The notes under the pieces are model-generated. The model worked only from the letters and a program-made list of their open reading frames with translations. It had not been told where the DNA came from and did no database searches. A stretch of 64,000 bases of DNA from Olivibacter sp. XZL3. GTDB lineage: Bacteria > Bacteroidota > Bacteroidia > Sphingobacteriales > Sphingobacteriaceae. Positions 1 through 64,000 of the stretch are shown one piece after another. The position numbers and the translations under genes were made by a program. Positions within the stretch are counted from its first letter, which is position 1. Every line of letters begins with the position of its first letter. The DNA lies in contig NZ_SBJH01000041.1 in NCBI RefSeq assembly GCF_004368405.1, forward strand, positions 1 through 64,000, given 5' to 3'.

Positions 1-130
1 CGGTCATTCTCTGTAATTTCGCCATCATGCTTGTCAGTTTGTAAATAATAAACTGTCAACCTATATCAGGACAAGACATTGTGACCTTACACCTTAACTC
101 CTATGCCTTATAGCCCATAATCACGATATA

Positions 131-169
131 AAAAAAGCCGAGATGTCTGTCAACACCTCGGCTTTTTTT
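131..169. terminator. Bidirectional intrinsic terminator downstream of secDF
   Basis: A 12-bp stem pairs 131-142 with 157-168 (core GCCGAG/CTCGGC). It has an A-run on its left arm and a T-run on its right arm, so it can end transcription in both directions. It lies 24 bp beyond the stop codon of secDF and also faces whatever gene enters from the left edge. Positions 1-130 hold no gene I can support. Confidence 0.85.
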
Positions 170-192
170 ATATCCGAAATTTAATCGAAAAA

Positions 193-3100
193 CTATGCTT
201 TCACCGGATTCAGATTTCCCTTTTCTTTAGCGGAAAGCTCTTTTACACTGGTTTCGTTATCTCCTTGTAGGTCTGCGAAGATCGGTGCGGCAAGGAAGAT
301 TGACGAATAAGTTCCTAAAATGATACCTATTAAGATAGCAAATGAGAAACCGCGGATCACCTCACCACCGAATACAAATAACACAGCCATTACAAAGATT
401 ACCGTTAATGACGTGATAATAGTACGACTGAGCGTTTTATTAATTGCAGTATTAACCACATGTGAGATCGATTCATTCTTAGCACGGTGTTCTTTCAAAT
501 ATTCACGAATACGGTCGAAAACCACAACCGTGTCATTGATCGAGTAGGCCAGCACAGTAAGTATTGCTGCGATGAAATGTTGATCTAAGTCCAGGGAGAA
601 TGGAAGAATACCATCGAATACCGAAAAGATTCCGAGTAATATAATCGCATCATGCGCTAAGGAAATAGCTGCCGATACACTGTACTGCCATTTACGGAAA
701 CGGATAAGGATGTAAAGAGCAATAACAATGATTGAAAAGATCACCGAATAGATAGCTGACACCTTGATATCATTTGCTATCGTAGGCCCAACCTTTTGCG
801 AGCTTACGATCTGGTACGGGTTGTTTTGTACTTTAGCTAAGCCTTCATTTAATTTATCGAGGACCTGTTTATCCGCCGCATCATCTGTTTGATCAATTAA
901 ATAAGGCGTGGTTACTCGTAATTGGTTATCGCCTCCGAAGGTTTTCACTTCGCTATTGACACCAAATGTGGCATTGACGTGACCGCGTACTTCTTCTAAA
1001 TTTACCGCATTTTCATATTTAACGGTATAGGTGCGGCCACCCGAGAAATCGACACCTAAACTAAAGCCTTTCGTAAACACCGAGATTAAACTGATTACCA
1101 CCAAAGCAATAGACAAACCGTAGAACTTTTTACGATTTTTTGTGAAACCGAAATTGGCGTTTTTCAAGGTGTTTTCGCTCCATGGATAAGACACGGAAAT
1201 TTTCATATCTTTTTTGATCATCCACTCAAAAATGATACGGGTAATGAAAATAGCCGTAAATAATGAGGTAATAATACCAATCATTAAGGTAGTTGCGAAA
1301 CCTAAAATCGGACCTGTTCCAAAGATGTATAAGATGATGCCGACAAGGAAGGTGGTGAGTTGGGAGTCTAATATCGAAGGCATTGCGTGTTTGTAGCCAT
1401 CGGAGATCGCCTGTCTAATGCCTTTACCGAGCGCAAACTCTTCACGGATGCGTTCATATATCAATACATTCGCATCCACGGCGGTTCCCATAGTTAAAAC
1501 GATCCCCGCAATACCCGGTAAGGTCAGCACAGCGCCCAGCGATGCCAGAATGCCCATGATGAAAAATACGTTAAAAATCACCGCAATGTTAGCTACCAAA
1601 CCAGCGCGGTTATAGTAGAAGATCATAAAGATGAGTACGACTATCAGGCCGATAACCGATGAGTTGATACCGGCATCAATGGCTGCCTGACCAAGCGTAG
1701 GGCCAACGATCGCTTCTTCAACAATCTTAGCTGGCGCCGGTAAACGGCCTGCCTTTAACACGTTAGCTAAGTCCTGTGTATCTTCAAAAGTAAAGTTTCC
1801 TGTGATGGAAGAAACGCCGTTCGGAATCTCGTCTTGTACAGTTGGCGCGGAATAGACCGTATTATCTAAAACGATAGCAATCGCTTTCTTAGGGTTTGTA
1901 GCAGCAGCGGCAGCGCTTATTTTTCTCCATTCACGTGCGCCCTCGCTGTTCATTACCATTTCCACTTGCGGATTATTGGTGCGTTGATCAACGTCCGCCC
2001 GAGCATCGGCGATCACGTTTCCGGTAAGCACCGGCCCAGCGTTTAGACCAGTAGGTTTAACCGCAAACAACTGGAACATTTTGCTTTCTTTCGAAACCGG
2101 CTTCACACTCCAAAGGAGTTTTACGTTGCCGGGGATAATCGATTTTATTTCAGCGCTGTTGAAATAAGAGTTAACTAGTGCGGTATCTTTCTGTAAGACA
2201 TAACCAATTACAGGACCTTGGCCCAGCATCTGTTGTCCTTGCGGACCTTGACCGATATTAGGACTTAAAACGGCGAACAGCGGGTTTTGATTCCTTGCTT
2301 GTTCAAGCGCTACGGCGCTGCTGTCTTTTGTTGTCGAATCCGTTCCAGCGGCCTTATTGCCACTTAGGGAAGCCAAACGACCTCCGGAAGTACTATCCTT
2401 TGCGGTGGTGTCGGTAGTGCTGGCGCTTGCTTGACTGGTTTTTAGGGTCGAAGCGAGCGTACGATTGACATTTTCCAATAAAGGGAAGATCTCGGCATTG
2501 TCGTAGGTCTCCCAAAACTCCAGTTTCGCCGATCCTTGCAAGAGTTTACGAACACGATCTTCATCACTCACGCCAGGAAGTTCGATTAAGATTCGGTTTG
2601 TCCCTTGTTGGCGTTGAATATTAGGAGAAGTAACTCCGAATTTATCTATACGCGTACGCAAAATGTTGAAAGAACGGTCAATTGCACTGCCGGATTCTTT
2701 TTGCAGGAAAGCAATGATATCTCCATCGCTTGAGTTTGATGTGATGTTATTGACCGCATTGTCTTTATTTGCAAAGAAAGTAGCCAGTTTGCCGTTCGGA
2801 TTCAGCTTCTTAAATTCTTCTCCAAATAGACTGACAAAGTCTTTTTGACTTTCTTTACTCCGGGCTTCGGCATTGTCCAAAGCTTTCTGGAAATTCTCAT
2901 CTTTCGGGTTGTCGGCTAAATTGCTGATCAATTCTTTTAGGGAGATTTCCATGGTCACGTTCATTCCACCCTTCAAATCCAATCCCAATGCCAGCTCACG
3001 CTCTTTGCAATATTGGTAGGAGAATTTGGCAAAACCGAGGTTATACACGTCTACGGTTGCCATTGAATCTAAATAAGCCCGCTCCTTCACGGGGTCGCCT

Positions 3101-3219
3101 TTTGCAAAAGCAACTGCGTCGCGTTCAACCTTACGGGTTACAAAAGTAAATGAAAGTGAATACAGGCACGCAATCGATATCAGTATTACAAAAAAGTTAA
3201 TTAGGCCTTTACCTTGCAT
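193..3219 (-). CDS. secDF: Fused protein translocase subunit SecDF
   Basis: Inner-membrane subunit that uses the proton motive force to help pull exported proteins through SecYEG. At 1008 residues it is the fused SecD-SecF form usual in Bacteroidota. Residue 8-28 is the first membrane helix, and the SecD motif GLDLKGG is at 79-85. The periplasmic motif FGVTSPNIQ-ELPG follows near 194-216. The SecD helices come next, then a second half starting near residue 690 with VDFSGG near 725, which marks SecF. Residues 261-303 form a Ser/Thr/Asp/Lys-rich low-complexity insert in the periplasmic region, probably a flexible linker. It stands alone as a transcription unit, with its own promoter at 3279-3307 and a terminator at 131-169. 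Confidence 0.97.
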   Translation of the reverse strand: MQGKGLINFFVILISIACLYSLSFTFVTRKVERDAVAFAKGDPVKERAYLDSMATVDVYNLGFAKFSYQYCKERELALGLDLKGGMNVTMEISLKELISNLADNPKDENFQKALDNAEARSKESQKDFVSLFGEEFKKLNPNGKLATFFANKDNAVNNITSNSSDGDIIAFLQKESGSAIDRSFNILRTRIDKFGVTSPNIQRQQGTNRILIELPGVSDEDRVRKLLQGSAKLEFWETYDNAEIFPLLENVNRTLASTLKTSQASASTTDTTAKDSTSGGRLASLSGNKAAGTDSTTKDSSAVALEQARNQNPLFAVLSPNIGQGPQGQQMLGQGPVIGYVLQKDTALVNSYFNSAEIKSIIPGNVKLLWSVKPVSKESKMFQLFAVKPTGLNAGPVLTGNVIADARADVDQRTNNPQVEMVMNSEGAREWRKISAAAAATNPKKAIAIVLDNTVYSAPTVQDEIPNGVSSITGNFTFEDTQDLANVLKAGRLPAPAKIVEEAIVGPTLGQAAIDAGINSSVIGLIVVLIFMIFYYNRAGLVANIAVIFNVFFIMGILASLGAVLTLPGIAGIVLTMGTAVDANVLIYERIREEFALGKGIRQAISDGYKHAMPSILDSQLTTFLVGIILYIFGTGPILGFATTLMIGIITSLFTAIFITRIIFEWMIKKDMKISVSYPWSENTLKNANFGFTKNRKKFYGLSIALVVISLISVFTKGFSLGVDFSGGRTYTVKYENAVNLEEVRGHVNATFGVNSEVKTFGGDNQLRVTTPYLIDQTDDAADKQVLDKLNEGLAKVQNNPYQIVSSQKVGPTIANDIKVSAIYSVIFSIIVIALYILIRFRKWQYSVSAAISLAHDAIILLGIFSVFDGILPFSLDLDQHFIAAILTVLAYSINDTVVVFDRIREYLKEHRAKNESISHVVNTAINKTLSRTIITSLTVIFVMAVLFVFGGEVIRGFSFAILIGIILGTYSSIFLAAPIFADLQGDNETSVKELSAKEKGNLNPVKA

Positions 3220-3278
3220 CTTTGTTTAGTGTTGTAATTTTATGTAATAATTGTTATATACATTTTTGTTAAGAACGG

Positions 3279-3307
3279 CAAAGCTATGAAATTTTTAAAT
3301 AAACAAA
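3279..3307 (-). promoter_or_regulatory. Bacteroidota-type promoter for secDF
   Basis: Read on the minus strand this is TTTG, a 17-nt spacer, then TAGCTTTG. It fits the TTG-N17-23-TAnnTTTG pattern known for the primary sigma factor of Bacteroidota. A start near 3275 would give a leader of about 55 nt before the secDF ATG at 3219. Confidence 0.6.
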
Positions 3308-3360
3308 GGGTTTATTGCGAGAAAATTGTTTGCCGGTTAGTACTTCGTAATTAGCTCTTA

Positions 3361-3372
3361 ACAAGCGCTTGT
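3361..3372. promoter_or_regulatory. Perfect 12-bp palindrome between folA and secDF
   Basis: ACAAGCGCTTGT is a perfect palindrome. It lies between the folA stop codon and the secDF promoter, about 55 bp upstream of that promoter. It looks like a possible dimeric repressor site, but nothing here names a binding protein, and a 12-bp palindrome can also arise by chance. Confidence 0.25.
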
Positions 3373-3433
3373 GAAGCGAAGTAAGATTTTAATGGAGCGT
3401 GGTTCAGTGCATGTAGGAGCGAATAGTATCGCG

Positions 3434-3931
3434 CTAGTTCTGGATTTTAGAATATAACAAAAAGCTGTAGTCGTAGGGGTTCTTTTCATCACTCTCATGA
3501 TGTTCCACTTCTTCCAATTGCCATTCTTCGTCATTTAAATCAGGAAAAAACGTGTCTGCATCTTGAAATTCATGGTGAATACGGGTTAAGTAAACCTTAT
3601 CCGTCAGCGGTATTGCCTGTTCATAGATTTGGGCGCCGCCTACAATAAATACCTCATCTTTTTCAGTCTCACATGCGGCTAATGCTTCTTCTAAGGAACC
3701 GACCACTTCAATGTTGTCGGCATGGAAGTCTGCTTGGCGGGTAATGACAATGTTACGGCGTTTAGGAAGGGCCTGGCCCACTGATTGGAAAGTCTTCCTT
3801 CCCATAATAACGGGATGCCCCGAAGTGGTTTTGCGGAAAAATTTCAAATCTGCTGGCATATGCCAAAGAAGTTCATTATTCTTCCCGATCGCGTTGTTTT
3901 TCGAAGCAGCAACAATGATGGATATAATCAT
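3434..3931 (-). CDS. folA: Dihydrofolate reductase
   Basis: Reduces dihydrofolate to tetrahydrofolate with NADPH, restoring the cofactor oxidised by thymidylate synthase. The 165-residue length is normal for a chromosomal enzyme. The sequence opens with a typical DHFR strand and has the Met20-loop AIGKNNELLW at 14-23 and the folate-binding acid D28 in MPADLKFF. Next come MGRKTFQS and ITRQ, and finally the cofactor motif VGGAQIYEQA. It begins 11 bp after the thyA stop codon on the same strand, so thyA and folA are almost certainly cotranscribed. That order makes biochemical sense, because ThyA produces the dihydrofolate that FolA recycles. Confidence 0.96.
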   Translation of the reverse strand: MIISIIVAASKNNAIGKNNELLWHMPADLKFFRKTTSGHPVIMGRKTFQSVGQALPKRRNIVITRQADFHADNIEVVGSLEEALAACETEKDEVFIVGGAQIYEQAIPLTDKVYLTRIHHEFQDADTFFPDLNDEEWQLEEVEHHESDEKNPYDYSFLLYSKIQN

Positions 3932-3942
3932 GGTTCAATCGG

Positions 3943-4764
3943 TTAAACCGCCACCTCTGCTTTAATATGCGGGTGAGGGTCATAGTTCGTCAATGTAAAA
4001 TCTTCATACTTGAAATCAAAGATACTCCTAATTGCTGGATTAACCTTTAATATGGGAAGAGTTTTTGGCGTACGGCTTAATTGAAGTGCCGCTTGCTCGA
4101 GGTGGTTGCTGTATAGATGTGCATCTCCTAAAGTATGTATAAAATCGGCTGCCTCCATATCGCAAACCTGGGCAACCATCATGGTAAGCAGGGCATAAGA
4201 AGCGATATTAAAAGGCACCCCTAAAAATATATCGGCGCTGCGCTGATAAAGTTGGCAGGATAACTGTGCTTTCGTCTGTCCTTTTTCCGGATTGGGCGGA
4301 GCTACATAAAACTGAAAGAATGCATGACAGGGCGGGAGCGCCATTTTTTCAATTTCGGCCACGTTCCAAGCGGAAACAATGATACGACGTGAATCCGGTG
4401 TGTTCTTCAGTTGGTGAATGATCTGGGAAATCTGATCAATATGCCTGCCATCAGGGGTAGGCCAAGAGCGCCATTGTGATCCATATACCGGACCTAAATC
4501 GCCGTTTTCATCCGCCCATTCATCCCAGATACTCACTTTATTCTCCTTTAAATAAGCGATGTTTGTTTCCCCTTTTAGAAACCAGATCAATTCATGAATA
4601 ATGGATCGGAGGTGGAGCTTTTTGGTCGTAACCAAGGGGAAGCCCTCCTGCAAATTAAAACGCATCTGATAGCCGAATACACTACGGGTTCCCGTGCCCG
4701 TGCGGTCTTGTTTGTCCACACCATGTTCGTAGACATGGCGCATTAGATCGAGATATTGCTGCAT
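3943..4764 (-). CDS. thyA: Thymidylate synthase
   Basis: Methylates dUMP to dTMP using methylene-tetrahydrofolate and releases dihydrofolate. The chosen start gives 273 residues beginning [15 protein letters not shown], which aligns with the usual ThyA N-terminus. An in-frame ATG at 4854 would add 30 residues with no family resemblance, so I reject it. The DRTGTGT phosphate loop is at 20-26. The catalytic cysteine is C146 in LPPCHAFFQ, the same number as in E. coli, and [12 protein letters not shown] is present. The enzyme is complete. It is the first gene of a thyA-folA pair and divergent from ispE, with about 175 bp between the two starts. Confidence 0.96.
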
Positions 4765-4938
4765 CGTATTTTGATGAGATGTTATGGCGGTAAAGATAGG
4801 GATTTTTGTTGACGTTGTTTTTGATATGATAGATTTTTGGACGGCGGAGCCCATTGCTTGCTAAGACCGGCAGGCACATAAAGCAGCCGATAACCGATAT
4901 TATTTGCATTCTCCCTTTTTTATTACTAATTCTGTGGA

Positions 4939-5754
4939 ATGATTACATTCGCGAATGCCAAGATAAATATCGGCTTGCAAGTGCTGAATAGGAGGGCAGA
5001 TGGGTATCACAACTTGGAGACGGTTTTTTATCCTGTCAGTCTGTTTGATATTTTAGAGCTTGTGCCCTCGAATTCACTGAAGTTAGTGGTTTCGGGCATG
5101 GATATACCTAACAATAACGAGGATAACCTTTGTATTAGAGCCTATAAATTGCTTGCACGTGATTATGATTTAAAGCCTGTATCTATCTATTTACACAAGC
5201 GTATACCGATTGGTGCAGGCCTCGGCGGTGGCTCGGCTGATGCTGCTTTTTTGATTAAGTTGCTATCGCAGTACTTCGGCCTGCATTTAAGCGACGACCA
5301 AATGGAAGCGTATGCACGGGCGCTGGGTGCGGACTGCTGTTTTTTCATTAAGAATAAACCCGTTTTTGCGACCGGAATCGGTGATGAGTTTACTGACGTA
5401 TCCATCGATTTATCGGCCTATAAATTGGTACTGGTGAAGCCGCCGATCCATGTTTCTACCGGAGAGGCCTATGGAAGTGTACGTGCCGGTAGGGAAAGTA
5501 AGCATCTCCTGGACCACATACGTTTGCCGGTTGAGCAATGGAAAGACCATATTTTTAATGATTTTGAAACAGGGATTTTTAATCGCCATCCAGAAATCAG
5601 GGGAATAAAGTCGACTCTCTACGAAAAGGGCGCCTTATATGCATCGATGAGCGGATCCGGCTCTACGGTTTATGGTATTTTCAAGGAAGAACTTGATTTA
5701 CACGAATGGAAAGACAAGTATGAAGTATATTGGATGAACGGCGGACTGCGATAA
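4939..5754 (+). CDS. ispE: 4-diphosphocytidyl-2-C-methyl-D-erythritol kinase
   Basis: GHMP-family kinase of the non-mevalonate isoprenoid pathway. It phosphorylates CDP-methylerythritol with ATP in the cytosol. It is 271 residues, near the usual 270-290. The N-terminal block AKINIGLQVLNRRADGYHNL carries the substrate-binding lysine and the DGYH motif. The glycine-rich ATP loop PIGAGLGGGSADAA is near 92-105, and a C-terminal MSGSGSTVYG motif is present. It is divergent from thyA. The next gene follows on the same strand after about 40 bp, so the two may share a transcript although their functions are not obviously linked. Confidence 0.95.
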   Translation: MITFANAKINIGLQVLNRRADGYHNLETVFYPVSLFDILELVPSNSLKLVVSGMDIPNNNEDNLCIRAYKLLARDYDLKPVSIYLHKRIPIGAGLGGGSADAAFLIKLLSQYFGLHLSDDQMEAYARALGADCCFFIKNKPVFATGIGDEFTDVSIDLSAYKLVLVKPPIHVSTGEAYGSVRAGRESKHLLDHIRLPVEQWKDHIFNDFETGIFNRHPEIRGIKSTLYEKGALYASMSGSGSTVYGIFKEELDLHEWKDKYEVYWMNGGLR

Positions 5755-5795
5755 AGGATAGTTTTTCTCGATTAATAGCACTTAGTGAATATACA

Positions 5796-6932
5796 ATGAA
5801 TAATTTGAATAATCCGATTTGGTTGATGAGCTCTGCTTTTGATAAGCTGGGGATTGACGATTTAATTAAGAAAGCCGTCTTGGTAGGTGCGCAAGGTATT
5901 GACCTATGTGTTTTTCGGAGGGACGGCAGTCGGCAAGACCACACGGCAACTCATTTGGAATACGACGCTTTTGATTTAGATGCGGCAAAACGATTGATTG
6001 ACAAATTTAACGCTGCCGGCTTACAGCTTTCGCTCGGTGCGTTTGAGAATATGATAGGAGGCGATGTATCGGAGCGGATTAAAAACCAAAACCACCTATT
6101 GAAGTTGATTCGGATTGCGCATTTGCTTGGCGGCGATGAAAACAACGTTAAAGTCGGCACTTTTGTGGGCTATAACCACGAATTGGGTGTCCAGGAAAAC
6201 GGCTTTCAGTTAAACTTAGAGGCATACCAGCGCGTCTTCGAACCGATCGTCGACTACGCCGAAAGTTTGGGTGTCACCATTTTATATGAAAATTGTCCGA
6301 TGGAGGGGTGGCGTTCTGCTGCCTATACCTCGACATATAACAACTTGCCTGCTGTCTTGGCGGCGAGAAAGCTGATGTATGCCTTGATACCTAGTAAGGC
6401 GCATGGTGAGATTTATGACCCTTCCCATGATATTTGGCAGCATACCGATCCTGTAGAAGTTATCGCAGCAAGCGACATCACACGGATTCACCGAATCCAC
6501 GTGAAAACGACCAGGAATCTGCTGACGAAAGGGCGGATTGAGTGGGGAGGCATGTATCCCATGCAGCAAGTAGCGGCTTCTTTGGCTTTAAAAGCCGGCG
6601 TTTCGCAACCCCTGAGTGACTGGGATCGTCATCATTACGAGGCGATGCTTCCGGGATTTGGAGGCTCTGATCATATGGATTGGCGAGCGTTTGTCGATAA
6701 ATTACGCGAAAAGGGATTTGACGGGCCATTTGAGATCGAGAATGAGGCGAAAAATTCGAAAGATACCGGTAATTTAATGGCTACGATCCAAGGATATGAT
6801 GCTGCTATTCGTTTTTTGAGTCCGATGTTGTGGAATTTAGGACCTAATGGGTACGAGTATAAAAGCCAGACCCCTTTACAGATACGGAGCGGACAACAGG
6901 ATATAGCCGTAAAAACCATAGCTGATTTATAA
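5796..6932 (+). CDS. Sugar phosphate isomerase/epimerase, TIM-barrel family
   Basis: A 378-residue protein of the xylose-isomerase-like TIM-barrel superfamily (AP endonuclease 2 fold). Members bind a divalent metal and usually isomerise or epimerise small sugars or inositols. Matching features are VGAQGIDLCVF near the first strand, TILYENCPMEGW with a likely metal-binding Glu, YDPSHDIWQ, RIHRIHVKTTRN and a C-terminal GPFEIENE strand. The start at 5796 (MNNLNNPIWLMSSAF) is preferred. An in-frame ATG at 5730 would lie inside ispE and add 22 residues unlike the family. The substrate cannot be read from the sequence. Confidence 0.8.
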   Translation: MNNLNNPIWLMSSAFDKLGIDDLIKKAVLVGAQGIDLCVFRRDGSRQDHTATHLEYDAFDLDAAKRLIDKFNAAGLQLSLGAFENMIGGDVSERIKNQNHLLKLIRIAHLLGGDENNVKVGTFVGYNHELGVQENGFQLNLEAYQRVFEPIVDYAESLGVTILYENCPMEGWRSAAYTSTYNNLPAVLAARKLMYALIPSKAHGEIYDPSHDIWQHTDPVEVIAASDITRIHRIHVKTTRNLLTKGRIEWGGMYPMQQVAASLALKAGVSQPLSDWDRHHYEAMLPGFGGSDHMDWRAFVDKLREKGFDGPFEIENEAKNSKDTGNLMATIQGYDAAIRFLSPMLWNLGPNGYEYKSQTPLQIRSGQQDIAVKTIADL

Positions 6933-6971
6933 TCCTTTCAAACCTTTTTTTTGTCAAACTGTTAGTAACGT

Positions 6972-7367
6972 ATGACTATAATAGAAGAAATGAAAGACAA
7001 AAAAGAGGGCAAAACAACAAAGTTTGTTGCTTTTGCATTAGCAGGATTAGCTGCTGGAGCGGCAGTTTACTATTTGTTCGGTACGAACGAAGGGCGTAAA
7101 ACGCTAAACAAGGCAGTAGACGGCGTCAATGGATTAAGTAAGACATTAAAAGCTCAAGCCGAGGAAGGTCTACAAAAAGCTTCCCACTTGGCAAATCGTG
7201 CGAAGGAAGAATATCACCGTGTGCTGCATATGGCAGATGATGCGCGTCATGACGCTATGGAGAAGGCAGGCGAGTATAAAGAAGAAGCAAAAGACCTGAC
7301 GAAAAAAGGGTTGAAGTATGCCGAAGATTTGAGTAGCGAGGCTCGTTCAAAAGTGGATGAAGCCTAA
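6972..7367 (+). CDS. YtxH domain-containing protein
   Basis: A small 131-residue protein with one membrane segment near residues 16-36 (VAFALAGLAAGAAVYYLFG). A long Lys/Glu/Ala-rich, probably helical tail follows, with repeated heptad-like spacing. This layout, with GTNEGRKTL directly after the helix, matches the YtxH family, a stress-associated group of unknown mechanism seen near general stress genes in Firmicutes and widespread in Bacteroidota. It lies alone between a sugar isomerase-like gene and ccmB with no close coupling. I do not see a catalytic motif, so a structural or envelope role is only a guess. Confidence 0.75.
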   Translation: MTIIEEMKDKKEGKTTKFVAFALAGLAAGAAVYYLFGTNEGRKTLNKAVDGVNGLSKTLKAQAEEGLQKASHLANRAKEEYHRVLHMADDARHDAMEKAGEYKEEAKDLTKKGLKYAEDLSSEARSKVDEA

Positions 7368-7516
7368 AGGCCTTCGGACGAAAGGTTTTTGATAGGTAGA
7401 TGCGGGCGCGTCGAATACAAGAGTCGAGCGTTAATGTGTTGTTGCGTCCGTTATCTTTATTTCTTTTGGTCTTGCGGCCTTTATGTTATGTCCGCAAAAG
7501 GGTATCTTTGTCCGAT

Positions 7517-8176
7517 ATGAATTTTGTCAGACAGGTATACCTACTTTTGCGCAAAGAGATTACGTTGGAATGGCGGTCCAAGTACGCGCTAAACGGCGTA
7601 TTGCTTTACGTGATTTCAACGGTGTTCGTCTGCTATCAGGCGTTTAAGTCGGTGCATCCAGTTATATGGAATGCGCTTTTTTGGATTATATTACTGTTTA
7701 CGTCAATCAATGCGATTTCAAAAAGCTTTACGCAGGAGAGCAAAGCCAGGCAGCTCTATTATTACACCTTGGTAAGCGCGCAAGCAATTATTTTATCGAA
7801 GATCATTTACAATGTCTTGCTCATGTTGCTATTGGCGACAGTGGCTTTTTTTGCTTACAGTACAATTTTCAGAAATGAAATAGGCGATCCGCCCCTTTAT
7901 TTTATAACCATTTTATTAGGCAGTATTAGTTTCGGAACAGCACTTACGATGGTATCAGGCATTAGCGCTAAAGCCAATAACTCAGGTACGCTAATGGCCA
8001 TTCTAAGTTTTCCTGTTCTGATCCCGGTTATCATTGTGCTCATCAAATTGTCGAAAAATGCAATGGATGGTTTAGAACGGAGTGTGAGTTATGACGAGAT
8101 CGGCGTGCTTCTTGCGATAAACTTGATCGTCCTTACGGTTTCTTTGTTGTTATTTCCTTACATTTGGCGAGACTAA
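7517..8176 (+). CDS. ccmB: Heme exporter protein CcmB
   Basis: Membrane subunit of the CcmAB ABC transporter used in system I cytochrome c maturation. The chosen start (MNFVRQVYLLLRKE) gives 219 residues, the usual size, with six predicted membrane segments. The motif KEITLEWRSKYALN at the N-terminus is characteristic. An upstream in-frame start at 7400 would add 39 residues unlike CcmB. TATCTTTG at 7503-7510 resembles a Bacteroidota -7 box and ends 6 nt before the ATG, which would make the transcript almost leaderless, but no TTG is at a suitable distance. ccmC and ccmD follow on the same strand. No ccmA, ccmE or ccmF is in the window. Confidence 0.88.
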   Translation: MNFVRQVYLLLRKEITLEWRSKYALNGVLLYVISTVFVCYQAFKSVHPVIWNALFWIILLFTSINAISKSFTQESKARQLYYYTLVSAQAIILSKIIYNVLLMLLLATVAFFAYSTIFRNEIGDPPLYFITILLGSISFGTALTMVSGISAKANNSGTLMAILSFPVLIPVIIVLIKLSKNAMDGLERSVSYDEIGVLLAINLIVLTVSLLLFPYIWRD

Positions 8177-8208
8177 AACAACGCTTATATTCAAACTTGT
8201 ATTGAGAA

Positions 8209-8862
8209 ATGAAGGCTTATTGGTGGAAATTTTTGGCAGCAGGATTGGTATTTTACTCGATTATAGGAGGGTTTTTATTTCCGGTACCTGAATTACCTAT
8301 TCTTCACGAAACGATCCGCAATACGTATTTCCACATCCCCATGTGGTTTGCTATGATCCTACTTTATGTAATTTCTGTAGTGTATAGTATTAAATACCTT
8401 TCATCTGGAGAAACCAAACATGATTTGCTGGCAGTCGAAAGTGTCAATGTCGGCATTATTTTCTGCGGCTTTGGTTTAATTACCGGCATGCTTTGGGCGG
8501 ACGTTACCTGGGGAGAGCCTTGGCCCAATGACCCGAAGCTTAATGGAAGTGCTATAGCGACTTTAATGTATCTAGCTTATTTGGTGTTGAGAAATGCGCT
8601 TGACGAAGAACAGAAGCGGGCAAAGATTTCGGCGATCTACAACATTTTTGCGTTTCCCGTTATGATTGTATTGCTTTTCATTCTTCCCCGCCTTACCGAT
8701 TCACTTCATCCGGGGAACGGCGGAAATCCCGCCTTTAGCAACCTCGATATGGATGGTACGATGCGGGCGGTTTTTTATCCGGCCGTGTTGGGTTGGATGT
8801 TAATAGGTGTATGGATAACAACCTTGAGGTATCGTTATCGCTTGATTGATTGGGAACAGTGA
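8209..8862 (+). CDS. ccmC: Heme-handling cytochrome c biogenesis protein CcmC
   Basis: Six-helix membrane protein of the CcmC/CcsA superfamily, 217 residues, that presents heme for attachment to the chaperone CcmE. Possible heme-ligand histidines are H42 in YFHIPMWF and H167 in DSLHPGN. The tryptophan-rich periplasmic motif is reduced to W101-G-x-x-W105-x-x-D108, compared with the fuller WWD motif of proteobacterial CcmC. It begins 32 bp after ccmB and is clearly in the same operon. A LysTyr/Arg-rich cytosolic tail ends the protein. Confidence 0.87.
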   Translation: MKAYWWKFLAAGLVFYSIIGGFLFPVPELPILHETIRNTYFHIPMWFAMILLYVISVVYSIKYLSSGETKHDLLAVESVNVGIIFCGFGLITGMLWADVTWGEPWPNDPKLNGSAIATLMYLAYLVLRNALDEEQKRAKISAIYNIFAFPVMIVLLFILPRLTDSLHPGNGGNPAFSNLDMDGTMRAVFYPAVLGWMLIGVWITTLRYRYRLIDWEQ

Positions 8863-8896
8863 TCAGTTCGCGTATGCAAGCAAGCGGACTATTAAT

Positions 8897-8930
8897 AGAC
8901 TGTCCTCTGTAGCAGTCTTTTGGTTTTTTA
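8897..8930 (+). terminator. Weak hairpin with T-rich tail after ccmC
   Basis: AGACTG (8897-8902) pairs with CAGTCT (8913-8918) across a 10-nt loop and is followed by a T-rich stretch. It could end or attenuate transcription between ccmC and ccmD. The stem is short, so read-through is likely. Confidence 0.35.
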
Positions 8931-9019
8931 GAAATATGGTGGGAAGCCTTCAAAAATATACGAAATATATGGTTTCTATATTTTTATTTAAAATAAAATA
9001 ACAATTTGTCATAAACGAT

Positions 9020-9235
9020 ATGAAGAAGCTAATTCTTTTGGTTTTGTTAGGGTTGACATCCTTTTTTCATAGTTTTGCACAGTCGTCAAACGACGTTGAA
9101 ATGGCGGATGTTTTGCGAAGTTCAGGTAAGATTTATGTAGTGGTCGCGGTGGTTTGCGTGATATTTGTAGGATTCATTATATATCTCTTTACGATCGATC
9201 GTAAAATCAGTCGATTGGAAAACAAGAAAAAATAA
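9020..9235 (+). CDS. ccmD: CcmD family protein
   Basis: A 71-residue protein with a cleavable-looking N-terminal hydrophobic segment ending in SFAQ (residues 1-21). One membrane helix follows near 37-57 (IYVVVAVVCVIFVGFIIYL), then a charged tail RKISRLENKKK. This small one-helix shape and its position behind ccmB and ccmC match the CcmD-like proteins of Bacteroidota, which in system I help release heme-loaded CcmE. It is separated from ccmC by 157 bp, a rather wide gap containing a possible weak terminator, so it may be expressed partly on its own. Confidence 0.75.
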   Translation: MKKLILLVLLGLTSFFHSFAQSSNDVEMADVLRSSGKIYVVVAVVCVIFVGFIIYLFTIDRKISRLENKKK

Positions 9236-9301
9236 ATAGGTTAAGCGCTCCAAAGGGCAGACGCACTCTTAGGAGAAGCCAATTATTAATTAATTTACAT
9301 T

Positions 9302-10735
9302 ATGGCCACAAGTAAGTCACAGGGAGAGTTTAGTTTCTTTAATGATGTTTGCGAATTTTTTGACCATGCAGCCCAGTTCACGAATCACGATAAAGGCTTG
9401 TTGGATCAGATAAAAGCTTGTAATAGCGTTTATCGTTTCCGTTTCCCAATCCGAAGAGCGAATGGTAAATTGGAGGTTATTGATGCATGGCGTGTGGAAC
9501 ATTCGCATCATAAATCGCCTACCAAGGGAGGAATCCGCTACAGTGAAATGGTCAACGAGGACGAGGTGATGGCGCTTGCAGCATTGATGACCTATAAATG
9601 TGCAATCGTCAACGTTCCTTTCGGCGGGGCAAAAGGAGGGATTTGTATCAATCCAAGGGATTATTCGGTGCCTGAGCTGGAAACGATTACCCGACGATAT
9701 ACAGTCGAATTGGTCAAGAAAAATTTTATTGGGCCCGCAATTGACGTTCCGGCGCCGGATTATGGTACCGGTGAGCGGGAAATGAGCTGGATCGCTGACA
9801 CTTACCTAACGATGAATCCCGGTCAATTAGACGCATTGGGAAGTGTTACAGGAAAGCCCCTTTCTTTGAGTGGTATTGATGGAAGGAAAGCTGCAACAGG
9901 CAGGGGTGTTGCCATCGCGATTCGGGAATGCGCCGATATTGCAGAGGACATGAAGGCATTGGGCCTAACACCCGGCATCGCAGGTAAACGCGTAATTGTG
10001 CAAGGACTCGGTAATGTGGGCTATAATACAGCAAAAGTGCTGGAAGAGTATGGCGCCGTTATTGTTGGAATCTGCGAGTACGATGGCGCTCTGTATAACG
10101 AGGATGGTTTAGACGTTGATGCGATCTTAGAACACAGAAGAAACACTGGTACCGTTTTAGGCTACAAGAAAGCGAAGCAAGAGTTTACAAATCCAAGTGA
10201 GGGCTTGGAACAAGCATGCGATATATTGGTACCCGCCGCCTTGGAAAAGCAAATCACGGAAGACAACATCGGAAGGATAAAGGCCAAAATTATTGCTGAA
10301 GGTGCGAATGGGCCGACCACGCCGAAGGCGGAGGAAATATTTACAAAAAATGGGGGCATTATTATTCCCGATATGTACTGCAATGCAGGTGGTGTAACGG
10401 TTTCTTATTTCGAGTGGCTGAAGAATCTATCGCATGTCGCCTTTGGACGTATGGACAAACGTTATGAAGAAACGGCCAATAGGAATATCGTCAATATGGT
10501 GGAGGCTGTCACGGGCGTTACGTTGACAAGCGATCAGCGAAGCGTGATTATAAAAGGCGCTTCAGAGCTTGAATTGGTAAATTCTGGCTTGGAGGACACC
10601 ATGATCCGATCTTATCACGAGATTAGAAGAATAAAAAATGCAAACAATAACATCGGTACCTTACGTACCGCCGCTTTTGTAGGTTCTATTGACAAAATAG
10701 CCACCTCTTATCTTAATATGGGAATTTGGCCTTAA
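9302..10735 (+). CDS. Glu/Leu/Phe/Val dehydrogenase (glutamate dehydrogenase type)
   Basis: Oxidatively deaminates an amino acid, most likely glutamate to 2-oxoglutarate, with NAD(P). It is 477 residues. The catalytic region [15 protein letters not shown] (68-82) and PFGGAKGGI with catalytic K111 fit the hexameric family. A Rossmann nucleotide-binding motif follows in [20 protein letters not shown] near 227-246. The C-terminal part has [15 protein letters not shown] and [17 protein letters not shown], as in glutamate dehydrogenases. It starts 66 bp after ccmD and ends at a strong terminator. Coenzyme preference cannot be judged safely, so no gene symbol is given. Confidence 0.9.
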
Positions 10736-10773
10736 CGGTAAAGAGGGTCGCCGCTTGGGGTGGAAAGCAAATA

Positions 10774-10809
10774 AAAAAAGCTATCGGAGTGCATTCGATA
10801 GCTTTTTTT
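10774..10809. terminator. Bidirectional intrinsic terminator between glutamate dehydrogenase and lon
   Basis: The arm AAAAAAGCTATCG (10774-10786) pairs perfectly with CGATAGCTTTTTT (10796-10808). The A-run and T-run on either side let it serve both convergent genes. Confidence 0.88.
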
Positions 10810-10820
10810 ATTTATTAAAG

Positions 10821-10869
10821 TTTTGACTTTTGACTTTTGACTTTTGACTTTTGAATTTTGACTTTTACC
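10821..10869. repeat. Heptanucleotide tandem repeat array
   Basis: Seven 7-bp units in a row. The first four and the sixth are TTTTGAC, the fifth is TTTTGAA and the last is TTTTACC. The array begins 12 bp beyond the terminator and ends 32 bp from the lon stop codon. A second 7-bp array with a different unit lies behind relA/spoT at 23367-23429. Confidence 0.9.
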
Positions 10870-10901
10870 ATCCCTACGGGAGGCAAGCTTTCGGATTTTT
10901 C

Positions 10902-13358
10902 TTATCTATTAATGCTGAAGTCTAAGGGCTTTTTTACCTTCTCTGTTAACAGTGCAAAGTCTATCACTTCCTTCATCTCATTAACATAGTGAAAGTTCAA
11001 ATCTTTTATATAGCCTTCCTTAATTTCCAAGATATCTTTTCGGTTCGACTTGCAAAGTATAATGTCGCGGATGTTCGCTCTTTTTGCAGCTAAAATCTTT
11101 TCTTTGATACCACCGACAGGCAGTACTTTTCCGCGTAAAGTGATTTCTCCGGTCATTGCTAAGTTGGCACGCACTTTCCGCTGAGTAAAGGAAGAAGCTA
11201 AAGCGGTCAGCATCGTTATGCCCGCCGAAGGACCATCTTTCGGCGTCGCCCCCGCAGGCACGTGAATATGTACGTCCCATTTATCAAATAGTTCAAAATC
11301 GATCTCGAAGTCAGCCGCATGTGCACGCAGATAGGCCATCGCTATACCCGCGGATTCTTTCATTACATCGCCGAGATTGCCGGTTAATGTTAACTTCCCT
11401 TTACCGGGGCTCAAGCTGGACTCAATAAAAAGAATATCGCCTCCAACCTGCGTCCAAGCTAAACCGGTTACAACGCCGGCTACGTCATTGCTCTCATATA
11501 GATCCTTATCGTAAATCGGCGCGCCTAAGATATCGCTCACGTCCTGGCTATTGATATTCGGGCCGATCGGTGTTTCCATCACCATATTGGTTGCTACGCC
11601 CCTAACGAGCGCACCTATCTTTTTCTCTAAGCCACGCACGCCCGACTCGCGGGTGTATTCGTCGATTACTTTTTCTATTACACTGCTCTTAAGTGAAATG
11701 TCTTTTGTCGTTAAGCCATGCTGTTCACGCTGTTTAGGCAGGAGGTGTTTCTTAGCTATCTCGATCTTCTCTTCGATGGTATACCCATTGACCTCAATGA
11801 TTTCCATTCTGTCTAACAAAGCGGGTTGGATAGTGCTTAGTGAATTTGCTGTAGCGATAAACATGACATTAGAAAGGTCGTAATCCATTTCTACATAGTG
11901 ATCGTAGAATGCGCTGTTTTGTTCAGGATCGAGTACTTCCAATAAAGCAGAGGATGGATCGCCCCGAAAATCATTTCCGACTTTATCAATTTCATCTAAA
12001 ACGAAAACCGGGTTGGAGGTACCTGCTTTTTTTATTGATTGAATGACTCTTCCGGGCATCGCACCGATATAGGTCTTTCTATGTCCCCTAATTTCCGCCT
12101 CATCCCGAACACCGCCCAATGCCATCCTGACATATTTTCGGTTCAGGGCTTTGGCAATAGATTTTCCTAGGGAAGTTTTACCAACTCCCGGAGGGCCTAC
12201 AAGGCATAATATCGGCGCTTTCATGTCGCGTTTAAGCTTCAAGACTGCCAAATACTCGATAATGCGCCTTTTTACTTTTTCCAGGCCGTAATGGTCTTTA
12301 TCCAAGATTTTCTCTGCTCGCTTTAGATCAAAATTATCTCTGCTGAACTCGCTCCAAGGCAAGTCGATCAAGAGTTCGAGGTAATTCAGTTGAACGGAAT
12401 AATCTGCCGCTGCCGGATTAATCCGACTTAATTTATCCAGCTCTTTTTTAAAGTGGATCGCTACCTCTTTACTCCATTTCTTTTGTAAGGATTTTTTTCG
12501 CAGCTCCTCGATTTCCAGATCAGGCGTCGATCCGCCCAGCTCTTCCTGTATGGTTTTTAGTTGTTGATTCAGGAAATAATCACGCTGCTGTTTGTCGAGG
12601 TCAACGCGAACCTTGTTTTGGATTTGAGTTTTTAGCTCTAATAACTGCAGTTCTGCAGTCAATTGCTCAAGCACCTTGTTGGCACGTTCTTTCACGTTCT
12701 TTGTTTCCAATAGCTGCTGCTTTAAGGTTAAATCAGCATTCATATTGGAGGAAATGAAATTGATCAAAAAAGAAGGACTTTCAATGTTTTTGATAGCGAT
12801 TCCTGTTTCGCTGGGTATATTGGGCGAAATGTTGATTATTTGAAGCGCTAATTCTTTGATGGAGGAGATCAGGGCATTGAATTCTTTTTCTTTTTTCGCC
12901 TTCTCTTCCACAAAACGTTCTATCGTCGCCTTGATATAGGGTTCAGACTGTACCTCTTCCTTCAGTTTAAACCGTTGTTTTCCCTGAATAATGACGGTGG
13001 TATTACCATCCGGCATCTGCAGCATTTTTATGATCATGGCTACGGTACCAACGTTATGGAGCTGGTCAAAAGCCGGATCTTCTATCGACATATCGCGTTG
13101 GGCGACAACGCCGATGGCGCGATCTCCTTTATACGCTTCCTTAATCAATTTAATAGATTTGTCGCGCCCGACAGTGATGGGTATAACCACTCCGGGAAAC
13201 AAAACTGTATTTCTTAAAGGTAGTATGGACAGAATGTCGGGTAACTCCTCGCTGCTCATATCGTCTTCATCTTGCTGTGTGAATAGAGGGAAAAACTCCG
13301 TGTCTTCATTTATGATGGGTAATGCTTGGTTAAAATCGAATAGATCAAACTTGCTCAT
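10902..13358 (-). CDS. lon: ATP-dependent protease Lon
   Basis: Cytosolic AAA+ serine protease that degrades misfolded and regulatory proteins. At 818 residues it is a full-length LonA. The N-terminal substrate-binding domain starts near residue 40 (LPDILSILPLRNTVLFPGV). A coiled-coil region follows, then Walker A GPPGVGKTS near 386 and Walker B VFVLDEIDK. The C-terminal protease domain has the catalytic Ser711 in KDGPSAG and the dyad lysine in GGIKEKILAAKR about 43 residues later. The first 40 residues are acidic and specific to this lineage. The gene is convergent with glutamate dehydrogenase, and I find no clear promoter motif in front of it. Confidence 0.97.
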   Translation of the reverse strand: MSKFDLFDFNQALPIINEDTEFFPLFTQQDEDDMSSEELPDILSILPLRNTVLFPGVVIPITVGRDKSIKLIKEAYKGDRAIGVVAQRDMSIEDPAFDQLHNVGTVAMIIKMLQMPDGNTTVIIQGKQRFKLKEEVQSEPYIKATIERFVEEKAKKEKEFNALISSIKELALQIINISPNIPSETGIAIKNIESPSFLINFISSNMNADLTLKQQLLETKNVKERANKVLEQLTAELQLLELKTQIQNKVRVDLDKQQRDYFLNQQLKTIQEELGGSTPDLEIEELRKKSLQKKWSKEVAIHFKKELDKLSRINPAAADYSVQLNYLELLIDLPWSEFSRDNFDLKRAEKILDKDHYGLEKVKRRIIEYLAVLKLKRDMKAPILCLVGPPGVGKTSLGKSIAKALNRKYVRMALGGVRDEAEIRGHRKTYIGAMPGRVIQSIKKAGTSNPVFVLDEIDKVGNDFRGDPSSALLEVLDPEQNSAFYDHYVEMDYDLSNVMFIATANSLSTIQPALLDRMEIIEVNGYTIEEKIEIAKKHLLPKQREQHGLTTKDISLKSSVIEKVIDEYTRESGVRGLEKKIGALVRGVATNMVMETPIGPNINSQDVSDILGAPIYDKDLYESNDVAGVVTGLAWTQVGGDILFIESSLSPGKGKLTLTGNLGDVMKESAGIAMAYLRAHAADFEIDFELFDKWDVHIHVPAGATPKDGPSAGITMLTALASSFTQRKVRANLAMTGEITLRGKVLPVGGIKEKILAAKRANIRDIILCKSNRKDILEIKEGYIKDLNFHYVNEMKEVIDFALLTEKVKKPLDFSINR

Positions 13359-13724
13359 TTTTATGTTTTATGTTTTATATGGTAACAGGTTTTGGCCAAA
13401 ATGACAGTTGCCCTGCTATTTTCTTTTGTAAATGATCGAATAGATAATGGTGCAAGGGTTATGCCAATGTCTATTTAATCGATTTTTTTTACTATTCATG
13501 TCATATTTTCAGATGGGGTGTTGCGCTTTCTTTGCAATGATACTACAATAAAATTAAAAGCCTGTAAATGAATAATATTCAAGGTGACACAATAAAATAC
13601 ACAATTTTTAGTTTATTTTTGTGTCGAAATGGCAATTGAATTGTTATCTTAGAGAAGGGATAGACCCTTGGGCTTATACTAAGGTGACATAATGGCCTTC
13701 GAGGAACAAAAGAATTTTAATTAA
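13359..13724. other. Divergent intergenic region between lon and the TPR gene
   Basis: This 366-bp AT-rich region holds the control signals of two divergent genes and no supportable ORF. A TATTTTTG box at 13614-13621 points to the TPR gene, without a TTG at the usual distance. A 13-bp direct repeat AAGGTGACAyAAT occurs at 13581-13593 and 13681-13693, exactly 100 bp apart, with the first copy sitting where a -33 element would lie. The stretch near 13660-13678 resembles the leader of the serine palmitoyltransferase gene. Confidence 0.6.
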
Positions 13725-14396
13725 ATGAACATTAGACGCAATCAATTTATGAATTTTGGTAAATCAATGAAACAATTGGTGTTACTGGGAATTTTTATTT
13801 TTTCCGTAAGTGCTGCCGTAGCGCAGTCGCAATCTTCGTCCAGTAATCCTTATGTGCGCTTGGGAAATAAAGCGATCATGGATGGAGATTTTAAGGCGGC
13901 CGTAAATGCCTTGGAAAAAGTGAAGAATCCGGATACGCTTGTTACGTACATGTTGGGATATTCGCAGATCAGATGTGCTGACTATAATAAAGCGATCAAC
14001 TCTTTCACGAAACTTTTAAGCCAGAGTCCGAACAACTTTTCAGCCTATTATTGGAGAGGTAAGGCCCGTAATACCTTGGCTATACAAGGGGAGAGCAAGT
14101 TAAGTGAGACGGAACGTAACAAGATGTTGCAAGAGAGTATCGAAGATTTCACAAATGCGATTAAGCTTAATCCCGATGATTTATCTTATTACCAAAGCAG
14201 AGGTATGGCGTACAGAGATTTAGGCATCTTACAGGGAACTAATTCGACTGCCGTATATGACAAGGATCAGGCGAGCGCGGCTTATCAAAAAAGCATAGAC
14301 GATTTACAACACGTCTTGAGTGCGAATTCCAAGAGGGAAGATTTGGCAAAAGAGATTAAGAAAGTGAAAATTTACAAAAGTAACTTGTCTAAATAA
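13725..14396 (+). CDS. Secreted tetratricopeptide repeat protein
   Basis: A 223-residue protein with a signal peptide (hydrophobic stretch near residues 17-34, cleavage probably after AVAQ) followed by at least three TPR-like helical pairs. The clearest are NPYVRLGNKAIMDGDFKAAV, the repeat around ADYNKAINSF, and a third around DLSYYQSRGMAYRDLG. TPR proteins act as protein-binding scaffolds, here in the periplasm or at the envelope. No enzyme motif is present and no partner can be named. It is monocistronic and closed by a strong terminator. The ATG at 13725 is preferred because AT-rich TTTTAATTAA precedes it, as for the gene at 55495. ATGs at 13749 and 13764 are possible alternatives. Confidence 0.8.
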   Translation: MNIRRNQFMNFGKSMKQLVLLGIFIFSVSAAVAQSQSSSSNPYVRLGNKAIMDGDFKAAVNALEKVKNPDTLVTYMLGYSQIRCADYNKAINSFTKLLSQSPNNFSAYYWRGKARNTLAIQGESKLSETERNKMLQESIEDFTNAIKLNPDDLSYYQSRGMAYRDLGILQGTNSTAVYDKDQASAAYQKSIDDLQHVLSANSKREDLAKEIKKVKIYKSNLSK

Positions 14397-14416
14397 GGGC
14401 AGTTGGAAATCCTTAT

Positions 14417-14454
14417 AAAAAGGCCTTAGTATGCAAAGTACTAAGGCCTTTTTT
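14417..14454. terminator. Bidirectional intrinsic terminator after the TPR gene
   Basis: A 15-bp stem pairs 14417-14431 with 14439-14453 (core GGCCTTAGTA/TACTAAGGCC), with A-rich and T-rich flanks. It serves the TPR gene and the convergent lipoprotein gene, whose stop codon touches its right end. Confidence 0.9.
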
Positions 14455-15005
14455 CATGATGCAATCTTTCCGGTAATCAGATAGCTGTTTCGACCGATGA
14501 TTCGTATAGCTTGTTCTTTTTCTATTCTATAGAGGGAGTCGGGATAGTAGTCGAGCTTTTCCAACGATTCGTATAACCAATTCTTTTCTCCATTCAAAAT
14601 ATAGATCCGCTTAATACGTCCTTTTTGATCTTTGTGGATTTTAATTTCCTTTGTGCGGAGTTCCGGGTCTTTTGTACGATAAGTTAGGATGTCGTTTGTT
14701 GAATCGACGCTGTAACGTTGTAGCCAGTCTGGTTTATTTATATCCGAAGAAGCGAACAGATCGAGTTCTCTTTGCCAATCGCTTAATTGTAGTTTCTTCT
14801 GTTCACGCTGTTCATTTTTACCAACAGTTTTAACAATTACCGGATTCACTTCCTGCAGGTGTCGCGCCTGCTGCTCGAAGTACGAAACCAAATCGAAATA
14901 AGGCCGATCTGTCGTCTTCGTTTCGTCCTTGTCGGACGAACAAGAGCAAAGGCCGGTAAAGGAAAAAAGCGCGCCGATCAGAACGAAAAGTAAGGCGGAT
15001 TTCAT
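14454..15005 (-). CDS. Hypothetical lipoprotein
   Basis: I do not recognise a family. The 183-residue product begins with a lipoprotein signal peptide: hydrophobic residues 4-18 and a lipobox-like LCSC, with cysteine near residue 20 or 22, followed by an acidic and threonine-rich linker. The rest is polar and soluble, with a Lys/Glu/Gln-rich centre and a YRTKDPELRTKEIKI strand region. These features suggest a membrane-anchored periplasmic or outer-membrane lipoprotein. It is downstream of gpmI on the same strand but separated by a structured 124-bp spacer, so cotranscription is uncertain. Confidence 0.7.
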   Translation of the reverse strand: MKSALLFVLIGALFSFTGLCSCSSDKDETKTTDRPYFDLVSYFEQQARHLQEVNPVIVKTVGKNEQREQKKLQLSDWQRELDLFASSDINKPDWLQRYSVDSTNDILTYRTKDPELRTKEIKIHKDQKGRIKRIYILNGEKNWLYESLEKLDYYPDSLYRIEKEQAIRIIGRNSYLITGKIAS

Positions 15006-15058
15006 TAAAAATAAAATGTTAGGGGTTTGTAGATAAACAGGTAAACGGCGTCATGAGA

Positions 15059-15115
15059 TAGGAGATGGGCAGCTTCCTTACGGCGTGTGTAGCGTCCGTA
15101 ATCGTCCATCTCCTA
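15059..15115. repeat. Nested inverted repeat downstream of gpmI
   Basis: Outer arms TAGGAGATGG (15059-15068) and CCATCTCCTA (15106-15115) are perfectly complementary. Inside them TTACGG (15078-15083) pairs with CCGTAA (15096-15101). The result is a two-tier stem-loop without a T-run. It may stabilise the gpmI 3' end or be a short dispersed palindromic element. Confidence 0.55.
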
Positions 15116-15129
15116 AGTTTAGCGCTACA

Positions 15130-16647
15130 TTAAACAAGCACTTCCCCGGTCATTTTTTGAGGAACCGGAACGTTTAATAAAGTAAGGATCGTCGGAGCGA
15201 TGTCTCCCAACTTGCCGTCTTTAATCTGTTTATAGTCTTTATCAATTAAGATACAAGGTACCAAATTAGTCGTGTGAGCCGTATTGGGCGTACCATCTTC
15301 GTTTACCATATATTCGGAGTTGCCATGATCGGCAATAATAACAAACGAGTAGCCTTCCTCTATACCTTTTTCTACTACTTGCTTGGTACAACTGTCTACG
15401 GTTTCAACTGCTTTTACCACGGCGCTAAAGACACCGGTATGACCCACCATATCGGGATTTGCAAAATTCAAACAGACAAAATCCGGATGATTGGTTTCCA
15501 TCTCTTTACAAATGGCATCAGCAATGCCCTGCGCGCTCATTTCAGGTTGTAAATCGTAAGTAGCTACCTTTGGCGAAGGAATCAGTATTCGTGACTCTCC
15601 TGCAAATTCGGCTTCCCGGCCACCCGAGAAGAAGAACGTTACGTGCGGATATTTTTCGGTTTCGGCAATACGGACCTGCGTTTTCCCGTTTTTTTCCAGT
15701 ACTTCTCCGAGCGTTTCGGTTATATCATCCTTTCGGAAAATCACTTCTACGTGCTTAAAAGTTTCATCATAAGAAGTCATCGTGACGTATCTTAAGTTCA
15801 GCGGTGTCATATTGTAATCGGGAAACGCTTTTTGCGTGAGTGCGATGCTTATTTCCCGACCTCTATCGGTACGAAAGTTGAAACAAATAACCACATCGCC
15901 GTCTTTGATAGTTGCCAGCGGTGCGCCCTGCTGATTTACTTTAACGATCGGTTTTACAAATTCATCGCTTACGCCATCAGCATAAGAGGCCTTAATTGCA
16001 GCAACTATATCCGTACTGGCCTTTCCTTGGCCATGTACTAAAAGATCATAAGCCTCTTTGACCCGCTCCCAACGATTATCTCGGTCCATTGCATAATAGC
16101 GACCGATTGCAGAGGCCAATGTGCCTTTTCCGTCTGCCAGATATTCTTCAAGCTCGCTAATGTAGCTTACACCCGAATGGGGGTCGGTGTCTCTGCCATC
16201 CAAGAAAGCGTGGATAAACACGTTGTCTGTTAACCCTGCCGTTTGTGCCGCTTCACATAAACCACGGAGATGTTTAGTATGTGCGTGGACGCCGCCATCA
16301 GAAACGAGACCGATCAGGTGTACAGCCTTACCTTCCTTTTTAGCATAAGCGAAGGCCTGTTGTAGCGTATCGTTTTGGTTAAGTTCTCCGTCGTCTACCG
16401 CTTTATGAATACGGCCAAGCTCCTGATATACGATGCGACCGGCACCTAAATTCATATGTCCCACTTCAGAATTACCCATTTGGCCAGCAGGTAGGCCTAC
16501 AGCTTCTCCAGAGGCTTCCAGTTTCGAGTGCGGATACGAATGCAATAAGTGGTCTAAAAAGGGCGTATTAGCGGCCTTTACCGCATTTGAATCATCATCC
16601 TTGCCGTAACCAAGACCGTCAAGAATTATGAGCATTGCTTTCTTCAT
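15130..16647 (-). CDS. gpmI: 2,3-bisphosphoglycerate-independent phosphoglycerate mutase
   Basis: Glycolytic enzyme that interconverts 3- and 2-phosphoglycerate using two manganese ions and a phosphoserine intermediate. It is 505 residues, the usual size. The N-terminus has the metal-binding aspartate in LIILDGLGYG, and the catalytic Ser60 lies in GQMGNSEVGHMNLGAGR. Also present are HAFLDGRDTDP, NFRTDRGREI and the second metal cluster FANPDMVGHTG with VIIADHGNSE. All motifs are intact. A TAGGTTTG box on the minus strand at 16685-16692 could serve as its -7 element, but no TTG is suitably placed. Confidence 0.97.
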   Translation of the reverse strand: MKKAMLIILDGLGYGKDDDSNAVKAANTPFLDHLLHSYPHSKLEASGEAVGLPAGQMGNSEVGHMNLGAGRIVYQELGRIHKAVDDGELNQNDTLQQAFAYAKKEGKAVHLIGLVSDGGVHAHTKHLRGLCEAAQTAGLTDNVFIHAFLDGRDTDPHSGVSYISELEEYLADGKGTLASAIGRYYAMDRDNRWERVKEAYDLLVHGQGKASTDIVAAIKASYADGVSDEFVKPIVKVNQQGAPLATIKDGDVVICFNFRTDRGREISIALTQKAFPDYNMTPLNLRYVTMTSYDETFKHVEVIFRKDDITETLGEVLEKNGKTQVRIAETEKYPHVTFFFSGGREAEFAGESRILIPSPKVATYDLQPEMSAQGIADAICKEMETNHPDFVCLNFANPDMVGHTGVFSAVVKAVETVDSCTKQVVEKGIEEGYSFVIIADHGNSEYMVNEDGTPNTAHTTNLVPCILIDKDYKQIKDGKLGDIAPTILTLLNVPVPQKMTGEVLV

Positions 16648-16874
16648 TTTAATATGCTTTTGTATGTGTATTTTTCTGTTATCACAAACCTAATACAAAA
16701 AATGGTCCTTTGCTTAATTTTTTTTAAATATTGACTTATACGGGCTGGCAATCGGAAAATTTTTGACAAAATGGCATGCTTTTGGCTGTAATAGGAAGCA
16801 GCGTGTAATGGGTGAAGAAACTGTACATATATTGATACCACGAAGGCGATTAAGCTAAACTTTTATCTGTTGGG

Positions 16875-17279
16875 ATGATGAAAAGTGCATGTATTATATT
16901 ACTTCTTATTTTTGTTAACCTACAATCCAACGTTGCTTATTCTCGTATAGATGATCTGATCGGCGCTATTGCAAACTGCTTTAGAACGGGTAATAGTAAG
17001 GAATTATCAATGTATTTTTCAACTACGGTAAGTCTTTCTTTACTGGAAGAAGGTGACAGTTATTCTAAAAATCAAGCAGAAATACTGCTACATAATTTCT
17101 TTAGCAAACATACCATCCAAAGTGGGAAAATTCTCCATAGAATGGAGACCAATGCCACAAATCGTTATGCCGTTATTGAGTTGATTTCTTCGACCCATAA
17201 ATTTAGGGTTTCCTTATCTTTAAAGAACGTGAACTCCAAATTTCTCATAACAGATATGCGGATCGATGTTGTCAATTAA
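16875..17279 (+). CDS. DUF4783 domain-containing secreted protein
   Basis: A 134-residue protein with an N-terminal signal peptide (hydrophobic 5-18, likely cleavage after VAYS). The mature part has the pattern IDDLIGAIANCFRTGNSKELSMYFSTTV followed by an alternating strand-rich half. This matches DUF4783, a small NTF2-like fold found in Bacteroidota, usually of unknown function. Members often lie near nadC and plsY in related genomes, as here. No catalytic residues are evident. It is divergent from gpmI and 258 bp upstream of nadC. Confidence 0.7.
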   Translation: MMKSACIILLLIFVNLQSNVAYSRIDDLIGAIANCFRTGNSKELSMYFSTTVSLSLLEEGDSYSKNQAEILLHNFFSKHTIQSGKILHRMETNATNRYAVIELISSTHKFRVSLSLKNVNSKFLITDMRIDVVN

Positions 17280-17537
17280 TATAAATCTGCGTCCGGATCT
17301 TATTTGTGCCTTTTATCTTGATCATTGTGAAGGGTTCATGAGCGTTGATGAATACAGAGAAGAAAAATAAAACCGCGCAACGGCGTCTTGCCCAAGCTTA
17401 TTCTTGAATCGCTGCGCTCATAAAGATAATCGAGCTCAGATTACAAAGAGAAGTCGCTGTCGCTATGAATCCGCGGAGCGCTTGCTAAAACTTTTTCTAT
17501 TCACGAAATTTTCCTTAGGTTTGAAGCCGATTACGAT

Positions 17538-18398
17538 ATGAGCACTATAGACAATACACAGCTACGGACTTTTATAAGCCAAGCGTTGCAAGAGGACGTT
17601 GGCGACGGAGATCATACCTCTTTGTCGACGATTCCTGCGGGAAAGCAGGGAACAGCGAAGTTAATTATTAAGGAAGACGGCGTTTTAGCCGGCATAGAAG
17701 TAGCTCATGTTATCTTTCAGCAAGTAGATCCATCACTCGAGGTGAGGTCAAAACGAAGTGACGGAGAACACGTTTCGGTAGGCGATATCGTCTTAACGGT
17801 CGAAGGCAGTATTCATTCCATATTGGTGGCTGAGCGTTTGGTGCTGAATATCATGCAAAGGATGAGCGGTATCGCAAGCACCACCCGACGGGTCGTGGAG
17901 TTGTTGGAAGGCACGGGTACGAAGGTGCTTGATACCCGGAAAACCACTCCGGGAATCCGATTTTTAGAAAAGGAAGCCGTGCGCATAGGAGGGGGGACCA
18001 ATCACCGTTTTGGCTTGTATGATATGATATTGATAAAAGACAACCACGTCGATTATGCAGGAGGTATCGTTGAGGCGTTAGTTGCGGCAAATCGGTATCG
18101 ACAAAGTTTAAAAAAAGCGATCCAAATAGAGATTGAAGTACGAAATTTGAAGGAGCTCGACGCTGTAATTAAATTCGGTCAGGTTGATCGCATCTTGTTG
18201 GACAATTTTGATTTCGAAACCTTAAAGCAGGCTGTTGCGCTAGTAAATGGAAGGTTTATAACAGAAGCTTCGGGCGGCATCACCCTTGAAAATGCTAAAC
18301 AATTTGCTGACTGTGGCGTTAATTATATCTCAATGGGGGCGTTGACGCATTCTGTTAAGAGTCTTGATATGAGTTTAAAGGCTCAGATTGTTAACTAA
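17538..18398 (+). CDS. nadC: Nicotinate-nucleotide pyrophosphorylase (carboxylating)
   Basis: Quinolinate phosphoribosyltransferase of NAD synthesis. It converts quinolinate and PRPP to nicotinate mononucleotide, CO2 and pyrophosphate. At 286 residues it is standard. Diagnostic blocks are ALQEDVGDGDHTS near 17-29, NIMQRMSGIASTTRR, the substrate motif LDTRKTTPGIRFLEKEAVRIGGG, and HRFGLYDMILIKDNH. The C-terminal part has EASGGITLENAKQFADCGVNYISMGALTHS. A TAGGTTTG box at 17516-17523 ends 14 nt before the ATG and is a likely -7 element, although a matching TTG is 31 nt away. plsY follows after about 50 bp. Confidence 0.96.
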   Translation: MSTIDNTQLRTFISQALQEDVGDGDHTSLSTIPAGKQGTAKLIIKEDGVLAGIEVAHVIFQQVDPSLEVRSKRSDGEHVSVGDIVLTVEGSIHSILVAERLVLNIMQRMSGIASTTRRVVELLEGTGTKVLDTRKTTPGIRFLEKEAVRIGGGTNHRFGLYDMILIKDNHVDYAGGIVEALVAANRYRQSLKKAIQIEIEVRNLKELDAVIKFGQVDRILLDNFDFETLKQAVALVNGRFITEASGGITLENAKQFADCGVNYISMGALTHSVKSLDMSLKAQIVN

Positions 18399-18449
18399 AG
18401 TTAAGATTTTTTACTAATAAGATTTTCCTTTTTAGTATCATTGTACCCG

Positions 18450-19097
18450 ATGACATCAATTAATGCCATTATTGCACTTCTGGTTGCCTATCTTTTTGGA
18501 TCCATACCTACAGCCGTTTGGCTCGGACAATCGTTTTATGGCGTGGACGTGAGGGAATACGGTAGTGGTAATGCAGGAGCCACGAATACGTTCCGAGTTC
18601 TGGGTGCTAAGGCGGGTATCGCCGTCATGATTATAGACATTTTAAAAGGGTGGACCGCTACTAATCTTGCTTATTTTATTGGTGTTTCGATAACGGGGCC
18701 GACGAGTTCGGTGCTTTTTATTAATTATCAACTCGCATTGGGCGTTATTGCGGTGATGGGGCATCTATTCCCTTTATTTGCGGGCTTTAGGGGAGGGAAG
18801 GGCGTTGCTACCTTGTTTGGGATGGTACTGGCAGTACATCTACAAGCAGCATTGTTATGTGTAGGCGTCTTTATTTGTGTGTTGATGCTCACGCGATATG
18901 TTTCTTTGGGCTCCATTATGGCTGGTTTCACGTTTCCGTTCAGTATAGTTTTTGTTTTCCATACTCCTTATAAGTCCTTATTGTTATATGGCATGTGCAT
19001 CTGCGCCCTGATACTTGTAACCCATCAAAAAAACATTGAGCGACTATTAAAAGGAAAGGAGTCGAAAATTACGCTTTTCAAGAAGAAGAGTGTTTGA
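18450..19097 (+). CDS. plsY: Acyl-phosphate glycerol-3-phosphate acyltransferase
   Basis: Integral membrane enzyme that transfers an acyl group from acyl-phosphate to glycerol 3-phosphate, the first committed step of phospholipid synthesis. It is 215 residues with the ATG at 18450. A TTG nine bases earlier is in frame but adds only three residues. Conserved motifs are LFGSIPTAVWLGQ, GSGNAGATNTFRVLG, the loop FPLFAGFRGGKGVATLFG, and the terminal THQKNIERLLKGKESKI. The multiple hydrophobic segments match the seven-helix fold. It lies between nadC and the M48 protease on the same strand. Confidence 0.95.
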   Translation: MTSINAIIALLVAYLFGSIPTAVWLGQSFYGVDVREYGSGNAGATNTFRVLGAKAGIAVMIIDILKGWTATNLAYFIGVSITGPTSSVLFINYQLALGVIAVMGHLFPLFAGFRGGKGVATLFGMVLAVHLQAALLCVGVFICVLMLTRYVSLGSIMAGFTFPFSIVFVFHTPYKSLLLYGMCICALILVTHQKNIERLLKGKESKITLFKKKSV

Positions 19098-19150
19098 AAG
19101 AAGCATATCGGCACAACAATTGCTATATTTGTTCAAATAGAATCATTATT

Positions 19151-19957
19151 ATGAATTGGAATAAAACTAAGTTGTTTAGTTCATTATTTTTATTGGTTTT
19201 TTTTGCAGGATGTTCTACTGTTCCCTTAACGGGTAGACGACAACTGAGTTTGGTGGACGATAAAACCATGCAACAGCAGGCGACACTGGCCTATCGCGAG
19301 CTTTTAAATGATCCTAAAACTAAAGTTGTAAAGGGAACAGCTAATGCACAAACGGTTCAAAATGTTGGTCGTAAAATAGCGCAGGCTGTGGAATCTTACT
19401 TGCAACAGCAGGGCTACGCCGATCAATATCAATTCAGTTGGGAGTTTAACTTAATAGACGACCAGCAAGTGAATGCTTGGTGTATGCCAGGTGGAAAAGT
19501 AGCTGTATATACGGGAATTCTTCCTGTAACGGAAAACGAAGCTGGTTTGGCGACGGTGATGGGGCATGAGATTGCGCATGCCATAGCCAGACACTCTTCC
19601 GAACGAGCCTCTAATGTGATGGCGGCCCAAGGTCTCGGCGTCGGTGTAGGCTTGGCAACATCAGGTAAGTCGCAAGTAACGCAGGTTCTTGTTAACCAAC
19701 TATACGGCGTGGGAAGTCAGGTAGCGTTATTAAAATATTCCCGGAATCAAGAAAGCGAGGCCGACAGAATGGGATTGACCTTTATGGCCATGGCGGGATA
19801 CAACCCGAACGAAGCCGCTTCATTCTGGCAGCGTATGTCTTCCAGGGCTGGTGGGCAGAAACCCCCTGAGTTTTTGAGTACGCACCCGAGCGACCAAAGG
19901 CGTATTGCGGATATCCAAAAGTTGATACCCGAAGCAATGAAGCATTATAAAAAGTAG
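19151..19957 (+). CDS. M48 family metalloprotease, lipoprotein
   Basis: Zinc metallopeptidase of the M48 family, close in layout to the LoiP/YggG and BepA-type quality-control proteases of the envelope. The chosen start MNWNKTKLFSS gives 268 residues with a lipobox FFAGC and a lipidated cysteine near residue 20. The family mark STVPLTGRRQLSLV follows the cysteine. The zinc site is HEIAH in VMGHEIAHAIARHSSERAS, with the third ligand in NQESEADRMG downstream. A TTG at 19094 would put 19 odd residues ahead of the signal peptide and is rejected. TATATTTG at 19124-19131 is a likely -7 box, so it may have its own promoter after plsY. Confidence 0.9.
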   Translation: MNWNKTKLFSSLFLLVFFAGCSTVPLTGRRQLSLVDDKTMQQQATLAYRELLNDPKTKVVKGTANAQTVQNVGRKIAQAVESYLQQQGYADQYQFSWEFNLIDDQQVNAWCMPGGKVAVYTGILPVTENEAGLATVMGHEIAHAIARHSSERASNVMAAQGLGVGVGLATSGKSQVTQVLVNQLYGVGSQVALLKYSRNQESEADRMGLTFMAMAGYNPNEAASFWQRMSSRAGGQKPPEFLSTHPSDQRRIADIQKLIPEAMKHYKK

Positions 19958-19987
19958 CATCGAGGCGACTTGGTCTTGCATAAGGGC

Positions 19988-21289
19988 CTATGGCAGCGTA
20001 AAATCGCTATAGCTAACCCCCAATAATTGTAAGATGGCGCTGGCTTTTAAAAGGCATTCTTGATATTCGTTTAGGGCATTTGCTTCAGCGGTGATTGCTC
20101 CGCCAACGTGAAAAGAAAGCCTTTTTCTGTTTGTATTATATAAGAGGGTACGAATGACTACATTAAAATCGTAATCTCCATCAGGCGCGAAATAGCCTAT
20201 ACTGCCTGCGTAGATTCCTCTTCCGCTCGACTCGTACTGATCAATTAAGCGCATAGCGTTAACCTTTGGGGCACCGGTCATTGATCCTGCGGGAAAGGTA
20301 TTTTTGATGCTTTCGGTAAGTTCAAGCTGGTCCTTTTCCCTTGCGGTGATCGTTGAAATAAGTTGATGCACTTGTTTAAAAGTATAAACCCCCATCAGCT
20401 CCGCAACGTTGACTGAAGCCGGCTCAGCACTTTTGGTCAAATCGTTCCGCACCAGGTCGACAATCATGATATTCTCGCTGATTTCCTTTTTATCTGCTTT
20501 AAGTTTGTTCAACAGCCGTGAATCTTCTTCTTTCGTTTTTCCGCGAGGAGCTGTTCCTTTGATAGGTTGAGAAATCAGCAAGCGGTCTCTTTTAGCCAAA
20601 AAGCGTTCGGGCGAAGCAGAAATAATGTGATGTTCCTTAGCTTTAAAGTAAGCGGAAAAAGGAGTGGGGGAAATGTCACTGAGGCGGTAATAAGCCTCTA
20701 TCGGATTGAGCGCAACGTCTTCCGCAAAAAATTCCTGACAGAGGTTTACTTCATAAATATCACCTTGATGAATATGTCTTTGTAATTGTTGGAATGCTGC
20801 AATATAATTTTCTTTAGCCATTTTCGCCTCTATCTTTCCATGGAATACGAAGGGCTTTTCAGGTAGAGCCGTGTTAACTATTTGTTCATAGATAATGTCG
20901 GTCGGCGTATCACTTTCAATGGTTAGCCGGTCGCCTTTTATTAGGATCAAATGTTTTGGCACAAAGAAGTAGGCATTGGGAGTTTGTTGCTCACTCGGGT
21001 GGGACGTGTTGAGCGTCTCGATCTCATTTTTCAGATCATAGGCTAAGAAGCCGGGTATCCAGCTTCCCTGGTGAGCATTTAGAAATGCTTGAAGGGCCTG
21101 AAAGTTAGCGCTGGTTTCCCCTGTAAATTCCGCTGCGGTACCGGCGGCAATCAGCGCATCGAATTTACTATATGGATCATGGGCTCTTCCGTTGCTTAGC
21201 AAACCGCAAGCAGTATTAAACAAAGAAGCCCATTGCAGGGCTTTCTTTGTAAAATGACTAGGGTCAATTTGATAATCTACGGAGGGCAT
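19988..21289 (-). CDS. pabB: Aminodeoxychorismate synthase component I (PabB-like)
   Basis: Chorismate-utilising enzyme that aminates chorismate to 4-amino-4-deoxychorismate, a folate precursor. The fold blocks are present: GDIYEVNLCQEF near 176-187, SASPERFL, and SRLLNKLKADKKEISENIMIVDLVRNDL. Also present are FPAGSMTGAPKVNAMRLID and RGIYAGSIGYF. PIKGT at 242-246 has lysine at 244. The lysine form is typical of PabB, whereas anthranilate synthase TrpE carries alanine there, so PabB is favoured. It is 433 residues. It is the second gene after purA, with a 5-bp gap, and no glutamine-amidotransferase partner gene is in the window. Confidence 0.85.
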   Translation of the reverse strand: MPSVDYQIDPSHFTKKALQWASLFNTACGLLSNGRAHDPYSKFDALIAAGTAAEFTGETSANFQALQAFLNAHQGSWIPGFLAYDLKNEIETLNTSHPSEQQTPNAYFFVPKHLILIKGDRLTIESDTPTDIIYEQIVNTALPEKPFVFHGKIEAKMAKENYIAAFQQLQRHIHQGDIYEVNLCQEFFAEDVALNPIEAYYRLSDISPTPFSAYFKAKEHHIISASPERFLAKRDRLLISQPIKGTAPRGKTKEEDSRLLNKLKADKKEISENIMIVDLVRNDLTKSAEPASVNVAELMGVYTFKQVHQLISTITAREKDQLELTESIKNTFPAGSMTGAPKVNAMRLIDQYESSGRGIYAGSIGYFAPDGDYDFNVVIRTLLYNTNRKRLSFHVGGAITAEANALNEYQECLLKASAILQLLGVSYSDFTLP

Positions 21290-21294
21290 TTCTA

Positions 21295-22572
21295 TTAATC
21301 TAAAACCAAGGTTTGTATCCTGTCCGGACCTACTGATAAGTACTTGATTTTCACTTCTAGCTGCTTCTCCAAATATTGTATATATTCTTTTAGCGCCTCA
21401 GGGATTTCAGCGACGGAAGTTATCCCGGTGATATCCTCATTCCAACCTTTTACGGTTTCGTAGACCGGTTGCGGCTTGATCGTATTGATATCATAAGGCA
21501 TATAGTCGATTTTTTCGCCATTATGCAGGTAGTGCGTGCAGACATTCACTTCGCTAAAACCGCTCAAAACGTCTGCTTTCGTCATAACCAACTCCGTAAC
21601 ACCGTTCAATTGGATCGCATAGCGTAATGCAGGCAGATCGATCCAGCCGGTACGCCGGGACCTTCCAGTGGTTGCACCGAACTCGTGTCCGATTTGACGT
21701 AATTTCTCACCGGTTTCATTCTCCAGCTCCGTTGGGAAGGGGCCTCCACCTACCCGGGTACAATAGGCTTTAAAAATTCCAATGACCTGGCCGATGTTCT
21801 TCGGCGCAACGCCCAAGCCGGTACAGGCACCCGCTGTGGTTGTATTGGAAGAAGTGACAAAGGGATATGAACCGAAATCAATATCCAATAAGGTCCCTTG
21901 TGCGCCTTCTGCCAGAACCGTTTTTCCCTGTGTCAAGTAGCTATTGACTAACTGATCGCTGTCGACGTGTGGAATGCTTTTTAGGTATTCTATGGCTTCG
22001 AAAAAAGCCTGCTCCCGTTCGCTAAAGTCGGGTATTTCACCGTAGTGCGAGAGGATGCTTTTGTGTTTTTCTACCAGCTTTTGGTAGCGTTCTTTAAAGT
22101 CGGGTAAGGTAGTGTCGCCTACGCGTATACCGTTACGTCCGGTTTTATCCATATAAGTCGGACCGATACCTTTAAGCGTTGATCCGATTTTACCTGCCCC
22201 CATGTTGCTTTCAGAAGCAGCGTCGAGTAATTGGTGTGTTGGTAATATTAGATGTGCACGGCGGGCAATCACTAATTTTCCTTCGGCAAGCGGATCAAAT
22301 CCACTTTTTTTAAGGTTTTCAAGTTCTCTTTTGAGAATAATAGGATCTATAACTACACCGTTACCTATTAGATTGAGGGTGTTTTTATTGAATATGCCTG
22401 AAGGGATCGTGTTCAGTACATATTTCTGTCCGTCAAACTCGAGGGTATGCCCTGCATTAGGTCCGCCTTGAAAACGGGCAATTAAATCATATTGTGGCGT
22501 TAGAACATCCACGATTTTACCCTTACCTTCGTCGCCCCATTGTAGGCCCAAAAGCACATCGACTTTCATCAT
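21295..22572 (-). CDS. purA: Adenylosuccinate synthetase
   Basis: Joins IMP and aspartate with GTP to form adenylosuccinate on the way to AMP. It is 425 residues, the standard length. The N-terminal phosphate loop GLQWGDEGKGKIVD and the IMP-site block RFQGGPNAGHTLEFDG are intact. Later motifs are GSTLKGIGPTYMDKTGRNGIRVGD, AEGAQGTLLDIDFGSYPFVTSSNTT, and GATTGRSRRTGWIDLPALRYA. ATG codons are at positions 1 and 2; either may be used. It shares an operon with pabB. TATTTTTG on the minus strand at 22617-22624 could be its -7 box, although the spacing to a TTG is short. Confidence 0.97.
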   Translation of the reverse strand: MMKVDVLLGLQWGDEGKGKIVDVLTPQYDLIARFQGGPNAGHTLEFDGQKYVLNTIPSGIFNKNTLNLIGNGVVIDPIILKRELENLKKSGFDPLAEGKLVIARRAHLILPTHQLLDAASESNMGAGKIGSTLKGIGPTYMDKTGRNGIRVGDTTLPDFKERYQKLVEKHKSILSHYGEIPDFSEREQAFFEAIEYLKSIPHVDSDQLVNSYLTQGKTVLAEGAQGTLLDIDFGSYPFVTSSNTTTAGACTGLGVAPKNIGQVIGIFKAYCTRVGGGPFPTELENETGEKLRQIGHEFGATTGRSRRTGWIDLPALRYAIQLNGVTELVMTKADVLSGFSEVNVCTHYLHNGEKIDYMPYDINTIKPQPVYETVKGWNEDITGITSVAEIPEALKEYIQYLEKQLEVKIKYLSVGPDRIQTLVLD

Positions 22573-22762
22573 GATTTGTTGTTGTATGTCGTTTAATTAA
22601 AAATTATAGGAGATTACAAAAATAAAAAGAGGCCTTCAAAAAGCGCGTTACCTTTTTTGAATTATGAAAGCGTTCAGCCAATAATTCATTTTTTTGATAA
22701 CAAGCAGCAATAATGATGCTTCTTTTTGAATACCTCGAAATATCGTATTTTACCCTGCATCG

Positions 22763-23263
22763 CTAAACAGAAACAACCTCTTTACGTCGGTTTTCGTTTA
22801 CTTCAGCTTTAGGGCAGTTTTCATTACACTCGCTACACACCCCATACAGGTTTAAGGAATGGTGTTTGATGTCAAATTTTAATAATTCTCCCATCATGCT
22901 TTGAATCTGATGAATTCTGGGATCACAAAACTCGACCACCTTACCACATTCGATACAGATGATATGATCGTGCTGTTTATAGCCATAGGACTTTTCGAAC
23001 TGAGCCATGTTCTTGCCAAACTGATGTTTGGTAACTAAATCACAGGACACCAAAAGTTCCAATGTGTTGTAAACGGTAGCTCGGCTTACCCGGTATTTTT
23101 TATTTTTCATGTGGATATATAAAGATTCCACATCAAAATGGTCATTTCTTGAATATATTTCTTCCAAGATGGCAAAGCGCTCGGGAGTTTTGCGCAGGCT
23201 CTTATTTTCGAGGTATGCCTCGAAAATTTTTCTGACCATACTTGTTGTTTCTGCTGTAGACAT
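22763..23263 (-). CDS. Fur family metal-responsive transcriptional regulator
   Basis: DNA-binding regulator of the Fur/Zur/PerR family, 166 residues. The winged-helix domain covers about 1-85 with RVSRATVYNTLELL as the recognition helix. The dimerisation half has HDH at 98-100, a CxxC pair at C103/C106, and a second pair at C143/C146. This is the structural zinc arrangement of the family. The regulatory metal site cannot be assigned by eye, so it may be a Fur, Zur or PerR type. A well-formed promoter lies directly upstream. It sits between relA/spoT and purA on the same strand, but likely as its own transcript. Confidence 0.9.
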   Translation of the reverse strand: MSTAETTSMVRKIFEAYLENKSLRKTPERFAILEEIYSRNDHFDVESLYIHMKNKKYRVSRATVYNTLELLVSCDLVTKHQFGKNMAQFEKSYGYKQHDHIICIECGKVVEFCDPRIHQIQSMMGELLKFDIKHHSLNLYGVCSECNENCPKAEVNENRRKEVVSV

Positions 23264-23282
23264 AATAATCCTTAATTATGTA

Positions 23283-23313
23283 CAAACTTAGCTAAATTGC
23301 TTCTTATATGCAA
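23283..23313 (-). promoter_or_regulatory. Bacteroidota-type promoter for the fur-family gene
   Basis: On the minus strand it reads TTG, a 20-nt spacer, then TAAGTTTG, an exact match to TTG-N17-23-TAnnTTTG. Transcription would start near 23279, leaving a leader of about 16 nt. Confidence 0.7.
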
Positions 23314-23366
23314 GTAACACAACGTATATACTACGCTTCCGGTTATCCTTGACATTCAGTTTATAA

Positions 23367-23429
23367 AGTTATCAGTTATCAGTTGTCAGTTGTCAGTTGC
23401 CAGTTATCAGTTGTGAGTTGCCGGTTGCA
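23367..23429. repeat. Heptanucleotide tandem repeat array behind relA/spoT
   Basis: Nine consecutive 7-bp units, mostly AGTTATC, AGTTGTC or AGTTGCC, with AGTTGTG once and GGTTGCA as the last, degenerate unit. The array ends 15 bp before the relA/spoT stop codon on the facing side and lies between that gene and the fur promoter. The unit differs from that of the array at 10821-10869, but the 7-bp period and the position behind a minus-strand gene are the same. Confidence 0.9.
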
Positions 23430-23444
23430 TATAACCTACGACCT

Positions 23445-25658
23445 TTATCCTTCCGAATCAAAACGTGTAATTCCCGTTATGCCTTTAATTTGCTTGAGCT
23501 TTTTTATCAGGCTATCCAAATGTTCCGTATTATTCACGTACACCATGATCGATCCTTCAAAAATACCCTGATTACTGGTGATCGTGATGGATCGTATGTT
23601 GATTTTAAAATCTTGTGAAATGACGGTCGTAATCCGGTTCACTAAGCCGACGTCGTCTATTCCTACAATACGTAAGCCTGTAAGAAATGCCAGTTCCTGT
23701 TGAGAAGTCCATTTAGCTTTAACGATCCGGTAGCCGTAATTAGCCATCAGCTTGGAAGCGTTAGGGCAATTCGTACGGTGGATCTTGATTCCATCGTTAA
23801 CAGTTACAAAGCCGAAGACGTCGTCGCCCGGAATAGGGTTACAACAAGCAGAAAGCGTATAGTCCAACTTTTGGAAGTCATCGCCGATTAATACCGTCTC
23901 TTTATCCTTTTTGTCGACTTTCCTCAATAAACCGTCCACATGTTGCTCAATTTTCGTGCTGGGCCCACTCGATGTGTCAACCGATTTCTCGGCTACTGCA
24001 AATTCTTTAAGTTGTTTCAGGTCGATATCTCCCTTAGCCACCCGATAGAACAGTTCTTGCGTAGAAGGCAACTTTAGGAAAGAGGCCAGTTTATTCAGGT
24101 TATCCGTATTGTAGGTAATCTTAATCGATTTCAGCTTCCGCTCTAAGATTTCTTTTCCGTCTTCTGCTATACGGCGTTTTTCTTCTTTTAAGGCAGATTT
24201 AATTTTCGATTTCGCTTTTGCTGTCACCACAAAATTCAACCAATCTTCTTTAGGCGTTTGCTTATTAGAAGTGATGATCTCTACTTGATCGCCATTGGAA
24301 AGTTTGTGAGAGAGGGGTACCAGTTTGTGGTTAACTTTGGCTCCGATACAGCTAGCGCCCAAGTCAGAGTGAATTTCAAAAGCGAAGTCGAGTGCTGTAG
24401 CATCCAACGGAAGTTGAATTAACGCACCTTTGGGAGTGAAAATGAATATTTCATCAGAAAAAAGATTCATTTTAAAATCGTCCACAAAATCGAGTGCATT
24501 TGATTCCGGATTACTCAGAATATCTCTTACTTTCTGTATCCACTGATCGAGTCCGCTATCAGAGTTCGACTCTTTATACTTCCAATGTGCGGCAAAACCT
24601 TTCTCGGCGATCTCATTCATTCGCTTTGTACGGATTTGCACTTCAACCCATTGGCCTTTAGGGCCCATTACGGTTGTGTGTAAAGATTCATAGCCATTTG
24701 CTTTAGGGGATGAAATCCAGTCGCGCAGCCGGTCGGGGTTCGGTCTATATAAATCAGTAACGATGGAATAAGCTTTCCAGCATTCCGCCTTCTCCATGTC
24801 CTGCGTGGTATCGATAATGACGCGGATTGCGAATAAATCATAGACCTCTTCAAAAGGGATCGATTTTTTCCGCATTTTATTCCAGATCGAATGGATCGAT
24901 TTAGGCCGACCGAAGACACTCGCTTTAATTCCCTGTTCTGCTAATATTTCTTGAATGGGGCCGATAAATTCTTTGATATAGCGCTCCCGCTCGGCCTTCT
25001 TTTCGTTCAGCTTCCTTGCGATAAATTTATAGGTATCCGGGTCGGTGTACTTCATGGAAAGATCTTCCAACTCGGATTTGATGGCGTATAAACCTAGGCG
25101 ATGCGCGAGTGGTGCATATAAATAGCTGGTTTCAGACGCAATTTTCAGTTGCTTATCACGTGCCATGAATTCCATGGTGCGCATGTTGTGTAAGCGGTCT
25201 GCCAATTTAATGAGGATCACGCGTACATCGTCGGCAAGCGTGAGCAACATCTTTCTGAAATTCTCTGCCTGTATAGAGCTGTTGGGATCGAAAATGCCTG
25301 ATATTTTGGTCAAGCCGTCGATGATTTTAGCAACTTTTTTACCGAATTTGTTTTCAATCTCTTCCAGGGTTATCTCGGTATCCTCCACGACGTCATGGAG
25401 TAATGCACAAACAATGGAAGTTGTGCCTAAACCGATTTCCTCTGCCGCAATTTGCGCAACAGCGATGGGGTGGTAGATATACGGTTCTCCGGATTTGCGG
25501 CGCATGTCTTTATGATTCTCCAAAGCCATGTCAAATGCCCGCCGGATCATTTGCTTATCTCCTTTTTGTAGAGTCGGTTTGCATGCTCTTAATAATGCAC
25601 GGTACCGTTTTAATATCTCTTTTTTCTCAGCCTCTAAATCTATCACTAATTCCTTCAT
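23445..25658 (-). CDS. Bifunctional RelA/SpoT (p)ppGpp synthetase/hydrolase
   Basis: Controls the stringent response by making and degrading (p)ppGpp. It is 737 residues, typical of long Rel enzymes. The hydrolase domain is intact, with YHPIAVAQI near 62-70 and the HD motif ALLHDVVEDTE at 85-95. The synthetase domain follows with SVFGRPKSIHSIWNKM and the Mg-binding region YDLFAIRVI, then GYESLHTTV. A TGS domain lies near residue 400 (FIFTPKGALIQLP). A zinc-finger-like CCNPIPGDDVFGF segment and a C-terminal ACT domain close the protein. Retention of the HD motif argues for both activities. No clear promoter was found upstream. Confidence 0.95.
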   Translation of the reverse strand: MKELVIDLEAEKKEILKRYRALLRACKPTLQKGDKQMIRRAFDMALENHKDMRRKSGEPYIYHPIAVAQIAAEEIGLGTTSIVCALLHDVVEDTEITLEEIENKFGKKVAKIIDGLTKISGIFDPNSSIQAENFRKMLLTLADDVRVILIKLADRLHNMRTMEFMARDKQLKIASETSYLYAPLAHRLGLYAIKSELEDLSMKYTDPDTYKFIARKLNEKKAERERYIKEFIGPIQEILAEQGIKASVFGRPKSIHSIWNKMRKKSIPFEEVYDLFAIRVIIDTTQDMEKAECWKAYSIVTDLYRPNPDRLRDWISSPKANGYESLHTTVMGPKGQWVEVQIRTKRMNEIAEKGFAAHWKYKESNSDSGLDQWIQKVRDILSNPESNALDFVDDFKMNLFSDEIFIFTPKGALIQLPLDATALDFAFEIHSDLGASCIGAKVNHKLVPLSHKLSNGDQVEIITSNKQTPKEDWLNFVVTAKAKSKIKSALKEEKRRIAEDGKEILERKLKSIKITYNTDNLNKLASFLKLPSTQELFYRVAKGDIDLKQLKEFAVAEKSVDTSSGPSTKIEQHVDGLLRKVDKKDKETVLIGDDFQKLDYTLSACCNPIPGDDVFGFVTVNDGIKIHRTNCPNASKLMANYGYRIVKAKWTSQQELAFLTGLRIVGIDDVGLVNRITTVISQDFKINIRSITITSNQGIFEGSIMVYVNNTEHLDSLIKKLKQIKGITGITRFDSEG

Positions 25659-25808
25659 GGTTCAAAATTCGTAAATATCTATATCTATATGCAAACAAAT
25701 TTTATTTCCTACCTTTGATATGGCAAACCTCCCGAAGGTTTAATAAAAATTGTATTAGTCGCCAATTTTTATTTAACTTTATTGGAAGTTTTAGTAAGAG
25801 CTAAATCT

Positions 25809-26447
25809 ATGAAATTTTTACGTTTAATGTTAATTTATTCACTGCTTTTTTTTGGTAGGGAGGGTTATGGACAGCAGCTTAATAAAGATAGTTTAGCTAA
25901 TACGCTCAAAGACACCTCAAATACCAAGCCAGTTATGCTTCCTACCACGATTGTGAACGGGGAGCGGATTCCCTGGGTTTTGTTGCATGAAGTTGTGATT
26001 ACAGATTACCGGGTTTTTAAAACGCCAGAGGATCGGGCTCGATATAACCGCTTAAAATATAATGTATTGAAGGTGCTCCCCTATGCCAAATTTGCAGAAG
26101 ACCGTTATGACAAGTTGCAGCGCGATTTAGCCGTTACACGGAACAAGAAAGAGCAGAAGAGACTTATCAAAGACTGTGAGAAAGAGATTAAAGCCATGTT
26201 TAACCGGGAGATAAAGAATATGTCTGTTTCCCAGGGAGCCATATTAATAAAACTTATCAATAGACAAACAGGAAACTCAAGTTATGAGCTCGTGAAGGAG
26301 CTGAGGGGTGGGGTTTCTGCATTTTTTTATCAGTCTGTGGCGAAAATATTCGGTCATAACTTAAAAAACACGTATGACCCAGACGAAGACCGTGAAATAG
26401 AAACTATTATCCGGAACTACGCCAACAACAATCGTTACTTTTATTAA
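25809..26447 (+). CDS. DUF4294 domain-containing secreted protein
   Basis: A 212-residue Bacteroidota protein with a signal peptide (hydrophobic residues 4-13, cleavage likely near GYGQ). The core motif VNGERIPWVLLHEVVITDYRVF and NRLKYNVLKVLPYAKFAEDRY identify DUF4294, for which no biochemical function is established. The central part is Lys/Arg/Glu-rich and helical. The ATG at 25809 is used; a TTG at 25782 would add nine residues ahead of the signal peptide. Its stop codon TAA shares its last base with the ATG of the peroxidase gene, so the two are translationally coupled. Confidence 0.82.
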   Translation: MKFLRLMLIYSLLFFGREGYGQQLNKDSLANTLKDTSNTKPVMLPTTIVNGERIPWVLLHEVVITDYRVFKTPEDRARYNRLKYNVLKVLPYAKFAEDRYDKLQRDLAVTRNKKEQKRLIKDCEKEIKAMFNREIKNMSVSQGAILIKLINRQTGNSSYELVKELRGGVSAFFYQSVAKIFGHNLKNTYDPDEDREIETIIRNYANNNRYFY

Positions 26448-26932
26448 TGGATAGTATATATCAATTCTGTGCAATGAAGCCAGACGGCTCCGTGGTTGAT
26501 TTTAATATTTACCAGCATAAGGTATTATTGATCGTAAATACGGCCAGTGCTTGTGGATTTACGCCCCAATACCGTGAATTAGAGGAGTTATATCGGCTGT
26601 ATAAAGATAGGGGCTTGGAAGTCTTGGCTTTTCCGTCCAACGATTTCGGAAATCAAGAAAGTTTGAGTGGCGATGCCTTACAGCATTATTGCCGCGTAGA
26701 TCAGCAATTGAGCTTTGGTGTTTATGACCGCATTAAGGTGAAGGGTCCGGACGCCCATCCGCTATATAAATATTTAGGAGACAAGCTGTTGAATGGACGA
26801 GTCAATAGCAAGCCGCTTTGGAATTTCCATAAATACCTTATCGATAGGGAGGGGCATGTTGTTGATTATTTTTTTAGCTTTACCAAGCCTTTGTCGAGGC
26901 GATTAATTCGAAAAGTAGAAAAACTTCTGTAA
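26447..26932 (+). CDS. Glutathione peroxidase family thiol peroxidase
   Basis: A 161-residue thiol peroxidase of the GPx family that reduces peroxides. The peroxidatic cysteine is C36 in TASACGFTPQ, where vertebrate enzymes have selenocysteine. The other conserved positions are Q70 in FPSNDFGNQE and the tryptophan in PLWNFHKYLID. A second cysteine, C83, may act in resolution. Bacterial GPx-family enzymes commonly use thioredoxin, which is plausible here because Bacteroidota make bacillithiol rather than glutathione. It has no signal peptide. It is coupled to the DUF4294 gene and followed 46 bp later by bshB1. Confidence 0.9.
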   Translation: MDSIYQFCAMKPDGSVVDFNIYQHKVLLIVNTASACGFTPQYRELEELYRLYKDRGLEVLAFPSNDFGNQESLSGDALQHYCRVDQQLSFGVYDRIKVKGPDAHPLYKYLGDKLLNGRVNSKPLWNFHKYLIDREGHVVDYFFSFTKPLSRRLIRKVEKLL

Positions 26933-26978
26933 TTGAGGAATAAATTCTTACTCAATACCAGCAATAAAACCATAGAAC

Positions 26979-27701
26979 GTGAAATTAGATATATTAGTGA
27001 TTACCGTGCACCCTGACGATGCAGAATTAGGATGCGCGGGTACTATTTTAAAGCATGTTGCGCTTGGCAAAAAAGTAGGCATCGTTGATTTGACGCGAGG
27101 CGAATTAGGTACGAGAGGTACCGTTCAGAGCAGAGCCATGGAAGCGGAAGCTTCCAGTAAGATATTAGGACTCAGTGTCCGTGAAAACTTGGGGTTGCGA
27201 GATGGCTTTTTCAAAAATGAGGAATATGAACAACTTGAGCTGATTAAAGCGATTAGGAAATACCAGCCGGAGATCATCATCGGAAATGCCCTTTACGATC
27301 GCCATCCAGACCATGGAAGGGCGGGCGAATTAATAAACGATGCCTGTTTCTTATCGGGGCTACGCCGGATCGAAACCAAAGTAGATGGGGCTTATCAAGA
27401 GGTTCATCGCCCGAGGCTTCTTTTGCAGCTAATTCAAGATTATTATATCAAACCGGATATCGTTGTCGATGTTAGCGGTTATTGGGATAAGAAAGTCGAG
27501 AGTATCCGTGCCTTTAAGTCGCAGTTCTTTCACGAGGAATATGGTACAGATGAGCCGCAAACCTATATATCAAATCCCGAATTTTTAAATATTGTTGAAG
27601 CGAGGGCGAGAGAATACGGGAAATATATCGGTGCGCAATACGCCGAGGGCTTTACATGCAAAAGGCTCCTCGGCGTAGACAATCTCTTCCATCTACGGTA
27701 A
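26979..27701 (+). CDS. bshB1: Bacillithiol biosynthesis deacetylase BshB1
   Basis: Zinc-dependent N-deacetylase of the PIG-L/LmbE family that converts N-acetylglucosaminyl malate to glucosaminyl malate, the second step of bacillithiol synthesis. It is 240 residues. The metal motif HPDDAELGCAG is at 11-21 and the second site is in RHPDHGRAGEL. GELGTRGT is the substrate-loop motif usual in BshB1, and AFKSQF is near the C-terminal catalytic region. The start is GTG at 26979, giving MKLDILVITVHPDD. Neighbours (a GPx-family peroxidase and DUF4294) support a link to thiol and peroxide metabolism. No bshA or bshC is in the window. Confidence 0.93.
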   Translation: MKLDILVITVHPDDAELGCAGTILKHVALGKKVGIVDLTRGELGTRGTVQSRAMEAEASSKILGLSVRENLGLRDGFFKNEEYEQLELIKAIRKYQPEIIIGNALYDRHPDHGRAGELINDACFLSGLRRIETKVDGAYQEVHRPRLLLQLIQDYYIKPDIVVDVSGYWDKKVESIRAFKSQFFHEEYGTDEPQTYISNPEFLNIVEARAREYGKYIGAQYAEGFTCKRLLGVDNLFHLR

Positions 27702-27772
27702 GATTAGTTTTGGTTACTTTTCTTTTCGTCGCAAAGTTGATTTCATCTAACATCGGGTTAAGATATTGACAT

Positions 27773-27801
27773 CCGCCTAGCGGACGCTCGGGGCTAGGCG
27801 G
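27773..27801. repeat. Palindrome overlapping the acyl-CoA reductase stop codon
   Basis: CCGCCTAGC (27773-27781) pairs perfectly with GCTAGGCGG (27793-27801) over an 11-nt loop. The right arm includes the stop codon of the acyl-CoA reductase gene (27794-27796). There is no T-run on either strand. It may terminate or protect the convergent transcripts. Confidence 0.6.
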
Positions 27802-28843
27802 TGGAAACAGCGTTGCTGAGCAAGAAATCCAGCGTATTGACACCGTCGGCATAGTCGTCCAGTGCCGGTTGCTGACTTTGCCCTATCGGAAAGCATGGCG
27901 CTAGTGTGGCTAGTTTTTCCCTACTGACAATGCACTGTATTTCTTCCTTCCGCTCATTTAATTGACTCACCAGACCGTTTATTTCGTCGTAGTATTCGTA
28001 GTAAACCACTGCCAGGGGGGAGGCCAGGCGTTCGTCTTCTTTTAGCAATAGAAAACCATTGTCGTAGTGTTTATCTCCATTTACTAAATAAATAGATTTG
28101 TTATAATCGTAGTTGTTATGGTATTTGTGGTGATTAGCTACTTCGCTGAATGGTTCAATCGCTTCAAAGAATTGTCGGATTTCATAATTTTTTGGGAAAT
28201 AGATTTTTGATACATTCCTACATCCTAAACCGTAATAATCGAAAATGTCATGACCGATGTTTTGTAATTCCGATTTCGTTTCATTGCCCTTGATCACCGC
28301 TATACCGTTTCTGTTTTTTCGAATGATATGAGGCACCTTTTGAAAATAATATTCGAAATACCGCGACGTATTGTTGCTGCCGGTAGCGATAATCAGATCA
28401 AAGTTCTGAAGCCTGTCTACAAAGGAAATAAAAGAATCAAATGCGGGTTCAAATTCGATTAGTTTTTGCAGTAAATGCGGTATCAACAGCTTGTCGTCCG
28501 ACGACAGTTTTATCTGAACGTGGAAACCTGAAATTAAAACGGAGAGTACATCGTGGAAACCGACTAAAGGGATGTTCCCCGCTAGAACCAGACCGACGGT
28601 TTTATCCGACGTTGAATCGATATCAGGCAAATAAGGACTTATCCAAGCCGTTAAAGCGTCCTGTGTTAAATTCGCCGCCAGCGCATCTATTGCTCTTTTA
28701 GTGTTGGAAGGCGTATACCAACTATTATAATGTCCGGCGCGTTCAATGACCGAATCCAGGTCGTCCGACCCATTCTTCAGATAATTACCTAAAGCAATGA
28801 AAGCGGCGATGCGTTGACGGCTTGTAAAATTGTAATTCTTCAA
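27794..28843 (-). CDS. Acyl-CoA reductase (LuxC family)
   Basis: A 349-residue protein of the LuxC acyl-CoA reductase family, which reduces a fatty acyl-CoA or acyl-ACP to an aldehyde through a covalent acyl-cysteine. Matching features are GLVLAGNIPLVGFHDVLSVLISG near 83-105, where the cofactor-binding loop lies, ATGSNNTSRYFEYYF, and GLGCRNVSKIYFP with the likely active cysteine. The C-terminal part is variable. It is divergent from a ferredoxin gene, an arrangement that could connect reduced ferredoxin to acyl reduction but does not prove it. The natural substrate is unknown. Confidence 0.8.
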   Translation of the reverse strand: MKNYNFTSRQRIAAFIALGNYLKNGSDDLDSVIERAGHYNSWYTPSNTKRAIDALAANLTQDALTAWISPYLPDIDSTSDKTVGLVLAGNIPLVGFHDVLSVLISGFHVQIKLSSDDKLLIPHLLQKLIEFEPAFDSFISFVDRLQNFDLIIATGSNNTSRYFEYYFQKVPHIIRKNRNGIAVIKGNETKSELQNIGHDIFDYYGLGCRNVSKIYFPKNYEIRQFFEAIEPFSEVANHHKYHNNYDYNKSIYLVNGDKHYDNGFLLLKEDERLASPLAVVYYEYYDEINGLVSQLNERKEEIQCIVSREKLATLAPCFPIGQSQQPALDDYADGVNTLDFLLSNAVSTA

Positions 28844-28980
28844 AGCAGGAAAACTATTAAAATGTTATATTTGTGATGGAAATACTACCGTATCTAACAA
28901 AAAGCTACTAAATTTGTAGATTATTGTTATAATAGTAATATTTGCAAAAATAAAGTATAAACGGATTTTTTAAGAAGGAA

Positions 28981-29334
28981 ATGGCAATTAAAATTACTGA
29001 CGAGTGTATTAACTGCGGAGCTTGCGAACCGGAATGCCCAAATAACGCGATATACGACGCGGGTATGGCATGGCGTTTTTCTGACGGAACCGAGTTGCAG
29101 GGAGTGATTGATTTTGGAGATGGCACTACGCTAGATGCCGATGAGGCCCAAGAGGCATTATCAGATGAAATCTATTATATAGTATCGGATAAATGTACGG
29201 AGTGTGTAGGATTTCATGATGAGCCGCAATGCGCGGCCGTATGTCCTGTTGATTGCTGTGTGGATGACGAGGACGTCCGCGAAACCGAAGAAGAGTTATT
29301 AGCTAAGAAGGCCTGGTTACACGCCGAAGGCTAA
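28981..29334 (+). CDS. Two [4Fe-4S] cluster ferredoxin
   Basis: A 117-residue low-potential electron carrier with two cluster motifs. The first is C9-x2-C12-x2-C15-x3-C19-P. The second is C72-x2-C75-x8-C84-x3-C88-P, with an eight-residue insertion typical of Allochromatium-type ferredoxins. Extra cysteines at 92-93 follow, and the two motifs are separated by a strongly acidic stretch of about 50 residues. The acid-rich C-terminus suits electron-transfer partners. It is expressed divergently from the acyl-CoA reductase. TATATTTG (28866-28873) and TAAATTTG (28909-28916) are -7-like boxes upstream without a good TTG. Confidence 0.92.
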   Translation: MAIKITDECINCGACEPECPNNAIYDAGMAWRFSDGTELQGVIDFGDGTTLDADEAQEALSDEIYYIVSDKCTECVGFHDEPQCAAVCPVDCCVDDEDVRETEEELLAKKAWLHAEG

Positions 29335-29344
29335 GCAGATCTAT

Positions 29345-29383
29345 AAAAAGAACGCAGGTAATGGGTCTTGTTATCTGCGTTCT
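29345..29383. terminator. Terminator between the ferredoxin and uspA genes
   Basis: A 13-bp stem with a G-U pair (AGAACGCAG at 29349-29357 pairs with CTGCGTTCT at 29375-29383, extended by GTAA/TTAT inside). On the minus strand it is followed by a T-rich run, so it fits uspA best, and it can also stop the ferredoxin transcript. Confidence 0.75.
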
Positions 29384-29407
29384 CTATTTATAAAGCAAGG
29401 AACCGCG

Positions 29408-29899
29408 CTAAGGTTCTACATCCTTATAAGGGACAATAACTACGGGACAGATCGCATGCCTTGCTACTTCTTCGGAAACGCTGCCCGATATAAAATGGTC
29501 AAATCCCGTTCGTCCATGCGTTCCGAGCACGATCAGGTCTGCCCGCCATTCATTCGCCGTCTCGAGAATTTCCTTTCTAGGTTGACCCAATTTACTGATC
29601 TTAGTTACACTTTGTTCCCCATTTGGCCATAGCATGGCCAGTCGATTTAATAAGTCTTCCGAAGCCTGTTGCTGTACTTCGTTAATTTCCGGAATATAGA
29701 CCGGGTTAACGCCCATGATTGGATCTACTGCACCGTAGGTGCTGCTAGTAGGCGGATCAATAACGTGCACCAATGCGACTTCTCCATTAAAAGCCTGAGC
29801 CAAATGGTATCCATATCGGACTGCATTTTCGGAATATTTGCTGTCCTCAACAGCAATTAAAATACGCTGTGTGTTTAATGTGAACGGTAAGTCTGTCAT
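29408..29899 (-). CDS. Universal stress protein (UspA family)
   Basis: A 163-residue single-domain universal stress protein. The Rossmann-like core opens with RILIAVEDSKYSENAVRYG near 10-28. The nucleotide-binding loop GTHGRTGFDHFISGSVS near 133-149 contains the G-x2-G-x9-GS pattern of ATP-binding members. The segment between these motifs contains VDPIMGVNP, a likely lineage insertion. The chosen start (MTDLPFTLN) is preferred over a GTG nine codons earlier. Family members respond to starvation, oxidants or energy stress. It is divergent from the NlpC/P60 gene. Confidence 0.9.
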   Translation of the reverse strand: MTDLPFTLNTQRILIAVEDSKYSENAVRYGYHLAQAFNGEVALVHVIDPPTSSTYGAVDPIMGVNPVYIPEINEVQQQASEDLLNRLAMLWPNGEQSVTKISKLGQPRKEILETANEWRADLIVLGTHGRTGFDHFISGSVSEEVARHAICPVVIVPYKDVEP

Positions 29900-29970
29900 A
29901 GTTTTTTTATTGTATATATATAACACTTAAAATACGCGAAAGTTTTTTAAGCGCCATCGGCGCTAACAGA

Positions 29971-30001
29971 TTGCATTGTATACACTTTTTGGCTAAGTTT
30001 G
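29971..30001 (+). promoter_or_regulatory. Bacteroidota-type promoter for the NlpC/P60 gene
   Basis: TTG at 29971-29973, a 20-nt spacer, then TAAGTTTG at 29994-30001 match TTG-N17-23-TAnnTTTG. Transcription would begin near 30005, about 21 nt before the ATG. A small hairpin AGCGCC-atc-GGCGCT (29950-29964) lies just upstream and may be a regulator site shared with uspA. Confidence 0.65.
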
Positions 30002-30025
30002 CATATATAATGAATTGCGTGGACC

Positions 30026-30808
30026 ATGGAGTATGGAATTTGTAATTTGCCTGTCATTCCTGTGAGGGCGAGCGGTGGTAACAAAAGTGAGATTGTGTCT
30101 CAGCTACTTTTCGGAGAAGTTTTTGAAGTATTAAAACGGGAAGGCGATTATCTTTACATCAAAATCGGCTATGACGATTATGAGGGCTGGATCGATAGCA
30201 GGCAACAGGTATCTCTGTCAGAACAAGACTATCTTGCTATAAATAGCGAAGAACAACATATCGCAGACCTCTCGACGCACGCAATGCTGCTGAAGTTGGG
30301 CATGGAAGAGAGTCTTCATCTGTTACCTGGTAGCACGCTACCTTTCCTAGATAATGACAGTTTTCGGATTAATGACACTGACTACCTATTTTTAGGCCTT
30401 TCGCGTTTGCCTGATATGGAGGATTTTGAAGAAGATGCCGAAGACGTTCTCAGATTCTATTTAAATGCGCCTTATCTGTGGGGTGGCAGGTCTATTTTTG
30501 GAATCGATTGTTCTGGATATGTACAGTTGTTCTATAAGCACTTTGGCATCCGTTTAAAGCGAGATGCTTGGCAGCAGGCGGAACAAGGTACGACCGTTGA
30601 CTTTCTTCAGGAAAGTAAGTTGGGCGATTTAGCTTTTTTCGATAATGAAGAAGGAAGAATAACGCATGTAGGCATTTTATTGAATGAGTCGGAAATTATC
30701 CACGCTTCGGGAAGAGTGAAAATCGACCAGATTGACAATACAGGAATATTTTCAAAAGAGTTGAATAAATATACGCATAAGCTTAGGATTGTCAAAAGGA
30801 TTGTATAA
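30026..30808 (+). CDS. NlpC/P60 family peptidase with SH3 domain
   Basis: A 260-residue peptidoglycan hydrolase of the NlpC/P60 family, in the dipeptidyl-peptidase VI (YkfC-like) style. An SH3-like region occupies residues 1-110 (ICNLPVIPVRASGGNKSEIVSQLLFGEVFEV). The catalytic domain is 135-260: C162 in GIDCSGYVQ, H214 in RITHVGILL and H226 in IIHASGRV form the triad. YLWGGRSIFGIDCSG is the classic motif. No signal peptide is visible, which suits enzymes that recycle cell-wall peptides in the cytosol. The ATG at 30026 is preferred because the ATG at 30010 is in another frame. Its stop codon is inside a hairpin. Confidence 0.93.
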   Translation: MEYGICNLPVIPVRASGGNKSEIVSQLLFGEVFEVLKREGDYLYIKIGYDDYEGWIDSRQQVSLSEQDYLAINSEEQHIADLSTHAMLLKLGMEESLHLLPGSTLPFLDNDSFRINDTDYLFLGLSRLPDMEDFEEDAEDVLRFYLNAPYLWGGRSIFGIDCSGYVQLFYKHFGIRLKRDAWQQAEQGTTVDFLQESKLGDLAFFDNEEGRITHVGILLNESEIIHASGRVKIDQIDNTGIFSKELNKYTHKLRIVKRIV

Positions 30809-30834
30809 GCTAGCTGACGTTAATCAGCTAGCTT
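30807..30834. terminator. Strong 11-bp hairpin at the nlpC/P60 stop codon
   Basis: AAGCTAGCTGA (30807-30817) is perfectly complementary to TCAGCTAGCTT (30824-30834) with a six-nt loop. The left arm includes two bases of the stop codon. There is no T-run, so it may be a Rho-type or 3'-stabilising hairpin, serving also the convergent arginine decarboxylase. Confidence 0.55.
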
Positions 30835-30867
30835 GTCAGTGCGCCGTTCAATCCTCATCGGAGCATG

Positions 30868-32259
30868 TTAATGGTAACCCAATATTTTTAATACCTGCTT
30901 CGAGTTCTGCTCCTCGCCGAATACTTCAAAGTTAAAAGTCTCGTCTCTATTTCTGCGGATAATAACGTGTTTAGGCGAGGGGAGTAGGCAATGATGGATA
31001 CCGCCGTAGCCGCTCAACACCTCTTGGTAAGCACCTGTATGGAAGAAACCCAGGTATTGCACTTTTCTTGTTTTAGGCATGAAAACGTTGTTCATGTGGG
31101 CTTCCTGATTATAGTAATCTTGTCCGTCGCACGTAATGCCGCCCAAATTAACACGTTCATATTCCGAATCCCAATTATTTATGGGTAAAAGGATGTATTT
31201 TTGGTTCAACGCCCATACATCTGGTAAATTGGTGATAAAAGAACCGTCAAGCATCAGCCACTTCTCCCGGTCGTTCTGTTGTTTTCTGCCAAGCACCTTA
31301 TAGAGGATGCCGGAAGCCTCCGCAACGGTATATTTACCAAACTCGGTAATGATATCCGGTTCCATTACTTCATGTAGTGCACAGATCTCTTTAATTCGGT
31401 TAACAATTTCGTTTACCATGTATTCATAATCAAAATCGTGCACTAAAGAGTCCTTGAAAGGCATACCGCCTCCGATATCCAAGGTGTCAAGATCAGGATT
31501 TATCTTTTTAAACTTGCAGTAAAGCGTTACATACTTTTCCAGTTCATTCCAATAGTAAGGAGTGTCGGAAATTCCGGAGTTAATAAAAAAATGTAAGAGC
31601 TTGACTTTGAAGTTAGGATTGCTGACGATTTTATTGTTGTAAAAGTCGATTACATCCTCCATTCTAACGCCGAGTCTGGAAGTGTAAAACTGTGAGTCCG
31701 GTTGCTCTTCAGCGGCAATACGAATACCCAGATTGCAGGGCTCTTCCAGTTCCACTTCGTCATCGTAAAGGTTGAACTCTTCCTTGTTATCTAACACCGG
31801 TATGATATTTTTGAAGCCGTCATGCAGCATATCGACGATGTATTGCTTATATTGAAAGGTCTTAAAGCCGTTACAAATGACCGTGATGTCTTTTGATACG
31901 ACCCCTTTTTTCTCTAATACATCAATCATCGGCATATCGAAGGCGGACGATGTCTCCAAATGAATGTCGTTTTTGAGAGCTTCTTCCACCACATGCCTGA
32001 AATGAGAGCTCTTTGTACAATAGCAATACTTGTAGGAGCCGCGGTAGTTGTTTTTCAAGATAGCCGTTTGAAACAGAATTTTGGCGTGCTGGATTTTTTT
32101 ACTGATAAGAGGGAGATAAGTAAACCTTAAAGGCGTACCGTAGGTTTCTATCATTTCCATTAAGTTCAAATCATGGAAATAAAGCTCATCATCAATGATG
32201 TCAAATCCGTCTTGCGGAAAACCAACACTTAGGTCAAGAAATTCCTGATAACTTTGCAT
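30868..32259 (-). CDS. Arginine decarboxylase-like PLP enzyme
   Basis: PLP-dependent decarboxylase of the alanine-racemase-fold (fold III) group, 463 residues, shorter than the roughly 650-residue E. coli SpeA. It matches the compact arginine decarboxylase-like proteins of Bacteroidota, which would turn arginine into agmatine. Supporting motifs are YCYCTKSSHFRHVVEEA with the likely PLP lysine, HLETSSAFDMP, LDIGGGMPFKDSL and DIITEFGKYTVAEASG. The C-terminal dimer-site region has GGITCDGQDYYN and FFHTGAYQEVLSGYGGIHHC. The gene lies 95 bp downstream of ctlX on the same strand, so all three arginine genes may form one unit. Substrate is inferred from family and context. Confidence 0.82.
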   Translation of the reverse strand: MQSYQEFLDLSVGFPQDGFDIIDDELYFHDLNLMEMIETYGTPLRFTYLPLISKKIQHAKILFQTAILKNNYRGSYKYCYCTKSSHFRHVVEEALKNDIHLETSSAFDMPMIDVLEKKGVVSKDITVICNGFKTFQYKQYIVDMLHDGFKNIIPVLDNKEEFNLYDDEVELEEPCNLGIRIAAEEQPDSQFYTSRLGVRMEDVIDFYNNKIVSNPNFKVKLLHFFINSGISDTPYYWNELEKYVTLYCKFKKINPDLDTLDIGGGMPFKDSLVHDFDYEYMVNEIVNRIKEICALHEVMEPDIITEFGKYTVAEASGILYKVLGRKQQNDREKWLMLDGSFITNLPDVWALNQKYILLPINNWDSEYERVNLGGITCDGQDYYNQEAHMNNVFMPKTRKVQYLGFFHTGAYQEVLSGYGGIHHCLLPSPKHVIIRRNRDETFNFEVFGEEQNSKQVLKILGYH

Positions 32260-32354
32260 TTATCGTAGTTAAAAATTTTTGCAAAAATGTAATTTTAAAT
32301 CGATATATAGTGCCAGATTTTTATAAAATTGATGTCAAGAAAAAAAGAAGTGTT

Positions 32355-33284
32355 CTACGTTGTCAGGTAACGCTTTTTTGGAGGGGAAAATATTTCGGTA
32401 ATCATACATCGGGCGCTTCCTCCTCCATTTTTTTCAATTACATCAAGGGGGGCATATAGTAACTGGGCGCGTTTTTTTAAACATGTTCGTTGTTCTTTAT
32501 GCAGCGACAAATAAGCCTGTTCAGACATAACTAACAGCGCCTGGTTTAATTTGTTTTTTAGTTGAATCATATTCCCTGCGAAATGTTCCATTTGACCAAA
32601 GGATATATCTACGATCTCTTTTCCTGTTTGTGTCAGACTTTTTATAACTTTTTCCTTATCTGTAGATGAGGTGAGCGCGTCTTTGCAGATCACGGCGAAG
32701 TCGTTTCCCACGCACATCATGACATTGGTGTGGTAGATAGGAAACCCGTTTCGGTCTGATGCTTCGAAGTATATCGGTTTATAATCCATTCGTTTGCAGA
32801 ATTCATATAAAACCGCAGTCGAACTTCTGGGCGACTTGCACATGAAGGCGATATGGTGTTTTCTATCAAGTACCATACTGCCCGTGCCTTCTAAGAATAG
32901 CTGTTTTTGTTCAAAGTGGGTGAGGTCTATAATGTTCTTCAACTCATAACTGGCGGAAAGCAGATCAATGATATCCCGGCGTCGTTCTTTTCTTCGGTTT
33001 TTTGCAAACAGCGGATAAAGTACGAGCGAGCCATCTTCATGAAAGGAGAGCCAATTGTTCGGAAAGATGGCATCCGGTTTAATTGGGTCCTTTGTGTCTT
33101 CGAATACATGTACGTCGACGTCGTGATCCTCTAATAAAGAAACGAAGCCTTCAAATTGGTTGAGAGCAATTGTTTGCATGTCAGCGCCTGATGTAACCTG
33201 CTGAAATTTGTTGTTAACAGCCGTCTCTTCGTTGTAGTTAAAGTTTAAAGGCCTAATCATCATTATAGCGCTGGTAAGGTTCAT
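32355..33284 (-). CDS. ctlX: Citrulline utilization hydrolase CtlX family protein
   Basis: A 309-residue amidinotransferase-fold protein that resembles CtlX, thought to hydrolyse citrulline to ornithine, CO2 and ammonia. The catalytic residues visible are D71 with the FPNNWLSFH block at 74-82, E132 in LEGTGSMVLDR, H185 in YHTNVMMCVG, and C293 in GGSARCMITEIF. It begins 9 bp after the arginine deiminase stop, so both are made from one transcript. The position makes biochemical sense, since citrulline is the product of the deiminase. The hydrolase activity itself is inferred. Confidence 0.8.
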   Translation of the reverse strand: MNLTSAIMMIRPLNFNYNEETAVNNKFQQVTSGADMQTIALNQFEGFVSLLEDHDVDVHVFEDTKDPIKPDAIFPNNWLSFHEDGSLVLYPLFAKNRRKERRRDIIDLLSASYELKNIIDLTHFEQKQLFLEGTGSMVLDRKHHIAFMCKSPRSSTAVLYEFCKRMDYKPIYFEASDRNGFPIYHTNVMMCVGNDFAVICKDALTSSTDKEKVIKSLTQTGKEIVDISFGQMEHFAGNMIQLKNKLNQALLVMSEQAYLSLHKEQRTCLKKRAQLLYAPLDVIEKNGGGSARCMITEIFSPPKKRYLTT

Positions 33285-33293
33285 AACAATCGT

Positions 33294-34724
33294 TTAATAA
33301 ATAGGATCCCTTAATAGCGGTAAACTCATACAATGAAAGCCGCCCCTTGCTCTCGATAACTCGGCAGAAGGTAAGAGGATGAGGGTGTCTTGTATTTCAT
33401 TTGCATTGAGCCGGTCCGATTCGAAATCTTCAATAATCTCAGCAGCCTGCCTGACCTGGAAACCTTTATCCATAAACGCCTGGATAGTTTTGTCATTTCG
33501 GTCATAACCCAAGACGACACCTTCTTTTAAAGCAAGAAGGTTGCAAGAGTCTGTCCATTGTTCCCGCGCATCAAAAGGGAAAACATTATTTCCACTGTAA
33601 ATGAACTGTGTTTTCTCTGTGCTGTTTAAGTCATTTCTGCTTATATCGTTCAGAAGTTCTTCCAGGGAAAAGAATCGCCGTGGCTTTTGTGGTTCGTTTC
33701 TGTAAAACTGAATAATTTCAGTTGTTTGTTGCGCCGGAGCAGCAAAGAAGTGGAGCGGTTCGTTTTCATTAATTGCTTGCGGTTTGGCAACCGATGCCAG
33801 TATGGTCCACATATTGCGTTTCACTTGCGTGAATAAGGTGTCGATGTGCATAAAGTCTCGTTTTATAGGGATTTTAATAACCGTTACCTTCTCTACTACT
33901 TTATGTCGAAAAAGCATCTTTATTGCTTCATTTGCTCCGTGAGGAGACGTGCGTTCGCTGCAGCCTATAAGTACATGTTGAGGACTCACAACCATCACAT
34001 CACCACCTTCCAGCGTAGCACCAGGTTCTTTATCTTCCCCCGGCCGGAGGAAGTGTTGGAAAGGATCGGGGATTTCCAGTATATGCTCTTGGAAGTCGCT
34101 AAAGACCGGATGATTAAAAAAAATATAGCGCATGATCATGCTTTCGCGATTTCTCGCTTTTTTGGCCGGTTTGTTTAACAATACAAAGTTATTGATAACC
34201 GCACCCAAATCGCGTGTGAAAATAAGATTCGGAATAGGTGCAAAAATCATATGCTCATCGTCTAAGGAGCCTGATAGAATAATTTTGGCCAATTTGACGG
34301 CGTCCGTCTGTGATAAGATTCGTTGCAAATTATAGTTGCAGCCTTCGATGGCACAGACGGCCGCTACCAGGTTCGTTTTAATGCTGTGATCTTCCAGAAT
34401 ATCGGCCAAAAGAGCCTGTACTTCGATAACCTGGTCGGACCGATGAAATCCTGCTGCCGCCGGTTTGAAAAAGGCACGATCTTGTTCCGGTGCATCTATG
34501 TGTTTTAGCTTGCCCTTGATGCGGACGGGATCCAAGAAGTATAATAATAGCTTTATGTAATAGTCGTATTCCTCTTTTCTTAAGGTGTTTAAATGAACGA
34601 TGTCTTCAAAGAGCCAATCTTGAGCTTTAGATGGTACAACCTGTCCTAAGCCGCTATCCGGACTATGAACGAGCAATTTGCGGAGTGTGCCAATTTCTGA
34701 GTCGACATTAATACGTGGTTTCAT
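33294..34724 (-). CDS. Arginine deiminase family protein
   Basis: Arginine deiminase family enzyme predicted to hydrolyse arginine to citrulline and ammonia. It has the family signatures FTRDLG, LEGGDVMVV, HIDTLF and the C-terminal GGFHCMSLPLLRD with catalytic C465. At 476 residues it is longer than canonical ArcA (about 410). The excess includes a polar segment between residues 320 and 390. It starts the deiminase-ctlX-decarboxylase block and is divergent from argS, with 106 bp between them. No carbamate kinase or ornithine carbamoyltransferase gene is nearby, so the classical ATP-yielding arc pathway is not seen here. Confidence 0.85.
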   Translation of the reverse strand: MKPRINVDSEIGTLRKLLVHSPDSGLGQVVPSKAQDWLFEDIVHLNTLRKEEYDYYIKLLLYFLDPVRIKGKLKHIDAPEQDRAFFKPAAAGFHRSDQVIEVQALLADILEDHSIKTNLVAAVCAIEGCNYNLQRILSQTDAVKLAKIILSGSLDDEHMIFAPIPNLIFTRDLGAVINNFVLLNKPAKKARNRESMIMRYIFFNHPVFSDFQEHILEIPDPFQHFLRPGEDKEPGATLEGGDVMVVSPQHVLIGCSERTSPHGANEAIKMLFRHKVVEKVTVIKIPIKRDFMHIDTLFTQVKRNMWTILASVAKPQAINENEPLHFFAAPAQQTTEIIQFYRNEPQKPRRFFSLEELLNDISRNDLNSTEKTQFIYSGNNVFPFDAREQWTDSCNLLALKEGVVLGYDRNDKTIQAFMDKGFQVRQAAEIIEDFESDRLNANEIQDTLILLPSAELSRARGGFHCMSLPLLRDPIY

Positions 34725-34818
34725 GAGCGAAGTTTTAAATCGGTTTTCTATTACGTGCGGACGTCGTTCCCCGCAAATTAGCGTTTATTTTTTAAATATA
34801 AAATTCCAATATTTTCTC

Positions 34819-34826
34819 TAAGTTTG
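34819..34826 (+). promoter_or_regulatory. TAnnTTTG -7-like box directly before argS
   Basis: TAAGTTTG ends four bases before the argS ATG, so a start at the usual distance would produce a leaderless mRNA. No TTG is 17-23 nt upstream, and the assignment is therefore weak. Confidence 0.35.
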
Positions 34827-34830
34827 GCGC

Positions 34831-36600
34831 ATGAATTTTATTGCATCATTAGCGGTTCAAGCTATAAAAGAGCTATATCAAGTAGAAATAGAGGAAAGCG
34901 CTGTTAACATACAGGAAACCAGAAAAGAATTTGATGGCCAGGTAACCGTAGTGACATTTCCCTTTACCAGATATTCGAAGAAATCTCCTGAACAGACGGG
35001 CAGCGAAATCGGCGATTACTTGGTTGCCCATGCTTCAGAAATAAGTTCATATAATGTCATTAAGGGTTTTTTAAATTTAAGTTTGACGGATGAGTTTTGG
35101 CTCCAAGCTCTTCACGAAGAGCTTTTAAAACCTGATTTTGAAGATATTCCAAAGAATGGGAAGCGAGTTATGATCGAATATTCCTCGCCTAACACGAATA
35201 AGCCCCTTCATTTAGGCCACGTACGGAACAATCTGCTCGGATTTTCCGTCGCAGCTATTTTAGAGGCCGCGGGCTATGAAATAATAAAAGCCAATTTAGT
35301 GAACGACAGAGGTATTCATATCTGTAAGTCGATGCTTGCTTGGGAGAAATTCGGAAACGGGGAGACGCCCGAGTCGACCGGATTGAAGGGCGACAAGCTG
35401 GTTGGTAATTACTACGTACGTTTTGACAAAGAATATAAAAAGGAAGTAGAAGCTTTAATAGCATCGGGAAAAAGCGAGGAGGAGGCTAAAAAAGAAGCCC
35501 CATTGATGCTGGAGGCGCAAGAAATGCTTCGTAAATGGGAGGCCGGCGACCATCAAGTGATCCATTTGTGGAAGCAGATGAATGCCTGGGTTTACAAGGG
35601 CTTTGAGGAGACCTACGAAAAAATGGGAATTGCTTTTGATAAGGTCTATTATGAGTCGGACACCTACCTATTAGGAAAGGACATTATTGAAGAGGGTCTG
35701 TCGAAAGGCGTATTTTTTAAAAAGCAGGACAACTCTGTTTGGATCGATTTAACGGCCGACGGCCTTGATGAAAAACTAGTATTGCGTGGAGATGGAACAT
35801 CTGTTTATATCACACAGGACTTAGGGACCGCTCAATTGAAATATGATGATTATCATATGGATAATTCGATCTACGTAGTAGGTAACGAACAAGATTATCA
35901 TTTCAAGGTGTTATTTCTGATCTTAAAAAAATTAGGTAAGTCGTGGGCAGAGGGCCTTTATCATCTGTCATATGGGATGGTGGATCTACCTTCCGGGAAA
36001 ATGAAATCCAGGGAAGGAACCGTGGTGGATGCGGACGATTTGATGGCTGAAATGGTTGAAACGGCAAAACAGCGAACCGAGGAATTAGGAAAAGTGGACG
36101 ATTTTTCCGAACAAGAAAAAGAAGTGCTGTACGAAATGATTGGACTGGGTGCTTTGAAATACTTTCTTTTAAAGGTGGAGCCGAAGAAGAGGCTGCTTTT
36201 CGATCCTAATGAGTCGATCGATTTTCAGGGACACACGGGACCTTTCGTCCAGTATACCCATGCGCGTATAAAGTCTGTTTTGTCTAAAGGCGCGTACCAT
36301 GAAGAGCCGTTTGATGTTCAGCCGGCAGGACTTGAAGCGTCTGAAAGGGAACTCATCAAGGAATTAGTGAAATTTAAGAGCGTTATTGTAAGCGCTGCCA
36401 ACGATTATAGTCCGGCTATTATTGCCAACTATGTGTACGAAATAGCTAAGCTGTATAACAAATTCTATCACGAGGTCGCCATTTTAAAGGCAGAAGATGT
36501 GAGATTAAAGGAGTTCAGGCTTAATCTGTCAGCCGCTACGGCCAAGGTAATTTCGAAAGGGATGGGGTTGTTGGGAATTCAGGTTCCGGAACGCATGTAG
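34831..36600 (+). CDS. argS: Arginyl-tRNA synthetase
   Basis: Class I aminoacyl-tRNA synthetase that charges tRNA-Arg. It is 589 residues, usual length. An N-terminal Arg-tRNA recognition domain covers about 1-105. The HIGH signature is HLGHVRNN, preceded by EYSSPNTNKPL. KMKSREGTVV is the KMSKS-equivalent loop. The body contains VGNEQDYHFKVLF and the anticodon-binding domain with FVQYTHARIKSVLSK and YNKFYHEVAILKAE. The insertion with acidic and lysine-rich repeats near 210-225 is lineage-typical. It is the first gene after the arginine catabolism block. The Mrp operon starts 69 bp later. Confidence 0.96.
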   Translation: MNFIASLAVQAIKELYQVEIEESAVNIQETRKEFDGQVTVVTFPFTRYSKKSPEQTGSEIGDYLVAHASEISSYNVIKGFLNLSLTDEFWLQALHEELLKPDFEDIPKNGKRVMIEYSSPNTNKPLHLGHVRNNLLGFSVAAILEAAGYEIIKANLVNDRGIHICKSMLAWEKFGNGETPESTGLKGDKLVGNYYVRFDKEYKKEVEALIASGKSEEEAKKEAPLMLEAQEMLRKWEAGDHQVIHLWKQMNAWVYKGFEETYEKMGIAFDKVYYESDTYLLGKDIIEEGLSKGVFFKKQDNSVWIDLTADGLDEKLVLRGDGTSVYITQDLGTAQLKYDDYHMDNSIYVVGNEQDYHFKVLFLILKKLGKSWAEGLYHLSYGMVDLPSGKMKSREGTVVDADDLMAEMVETAKQRTEELGKVDDFSEQEKEVLYEMIGLGALKYFLLKVEPKKRLLFDPNESIDFQGHTGPFVQYTHARIKSVLSKGAYHEEPFDVQPAGLEASERELIKELVKFKSVIVSAANDYSPAIIANYVYEIAKLYNKFYHEVAILKAEDVRLKEFRLNLSAATAKVISKGMGLLGIQVPERM

Positions 36601-36669
36601 AAGAGGTTTTACACAAGGGATAACAAAACGGCTAATTTACTGTTGTTATGTTAATCCCTATTAGCGTGT

Positions 36670-38964
36670 ATGGCCTCGGTTTTATTAGTTATTTTTCTTT
36701 TAAGTTTTTTATTCTTATTCCTATATAAGTATATACCCAATATACTGGGCTTTTCCGGTGCATTCGTCGTATTGGGTATATTCCTTTATTTCACCGGCTA
36801 TATCCAACCCATTATTCGCGGAGAAAAGATAATCGAAGAGACCGTCTGGGTACCTACGCTTGGTATGAATATTCGTTTTTATTTAGACGGATTGAGCCTG
36901 TTTTTTGCCTTGCTTGTCAGCCTGTTCGGCTCTTTTATTCTTTTATACGCCATCGGGTATATGCGGGGGCACGACAAGGCCAATCGTTTTTTCTGCTATC
37001 TGACTATTTTCATGGGTTCGATGATCGGGCTAGTCCTTTCCGACCACCTTGTGCTACTTTATGTGTTTTGGGAAATAACCAGTATATCATCATATTTTTT
37101 AATAAGTTACAATAATCATAGCAAAAAGGCTCGTAAGGCCGGGATGCAGGCATTGCTGACAACGAGTTTCGGAGGGCTGGCCCTCTTCGCCGGATTGTTG
37201 TTGATGGCACACAATTGCCAAAGTTTCCACTTATCCACCATACTGCAAAGCGAACATAACCTGGCCGGGTCTGGCACCATAATATCGCTTATCTTGATAG
37301 GCTGTTTTACTAAATCGGCTCAGTTCCCTTTCCACTTTTGGCTACCGAACGCCATGGAAGCGCCCAGTCCTGTTAGCGCTTATCTGCATTCAGCCACCAT
37401 GGTAAAAGCTGGCATATTTTTAATTATGCGTCTGAATCCCATTTTCGGAGACGACTCGTTGTGGCAATCCAGTTTACTGGCCATTGGGACAATAAGCATG
37501 TTGATAGGCATGTTTAAAGCGACAAAGCTATACGATATGAAAGGCGTATTGGCGTCTATCACCATAAGCACCTTAGGCGCCTTGATAGCTATGATCGGTT
37601 TCGGTTATGAGCGAGCTTTGCAGGGCGCCGTCATTTATCTTCTCGTTCACGCGCTTTATAAAGCCGCCTTATTCCTTGCTGCTGGAAACATCGATAAGCA
37701 AGCCAAAACGCGAGATCTCCGTAAACTCCCCGCTGTATTTCGAGCGATGCCCTATACCGGCCTTGCCGCTTTGCTCGCCTGTTTGGCATTGGCCGGATTA
37801 CCGCCATTTCTGGGATACATCGCAAAGGAAATATTATACGAGGCTTTGTCAGAAAATGGGTGGCAAGCGGGCTTATTTCTTGCCGCGTTTATACTAACGA
37901 ATGCGATGTATTTCATGTTGGCTTTAAAGTTGTCATGGGGTCTTTTTCTAGGCCATTCCGTTTTACCAAATAAAATCCACGACGTAGGTTTCGTTATGTG
38001 GTTTCCTGCGATGCTGCTGGCGCTAATAGGGATAATTCTGGGGCTTGGGGCGGCTTATTTTGAGCCTTTTTTCGTTTCAGTTGTAAGTGCGTTAACGAAG
38101 CGTTCTGACAGGGTAGAAATCGATCTTTCCTTATGGCATGGGATAAATATATCCTTTATACTGACCGTTATAACGTGGTTGGCGGGATTCTTGCTTTATG
38201 TTAAAAGAGACCGACTTGTGCTTGCTATTAACAAACTTAAACTGCTATCTTTTGACCGTGGATACAGGTCTATATTGGCTTATATCCGGTCGGCCGCTTT
38301 ATTCCTGACCCGCTTTCTGCAGTCTGGTTTTTTGACCCGATATCTAAAGGTCATATTCGGTATGCTGATTGTATTACTAGCTTGGACCTACATAGAAGGG
38401 GGACTTTTTTCTGAAATACGTTTAGATCTCGAAGGTGATTCGTTTTCTAATATCTATGGTTTTTTTCCATTATTGCTCATTTTTATCGGTACGGTGTTTG
38501 TTTTAAAAAGTTCATCCCGTTTACGTATATTGGTTTGTCTTAGCTTGGTAGGATACGGGATAGCGTTGCTTTATGCAGTTTACAACGCCCCAGACGTTTC
38601 CATGACGCAATTTTTGGTAGAAACCATAACGCTGGTGATTTTTGCTATTGTGTTAAACCGGCTGCCTAAAAGTCTCCGATTTCCATTGGAGGCCAGAAAA
38701 ATTCTTATTGCCGGCATATCGGCCACTTTTGGTATTATAATGGCGCTCGTTCTTTTGAGTTTGCTGCAATATGAGCCGAATCCGGCAATGAAGGATTTCT
38801 ACATACAACAAAGTTTTCCAAAGGGGCATGGCGAAAATGTGGTTAACGTTATGCTAGTCGATTTTAGGGCCTTCGATACTTTCGGGGAGATGGCCGTGCT
38901 AAGTATGACGGCACTCGGTGTGGTAGCGCTTATTAATTTAACGTCGGGGGAGGACCGGTTTTGA
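36670..38964 (+). CDS. mrpA: Na+/H+ antiporter subunit MrpA
   Basis: Largest membrane subunit of the Mrp (Mnh, Sha) cation/proton antiporter, related to NuoL of complex I. It is 764 residues with about twenty hydrophobic segments. The proton-path motif FPFHFWLPNAMEAPSPVSAYLHSATMVKAG contains the conserved lysine and histidines (near 220-250). The C-terminal part, from about residue 600, is the MrpB-like extension that ends in DTFGEMAVLSMTALGVV. Its TGA stop overlaps the TTG start of mrpB. It opens a seven-gene operon that exports sodium and lowers cytosolic alkalinity. Confidence 0.95.
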   Translation: MASVLLVIFLLSFLFLFLYKYIPNILGFSGAFVVLGIFLYFTGYIQPIIRGEKIIEETVWVPTLGMNIRFYLDGLSLFFALLVSLFGSFILLYAIGYMRGHDKANRFFCYLTIFMGSMIGLVLSDHLVLLYVFWEITSISSYFLISYNNHSKKARKAGMQALLTTSFGGLALFAGLLLMAHNCQSFHLSTILQSEHNLAGSGTIISLILIGCFTKSAQFPFHFWLPNAMEAPSPVSAYLHSATMVKAGIFLIMRLNPIFGDDSLWQSSLLAIGTISMLIGMFKATKLYDMKGVLASITISTLGALIAMIGFGYERALQGAVIYLLVHALYKAALFLAAGNIDKQAKTRDLRKLPAVFRAMPYTGLAALLACLALAGLPPFLGYIAKEILYEALSENGWQAGLFLAAFILTNAMYFMLALKLSWGLFLGHSVLPNKIHDVGFVMWFPAMLLALIGIILGLGAAYFEPFFVSVVSALTKRSDRVEIDLSLWHGINISFILTVITWLAGFLLYVKRDRLVLAINKLKLLSFDRGYRSILAYIRSAALFLTRFLQSGFLTRYLKVIFGMLIVLLAWTYIEGGLFSEIRLDLEGDSFSNIYGFFPLLLIFIGTVFVLKSSSRLRILVCLSLVGYGIALLYAVYNAPDVSMTQFLVETITLVIFAIVLNRLPKSLRFPLEARKILIAGISATFGIIMALVLLSLLQYEPNPAMKDFYIQQSFPKGHGENVVNVMLVDFRAFDTFGEMAVLSMTALGVVALINLTSGEDRF

Positions 38965-39368
38965 GAACAACGATACTACAAGCTGCGGTCAAGGTGTTGA
39001 TGCCAATCTTTTTGGCCTATTCGCTCTATCTTTTATTCCGCGGGCATAACAATCCGGGGGGAGGCTTTATCGGTGCTTTAGTCTTGTCGATCGGTCTGGT
39101 TTTTCATATGATCGCTTTCGGTGTGCCGGCTACCCGACGAATTTATAAGATAAATACAATGGTCTTAACAAGTGTAGGGCTATTAATCAGTTCGCTAGCC
39201 GCCGTTTCATCCCTTTTTTTTGAAGGTGTTTTCTTCGAGGCCATCTGGACAGATATTCACATCGTCGGCTTAGGGACGCTGAGTTCGGTTCTGATGTTCG
39301 ATGTTGGCGTCTATCTGGCTGTTACAGGTTCTATATTAAAGATTGCCTTTAGTATATTTAATGAATAA
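38961..39368 (+). CDS. mrpB: Na+/H+ antiporter subunit MrpB
   Basis: Small membrane subunit, 135 residues with four hydrophobic segments. The block LYLLFRGHNNPGGGFIGALV near 22-41 is the MrpB signature. The TTG start at 38961 overlaps the mrpA stop codon by four bases (TTGA), and no closer in-frame ATG gives the usual N-terminus. Coupled translation is therefore likely. It ends three bases before mrpC. Confidence 0.93.
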   Translation: MRTTILQAAVKVLMPIFLAYSLYLLFRGHNNPGGGFIGALVLSIGLVFHMIAFGVPATRRIYKINTMVLTSVGLLISSLAAVSSLFFEGVFFEAIWTDIHIVGLGTLSSVLMFDVGVYLAVTGSILKIAFSIFNE

Positions 39369-39371
39369 GTT

Positions 39372-39725
39372 ATGATAATTGGTATATCGGTTCTTACAGG
39401 TTTTTTATTTGCGGCCGGACTTTATCTATTGCTGCATAAAAGTTTTATGAAACTTATAGCCGGCGTGATCATGTTCGGGAACGCTTGCAATTTGTTTTTG
39501 TTGATCGCCGGTGGTTTAGTGGGGAGCCAGCCGGTTTTTGTGTCGGGCAACGATGAGGCGCTACCAATAGATAATATGGCCGATCCCGTTCCGCAGGCCT
39601 TTATTCTGACAGCGATTGTCATCAGTTTAGGGGTGCAAGCTTTTGTAATCGTTTTGCTTAAACGGGTATATCAGACGAGCAACACCAATGACTTGGATAC
39701 GTTAACAAATACCGATGATGTTTAG
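39372..39725 (+). CDS. mrpC: Na+/H+ antiporter subunit MrpC
   Basis: A 117-residue NuoK-like subunit with three membrane segments. The conserved glutamate-lacking loop FGNACNLFLLIAGGL and the strand DPVPQAFILTAIVISLGVQAFVIVL are typical of MrpC. The C-terminal tail is short, polar and threonine-rich. The mrpD start lies within the last codons of this gene, so the two are translated together. Confidence 0.93.
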   Translation: MIIGISVLTGFLFAAGLYLLLHKSFMKLIAGVIMFGNACNLFLLIAGGLVGSQPVFVSGNDEALPIDNMADPVPQAFILTAIVISLGVQAFVIVLLKRVYQTSNTNDLDTLTNTDDV

Positions 39726-41241
39726 TATCGATCCGGCCAATCTTATGGTAGCGCCCCTGCTTATTTTTATGATCAGTGGAATGCTGTGTTTACTGTTTTA
39801 TAAAAGGGTTGACATCCAACGGGCGATTGTCATCAGTTCCAGTCTGATAGCACTGATTGCAGCCGTAAAATTGCTAGACTTGTTAACGCGCGATGGATTC
39901 GTAACAACGCAGGTCGGCGGATGGGAGGTCCCTTTCGGCATCACCCTCTTTGTAGATCGCTTCGCGGGATTAATGATCGCTATGACTGCCTTGCTTGCCG
40001 TGGCCGCGTCTATTTTTTCCTTTTCGGATCGTGTGTTGAGTGCAAGAAAAAAGCGGATCGGCTTTTACCCGGCTTTGATGTTTATGTTGGGAGGTATATC
40101 AGGCGCTTTTATAACCGGCGATTTGTTTAATCTGTATGTTTGGTTCGAAGTCATGTTAATATCTTCGTTCGTGCTTATTACTTTAGGCAGTAAGCGCGAC
40201 CAGCTGCAAGGTGGGATCAAATACGTGGTGATCAATTTCGTCGCTTCATCCTTTTTGCTCTTAGCGATTGCTATACTTTATGGTACTACGGGTAATACAA
40301 ATCTTGCCGCCTTAGCCGCGAGTTTAGCAGACCCTGCTTTACAGCCTATTACGCGATTGGCCGCCATCTTACTATTGGTAAGTTTTGGAATCAAAGCGGC
40401 CTTGTTTCCTTTCTATTTTTGGCTGCCAGCCTCTTATCACACACCGCCGATTGCTATTACAGCCATTGTGGCTGGTTTATTAACGAAGGTGGGCGTGTAT
40501 ACCATGATCAGAACATTCACTTTGTTATTCCCGCTTCAGCAGCATTATCAATTGCAAAAATTTCTGCTGGGCGCTTCCTGTTTTACCGCGTTGGTTGGCG
40601 TACTGGGTGCTATTGCCCACCGTGATATACGGAAAGTGCTAGCCTATAGTTTAATCAGTAAGATCGGATTTATACTTTGGGGCTTATCGGTGTATACTTC
40701 GGCAGCGATTGCGGGCGCAATATTTTACACATTGCATCACATGCTTGTAAACACCAATCTTTTTTTTGCCGCTGGTATTATCGGTAAGGCAGCTGGCTCA
40801 TATCGTATCAGCGAGATAAGCGGTTTGTACGATCGACTTCCTTTATTGTCTTTTGTCTTTATCATGCTTGCTTTAACATTGGTTGGCATCCCCCCTTTTT
40901 CCGGTTTCTGGGGAAAGTTTATGTTAATTGACGCAGGCCTTTTGGCGCATGAATATGGGTCGGTTGCCATTATATTAATCACAACTCTACTGACGCTATA
41001 CTCAATGATGATTATATGGAGCAAGTGCTTTTTAAAAAAACAGGATGTGAAAGGCCAACAATTGCTGCCAGAAGGTGTTTTTATTAAGCAATGCTATCAT
41101 ATGTATATAGCAAGTGCTTTTTTGCTTATTGTGACATTTTGGATCAGTTTTAATCCTTCTTGGTTAATCGAGTATACACAAAGAGCTGCGGAACAATTGC
41201 TTTTACCAAGTAATTATGTCGATGCTGTAATACAACGGTAA
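39715..41241 (+). CDS. mrpD: Na+/H+ antiporter subunit MrpD
   Basis: Large membrane subunit related to NuoN/NuoM, 508 residues with about fourteen hydrophobic segments. The proton-path block FPFYFWLPASYHTPPIAITAIVAGLLTKVGVYTMIR is intact, with the conserved lysine at its end. Two adjacent ATG codons (39715 and 39718) are possible; either overlaps mrpC by 8-11 bases. MrpA and MrpD form the two proton-pumping half channels of the complex. Confidence 0.95.
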   Translation: MMFSIDPANLMVAPLLIFMISGMLCLLFYKRVDIQRAIVISSSLIALIAAVKLLDLLTRDGFVTTQVGGWEVPFGITLFVDRFAGLMIAMTALLAVAASIFSFSDRVLSARKKRIGFYPALMFMLGGISGAFITGDLFNLYVWFEVMLISSFVLITLGSKRDQLQGGIKYVVINFVASSFLLLAIAILYGTTGNTNLAALAASLADPALQPITRLAAILLLVSFGIKAALFPFYFWLPASYHTPPIAITAIVAGLLTKVGVYTMIRTFTLLFPLQQHYQLQKFLLGASCFTALVGVLGAIAHRDIRKVLAYSLISKIGFILWGLSVYTSAAIAGAIFYTLHHMLVNTNLFFAAGIIGKAAGSYRISEISGLYDRLPLLSFVFIMLALTLVGIPPFSGFWGKFMLIDAGLLAHEYGSVAIILITTLLTLYSMMIIWSKCFLKKQDVKGQQLLPEGVFIKQCYHMYIASAFLLIVTFWISFNPSWLIEYTQRAAEQLLLPSNYVDAVIQR

Positions 41242-41289
41242 TAATTTTGCTCTCCCGGGATATGGCTTTTCTTTTAATAGACGAAAAAT

Positions 41290-41868
41290 ATGCGAATTTT
41301 ATTTGTTATACATCTATTGGCTAGCTTTTACGCAAGTTATTGGATTCTTGAAAAAGTCTCTTTCGCTTCTGATACTGCGGGGAGTGCGGTTGTCGCATTC
41401 TTTCTTTCTTTTACCGTCATTTGGTTCCTTTTGTCTGTATTCCGACGTCGGTATTTTAAATTGGTTATTCAATTGATGCGATTGTTCAAATTTTTTATAA
41501 AAGACTTTATCCGGGCTAATGTACGCCTCACCAAGGAAATTGTCACACCAAAAATTAATTTACAGCCAGCCGTGGTAAAAGTGCCGTTGTCGCTGCATTC
41601 AGATACAAGTATTATGGTACTTACTAACATGTCAAACCTTACTCCGGGGACTTTGGTTGTTGGCGTTTCTGATGATAAACGATATCTTTTTGTCCATACC
41701 ATTTACCTCAACGGTGGTACGCTCGAGGGCTTTAAGAGCTATATGAAAGAAGGCCTGGAAAAGAGGCTTCTTGATGTTACGGCACTTTCTGCAAGTCCTG
41801 AAAGCGTCGGCGCTTCTGGCGGAGGCGATAATGAATCAATTAAAAAAATAAAAAAAACGAAGGAGTAA
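41290..41868 (+). CDS. mrpE: Na+/H+ antiporter subunit MrpE
   Basis: A 192-residue subunit with two N-terminal membrane segments and a cytosolic domain. The conserved region is ANVRLTKEIVTPKINLQPAVVKVPL (short blocks ANVRLTKEI and TLVVGVSDDKRYLFVHTI are clear). A Gly/Ser/Lys-rich tail ends it. It starts 48 bp after mrpD, the longest gap of the operon. The stop TAA shares its last base with the mrpF ATG. Confidence 0.9.
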   Translation: MRILFVIHLLASFYASYWILEKVSFASDTAGSAVVAFFLSFTVIWFLLSVFRRRYFKLVIQLMRLFKFFIKDFIRANVRLTKEIVTPKINLQPAVVKVPLSLHSDTSIMVLTNMSNLTPGTLVVGVSDDKRYLFVHTIYLNGGTLEGFKSYMKEGLEKRLLDVTALSASPESVGASGGGDNESIKKIKKTKE

Positions 41869-42143
41869 TGACTGTTTTTTCATCTATACTGCTGTTTTGC
41901 GTCTGTCTACTGGCACTTTCTATCCTGTTGGCATTATATAGATTCGTGGTCGGCCCCAGTTTAGCGGACCGTCTGTCGGCGCTTGATCTGATATCTGTCT
42001 ATTTATTGGGCTTGCTGATTACCTACGTTATGTTTACTGATAAGCTGATTTTTTTTGACGTTGCCTTGGTGTTTTCGCTGATTGCGTTTTTAGGTGCCAT
42101 ATCGTTTGCTTACTACCTCGTAAATCAGAAAGAGTATGAGTAA
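41868..42143 (+). CDS. mrpF: Na+/H+ antiporter subunit MrpF
   Basis: A 91-residue membrane protein with three helices. The VGPSLADRLSALDLISVYLLG block near residues 28-48 is the MrpF signature, with the conserved aspartate in the second helix. It overlaps mrpE by one base and mrpG by eight, so its translation is coupled on both sides. Confidence 0.92.
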   Translation: MTVFSSILLFCVCLLALSILLALYRFVVGPSLADRLSALDLISVYLLGLLITYVMFTDKLIFFDVALVFSLIAFLGAISFAYYLVNQKEYE

Positions 42144-42492
42144 TGTAACCTTAGTAATAAGTGCAAGTTTTGTGCTATTGGGTTCTTTGATTATGCTCGT
42201 TTCAGCCATTGGCTTGTTGCGGCTTCCCGATTTTTACAGTAGACTGTCTGCTGTAACGAAGAATTCAACGCTAGCGGTGCTCATGATCGTTATAGCTGCC
42301 GTATTTTATTTTAACAATATCGAAGTGTTACTGAAAGGCCTGGGGATCATGTTTTTTATAGCCTTAACCTCGCCCACTTCGGCATACGTGATGGCGAAAG
42401 CGGCAATTCATATAAAAGTCCCGTTTTGGCATCGAACAAACCTCAATGATTTTAAAAATGACGAAGCGGAGAAGCTGAACGATGACAAATAA
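42136..42492 (+). CDS. mrpG: Na+/H+ antiporter subunit MrpG
   Basis: The last subunit, 118 residues with three helices. The block IGLLRLPDFYSRLSAVTKNSTLAVLMI is characteristic, and LTSPTSAYVMAKAAI follows. The charged C-terminal tail is short. It closes the operon twelve bases before the convergent metallo-beta-lactamase-fold gene; no terminator hairpin is visible in this gap. Confidence 0.92.
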   Translation: MSNVTLVISASFVLLGSLIMLVSAIGLLRLPDFYSRLSAVTKNSTLAVLMIVIAAVFYFNNIEVLLKGLGIMFFIALTSPTSAYVMAKAAIHIKVPFWHRTNLNDFKNDEAEKLNDDK

Positions 42493-42503
42493 CCCCTTGT
42501 GTT

Positions 42504-43343
42504 TTACAGATCCTGCAGTTTAAACGTACGGTCGAGTCTTATCCCTTTTTCTGTTTGTTTAAGTGTGCAGCATTCGTGAAGCGGATCATGTTCTAAAAAC
42601 AAGACATAATCATTATCCAGTGCTTCTTGTAATAGGGCTTTTTTTTCGTTTAACGTTTGTAAAGGAAACACGTCGTAAGACGCCACATAAGGCAGGGGAA
42701 TATGTCCAACAGACGGTAATAAATCTGCCATATAGAGCACCGTTTTTCCGTTGTAACTAATTTGGGGCAGCATCATAGCCTCGGTATGACCGTAGACAAA
42801 TCTTATTTGTACATCGCTTGCGAAGAAGGCTCTGTCCTTTTCATCTATAAAGTTTAATTTACCGGCATCCTGAAGTGGTAATATGTTTTCCTTTAAGAAA
42901 GAAGCCTTTTCCCTGTCGTTAGGGTGGGTGGCCCAGTGCCAGTGCTTGTTGTTTGTCCAATAGGTAGCGTTTTCAAAAGCGGGGACTAAGGCATTGCCCC
43001 GTCTTTCAACAGCTCCGCCGACGTGGTCGAAGTGAAGGTGGGTTAATAAAACGTCGGTAATATCCTGTTTGTTAAATCCATGTTTTGCTAAGGAGTCTTC
43101 CAATTTACTTCCATGCGGTTGGTAGTGGCTAAAGAATTTTGCATCTTGCTTATCGCCTAATCCGGTGTCAACTAAAATTAACCGGCCTTCCGTCTCGATC
43201 AACAAAAGCCTGGCTGCCAAGGTGCACAGATTGTTTTCATCTGCTGGATTGGTACGCTGCCAAATACTTTTAGGTACCACACCAAACATGGCGCCGCCAT
43301 CTAATTTAAATAATCCTGCTTCGATCGTATATAACTTCATCAA
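42504..43343 (-). CDS. Metallo-beta-lactamase-fold hydrolase
   Basis: A 279-residue MBL-fold metallohydrolase, cytosolic by sequence. The zinc motif THLHFDHVGG near 101-110 is intact, followed by a histidine in VYGHTEAMM and an aspartate in YMADLLPS. The last metal ligand is H253 or nearby in FLEHDPLHE. The layout resembles the AHL-lactonase-like subfamily, but substrate specificity cannot be read. Two ATG codons start the protein. It is convergent with mrpG. Confidence 0.85.
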   Translation of the reverse strand: MMKLYTIEAGLFKLDGGAMFGVVPKSIWQRTNPADENNLCTLAARLLLIETEGRLILVDTGLGDKQDAKFFSHYQPHGSKLEDSLAKHGFNKQDITDVLLTHLHFDHVGGAVERRGNALVPAFENATYWTNNKHWHWATHPNDREKASFLKENILPLQDAGKLNFIDEKDRAFFASDVQIRFVYGHTEAMMLPQISYNGKTVLYMADLLPSVGHIPLPYVASYDVFPLQTLNEKKALLQEALDNDYVLFLEHDPLHECCTLKQTEKGIRLDRTFKLQDL

Positions 43344-43488
43344 TTATGGTCTTTTTAACTTCATGTTCGTTTAAAACGTGATCAAACGAATTTTGCGTTG
43401 CGTGCTATCGAATTTAACGATTTTATCGAATTAAAAAAATACAAAGGGAAAATATACCGGCAATGACGCCCGCCATCTTATTGGCTAA

Positions 43489-43520
43489 TAAAAAAGGGGC
43501 CGGATAAAAGTCGGCCCCTT
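43489..43520 (-). terminator. Intrinsic terminator for the S9 peptidase gene
   Basis: On the minus strand AAGGGGCCG (43512-43520) pairs with its complement at 43494-43502 and is followed by a run of T. It sits 47 bp behind the S9 peptidase stop codon. Confidence 0.8.
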
Positions 43521-43567
43521 AACGAGTGTTTTATTTGCTATTGGCTTTTAGGAGCGGGGCTTTTATT

Positions 43568-46375
43568 TCAGTCGATTAAATCGAATCCCCAGTCGATACC
43601 CTTTAACGTAGCGGGTACTCCACGCTCCAACCATACCGGTGCCGGCTTTTCTTTTAAGAAGTGGTCAAAGAACTGTTGTTCTCTGATTTGGATGTCTTTT
43701 CTGTTTTGCCTTTTTACCAAATTATGTTCTTCACCATTGTAATTGAGTAGCCATACGGGCTTACTGAGACGACGTAGCGCGGTAAACATTTCTATTCCCT
43801 GATACCACGGAACGGCTCCATCATTATCATTTGCCATAACCACTACAGGTGTTTTAACGGTCTTTAAATGAAAAAGCGGAGAATTTTCGATGTAAAGATC
43901 GTAACCTTCCCATAAATCCTTTCCTATGCGGCTTTGCGTCTTTTCGTATTGAAATTGTCGGTTAAGTCCGGTAGCCCATCGTATGCCACCATAGGCAGAG
44001 GTCATATTAACCACCGGTGCTCCGGCCCAAGCCGCTGCATACATATCCGTACGGGTAATCAAATGAGCTACCTGGTAGCCGCCCCAACTCTGTCCCTGTA
44101 TGCCGAGGTGTTTTTCATCCACCCATGCGAATTTGGCGAGCTCTTTTACCCCTGAATTGATGTATTCTTCTGCCGACTTGCCCGGGTGACCTATTTCATA
44201 GCTGATATCTGGAGCAAACACCAGATAACCATTGCTGACAAAGTAGCTTATATTAAGTCGGGAAGGCGTTGGTGCCGGTGCAATGTAGGTATTTAAGCCA
44301 TCGGACAGTTTCTCGTAAAAATACGTGATCATCGGATATTTCTTCGCTTCGCTAAAGTCCTCCGGCTTGTACAGGATGCCAGTCGCTTCATGTCCCGCTG
44401 GCGTCGTCCACTTTACAAGTTCAGCCGTACCCCAGTTGTATTGTTCTTGTTGGGGATTGATAGCACTTAACTTGGTTTCTCTTTTGAATTCGGAAGAGGT
44501 AACGTATAAGTTGGGCGATTCCTTATAGTTTTCTTTGGTATAGATGATCACATTCTTATCTATACTGGCGGAAACATTTTTATAAGCGTGAGCTGACATA
44601 ACGATTTCCTTTGGGTCCTTTTTGTTACGAGGGTTCGTTTCGAACCATCCGCCTTCTTTAGTAAGGTGGTTAAAGGCGCTTACTAAAATCGGTTTTTTGG
44701 TGTCAATGATAACCGCTTTATCGTGTTTCTTTCTTCCGGTTTTGGGGAGGATGTCTTCATATCTAAAGGTGATTTTAGTGCTTCTACCTGCTCCGTTTGT
44801 CAGTATGCGCCTGTCGTTACCTTTGGGGTCAAAGCTCCAAATATCATATTTGTCATAAATCAACACCTCTTTATCTTCCGGTGTCCAGCCGGCAATTCCG
44901 TAAGGCCGGGCGAAGGTAGGGGAATCATTGTCTTCATCGGAAAAACTGACCGGCAGATCGGTGTTCAGTGTTCTTAAAGCGCGCGCATTAACATCATAGG
45001 CATTCCACTGTTGGGTGGCCATATTGTACCATACAACAAATTTTCCGAGAGGAGACATAAAGGGTCGTGCATATACGTCAGATGCGATTTTCGTCTTGCT
45101 TCCGTCGGTTGTAGAAATTAAATAAAAATCCTGTTTTGTACTGCCTTCCCATTGTGCAGAAACCCGTTTCCCGGCATTCGTGCTGCCTAACGCATATTGG
45201 TTATCGGCGTCATCTGTCAATTCGATCTCTGGAATATCCAATGAGGCTAGTGGTATGACCGTAGCATTTCTTTTCGGATAAATCACACTCAGGTAGCTTT
45301 TAGTCAAATCTTTCTTCAAGTTTACGAGTTGTTGCGGTTGCAAATAGTCGTCTTTCCACGTCCAAATATCTACGTTAGCTACCTCAAAATCTACAATCGT
45401 TGTGTCTTTTATGCGAGGAATTGGTGCAATTCCAAAAAAGAGTTTTTCTCCGCTTTTACTGAAACGCAGTTTTCCGTCGCCACTCACGTTCCAATTGTTG
45501 GGCATACCAGTGCTGCTGACATTTGCAATAATATTAGCAGTATCTCTTTCGGGTGTATAATAGTAGAGGCTATAAGGTTTTTGAAGTGCCTTTTCCGGAC
45601 TCTTTTCTGCTGTAAAAGCCAACTGCGTACCGGTCTGATCAAACGTGATTTGACGATATGTTCCACGTCCCCGGCTGATTTGCTTAAGCTTTTTCTCTTG
45701 GATGGTGTATAAGAACAAACCGGCATTATCCGTTTGTACATCTTTCTTGCCTGTCCGAGCAAAAGCCAATACCCGAGCCGCGTTGTCAAAAGAGTAATCG
45801 CTTACATGTTCGAAAAGCTCTTCGGCTCCAGTCGCCAGGTTACGCAAGTGCAAGGTGCCGGATTCCCCGCCTTTTTTACCTTTAGTGTCTTTTTCAACAC
45901 TGTCGGCCTTTGCGGTTTCTTCTGTTAAGTAGGCGATGTATTCTGATGATTCGTCTGCTAATTTAAACGATTTTACACGAGGCGCCTTATAAATATTCTT
46001 GGTGAGCAGTGATATAATGGCCAACGAATCCTTCGGCATTTCGTTTTCCTTCTTCTTCTTGATCTTTGCAAGTCTGGTTTCAGCAAATGGCGGTTTAATC
46101 GTAACAATCGCATATTGCGAGTTATCGGTAAATAGACCGTTTTCGCCGCGGGGGACAGTCCAAATCGTTTCTCCCGACACTGTGCTGATGATCAGCTGCG
46201 CATCTCCTTCCTGCGGCGTAATGCTGTATAAAATGAATTGTCCATCAAGACTTCCTTTTGCAGATTTAATGCTCTGCCAGCCATCGTATACGCTGTGGTC
46301 TAATGGCTTCTTCTGTGCGAACAAGCACAGGCTGATTAAGTTAAAAATGATTATTGAATATATTCTATACACCAT
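43568..46375 (-). CDS. S9 family serine peptidase, secreted
   Basis: Prolyl-oligopeptidase family protein, 935 residues from the preferred start MVYRIYSIIIFNL. An upstream start at 46435 would put 20 residues ahead of the signal peptide. The N-terminus is a signal peptide ending in LFAQ. A beta-propeller-like middle region spans about 30-620. The alpha/beta-hydrolase domain is at the C-terminus, with the nucleophile Ser in LGIQGQSWGGYQ. The catalytic aspartate is in NDNDGAVPW, and the histidine is in NGEEHNL. A hairpin GGCTAAAT/ATTTAGCC (46391-46422) lies in its leader. The likely role is periplasmic peptide degradation. Confidence 0.92.
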   Translation of the reverse strand: MVYRIYSIIIFNLISLCLFAQKKPLDHSVYDGWQSIKSAKGSLDGQFILYSITPQEGDAQLIISTVSGETIWTVPRGENGLFTDNSQYAIVTIKPPFAETRLAKIKKKKENEMPKDSLAIISLLTKNIYKAPRVKSFKLADESSEYIAYLTEETAKADSVEKDTKGKKGGESGTLHLRNLATGAEELFEHVSDYSFDNAARVLAFARTGKKDVQTDNAGLFLYTIQEKKLKQISRGRGTYRQITFDQTGTQLAFTAEKSPEKALQKPYSLYYYTPERDTANIIANVSSTGMPNNWNVSGDGKLRFSKSGEKLFFGIAPIPRIKDTTIVDFEVANVDIWTWKDDYLQPQQLVNLKKDLTKSYLSVIYPKRNATVIPLASLDIPEIELTDDADNQYALGSTNAGKRVSAQWEGSTKQDFYLISTTDGSKTKIASDVYARPFMSPLGKFVVWYNMATQQWNAYDVNARALRTLNTDLPVSFSDEDNDSPTFARPYGIAGWTPEDKEVLIYDKYDIWSFDPKGNDRRILTNGAGRSTKITFRYEDILPKTGRKKHDKAVIIDTKKPILVSAFNHLTKEGGWFETNPRNKKDPKEIVMSAHAYKNVSASIDKNVIIYTKENYKESPNLYVTSSEFKRETKLSAINPQQEQYNWGTAELVKWTTPAGHEATGILYKPEDFSEAKKYPMITYFYEKLSDGLNTYIAPAPTPSRLNISYFVSNGYLVFAPDISYEIGHPGKSAEEYINSGVKELAKFAWVDEKHLGIQGQSWGGYQVAHLITRTDMYAAAWAGAPVVNMTSAYGGIRWATGLNRQFQYEKTQSRIGKDLWEGYDLYIENSPLFHLKTVKTPVVVMANDNDGAVPWYQGIEMFTALRRLSKPVWLLNYNGEEHNLVKRQNRKDIQIREQQFFDHFLKEKPAPVWLERGVPATLKGIDWGFDLID

Positions 46376-46610
46376 GTTGGATTGATTTGTGGCTAAATAT
46401 CCGAAAAATAAAAAATTTAGCCGATAAATCACCATTATTTTACAATGGTGGTATCCTTCTTTTCCGTGGTTATGCGCTTGTTGCTATGGATATCAGGTAT
46501 GCTGTACATTGTGGATGTCTAATCCTTGTCAAATTCCATTTGCATAGGTCGATATGCTTTATAAATTACTAGGGATTAACGATATTTGGTAAAATTTTAT
46601 TTGTAATACT

Positions 46611-46937
46611 ATGATAACTGTTACAGAGAAGGCGAAAGACAGAATCAACGAAATTCTTCAGGAAGAAAAGTATGACGCTTCCTATTTTGTGCGAGTTGCT
46701 GTAGAAAGCGGCGGTTGTTCAGGACTTACTTATAAGCTTGATTTTGATAACGAGGAACGGGCAGGGGATCAGTCCTTTGAAGATCAGGGAGTCAAAATTG
46801 TATTAGATATAAAGTCTTTTCTCTATTTAGCCGGCACCAAGCTGGATTACAGCGACGGCTTAACCGGAAAAGGATTTAACTTTATTAATCCGAACGCATC
46901 GCGTACTTGCGCTTGTGGCGAAAGTTTTTCCGTGTAA
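46611..46937 (+). CDS. Iron-sulfur cluster assembly accessory protein (HesB/IscA family)
   Basis: A-type carrier that takes part in Fe-S cluster assembly, 108 residues. The three conserved cysteines are C36 in ESGGCSGLTY and C100 plus C102 in TCACGESF. It is small and soluble, with no membrane segment. It is convergent with a cysteine desulfurase gene with only 27 bp between them; that enzyme supplies sulfur for clusters, which makes a functional link plausible. IscA, ErpA and SufA cannot be told apart from sequence alone. Confidence 0.92.
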   Translation: MITVTEKAKDRINEILQEEKYDASYFVRVAVESGGCSGLTYKLDFDNEERAGDQSFEDQGVKIVLDIKSFLYLAGTKLDYSDGLTGKGFNFINPNASRTCACGESFSV

Positions 46938-46964
46938 TCCATAACGGGCGGGCTATCGTTCGCT

Positions 46965-48161
46965 TTATAATAAACCGGATTCGTACATTTTCCAAACTGG
47001 GGAATCTTTTCTCAGTTTGGTAATGGCAGTGCGTAACAGATCGACCGCATAGTTTATTTGTTCTTTTGTCGTGGTTCTTCCCAAGCTGAAGCGAAGAGAG
47101 CTTTCAGCGTCTTCCTTGCTCAGTCCCATGGCGAGGAGCACATGGGAAGGGGCTCTGCTTCCGCTGGCGCAGGCAGCTCCGGCCGATAGGGCGAGCTGTG
47201 GCAGTTGTGTCATGATATCGGCACCTCTGATATACCGGAAGCACATATTTGAAACGTGCGGAAGCCGATTGCCTGAATTGCCGTTGACAAACGTTTCGGG
47301 CAATGTTAATAGAGAAGCTTCCAGGCAGTCGCGAAGTTGTTCCAACCTTTTCGATTCCTCGTTTTGGCTTTGGAAAGCCAGTTCTGCTGCTTCGCCTAAA
47401 CCCACTATGCCTGGAACATTTAAAGTGCCAGCACGTAAGTTATTCTCTTGCTTTCCACCTTGTATTAATGCGCCGACTTGGATAGGGGCCCGTCGACGTT
47501 TAATATACAAAGCGCCCACTCCTTTAGGCCCATAGATTTTATGTGCACTTAGAGCCAATAGATCAATACCGTCACTTTCTACGTTTACTGGGATTTTTCC
47601 CACGGCTTGCGTTGCATCACAAAAAAACAAAATGTTATGTTCCTTTGCGATCTTACTGATCTGCTTTATTGGATGGAGCACGCCGGTCTCGTTGTTTGCG
47701 AGCATGAGGCATATTAGGATCGTATCGGGCCTAATAGCCTGTTTGAGGTCGTCTAAGGATATTTCGCCGAGGTGATTAGTCGCTAATTTCGTTATATCGG
47801 CGCCCGCTCGGTTCAAGAAGTTACAGGTGTCTAAAACGGCTGGATGTTCGCTTGCGCAAGTAATAATATGCTTTCCTATGTGTTGATAGTGATAGAAAAC
47901 GCCTTTTAACGTTTGATTGATAGCTTCGGTAGCGCCAGAGGTGAACGTTATTTCTTTAGACGACGCATTAATAAGTTTGGCAACTTGACTTCGCGCTCGA
48001 TCAACAGCTTCTGCAGACTTCCGTCCAAGTTTATGATAGACGCTCGAAGCGTTTCCGTATAATTCGCTGAAATAAGGCAGCATCGATTGTAATACGCGAG
48101 GGTCGACCGGTGTGGTAGCACAGTGATCAAGATATATAAACTCGTGGCTCAAACTTGACAT
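46965..48161 (-). CDS. Cysteine desulfurase (NifS/IscS family)
   Basis: PLP enzyme that removes sulfur from cysteine as an enzyme persulfide for Fe-S cluster and thionucleoside synthesis. The start MSSLSHEFIYLDHCATTP gives 398 residues; a longer in-frame start at 48266 adds 35 residues outside the family. The PLP lysine is K208 in ALSAHKIYGPKG and the sulfur-accepting C331 is in SAGAACASGSRAP. The GATEAIN loop and LMLANNETG motif are present. It resembles the group-I (IscS/NifS) loop. It is convergent with the IscA-type gene. Confidence 0.94.
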   Translation of the reverse strand: MSSLSHEFIYLDHCATTPVDPRVLQSMLPYFSELYGNASSVYHKLGRKSAEAVDRARSQVAKLINASSKEITFTSGATEAINQTLKGVFYHYQHIGKHIITCASEHPAVLDTCNFLNRAGADITKLATNHLGEISLDDLKQAIRPDTILICLMLANNETGVLHPIKQISKIAKEHNILFFCDATQAVGKIPVNVESDGIDLLALSAHKIYGPKGVGALYIKRRRAPIQVGALIQGGKQENNLRAGTLNVPGIVGLGEAAELAFQSQNEESKRLEQLRDCLEASLLTLPETFVNGNSGNRLPHVSNMCFRYIRGADIMTQLPQLALSAGAACASGSRAPSHVLLAMGLSKEDAESSLRFSLGRTTTKEQINYAVDLLRTAITKLRKDSPVWKMYESGLL

Positions 48162-48399
48162 GGGATTTGGCAATTGAATATTCGTAAAACAAATTATACC
48201 AGCGCTTGTATTGATAGAACGCCTTTCATCAAACAAATGTCTGATGTTGGAATCGGAACCAAACAAAGGTAAGGAATTTGCGGGGTTTGATTATAAACGA
48301 ATTTTGCGTAGGTTTGCAGCGAATTTTGAGATCCGTTCATCAACGCCGGTGTTCTTCTTTTGAATCCTTATTCCTTTGGTAGTCAATCTGTATATAAAA

Positions 48400-51102
48400 A
48401 TGAATAGAAGATCTAAGTGTCTCGCATTTATTCTCTCCGTAATATCTACATTATTATCCTGTAGCGACAGTTTCAACAAAAGCGAAATTTTCGAATCCGA
48501 GGCCTTTACATTGTATGGAAACCGGGTTGTGCAAGGATCATTTGAAGCGAAAGCCATTTCGTCGAAAGAAGTTGTTAGCAACTATAAGAGTTCGTACCGA
48601 GATACACTGAGCCCCCGTATAAATTTTAAGTTTAGTATAAACGGGAAAGACAATGAACTGCCTTCTGGCGTTTATCACTCTGCAGTGGTTTTACCTGGAG
48701 AAACGGAAGATAAAGTCGTGTCGGTCAAATTTGGCACTCCATACAAGGACGAAACGAGCGTGCCTAAGCAAACATATCTGGCGTCTGGAGCGAAGATTAC
48801 CATTAGGCTCGATTTAAGGCATGTTTTAAAGGCCTTTGAAGAGGACGGATTTTATACGAATTTTAACGGTGTCAAATTCTACAAGGAGGACTTCGGTCGA
48901 GTTTACGTGGCCGGTAATACCGAGCCGCTCTTCTGGGATTTCGATAATCTGGTCAACCATCCGGAATTGGAGATGAAAGACCGAGACGGAGACGGTGTAT
49001 ATGAGATTACGTTAACATTGAACAAACCAAAGAAAACGCTGGATCGACCGGTGTGGAAATTAACGCAGGACATTAGTTCATTTCCCGCTTATTCCTCGCC
49101 GTATCCGTTAACTGATGCACTATATAACATGGCGATGGAAGAATTTGTGCAGAAAGTAAGCGAAGACGGCAGTAGTTTAAAGCTTGATAAAAGATGGCTT
49201 GCCGGCAACGCGGGCCACGTGAACTATAGCGTTATTTTGTCTATCGCAGCCTTTGCGCCAGAGCTTGCTAAAAGCGGTCTCATGCAGCTTGTTGACCAGG
49301 ATAGGTTGGTTCAAGCTAATGGAACGGGCGGTTCTTATCCCGTTTCTACGGATAGAGCTTTATGGGTGATTGCAGCATGGGAAGTTTATAAAGTAACCGG
49401 CGATGCCTTGTGGTTAAAAAAATGCTATGAAATAGCAAAAGAAGCCTTAGAAGAAGACCGTGTGCTTGCATTTGACGCCGATAAGGGCTTGATGCGAGGT
49501 GAATCGAGCTTTCTGAACCAGCGTGAGCAGACGTATCCAAAATGGATGCAAGCAGCTGATATTTACGAGTCTATGTCCACCAGTACCAATGCCATACACT
49601 ACGGTGCGTTGCGCCGTCTCTCATTAATGGCAGGCGTTTTAGCGAAGAGCGGAGAAGGGAAAAAATACGAAGTTTGGGCTGATAGTTTAAAGGCAAGTAT
49701 AAATAAACATCTTTGGCTTAAAGACAAATCATCCTATGCTCAATACCTGTACGGGCGGGTATATAAGCTGACTTCCGATCGCTCTGACGCTTTAGGGCAA
49801 GCGTTGGCTGTACTGTTTGAAGTTGCAGACGCAGAGCAGCAAAAGGCCGTCATAGCAAATATGCCGATTTTGCCTTTCGGAACCGCTTGTGTGTTTCCGC
49901 AAACAACCTATATTCCGACCTATCAAAACAATGCCATTTGGCCATTCGTACAAGCCTATGCTACAATAGCGGCCGCGAAAGTGCGTAACGAGCCATATGT
50001 GTTAGCAGGGTTGGCCGCTATTTATAGGTCGGCAGCCATGTATCTCACCAATAAAGCCAATTTTAGAGCGGATAATGGTAATTATGAACCAACATTAGCC
50101 AATGAAGACGAAGCGTTAAGTAGTTTAGCAGGCAATCTAGGCTTAGTTTATCAAGTTTTTTTCGGACTCCAATTTGAACCCGAGGGGCTTCGGCTAAACC
50201 CTTATGTTCCCAAGAGATTACGCGGAGAAAGAAAGCTAAGTGGTTTTAAATACCGGGATGCCATTCTTGATATCACGTTGAGCGGTTACGGTAATGCCAT
50301 AACGTCCGTTTCTCTTGATGGTAATGAATTAAAGGAGGCGTTTATTCCCGGGGATATTAAAGGTAAACATCAGTTAACGATTGTAATGGGCGATAATCAA
50401 ATGCCGAATGAAAAGATTTATAGGACCCACAATCGTTTCGCAATCGATATGCCTGCGTTAACCTATGACAATGGTAAATTGAAATGGCGTATTGTCGAAG
50501 GTGCCGCCAACTATCAGGTGCTTAAGAACGGCGAAATGCAAACATTGATAGATCGCAACGAAATCAATATAAGTCAAAATGAGTTCGCAGAATATCAGGT
50601 CATTGCGGTCGATTCTGCCGGGAATTCTTCTTTTGCAAGTGCTCCTTATACGGTGTATTCGCCCGGAGCCGAACAGCTTGTAGAAGCAGAAAATTTCGGG
50701 AAGTTATCGCGGCAGGAGGTGAAAGGGTATTCCGCCAAAGGCTTTGTTGATCTGTCGGTTTCGGCAAATGATTCATTGAGCATCGCTGTGACTATTCCTG
50801 ATACCGGACTCTATGTAATTGATTTCCGTTATGCCAATGGCAACGGATATGTGGGCACGGGAAATGGCTGTGCGGTGAGTTACTTGGAAAGCGAATCCCA
50901 AGGGTTAGGGGCAATTGTCTTTCCGCAAAGAGGTCAGGGCGAATGGTCGGATTGGGGATTTAGCAACAAAGTTGTTGCTAGATTTAATAAAGGAACGTAT
51001 CAATTAAAGTTGGTGAACCCTCCGATAAATGGTATAAATAGTAAGCGATTAAGTAAAAATAAGGCGCTGATTGACTATCTTAGAGTGATAAAAATAAAGT
51101 AG
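48400..51102 (+). CDS. Lipoprotein glycoside hydrolase (MGH1-like) with C-terminal CBM
   Basis: A 900-residue outer-membrane or periplasmic lipoprotein. The signal peptide has a lipobox-like LLSC with C21. A beta-sandwich region with Asp-rich DRDGDGVYEIT covers about 80-230. The central part, from about 230 to 640, has helical hairpins like six-hairpin glycosidases (MGH1-like, GH63/GH15 type): ALWVIAAWEVYKVTGDALWLKKCYE, DIYESMSTSTNAIHYGALRRLSLM and QNNAIWPFVQAYATIAAAK. A fibronectin-like stretch and a CBM35/CBM6-like end (EQLVEAENFGKLS near 757) follow. Acidic catalysts cannot be named safely. The gene ends five bases before the ClC start, so both may be coupled. The substrate is unknown. Confidence 0.75.
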   Translation: MNRRSKCLAFILSVISTLLSCSDSFNKSEIFESEAFTLYGNRVVQGSFEAKAISSKEVVSNYKSSYRDTLSPRINFKFSINGKDNELPSGVYHSAVVLPGETEDKVVSVKFGTPYKDETSVPKQTYLASGAKITIRLDLRHVLKAFEEDGFYTNFNGVKFYKEDFGRVYVAGNTEPLFWDFDNLVNHPELEMKDRDGDGVYEITLTLNKPKKTLDRPVWKLTQDISSFPAYSSPYPLTDALYNMAMEEFVQKVSEDGSSLKLDKRWLAGNAGHVNYSVILSIAAFAPELAKSGLMQLVDQDRLVQANGTGGSYPVSTDRALWVIAAWEVYKVTGDALWLKKCYEIAKEALEEDRVLAFDADKGLMRGESSFLNQREQTYPKWMQAADIYESMSTSTNAIHYGALRRLSLMAGVLAKSGEGKKYEVWADSLKASINKHLWLKDKSSYAQYLYGRVYKLTSDRSDALGQALAVLFEVADAEQQKAVIANMPILPFGTACVFPQTTYIPTYQNNAIWPFVQAYATIAAAKVRNEPYVLAGLAAIYRSAAMYLTNKANFRADNGNYEPTLANEDEALSSLAGNLGLVYQVFFGLQFEPEGLRLNPYVPKRLRGERKLSGFKYRDAILDITLSGYGNAITSVSLDGNELKEAFIPGDIKGKHQLTIVMGDNQMPNEKIYRTHNRFAIDMPALTYDNGKLKWRIVEGAANYQVLKNGEMQTLIDRNEINISQNEFAEYQVIAVDSAGNSSFASAPYTVYSPGAEQLVEAENFGKLSRQEVKGYSAKGFVDLSVSANDSLSIAVTIPDTGLYVIDFRYANGNGYVGTGNGCAVSYLESESQGLGAIVFPQRGQGEWSDWGFSNKVVARFNKGTYQLKLVNPPINGINSKRLSKNKALIDYLRVIKIK

Positions 51103-51106
51103 TATT

Positions 51107-52891
51107 TTGGAAACACGGAGCGGGATTATTTACAGAATCAATCAATGGCGCATTCGGAAAATTTCAAATCGAAACTTTCTGGTGATTTTGGCTGTAGTTG
51201 TTGGGCTAATTGGGGGCGTGGCCGCATCAGGACTAAAGGCGCTTACACACGGTATAGCCGCCTTTTTACAGAACGACGTACAGTCAGAATACAAATATTA
51301 CTTGTACCTATTCTTCCCGCTTATAGGGATCTTGCTAACGGTTATCTACGTCCGGCGTTTTATCCGAAAGGGAAAATTTGAACATGGGATTACGCCTATA
51401 TTATATGCCATCTCCAGAAAATCCAGCAGAATTGAAAATCATAACATATACTCTCAGATCATTACTTCAGCACTTACGGTCGGCTTTGGCGGTTCATCAG
51501 GGTTGGAAGCGCCAATCGCTTACAGTGGTTCAGCCATCGGTTCCAATGTAGCTCGGTTCTTCGGCCTTAATTATCGCGAGGTTACCATGTTGCTCGCTTG
51601 TGGTGCCGCAGCGGGTATTGCCGGCGCATTTAATAGCCCAGTTGCCGGAATGGTATTCGCTATTGAAATCCTGTTGCCTGAGTTTTCAATTCCAGCTTTT
51701 ATTCCGTTACTTATGGCCGCTGCCACGGCATCGGTCGTGTCGAGGGTATTATATAGTGAACCACTATTTTATTTAGTTTCTGACGAGTGGGTTTTACCCG
51801 CGTTATTTTTTTATTTGTTATTAGGCGGGCTTGTCGGCCTTTTTTCCGTTTATTTCACCAAAGTGGACGGTTGGGTGAAGGGTTGGTTTGCTGCTGTAAA
51901 AAATCCTTACCATAAAATTTGGCTCGGTGGTTTAAGTTTAGGGATATTAATATTTATTTTTCCTGCATTGTACGGGGAGGGCTATATTGCTATTCAACAG
52001 CTCCTCCTTGGGAAATCGAATTCGTTATTAGCTAACAGCGTATTCTCCGATTATAAACATGTAGGTTGGATGGTTGTGGTTTATAGCCTTGTGACCGTCT
52101 TTGCTAAGTCTTTTGCTACGCTGATTACGCTTAACAGTGGCGGAAATGGCGGAACGTTTGGCCCCAGTTTAGTGATGGGTGGACTCTTGGGCTTTGTCTT
52201 TGCACATGGTGTCAATCTTACGGGGCTGACCTATCTTACTGAAGCCAATTTTATCGTTGCTGGTATGGCTGCCGCATTAAGTGGTATTATGCACGCTCCC
52301 TTAACGGCCATATTTCTTATTGCCGAGATAACGGGTGGTTATACCTTGATGGTGCCCCTGATGATTGTTTCGGCCATTTCTTATTTCATTAATAGGGCAG
52401 CAGTAAAGTATTCTATTTATACAAAAAATTTAGCGGCGCATGGCGATTGGCTTTCGCATGAAGACAAAGATAAAACGGTATTGAGAATGATGAAATTGCG
52501 TTATGTCTTAGAAACTAATTTCACCGTGCTGCGTCCGGATGAAAAGCCTATAGACAGGCGATCAGATATTATTCATACCAAAAGAAATATTTTTCCTGTT
52601 GTTGATGGAGAGCGCAAACTATTAGGCGTAATCTACAGTGAGCGTTTATTTAGCATTCTCATGGGAGAGGAGGTTTCGGACAAAACAATGAAAGAATTGG
52701 CCCAAGCTCCCATCGATGTGGTTCGTATGAATGCAAATATGTACGACGTTATGCGAAAGATGGACCGCGAAGACATTTGGATTTTGCCGGTGCTTGACGA
52801 GAATGACCATTATATGGGTTTTGTTTCCAAATCTGCAATTTTCAATAAATACAGGGCGCTATTAGTAAGGCAAGGCGCTTACTTAGACTAG
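51107..52891 (+). CDS. ClC-family chloride channel/transporter with CBS domains
   Basis: A 594-residue membrane protein of the ClC family, moving chloride or fluoride ions, with about twelve membrane segments. The gating region is GSSGLEAPIAYSGSAIGS, in which E134 takes the gate position but the usual GREGP has become GLEAP. GNGGTFGPSLVMGGLLG matches the GxFxP anion-site motif. Two CBS-like domains occupy about 450-580. The start is TTG at 51107, five bases after the upstream stop; no ATG lies near the expected N-terminus. It is coupled to the glycoside hydrolase gene. Ion selectivity is not established. Confidence 0.85.
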   Translation: METRSGIIYRINQWRIRKISNRNFLVILAVVVGLIGGVAASGLKALTHGIAAFLQNDVQSEYKYYLYLFFPLIGILLTVIYVRRFIRKGKFEHGITPILYAISRKSSRIENHNIYSQIITSALTVGFGGSSGLEAPIAYSGSAIGSNVARFFGLNYREVTMLLACGAAAGIAGAFNSPVAGMVFAIEILLPEFSIPAFIPLLMAAATASVVSRVLYSEPLFYLVSDEWVLPALFFYLLLGGLVGLFSVYFTKVDGWVKGWFAAVKNPYHKIWLGGLSLGILIFIFPALYGEGYIAIQQLLLGKSNSLLANSVFSDYKHVGWMVVVYSLVTVFAKSFATLITLNSGGNGGTFGPSLVMGGLLGFVFAHGVNLTGLTYLTEANFIVAGMAAALSGIMHAPLTAIFLIAEITGGYTLMVPLMIVSAISYFINRAAVKYSIYTKNLAAHGDWLSHEDKDKTVLRMMKLRYVLETNFTVLRPDEKPIDRRSDIIHTKRNIFPVVDGERKLLGVIYSERLFSILMGEEVSDKTMKELAQAPIDVVRMNANMYDVMRKMDREDIWILPVLDENDHYMGFVSKSAIFNKYRALLVRQGAYLD

Positions 52892-52984
52892 CGTTTCTTT
52901 CGGCTATTAGCGGTTGTTTAACAAATATTAACCCGAATTGTCGTCCTAATAGTTTACATTTGTCACCAGCTAAGGAGATTTAAA

Positions 52985-53575
52985 ATGAATAGGCTGTTAT
53001 TGATGATGTTACTTCTGGTGTTTATGGCGTGTGGTGTTAACCAACAGGCCAAGCAGATAAAAGCACTGGAACAATGTAAATACGAGGTAAAAAGCGTAGA
53101 TAGCGTTTTTTTAGCAGGTACAGATGTTGTTCAATTGCTTCGCTCTGGAAATATTGATACACGAAGTATGGGAGGTGTGGCGATGGGCATGCTTCGAAAA
53201 GAAATACCGTTAAAGGGAATATTAAAGTTAAAGATAACCAACCCGACCACTAATCTTGCAGGGATCAACCAATTTCAATACCAACTTTTAATGAAGGACC
53301 GTACACTGGCCACAGGATTGGTGAATCAACAAATAAAGGTAAAACCCGGTGAAACAGCAGAGATACCTGTTTTAATTGACGCCAATGTTTATGGCTTGCT
53401 TTCGAATGGTTCTGTATTACAAGAACTTTCAGACTTTATTTCCGGGAAGAATCCAAACCAGGAAAGCGTGCTAACCATAAAATTGAAGCCAACAATCGCT
53501 ATTGGAAACAAAACAATAAATTATCCTGGATGGATCACCTTTGATCGGAAAGTTACCCGTAATTTGTTGCTGTAG
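52985..53575 (+). CDS. LEA14-like lipoprotein
   Basis: A 196-residue lipoprotein. The signal peptide has a lipobox FMAC with C17. The body (LKLKITNPTTNLAGINQFQYQLLMKDRTLATGLVNQQIKVKPGETAEIPVLI split into short strands) resembles the LEA14 water-stress domain fold, also seen in Bacteroidota proteins of unknown role. It has an unusually strong Shine-Dalgarno-like AAGGAG ten bases before the ATG, and TACATTTG at 52955-52962 as a -7-like box. It is followed by the AraC gene after 41 bp. Confidence 0.7.
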   Translation: MNRLLLMMLLLVFMACGVNQQAKQIKALEQCKYEVKSVDSVFLAGTDVVQLLRSGNIDTRSMGGVAMGMLRKEIPLKGILKLKITNPTTNLAGINQFQYQLLMKDRTLATGLVNQQIKVKPGETAEIPVLIDANVYGLLSNGSVLQELSDFISGKNPNQESVLTIKLKPTIAIGNKTINYPGWITFDRKVTRNLLL

Positions 53576-53616
53576 TTTTGAAGCTCGTGCGATAAAGCCC
53601 TTGTGCCTGTTGCCAT

Positions 53617-54507
53617 ATGAAAAAGAAGTTGCCTCAGATCACGTCGCATCATCTTTCCAAAGATGATTCACGCGAATTTATAGTCTTTCATATCAATAAA
53701 CGATTATTAAGCTCTAAGGAATTTAGCCCTTACGACATCTTCAATCCTTTTAAATCCGATTTTTTTGCTGTATTGATGGTTCATGAAGGATCGATAGATA
53801 TCAATTTGAATTTGCAGCATTTTCGGTTGGAAAAGAACAATGTGTTGGCCTTTGCTCCCAATATGATCAAACGGTTGTTGGCCATTAGTGATGATTGCAA
53901 GTTTTATGCGATTCTATATAAATCCTCGTTTCTGGTAAATGCGAATATACGGGAACTTCATCAAGACGTATACGATTTGTCTGTTTCAGGTGTGCCCTTA
54001 TGCAATTTGGCACTGCACGAAATCAAGGCCCTGAATAACTTGATTGAAGTGATGTTATTGGGCAACCACGTAGAGGACGCCGCTATACATCATGCTGTTG
54101 TTAAACACAGCTTTTTAGCTTTTATGTACGAATATGCGTTTTTATATCGAAAATACATTCGCGAAAAAAACAGGAAAGTATCGCGGAAAGAAGACATCAT
54201 GCTTCGTTTTACAAAACTCGTAGCAGATAACTTCAAAGAGGAGCGGAGTGTCGATTTTTATGCAAAAAAGTTGTTCATTACACCTAAATACCTTTCTGAG
54301 GTCACCAAAGACGTTTCGGGTAAAACGGCAAGTGCGATTATTGCAGAAATGGTAATCATGGAGGCGAAAAGCCTATTGAGTATTCCTTCTCTGACAGTTA
54401 TAGAAATAGCGGATTTTCTCAATTTTAGTGACATGTCTTTTTTCGGCAAGTATTTTAAACGTTATACCGGTGTCAATCCTACCAGCTACAGAAAAACGAT
54501 TCGATAG
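53617..54507 (+). CDS. AraC family transcriptional regulator
   Basis: A 296-residue regulator with an N-terminal cupin-like ligand region (FFAVLMVHEGSIDINLNLQHFRLEKNNVLAFAPNM) and a C-terminal double helix-turn-helix domain. The DNA-binding part has VDFYAKKLFITPKYLSEVTKDVSGKTA and IEIADFLNFSDMSFFGKYFKRYTGVNPTSYRKT, which is the AraC signature. The ligand and target genes are not known. It is followed by a 491-bp intergenic region before marR, so the sphingolipid genes or its own promoter are possible targets. Confidence 0.92.
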   Translation: MKKKLPQITSHHLSKDDSREFIVFHINKRLLSSKEFSPYDIFNPFKSDFFAVLMVHEGSIDINLNLQHFRLEKNNVLAFAPNMIKRLLAISDDCKFYAILYKSSFLVNANIRELHQDVYDLSVSGVPLCNLALHEIKALNNLIEVMLLGNHVEDAAIHHAVVKHSFLAFMYEYAFLYRKYIREKNRKVSRKEDIMLRFTKLVADNFKEERSVDFYAKKLFITPKYLSEVTKDVSGKTASAIIAEMVIMEAKSLLSIPSLTVIEIADFLNFSDMSFFGKYFKRYTGVNPTSYRKTIR

Positions 54508-54998
54508 CTACAATACTCATATAAATGTAAAATTTGTTGCCAACGCAACGATTTTTTTTGTTGATAACTTTTTCCTAAGCCTTTAGTCATTATATTAGCT
54601 TCTAATACTTTTAAATCTAATTATTTGAAAATAAAGTATCTACCGAAGTTCGAGTCCAAATAGTTCGCAGAGTAGTCGTTGATAGCAAAAGGTTTTTATT
54701 CGGTTTTTCGCATTTTGTTAATTTAATATTAACAGAATAATTGGCATGATGTTGTTTCGCAGAAACGAAAGAATACAGAGTTTTAGACGTATTGGTGCGG
54801 AAGGTGATATTGACGAACATTCATTTATTTGAGTTTTAGGGGAGATTTTATAGGTTTTTCAGGCTAGCGGTTCGGAATGTAACGGTGTTTATACAGAAAA
54901 AATGACCAATTTTGGCGACATATGTACCTTTTTTTAATTTAATATTGAGTTGATATTTGTGGCGTTATTAGTTGATATACAAACGATTTTTACAATAG
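54508..54998. other. Long AT-rich intergenic region between araC and marR
   Basis: This is the longest gene-free stretch. It holds no supportable gene; a 67-codon minus-strand ORF at 54617-54820 lacks family resemblance and a start signal. Small dyads occur at 54717-54733 (GTTAAT, five-nt gap, ATTAAC) and 54754-54766 (GTTTC-gca-GAAAC), and a 9-bp direct repeat at 54948-54978. These are the kind of elements that regulators bind, but I cannot name which. Confidence 0.5.
54948..54978 (+). promoter_or_regulatory. Direct repeats AGTTGATAT upstream of marR
   Basis: AGTTGATAT occurs at 54948-54956 and 54970-54978, 22 bp apart, two helical turns. The second copy ends 20 bp before the marR ATG. Such spacing suits cooperative binding on one face of the DNA, perhaps autoregulation by the MarR protein. 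This is an inference. Confidence 0.4.
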
Positions 54999-55448
54999 AT
55001 GAATCAGGTGAAAAATAATGAAGATTTAGCCATATTCCATCTCGATAACCTGAGTAAGTTGTTGCGCAATAAGGCCAATCAGTACTTGTCTGCCCAGGGG
55101 ATTGATGTGCGGATAGAACAGCTGCCTGTTTTGTTTAGTATACCGGAGGAAGGTCTTCCACAACAGCAGATTGCCGATGAAATCGGGAGAGACAAATCGT
55201 CGGTACTTCGAACCATCTCCAATTTAGAAAAGGAAGATTTGGTCAGAGTAACGACAGATCTAGCTGATAAAAGGAAAAACTGTGTTATGCTCACTCCAAA
55301 GGGACGTGCCTTGGCCGGACTTATAAAGGATAAAATTGTGAATCTCGAAAAGGTTTTGTTTAATAGCTTGAAAAGTCCAGAGCATGATCGATTTATGCAG
55401 GTGATCAAATCAATTGGGAACAACCTGCAGAATATACATATAATATAA
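54999..55448 (+). CDS. MarR family transcriptional regulator
   Basis: A 149-residue winged-helix regulator. The core is LPQQQIADEIGRDKSSVLRTISNLEKEDLVRVTTD near 50-84, which includes the recognition helix, then the wing DLADKRKNCVMLTPKGRALAG. MarR proteins usually repress nearby genes and respond to small amphipathic molecules. Its position 46 bp before serine palmitoyltransferase makes control of sphingolipid synthesis an attractive hypothesis, and the two may share a transcript. No effector can be named. Confidence 0.88.
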   Translation: MNQVKNNEDLAIFHLDNLSKLLRNKANQYLSAQGIDVRIEQLPVLFSIPEEGLPQQQIADEIGRDKSSVLRTISNLEKEDLVRVTTDLADKRKNCVMLTPKGRALAGLIKDKIVNLEKVLFNSLKSPEHDRFMQVIKSIGNNLQNIHII

Positions 55449-55466
55449 CTGTATTAAAAAGGAGAT

Positions 55467-55480
55467 AAACCCTTGGGTTT
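55467..55480. promoter_or_regulatory. Dyad AAACCC-TT-GGGTTT in the spt leader
   Basis: A 6-bp inverted repeat with a two-base centre lies 14 bp before the serine palmitoyltransferase ATG. Its surroundings (GGAGATAAACCCTTGGG) resemble GGGATAGACCCTTGGG at 13658-13672, ahead of the TPR gene, and both genes then share TTTTAATTAAATGA at the start codon. It may be a regulator site or leader element. Confidence 0.4.
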
Positions 55481-55494
55481 TAAATTTTAATTAA

Positions 55495-56700
<1,206 letters not shown>

Positions 56701-56736
56701 ATCAACTGAACATATCGATACAGCACTTATTTTACC

Positions 56737-57855
56737 ATGGAGGTAGTTAACGTTTCGTCTAAAAGTCAGTTGAAATCTTTTATAGATTTTCCTCATGATC
56801 TATATAAGAATGATAAGGACTATGTCCCGGAGTTGTTTATTGCCCAGCGTGACATGCTTACGCCGGGCAAGCACCCTTTTCATAACCATTCTTTTATCCA
56901 ATTGTTTCTTGCTTATGAAGGCAAAAAAGTTGTAGGACGCATAGCTGCAATTTACAATACCAATCATAATGCGTTTACGCAGGCGAACGATGGCTTTTTT
57001 GGTTTTTTCGATACGGTAGACGATCAACGCGTAGTAGATGAGCTGCTGGCACGCAGCGTCGCTTGGCTAAAAGAAAAGGGAGCAAATCGATTAGTGGGGC
57101 CCGTAAACCTATCGACCAATGACTCTTGTGGCTTATTAGTAGAAGGCTTTGACCGACCGCCGGTTGCGATGATGCCTTATAACATGCGATACTACGAAAA
57201 ATTATTAATGGGAGCCGGATTACAGAAGCAGACGGATTTGTTGGCTTACCTGATTGTTCGTAATAATCTAAATGACCGATCTGTTAAGCTCTTGGGAGCA
57301 CTGGAAGAGCGGTTGAAAAGAAGCAATATTAGAATAAGAAGCATTGATAAAAAGAATCTGAAACAAGAAATACCAAAGATTAAAGAGCTATATAACAGTG
57401 CTTGGGACAAAAACCTTGGTTTTGTGCCCATGACTGATGAAGAGTTCAACTTTCTGGCAAAGGATTTATCGATGATTTTGGATCCCAGATATTGCATTAT
57501 TGCCGAACAAGGAGATAAGATGGTTGGTTTTGCGCTGGGCATTCCTGATATCAACCAGATATTGATTAAGATAAAGCGTGGGAGATTGTTCCCTACTGGA
57601 ATTTTTAAACTATTGTTCGGACTAAAAAAGGTGACCGGCGTTCGTGTATTACTGCTAGGGGTCGTTGACGGCTATCGAAAAATGGGTATAGAGGCCTGTC
57701 TTTATGGACGGTTAATAAAAAATTCAGAAGGCACAAACCTCCAATATGCGGAATGTTCTTGGATGTTGGAAGATAACTATCTCATGAATCATGCCATTGA
57801 ACAGATAAATGGCCAACAATATAAGCGCTACCGCTTATTTGAAAAGACCATTTAA
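56737..57855 (+). CDS. GNAT-fold protein, candidate sphingoid-base N-acyltransferase
   Basis: A 372-residue protein with GNAT-like parts: IQLFLAYEGKKVVGRIAAIYN near 45-65, an acyltransferase-type central region, and GYRKMGIEACLYGRLI near the C-terminus, which resembles the acyl-CoA loop. The rest (PVNLSTNDSCGLLVEGFDRPP, RRYRLF end) matches hypothetical acyltransferases of Bacteroidota. Because it directly follows spt, and the ceramide synthase described in Caulobacter is also GNAT-related, I infer it may N-acylate the sphingoid base. The function is unproven. Confidence 0.7.
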   Translation: MEVVNVSSKSQLKSFIDFPHDLYKNDKDYVPELFIAQRDMLTPGKHPFHNHSFIQLFLAYEGKKVVGRIAAIYNTNHNAFTQANDGFFGFFDTVDDQRVVDELLARSVAWLKEKGANRLVGPVNLSTNDSCGLLVEGFDRPPVAMMPYNMRYYEKLLMGAGLQKQTDLLAYLIVRNNLNDRSVKLLGALEERLKRSNIRIRSIDKKNLKQEIPKIKELYNSAWDKNLGFVPMTDEEFNFLAKDLSMILDPRYCIIAEQGDKMVGFALGIPDINQILIKIKRGRLFPTGIFKLLFGLKKVTGVRVLLLGVVDGYRKMGIEACLYGRLIKNSEGTNLQYAECSWMLEDNYLMNHAIEQINGQQYKRYRLFEKTI

Positions 57856-58075
57856 GTTTAATTCTGTAATTGCTGATATACAGCTAGATCCTTACAGTAG
57901 TGGTTGTTTCTCTACCCAAGAGAAGAGTGCTGGATAATACGATCGTTTTTCTGCCCAACTGTATTAATGGCTGTGCGATGCTGGCTATTTTTGACTTTTT
58001 GACCACAATAGTCTTAAATGAAATCCTTTATTTTGCGGTGTAGGTGGTACACATCTAAACTAATTGAATTAAGAA

Positions 58076-60652
58076 GTGAAAATAATTATTGCAAAGATCC
58101 ATAGCAGCTATACTCATATTTGCTTATTGTTTTTGTTCGCTTTATCTGCTCAAATAGCTGTAGCGCAAACGACTATCGTTCGCGGCGTTATAACGGATGC
58201 AGTAACGAAGGAAACACTCCCTTATGTAAGTATTCTAATACCCGGAACTACTATCGGCACATCTGCCGACGACGAGGGCCATTTTAGTATTAAGATAGAT
58301 GGGAATTATTCGAAGCTTAAATTTGCCTATATCGGTTATGTCACTGTAGAAAAAGATATTAAGCCAGGGGAAGACCAAGTGGTGAATGTACAGATGAGCG
58401 TTGATGCCAAGATGTTGAACGAAGTAGTGGTCACAGGCAAAAGGGGACGATATAGAAATAAAAATAATCCAGCTGTTGAGTTGATTAGGCAGGTTATCGC
58501 TCACAAAAAGGAAAATCAAATGGAAAATTACGACTTTGTTCAATACGAGGAGTATAGTAAGTTGTCCATGGCTTTAAGTAACCTGTCGGATAAATTTAAA
58601 GAGAAGCGAATATTCAGAAATTACCAGTTTCTGTTTGCCGAACAAGATTCCAGTTCGATTGGCGGTAAAAACGTTTTGCCTGCCTATATGGAGGAAAAAT
58701 TGTCTAACATCTATTTCCGTAAAAACCCATATAAAAAGAAGCGGTACGTTTTAGCGGATAAAAAGGCTGAGTTTGATCCGCACTTCATTGATAATGATGG
58801 CGTGAGCAATTACCTTCACCGATTGTACGAAGATATCAATATTTACGATAATGATATTTCGATTACCACTAATCTGTTCTTAAGCCCCATTGCCAATAAT
58901 TCGCCTACTTTTTACAAGTTTTTTATTAGTGATACCGTAAAGACGGAACAACCATGGCTTGTTGAACTTAGTTTCGTTCCCCGTAACAAGGCAGATATGT
59001 TGTTTGAGGGTAAATTGTTCATCACTTTAGACGGCAATTATGCAGTCCAAAATGCCTATCTAACCGTAAATAAAGATATTAATTTAAACTTTATGCGGGA
59101 TTTGCAGGCAAAGTTGGAGTACAGCAAAAATCCCGACGGGCGGTATCATTTAAGTAAAAGTACGCTTACCATGGAATTCGCGCTAGGGGATAAGGGCGGT
59201 GGCATATTAGGCGAGCGTACCGTTTCTTTTCAGAAATACCTGATCGGACAGTCGCAAGCCGATAGTATCTATAAGGGTCCAGATGAAGAAATTGCTTATA
59301 ATCCCGAAGTCAAAACAACGGAGGAGTATTGGAAAAGTGTGCGTCACGTGCCCTTGGAACTTCGGGAAGTCGGTATCTATAAAAATGTAGATACGCTTCA
59401 AACGATCAAGTCTTTTAGACGCATCATGGACTGGGGAACGGTGCTGCTAGCTGGATATAAGTCGTTTGGCAAGTTTGAAATGGGGCCTGCTAGCACCTTT
59501 TATAGTTTTAATCCTGTAGAGGGATTTAGGTTACGTTTAGGAGGACGAACGACTACCGACCTCAGTAAAAGGATGTTTTTTGAAACCTATGGGGCTTATG
59601 GCTTTCGGGATGAAAAGTGGAAATACTTTTTAAGTGCTACATACTCGTTGAACAACAAATCAGTATATTCATTTCCGCTTCATTATATAAAAGCCAGTTA
59701 TCAACACGATACAAAGATACCGGGCCAGGAACTGCAATTTGTTCAGGAAGACAACTTTTTACTTTCTTTCAAACGAGGTGATAATAACCGCTGGCTTTAT
59801 AACGATATTGCTAAGTTCGAGTATGTGCATGAGTTACCGAGTAGGTTCTCTTACAAAGTTGGCTTTACACATTGGCGGCAGCGTCCTGCCGGCGTATTGG
59901 TTTATCAACGCGAAGATGCCAACGGGAATCTTTTTAACGTTAATGAACTTACTTCATCGGAGGTCAATGTTGAACTTCGCTATGCACCGAAAGAGCAGTT
60001 CTATCAGGGCAAAGTTTATCGCATCCCGATATTTAACAAATATCCGATATTTACCTTGCGCTATAATATGGGCTTAAAAAATGTATTCAACAGCACAAAC
60101 GATTACCACAACTTTAGCGCAAACATCTTTAAGCGTGTATATTTGTCGCAGTTTGGCTACTCAGACGTAACCCTCGAAGGTGGATACATTTTTGGAGAGA
60201 ACATCCCTTTTCCATTGCTTAGCATACATCGGGCGAATCAAACCTACGCGTATCAGCTAAACTCTTATAATTTGATGAACTTTCTTGAGTTCGTAAGCGA
60301 CCACTATGCAGCTGTTAATGTACAATATTACCTGAACGGGTTTATTTTTAACAAAATCCCGTTGCTTAAGCGGCTAAAATGGCGTGAGGTTATCAGCTTC
60401 AAAGGTTTGTGGGGAGGTTTAAGAGATGAAAATAACCCGAATTATAATAATTCATTATACAAATTCTCCATGGATGAAAACGGCTTGCCTATAACTTATA
60501 CGTTAGGAAGTACTCCGTATATTGAAGGAAGTGTTGGGATAGCGAATATTTTTAAATTAGTTCGGGTAGATCTAATAAGGAGATTTACTTATTTGGACAA
60601 TCCGAATGTTTCGGAATGGGGTATAAGAGCCCGGGTCAAATTTGATTTTTAA
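58076..60652 (+). CDS. DUF5686 and carboxypeptidase-regulatory-like outer-membrane protein
   Basis: An 858-residue secreted protein. A signal peptide ends at AVAQ near residue 30. A carboxypeptidase-regulatory-like (CarboxypepD_reg-like) beta domain follows at 33-120 (VRGVITDAVTKETLPYVSI). The remainder is the DUF5686 family, predicted as a beta-barrel outer-membrane protein that ends in a strand with terminal Phe (ARVKFDF). The start is GTG at 58076. Its role is unknown; position between the GNAT and hydroxylase genes suggests an envelope or lipid link, but it is also common elsewhere. Confidence 0.82.
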   Translation: MKIIIAKIHSSYTHICLLFLFALSAQIAVAQTTIVRGVITDAVTKETLPYVSILIPGTTIGTSADDEGHFSIKIDGNYSKLKFAYIGYVTVEKDIKPGEDQVVNVQMSVDAKMLNEVVVTGKRGRYRNKNNPAVELIRQVIAHKKENQMENYDFVQYEEYSKLSMALSNLSDKFKEKRIFRNYQFLFAEQDSSSIGGKNVLPAYMEEKLSNIYFRKNPYKKKRYVLADKKAEFDPHFIDNDGVSNYLHRLYEDINIYDNDISITTNLFLSPIANNSPTFYKFFISDTVKTEQPWLVELSFVPRNKADMLFEGKLFITLDGNYAVQNAYLTVNKDINLNFMRDLQAKLEYSKNPDGRYHLSKSTLTMEFALGDKGGGILGERTVSFQKYLIGQSQADSIYKGPDEEIAYNPEVKTTEEYWKSVRHVPLELREVGIYKNVDTLQTIKSFRRIMDWGTVLLAGYKSFGKFEMGPASTFYSFNPVEGFRLRLGGRTTTDLSKRMFFETYGAYGFRDEKWKYFLSATYSLNNKSVYSFPLHYIKASYQHDTKIPGQELQFVQEDNFLLSFKRGDNNRWLYNDIAKFEYVHELPSRFSYKVGFTHWRQRPAGVLVYQREDANGNLFNVNELTSSEVNVELRYAPKEQFYQGKVYRIPIFNKYPIFTLRYNMGLKNVFNSTNDYHNFSANIFKRVYLSQFGYSDVTLEGGYIFGENIPFPLLSIHRANQTYAYQLNSYNLMNFLEFVSDHYAAVNVQYYLNGFIFNKIPLLKRLKWREVISFKGLWGGLRDENNPNYNNSLYKFSMDENGLPITYTLGSTPYIEGSVGIANIFKLVRVDLIRRFTYLDNPNVSEWGIRARVKFDF

Positions 60653-60751
60653 TCGTTTAACGACGCTTTTTTGTTTATTTTTGTCTATTCTTATTAGCTC
60701 ATAGCTTAGGCCAATTAAGTTAATAGGTTTTATTTATCAATAGTAGTTGTC

Positions 60752-61384
60752 ATGGCAAAGAATTATGTTTCTAACTCGCAGGAATCAGTAAGAATGTTTA
60801 AAAGCAACTTACTCGAACCTTTAACAAAGGTACATTTTACAGTGCCTTTGATATTGTTTGTGCCAGTTATCCTCTATTTTTCATGGCAGGCGTTTGCTAC
60901 ATATGAAGTTTCTGTTTGGTTCTACATAGGATACTTCATTATCGGCTTATTCGTTTGGTCATTCACCGAGTATGTAATGCACCGTTTCGTTTTTCATTTA
61001 CCCCCTAAAGGGAAGGTGATGGAGCGTCTTCATTTCATATTTCACGGGGTGCATCACGATTATCCCATGGACAAACTCCGGTTGGTATTGCCTCCTTCAG
61101 TAAGTATCCCCCTTGCTCTAGCGCTATATTATTTGTTTAAGTTGTTTTTTAATGATATGCAGATGTCGGCGTTTTTTCCAGGTTTTATAGTGGGGTATCT
61201 TTTTTATGATATAGGGCATTATGCAATGCACCATTATAACTTTAAAAGCGGCATTATGAAAAGGATCAAGCAGCACCATATGCTTCACCATTATCAGGAT
61301 GCAGACAAAGGTTATGGTGTGAGTTCCCCGCTATGGGATATGATCTTTGGTTCTAATTTTGAAAAGAAGAAAAAAGCAAAATAG
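60752..61384 (+). CDS. Fatty acid hydroxylase superfamily protein (FA2H/Scs7-like)
   Basis: A 210-residue membrane di-iron hydroxylase. The histidine clusters are H77-x4-H82, H98-x2-HH102, H156-x3-HH161, and H175-H176-x2-HH180, the arrangement of fatty acid 2-hydroxylases that act on (dihydro)ceramide. Four hydrophobic segments surround them. The C-terminal lysine-rich tail KKKKAK is similar to an ER-type retrieval signal but has no such meaning here. TATTTTTG at 60676-60683 is a -7-like box. It is about 4 kb from spt; 2-hydroxylation of ceramide acyl chains is the likely job, inferred. Confidence 0.88.
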   Translation: MAKNYVSNSQESVRMFKSNLLEPLTKVHFTVPLILFVPVILYFSWQAFATYEVSVWFYIGYFIIGLFVWSFTEYVMHRFVFHLPPKGKVMERLHFIFHGVHHDYPMDKLRLVLPPSVSIPLALALYYLFKLFFNDMQMSAFFPGFIVGYLFYDIGHYAMHHYNFKSGIMKRIKQHHMLHHYQDADKGYGVSSPLWDMIFGSNFEKKKKAK

Positions 61385-61458
61385 CTGCTTTCTTCTTGTA
61401 CCTGAAATGATACACAACCGTTGACTTGCTTAATGCGGTGAAGTAATCTAATCTCCTT

Positions 61459-62217
61459 ATGAAAGAAAAGAAGACAATGATAGAAGGGCTTGAAAACAAG
61501 CATTTCGGTCAGGTGCAAGAAGAAGACGAGAAAAAGAAAAATATCTTTAAGGACCGGAAGCGCACCAATTTATTAAAGGATGCCGAACAGCGCTCAATTT
61601 CTTACTTGGTTACCAAAGTGCCAGATGCCATAACACCCAACATGCTTACTGGCATAGGCTGTTTTGGAGGGATGGTTGTGTTGCTGGGATTTGTGTTGGC
61701 AAGCTATGTGGACCGTTCGTATCTTTTATTAGGCGTATTAGGACTCTCTATTAATTGGCTAGGCGATTCATTGGATGGGCGGATCGCTTATTACCGAAAT
61801 ATCCCGCGAAAATGGTATGGTTTTTCTCTTGACATCATCATGGACTGGATCAATACTGTTATTATGGGCCTCGGTTTTATCGTCTATCTCGGCGAAGGAT
61901 ACGAACTGTTATCCTATTTTTTCGTTGCTTTATACGGATGGGCCATGATCATAACGCAGTTGCGTTATAAGATTACCGACAGATACACCATAGATGCCGG
62001 GACCGTAGGACCAACTGAAATTAGAGTCATCATCAGCATCATCTTTATTTTAGAAGTAATATTTGCGGGAGCCGTCAATATATTTTCAGCGCTTGTAGTC
62101 ATTACTCTTTTTATTGTCAATATCGTAGACACAATAAAGTTATTGCGTTTGGGTGACGCGCGTGATATAGCAGAACGAGCGGTAAAGAGTGCTTCACCCG
62201 ATGTTAAAGAAAAGTAG
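61459..62217 (+). CDS. CDP-alcohol phosphatidyltransferase family protein
   Basis: A 252-residue membrane protein of the CDP-alcohol phosphatidyltransferase family, which transfers a phospho-alcohol or phosphatidyl group from a CDP carrier. The metal-binding motif is D103-x2-D106-G-x2-A110, then G121-x3-D125-x3-D129. Canonical motifs have AR followed by seven or eight residues before G; here the arginine is tyrosine (Y111) and nine residues follow. All four aspartates remain. The N-terminal 40 residues are charged. An ATG six codons inside is an alternative start. Product cannot be named; ceramide-phospho-headgroup transfer is a hypothesis. Confidence 0.83.
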   Translation: MKEKKTMIEGLENKHFGQVQEEDEKKKNIFKDRKRTNLLKDAEQRSISYLVTKVPDAITPNMLTGIGCFGGMVVLLGFVLASYVDRSYLLLGVLGLSINWLGDSLDGRIAYYRNIPRKWYGFSLDIIMDWINTVIMGLGFIVYLGEGYELLSYFFVALYGWAMIITQLRYKITDRYTIDAGTVGPTEIRVIISIIFILEVIFAGAVNIFSALVVITLFIVNIVDTIKLLRLGDARDIAERAVKSASPDVKEK

Positions 62218-62614
62218 CATTTATACCTTCATAAAAGCCCAGTTTTCAGCTTTTTTAGGAGGGATAGTCGATTACAGTGTAATGGTTATATGTACAGAGT
62301 TGCTGTATATACATTATACCATTTCAATTATCGTTGGTGGAATGATCGGCGCGCTGATCAACTTTATGGTCAATCTTAATTGGACTTTCAAAGCTACGGC
62401 AAGGGTTGATCAGCGGGGCGGCATTTTGATTCAACTGGCTAAATTCGCTTCTATGGTAGGAGGGAGCGTTTTGTTAAAGTCATCGGGTACTTACTTGCTA
62501 ACAGAGACTGTACAAATGGACTATCGGATAGGTAGAATAGTGGTTGACCTCCTTGTGTCGCTTGGCTTCAATTACACCTTGCAACGCTATTGGGTTTTTA
62601 AAAGAAATCCTTGA
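62201..62614 (+). CDS. GtrA family membrane protein
   Basis: A 137-residue four-helix membrane protein of the GtrA family, thought to flip polyprenyl-phosphate-linked sugars or assist glycan modification. Motifs are FLGGIVDYSVMVICTELL, GALINFMVNLNWTF and SLGFNYTLQRYWVFK. The ATG at 62201 lies within the last codons of the CDP-alcohol transferase gene, a 17-base overlap that implies tight coupling. A GTG twelve bases earlier is in frame and less likely. Confidence 0.88.
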   Translation: MLKKSSIYTFIKAQFSAFLGGIVDYSVMVICTELLYIHYTISIIVGGMIGALINFMVNLNWTFKATARVDQRGGILIQLAKFASMVGGSVLLKSSGTYLLTETVQMDYRIGRIVVDLLVSLGFNYTLQRYWVFKRNP

Positions 62615-62644
62615 TACAAGCTTAAGCTTGGTAAATAATAATTT

Positions 62645-63232
62645 ATGAATATTCGTACGTTTAGCGCTTTATATTGTGCTCTTTTTTTGGGGGTAGGAAG
62701 CGTGGTTGGTTTCCCATATGCTAACCCTTCAAAGGTGATATATGAAAACGTTTCTACTGATGTAGATTCGTTTCCTATTCCGAAAGATGTAGCGCATTTG
62801 TTGTTTTATATACAGCGTGATCCTAACACCAATACAATCTGTTATACTTTAAACATTGACAATGCCGGCAGGCTTGATTTAGGAGACCCGATTCATGCCT
62901 TTTGGATACGTTATCCCGAAGGGGGCGTACGGAAAGAGTTAAATTTTATTCAACGCAAATTTGCCTACGGAATCAATACGAAGAAACTGGCGGATGGCAG
63001 TTATGACGTCAGGTCAGTTGCTTATAGCAAACTGCCATTAAAGCTAAAAAAGGATACGAGGGGCGTTTATCGCGTTTATGCTCAGATAAATGACAAAGAA
63101 TCGGTGCTCGAGCGGATATTCATTCGAATTGGAGACGGCGGTACTTTTTGGAAGCCAGATGTTCAATATATTGAACTCAAGGGTATTGACGTGAAAACAG
63201 GTAAACGTGTCCTTGAACGATTTAAGCCGTAA
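62645..63232 (+). CDS. DUF4833 domain-containing secreted protein
   Basis: A 195-residue protein with an N-terminal signal peptide (hydrophobic 8-22). The core VAHLLFYIQRDPNTNTICYTLN, HAFWIRYPEGGVRKELNFIQRKFAYGI and a strand-rich C-terminus match DUF4833, a Bacteroidota family of unknown function. It starts 30 bp after gtrA and is probably its operon partner. It ends at a good terminator. Its genomic place beside CDP-alcohol transferase and GtrA suggests an envelope or lipid role, but that is only context. Confidence 0.78.
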   Translation: MNIRTFSALYCALFLGVGSVVGFPYANPSKVIYENVSTDVDSFPIPKDVAHLLFYIQRDPNTNTICYTLNIDNAGRLDLGDPIHAFWIRYPEGGVRKELNFIQRKFAYGINTKKLADGSYDVRSVAYSKLPLKLKKDTRGVYRVYAQINDKESVLERIFIRIGDGGTFWKPDVQYIELKGIDVKTGKRVLERFKP

Positions 63233-63233
63233 G

Positions 63234-63265
63234 AAGCAGGCCCTAGTTCTGGGGCCTGCTTTTTA
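63234..63265. terminator. Bidirectional intrinsic terminator after DUF4833
   Basis: A 10-bp stem (AAGCAGGCCC at 63234-63243, GGGCCTGCTT at 63252-63261) followed by Ts on the plus strand and preceded on the minus strand by the stop codon of the last gene. Confidence 0.87.
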
Positions 63266-64000
63266 TCCTCTAGTACTTCTCGATGCACTTGTTGGACGAT
63301 CTTGACTACGCGATGACCGTTCACTGCCCCTAGAAGGCGTGCTCGATCGCGATTGCCGGACGTTTTGCGTGCGCGTTTGTGCGCTTGGTTTAGCACTGCT
63401 TCGTTCCGAGCGCTGTACGCTATTCCTGTTGGGCTGGGCTGCAGGCCGAGCGGACCTCTCTGCCGATGGCCTTTTCGCTGTATTATTTGTCCTCGCCTGT
63501 AAAGCTTGATTGCTCTCTTTAGCGCGGATTTCGTTATTTCTAGTTTTGGAGTCATTCGCGCGTACATTTGCTGCTCGTGTTGTGCTTGCTGGTCTGCGAT
63601 CTACATTTTTATTTCGATTCGCAGAAGCAGTAGCAGTCCTTCCAGTAACCTTACCGGTATTTCTATTTGTTGATCTGCTTTCACTACGAATGCTGTTGGC
63701 CGATGCAATCCGAGTTGGCCTTGCTCGCTCATTTTTACTTATATTCGGGCGATAGATTTCAAGGGATTGTCCGTTTATTCTCCCCGAACCTGGCCGGCTG
63801 GCATTACTTATACGATGTACCGGTACGGAAGACCGTGTCACCCGTTGAATGTCAGTTCTTCTTGGACCGGCATAATATCGGTGGTTGTTGTAAACGTAGG
63901 TGTTGTTTATTATAGTGGTTCTGTTATAGACGTTCACCACCGTTCTCCTTGGCGCATAATAGCGATGAATAGATGCGCTTAAGATATGACGTTGCGGTAC
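63263..64000 (-). CDS. Partial DUF6600-like protein, C-terminal part
   Basis: The reading frame continues without a stop to the window edge, so the start lies beyond 64000 and only the C-terminal about 245 residues are seen. The visible part begins with the Tyr/Asn/Val-rich pattern RTTIINNTYVYNNHRYYAG and SGRINGQSLEIYRP, like Bacteroidota DUF6600 proteins. It is followed by roughly 170 residues of Arg/Ser/Asn/Ala/Thr-rich low-complexity sequence. The composition is highly basic. A GTG at 63940 is not a convincing start. It may be an envelope protein; function unknown. Confidence 0.6.
   Translation of the reverse strand, partial: VPQRHILSASIHRYYAPRRTVVNVYNRTTIINNTYVYNNHRYYAGPRRTDIQRVTRSSVPVHRISNASRPGSGRINGQSLEIYRPNISKNERARPTRIASANSIRSESRSTNRNTGKVTGRTATASANRNKNVDRRPASTTRAANVRANDSKTRNNEIRAKESNQALQARTNNTAKRPSAERSARPAAQPNRNSVQRSERSSAKPSAQTRTQNVRQSRSSTPSRGSERSSRSQDRPTSASRSTRG

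Follow-up and report, generated by a model that had tools for sequence, protein, structure and literature searches.

The heptad array between relA/spoT and fur of Olivibacter sp. XZL3, and the polarity of intergenic heptad tracts

The intergenic region between relA/spoT and fur in Olivibacter sp. XZL3 houses nine tandem 7-bp units (positions 23367-23429, plus strand, of the window, i.e. the whole 64,000-nucleotide stretch that was analyzed). The question raised by this locus is whether the array serves one of its two neighbors or is one of many such tracts in the genome. A preliminary, sequence-only reading took the units to be of the AGTTRTC type, placed them 15 bp from a minus-strand stop codon, and grouped them with another heptad array in the window, both being regarded as lying behind global stress genes. 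The 15-bp gap is correct, as the relA/spoT open reading frame (ORF) ends at 23445. The units from 23367 onward are AGTTATC, AGTTATC, AGTTGTC, AGTTGTC, AGTTGCC, AGTTATC, AGTTGTG, AGTTGCC, and GGTTGCA; all nine are real, but just five of them fit AGTTRTC exactly, and AGTTRYC is the better consensus. The next gene, fur, starts 103 bp from the other side of the array, which is therefore also located upstream of fur, a point that the earlier reading omitted. The features of the region are collected in Table 1.

Table 1. Features of the relA/spoT-fur region and other short arrays of the window
Feature	Position	Strand	Remark
TTTTGAC array (other class), between convergent genes, beside a terminator-like hairpin	10804..10866	+	6.6 copies
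Short TTTTATG array at a gene start, period 7	13359..13378	+	Array scans
Fur-family regulator gene, downstream of the array	22763..23263	-	Top matches are Fur and PerR models, all under cut-off
fur promoter-like site, TAAGTTTG plus upstream TTG, between the array and fur	23283..23313	-	By-eye comparison
Heptad array, nine AGTTRYC-type units	23367..23429	+	Reads GRYAACT on the relA/fur sense strand
Spacer at the relA stop	23430..23444	-	AGGTCGT AGGTTAT, two loose opposite-orientation units; weak, by eye
relA/spoT gene, 737 aa; upstream of the array in the sense direction	23445..25658	-	TIGR00691, 665 bits (cut-off 499)

The promoter-like site of fur was recognized using a consensus that we take to be of the Bacteroidota type, and the relA array lies outside this conserved site. 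By eye, the TAnnTTTG stretch before fur is present in four same-genus relatives (G001, G002, G003, and G004), in which the array is absent as such. A search of 22700-25800 for known RNA families (to E = 1) gave a single match, which was located inside relA and was far under the gathering score. GGG occurs in none of the nine units, and the array has no quadruplex-capable G-tract. Elsewhere in the window, at 10735-10901, a terminator-like hairpin between convergent genes is followed by TTTTGAC units; G001 has opposite-facing units on the other side of this hairpin.

A chance origin of the relA array was ruled out by dinucleotide shuffles and by a period scan. With up to two mismatches allowed, three successive AGTTRYC units were matched six times in the window, always within the relA array; 100 dinucleotide shuffles gave 0.01 matches on average. 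Genome-wide, the same pattern had 193 overlapping 21-mer matches, and the reversed pattern had none. A second class, TTTTGAC-like, gave 79 matches with up to three mismatches, compared to 5 for the control. The period scan covered periods 4-15 in a sample of 1,221,922 bases (23% of the genome), with home-made ORF calls serving as genes. For period 7, it yielded 56 arrays in this stricter scan, 54 of them noncoding and 2 coding; there were 45 noncoding and 1 coding arrays of period 14, and 0-3 noncoding and 0-6 coding arrays for each remaining period; block-shuffled sequence contained one period-7 array. A looser scan of the sample returned 88 arrays, four of which were inside called genes. The search for tandem 7-mers that the sequence-only reading had proposed found period-7 arrays to be abundant and overwhelmingly noncoding in this sample. 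Classes among them are AGTTRYC (a), GTTNTAR (c), RGCNNTA (d), and TTTTKAM (e). Many arrays are best fitted by periods of 14, 21, 28, or 35, which is consistent with the duplication of several units together. The relA array is longer than chance allows, in a genome that over-represents period 7, and in this sense it is a long period-7 simple sequence repeat.

Two arrays in 64 kb had been considered more than chance would produce. This is so with respect to random sequence, but not with respect to the genome itself, for which about 4.6 per 64 kb are expected; the window contains four of the 88 arrays of the sample (at 10804, 13359, 23367, and 30020, the last of which was called within an ORF). 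The proposed link to global stress genes is unsupported by the location and density of the arrays: those assigned to a class occur in 54 intergenic regions of the sample, at a density like that of the window. Nor are the arrays restricted to positions behind genes, as they are found at either gene end, starts included. An equal spread inside and upstream of genes with no orientation bias, which the same reading had named as evidence against itself, was not observed, since arrays were nearly absent from coding sequence and their orientation bias was strong.

Other repeats were noted in passing. Four similar period-22 arrays of the AATTTTGAAAATACATGAAATTT type, a separate dispersed repeat, are located in contig C110 (ca. 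19964-20038, 20565-20636, 52739-52824, and 71407-71476), and positions 700-1400 of that contig contain two alike segments, in which AGTGATG heptads occur together with recurring AATGCAGAAAA-like motifs. TTTTGAC arrays are situated within about 400 bp of contig ends in C78, C100, C103, and C116, which suggests that the assembly broke at copies of a repeat bearing them.

The orientation of the arrays relative to genes was tallied on the outward strand, which for class a is the AGTTRYC strand. After 16 of the 88 arrays had been dropped, 58 of 72 arrays of all classes had their nearest gene beyond the 5' end of the outward strand (p = 1.6e-7). When one array per intergenic region was counted, 44 of 54 followed this polarity rule. 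For the TTTTKAM class, the outward strand was defined once its polarity was already known; when these arrays are left out, the tally is 49 vs. 13 (p = 0.000005). Classes c and d, taken singly, fell short of significance (p = 0.12 and 0.078, respectively). The 5' end was within 25 bp of a gene in 22 class a arrays (17 at stops and 5 at opposite-strand gene starts), and the 3' end was that close in three, with one array entering both tallies. The relA array is among the three and is thus an exception to the rule: the relA stop is 16 bp from its AGTTRYC 3' end (using an array call that ends at 23428), and it is the more distant fur, 103 bp away, that faces the 5' end.

The partly shared shape that had been perceived in the units of the two arrays is a loose likeness; what they have in common is an RG step on their outward strands (AGTCAAA and AGTTRYC). 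Such a step was present in at least 70% of units on 33 of 72 outward strands vs. 4 of 72 inward strands, and RG is therefore a tendency, not a definition. Neighboring arrays sharing one region were convergent in 10 cases, divergent in 1, and in the same direction in 7. The supply of stop codons was rejected as a cause of the polarity by reasoning that the outward AGTTRYC strand is stop-free in all frames, yet follows stop codons. A gradient in unit purity, which might have betrayed directional growth, gave no signal and was also dropped; imperfect units numbered 52 vs. 61 in all arrays and 8 vs. 3 in the 18 arrays away from genes.

The rule was also examined in other genomes. A scan of named genomes for (AGTTRYC)4 returned at least 113 stretches, and the 80 loci listed were tested. 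Among these loci, 57 of 65 usable arrays obeyed the rule (p = 3e-10); the count started from 102 arrays under stricter ORFs and left out 13 ORF-internal arrays and 24 that lacked a gene to one side. When all 13 were counted against the rule, the tally among the loci listed was 57 vs. 21 (p = 0.00006); about five ORF-internal arrays were near an N-terminus, in the disfavored orientation. A separate count over the same 80 loci (99 arrays, 15 of them inside ORFs) placed the 5' end of the outward strand at a stop 30 times and at a start 25 times, vs. 11 cases in which the 3' end was the one close to a gene. Outside Cyanobacteria, 23 of 25 arrays at the loci listed obeyed the rule. Counts for these loci lean toward it in nine of ten broad groups, hand-assigned from record titles; more than three usable arrays came from Cyanobacteria, Bacteroidota, and Acidobacteria only, and six of the nine agreeing groups have three or fewer. 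Thirty-nine arrays picked for their closeness to genes abut stop codons and ATGs tightly. In five further genomes of the class, with most arrays coming from G331 (another genus of the family), the rule held for 22 of 29 arrays (p = 0.008); with the six dropped ORF-internal arrays counted against it, the result was 22 vs. 13 (22 of 35, p = 0.18). With a shorter pattern, 41 of the 296 genomes from the phylum had a match; for the family, the figure was 34 of 151. Among the matches listed from the open-licence literature, there was no statement of the polarity rule for non-G-rich heptads across phyla.

The site was also compared with that of relatives. G001 (median identity of aligned DNA, 79%) is collinear with contig C87, and its relA-fur site has a stretch of nearly equal length with a few recognizable units. 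The period-7 score of this site is 37 in the present genome and 7 in G001, 8 in G004, 4 in G003, and 2 in G002, the threshold being 11. Because the G001 score is under the threshold and is not above that of G004, in which no array is visible, a history of slippage at the relA site is unsupported. Elsewhere, array positions are kept in G001 more often than the background would predict: a period-7 tract was present in 8 of 18 mapped array regions vs. 8 of 119 other regions (p = 0.00013), in a comparison that covered contigs C113 and C87 and left 2 array regions and 25 others unmapped. The 6.6 copies at 10804 correspond to three units in G001. At locus L142 (G021), upstream of fur, AGTCCRY heptads are followed by an inverted copy in an apparent hairpin, as judged by eye.

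Several known types of repeat resemble these arrays. REPIN- and MITE-type repeats are short and intergenic, with inverted arms and with bodies common to several loci. The array population likewise has short intergenic repeats, inverted arms, and shared bodies; it differs in that the arms are heptads, and the relA copy has no body. The Calothrix heptads that Mazel described in 1990 are reportedly named STRR. According to the available portions of two later papers (PMC4679880, PMC4692102), period 7 is over-represented in some genomes, both among the long simple sequence repeats of Mrazek 2007 and in the Calothrix heptads (Mazel 1990), and slippage was proposed; the likeness to the present arrays lies in the period and the proposed slippage, by description rather than by alignment of units.

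The available text of MacGregor 2015 (PMC4679880) reports TAACTGA repeats in Beggiatoaceae, Cyanobacteria, and five Bacteroidetes, notes that those of Maribeggiatoa are mostly just before, and facing, start codons, and proposes a post-transcriptional regulator that binds the repeats. The heptad class (AGTTRYC, with YAACTGR as its complement), the intergenic location, and the mixture with other heptads are the same here. In contrast to the repeats as described there, the relA array lies behind a stop codon and far from the next start, and several further heptad classes are present in this genome. Exact tandem TAACTGA (two or more) is absent from the relA array; its minus strand includes CAACTGA TAACTGA TAACTTT, and the degenerate YAACTGR alone recurs. 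The typical, though not universal, placement of TAACTGA repeats is forward and within a few bases of a start; the relA array is forward toward fur, at a distance of 103 bp. The horizontal transfer of one TAACTGA network is less likely, since the usable arrays among the loci listed come from ten broad groups (an argument made from group membership, not from a tree). In the portions available, Rehm 2015 (PMC4692102) describes the heptamers GGGAATC (two Xanthomonas) and GGGGAYT (Nostoc), which have the nearer ORF at their 5' side for any gene direction, as well as many convergent heptamer pairs in Xanthomonas, and discusses quadruplexes. The present population shares the intergenic location, the nearer 5'-side ORF, and the convergent pairs; the heptamers of Rehm 2015 have quadruplex-forming G-tracts and AGTTRYC does not, and the relA array disobeys the rule.

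What, then, is the relA array? Its placement between two regulators would suit a regulatory or phase-variable site for fur or relA, at which expression would be tuned by the number of units or a post-transcriptional regulator would attach. The start-codon placement of the Maribeggiatoa repeats (PMC4679880, as available) points the same way, as does G018, another genus of the family, whose relA-fur region (L137) has a period-7 tract with a score of 14, formed by AACTGCA heptads and an inverted copy. With the array 103 bp from the fur start and off the conserved promoter-like site, and with the low scores of all four same-genus relatives, such a role is highly improbable. It is unlikely, too, that the array is a transcription-end element that replaces a hairpin terminator of relA, e.g. 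by offering Rho evenly spaced YC steps. No intrinsic terminator (stable hairpin plus U-tract) was found at relA (z = +0.44 for the 3' flank and +1.27 for the whole region), and G001 likewise has no hairpin in this flank, whereas G003 (z = -4.53) and G002 (z = -2.20) do; however, G004 has neither an array nor a strong hairpin. Strong hairpins (z < -2.5) were present at a fraction of 0.00 of 16 tandem 3' ends with arrays vs. 0.23 of 278 others (Fisher p = 0.027), and at 0.20 of 10 vs. 0.42 of 124 convergent 3' ends (p = 0.31), but the z-scores themselves showed no significant difference (p = 0.18 and 0.22). Counted per 7 nt, YC steps are more frequent on the outward strand in class a (0.63 vs. 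0.38) and class e (0.54 vs. 0.12), but in classes c and d it is the inward strand that has more of them, and the relA sense strand of the array has two in nine units vs. seven on the other strand; Rho spacing therefore fails as a general account for these classes and for the relA sense strand. Many arrays, moreover, are located at gene starts.

The arrays could instead be the arms or ends of dispersed elements (MITE, REPIN, or small dispersed repeat) that fill intergenic regions, the relA copy being a remnant arm. This is possible but doubtful. Interior-side flanks shared sequence between loci in 49 of 75 cases (200 pairs), compared to 11 of 75 (7 pairs) for gene-side flanks, once pairs separated by less than 2 kb within a contig had been removed (51 of 75 and 15 of 75 before removal). 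The interior flanks lie in intergenic DNA and the gene-side ones mostly in coding sequence, a difference that by itself produces some asymmetry, and interior flanks may also contain further heptads. A shared body had 11 matches in the 1.22-Mb sample, and its fullest copies (two in C74 and one in C90) are flanked by AGTTRYC and TTTTKAM tracts. These shared flanks and the repeated body indicate that some of the heptad tracts move, or are copied, in the form of larger dispersed repeats. The relA region, however, is not among the 11 matches, its array is without the body, and one mobile family is unable to explain AGTTRYC-type units in ten groups. An intergenic body, ATTATTGATG...CATCAATGAGCCCTTCGGGG, with a UUCG-type hairpin motif was seen beside heptad tracts at C74:3615-3754, C74:11823-11955, C90:61945-62097, and C100:48590-48731; the C100 copy reads ATTATGGATG. 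In G331, heptad arrays are often inverted-repeat arms of long intergenic hairpins, and 10 of 15 hand-picked array regions folded with z <= -5; the three regions hand-picked from G059 and G413, which completed the folding set of 18, had no such hairpins. Array regions of the present genome folded no better than others (median z, -0.82, n = 39, vs. -1.06, n = 129; p = 0.63), and convergent regions with arrays folded worse (-0.63, n = 11, vs. -2.93, n = 16; p = 0.004), so the hairpin picture fails in this genome. Array-made hairpins are unsupported here by region folding and by 3'-end folding alike.

The preferred reading, to which a probability of roughly 0.55 is assigned, is that the relA array is a slippage-grown, nearly neutral intergenic heptad tract and an ordinary member of the genome's population; most likely, it has no specific part in the expression of relA or fur. 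Period 7 is uniquely favored, coding sequence is avoided, higher-order repeats are present, and copy number varies between two species at one site. Heptad tracts would grow and shrink via 7-bp slippage and would be retained as intergenic space tolerates them. Most have a fixed polarity, one strand leading away from the nearest gene, and some are convergent pairs able to form intergenic hairpins, a feature that is clear in a sister genus. The relA copy is a solitary, unstructured tract, at a place occupied by a hairpin in two of the four same-genus relatives. Slippage accounts neither for the recurrence of the unit in many phyla nor for the polarity.

A broader proposal, which we offer tentatively, is that heptads of many units across phyla share one rule, by which a given strand leaves the nearest gene, at its start or its stop and often a few bases off, and that a conserved directional or palindrome-forming DNA process builds such tracts up to gene edges, with the relA tract as one product. 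The rule is independent of gene direction and extends to units that have no G-tracts, which points to a process of this kind and means that quadruplexes cannot account for it in general. Polarity of this sort was reported previously for G-rich heptamers (Rehm 2015, PMC4692102, in the portions available), and here it extends to units without G-tracts and to many phyla. The relA array itself is ordinary for its genome, and it is the wider polarity pattern that merits attention. Why the unit has seven bases, why distant phyla have similar units, and why one strand faces outward are questions left unanswered in the available portions of MacGregor 2015 and Rehm 2015 (PMC4679880, PMC4692102). As the polarity rule can be counted in any genome, the question is testable.
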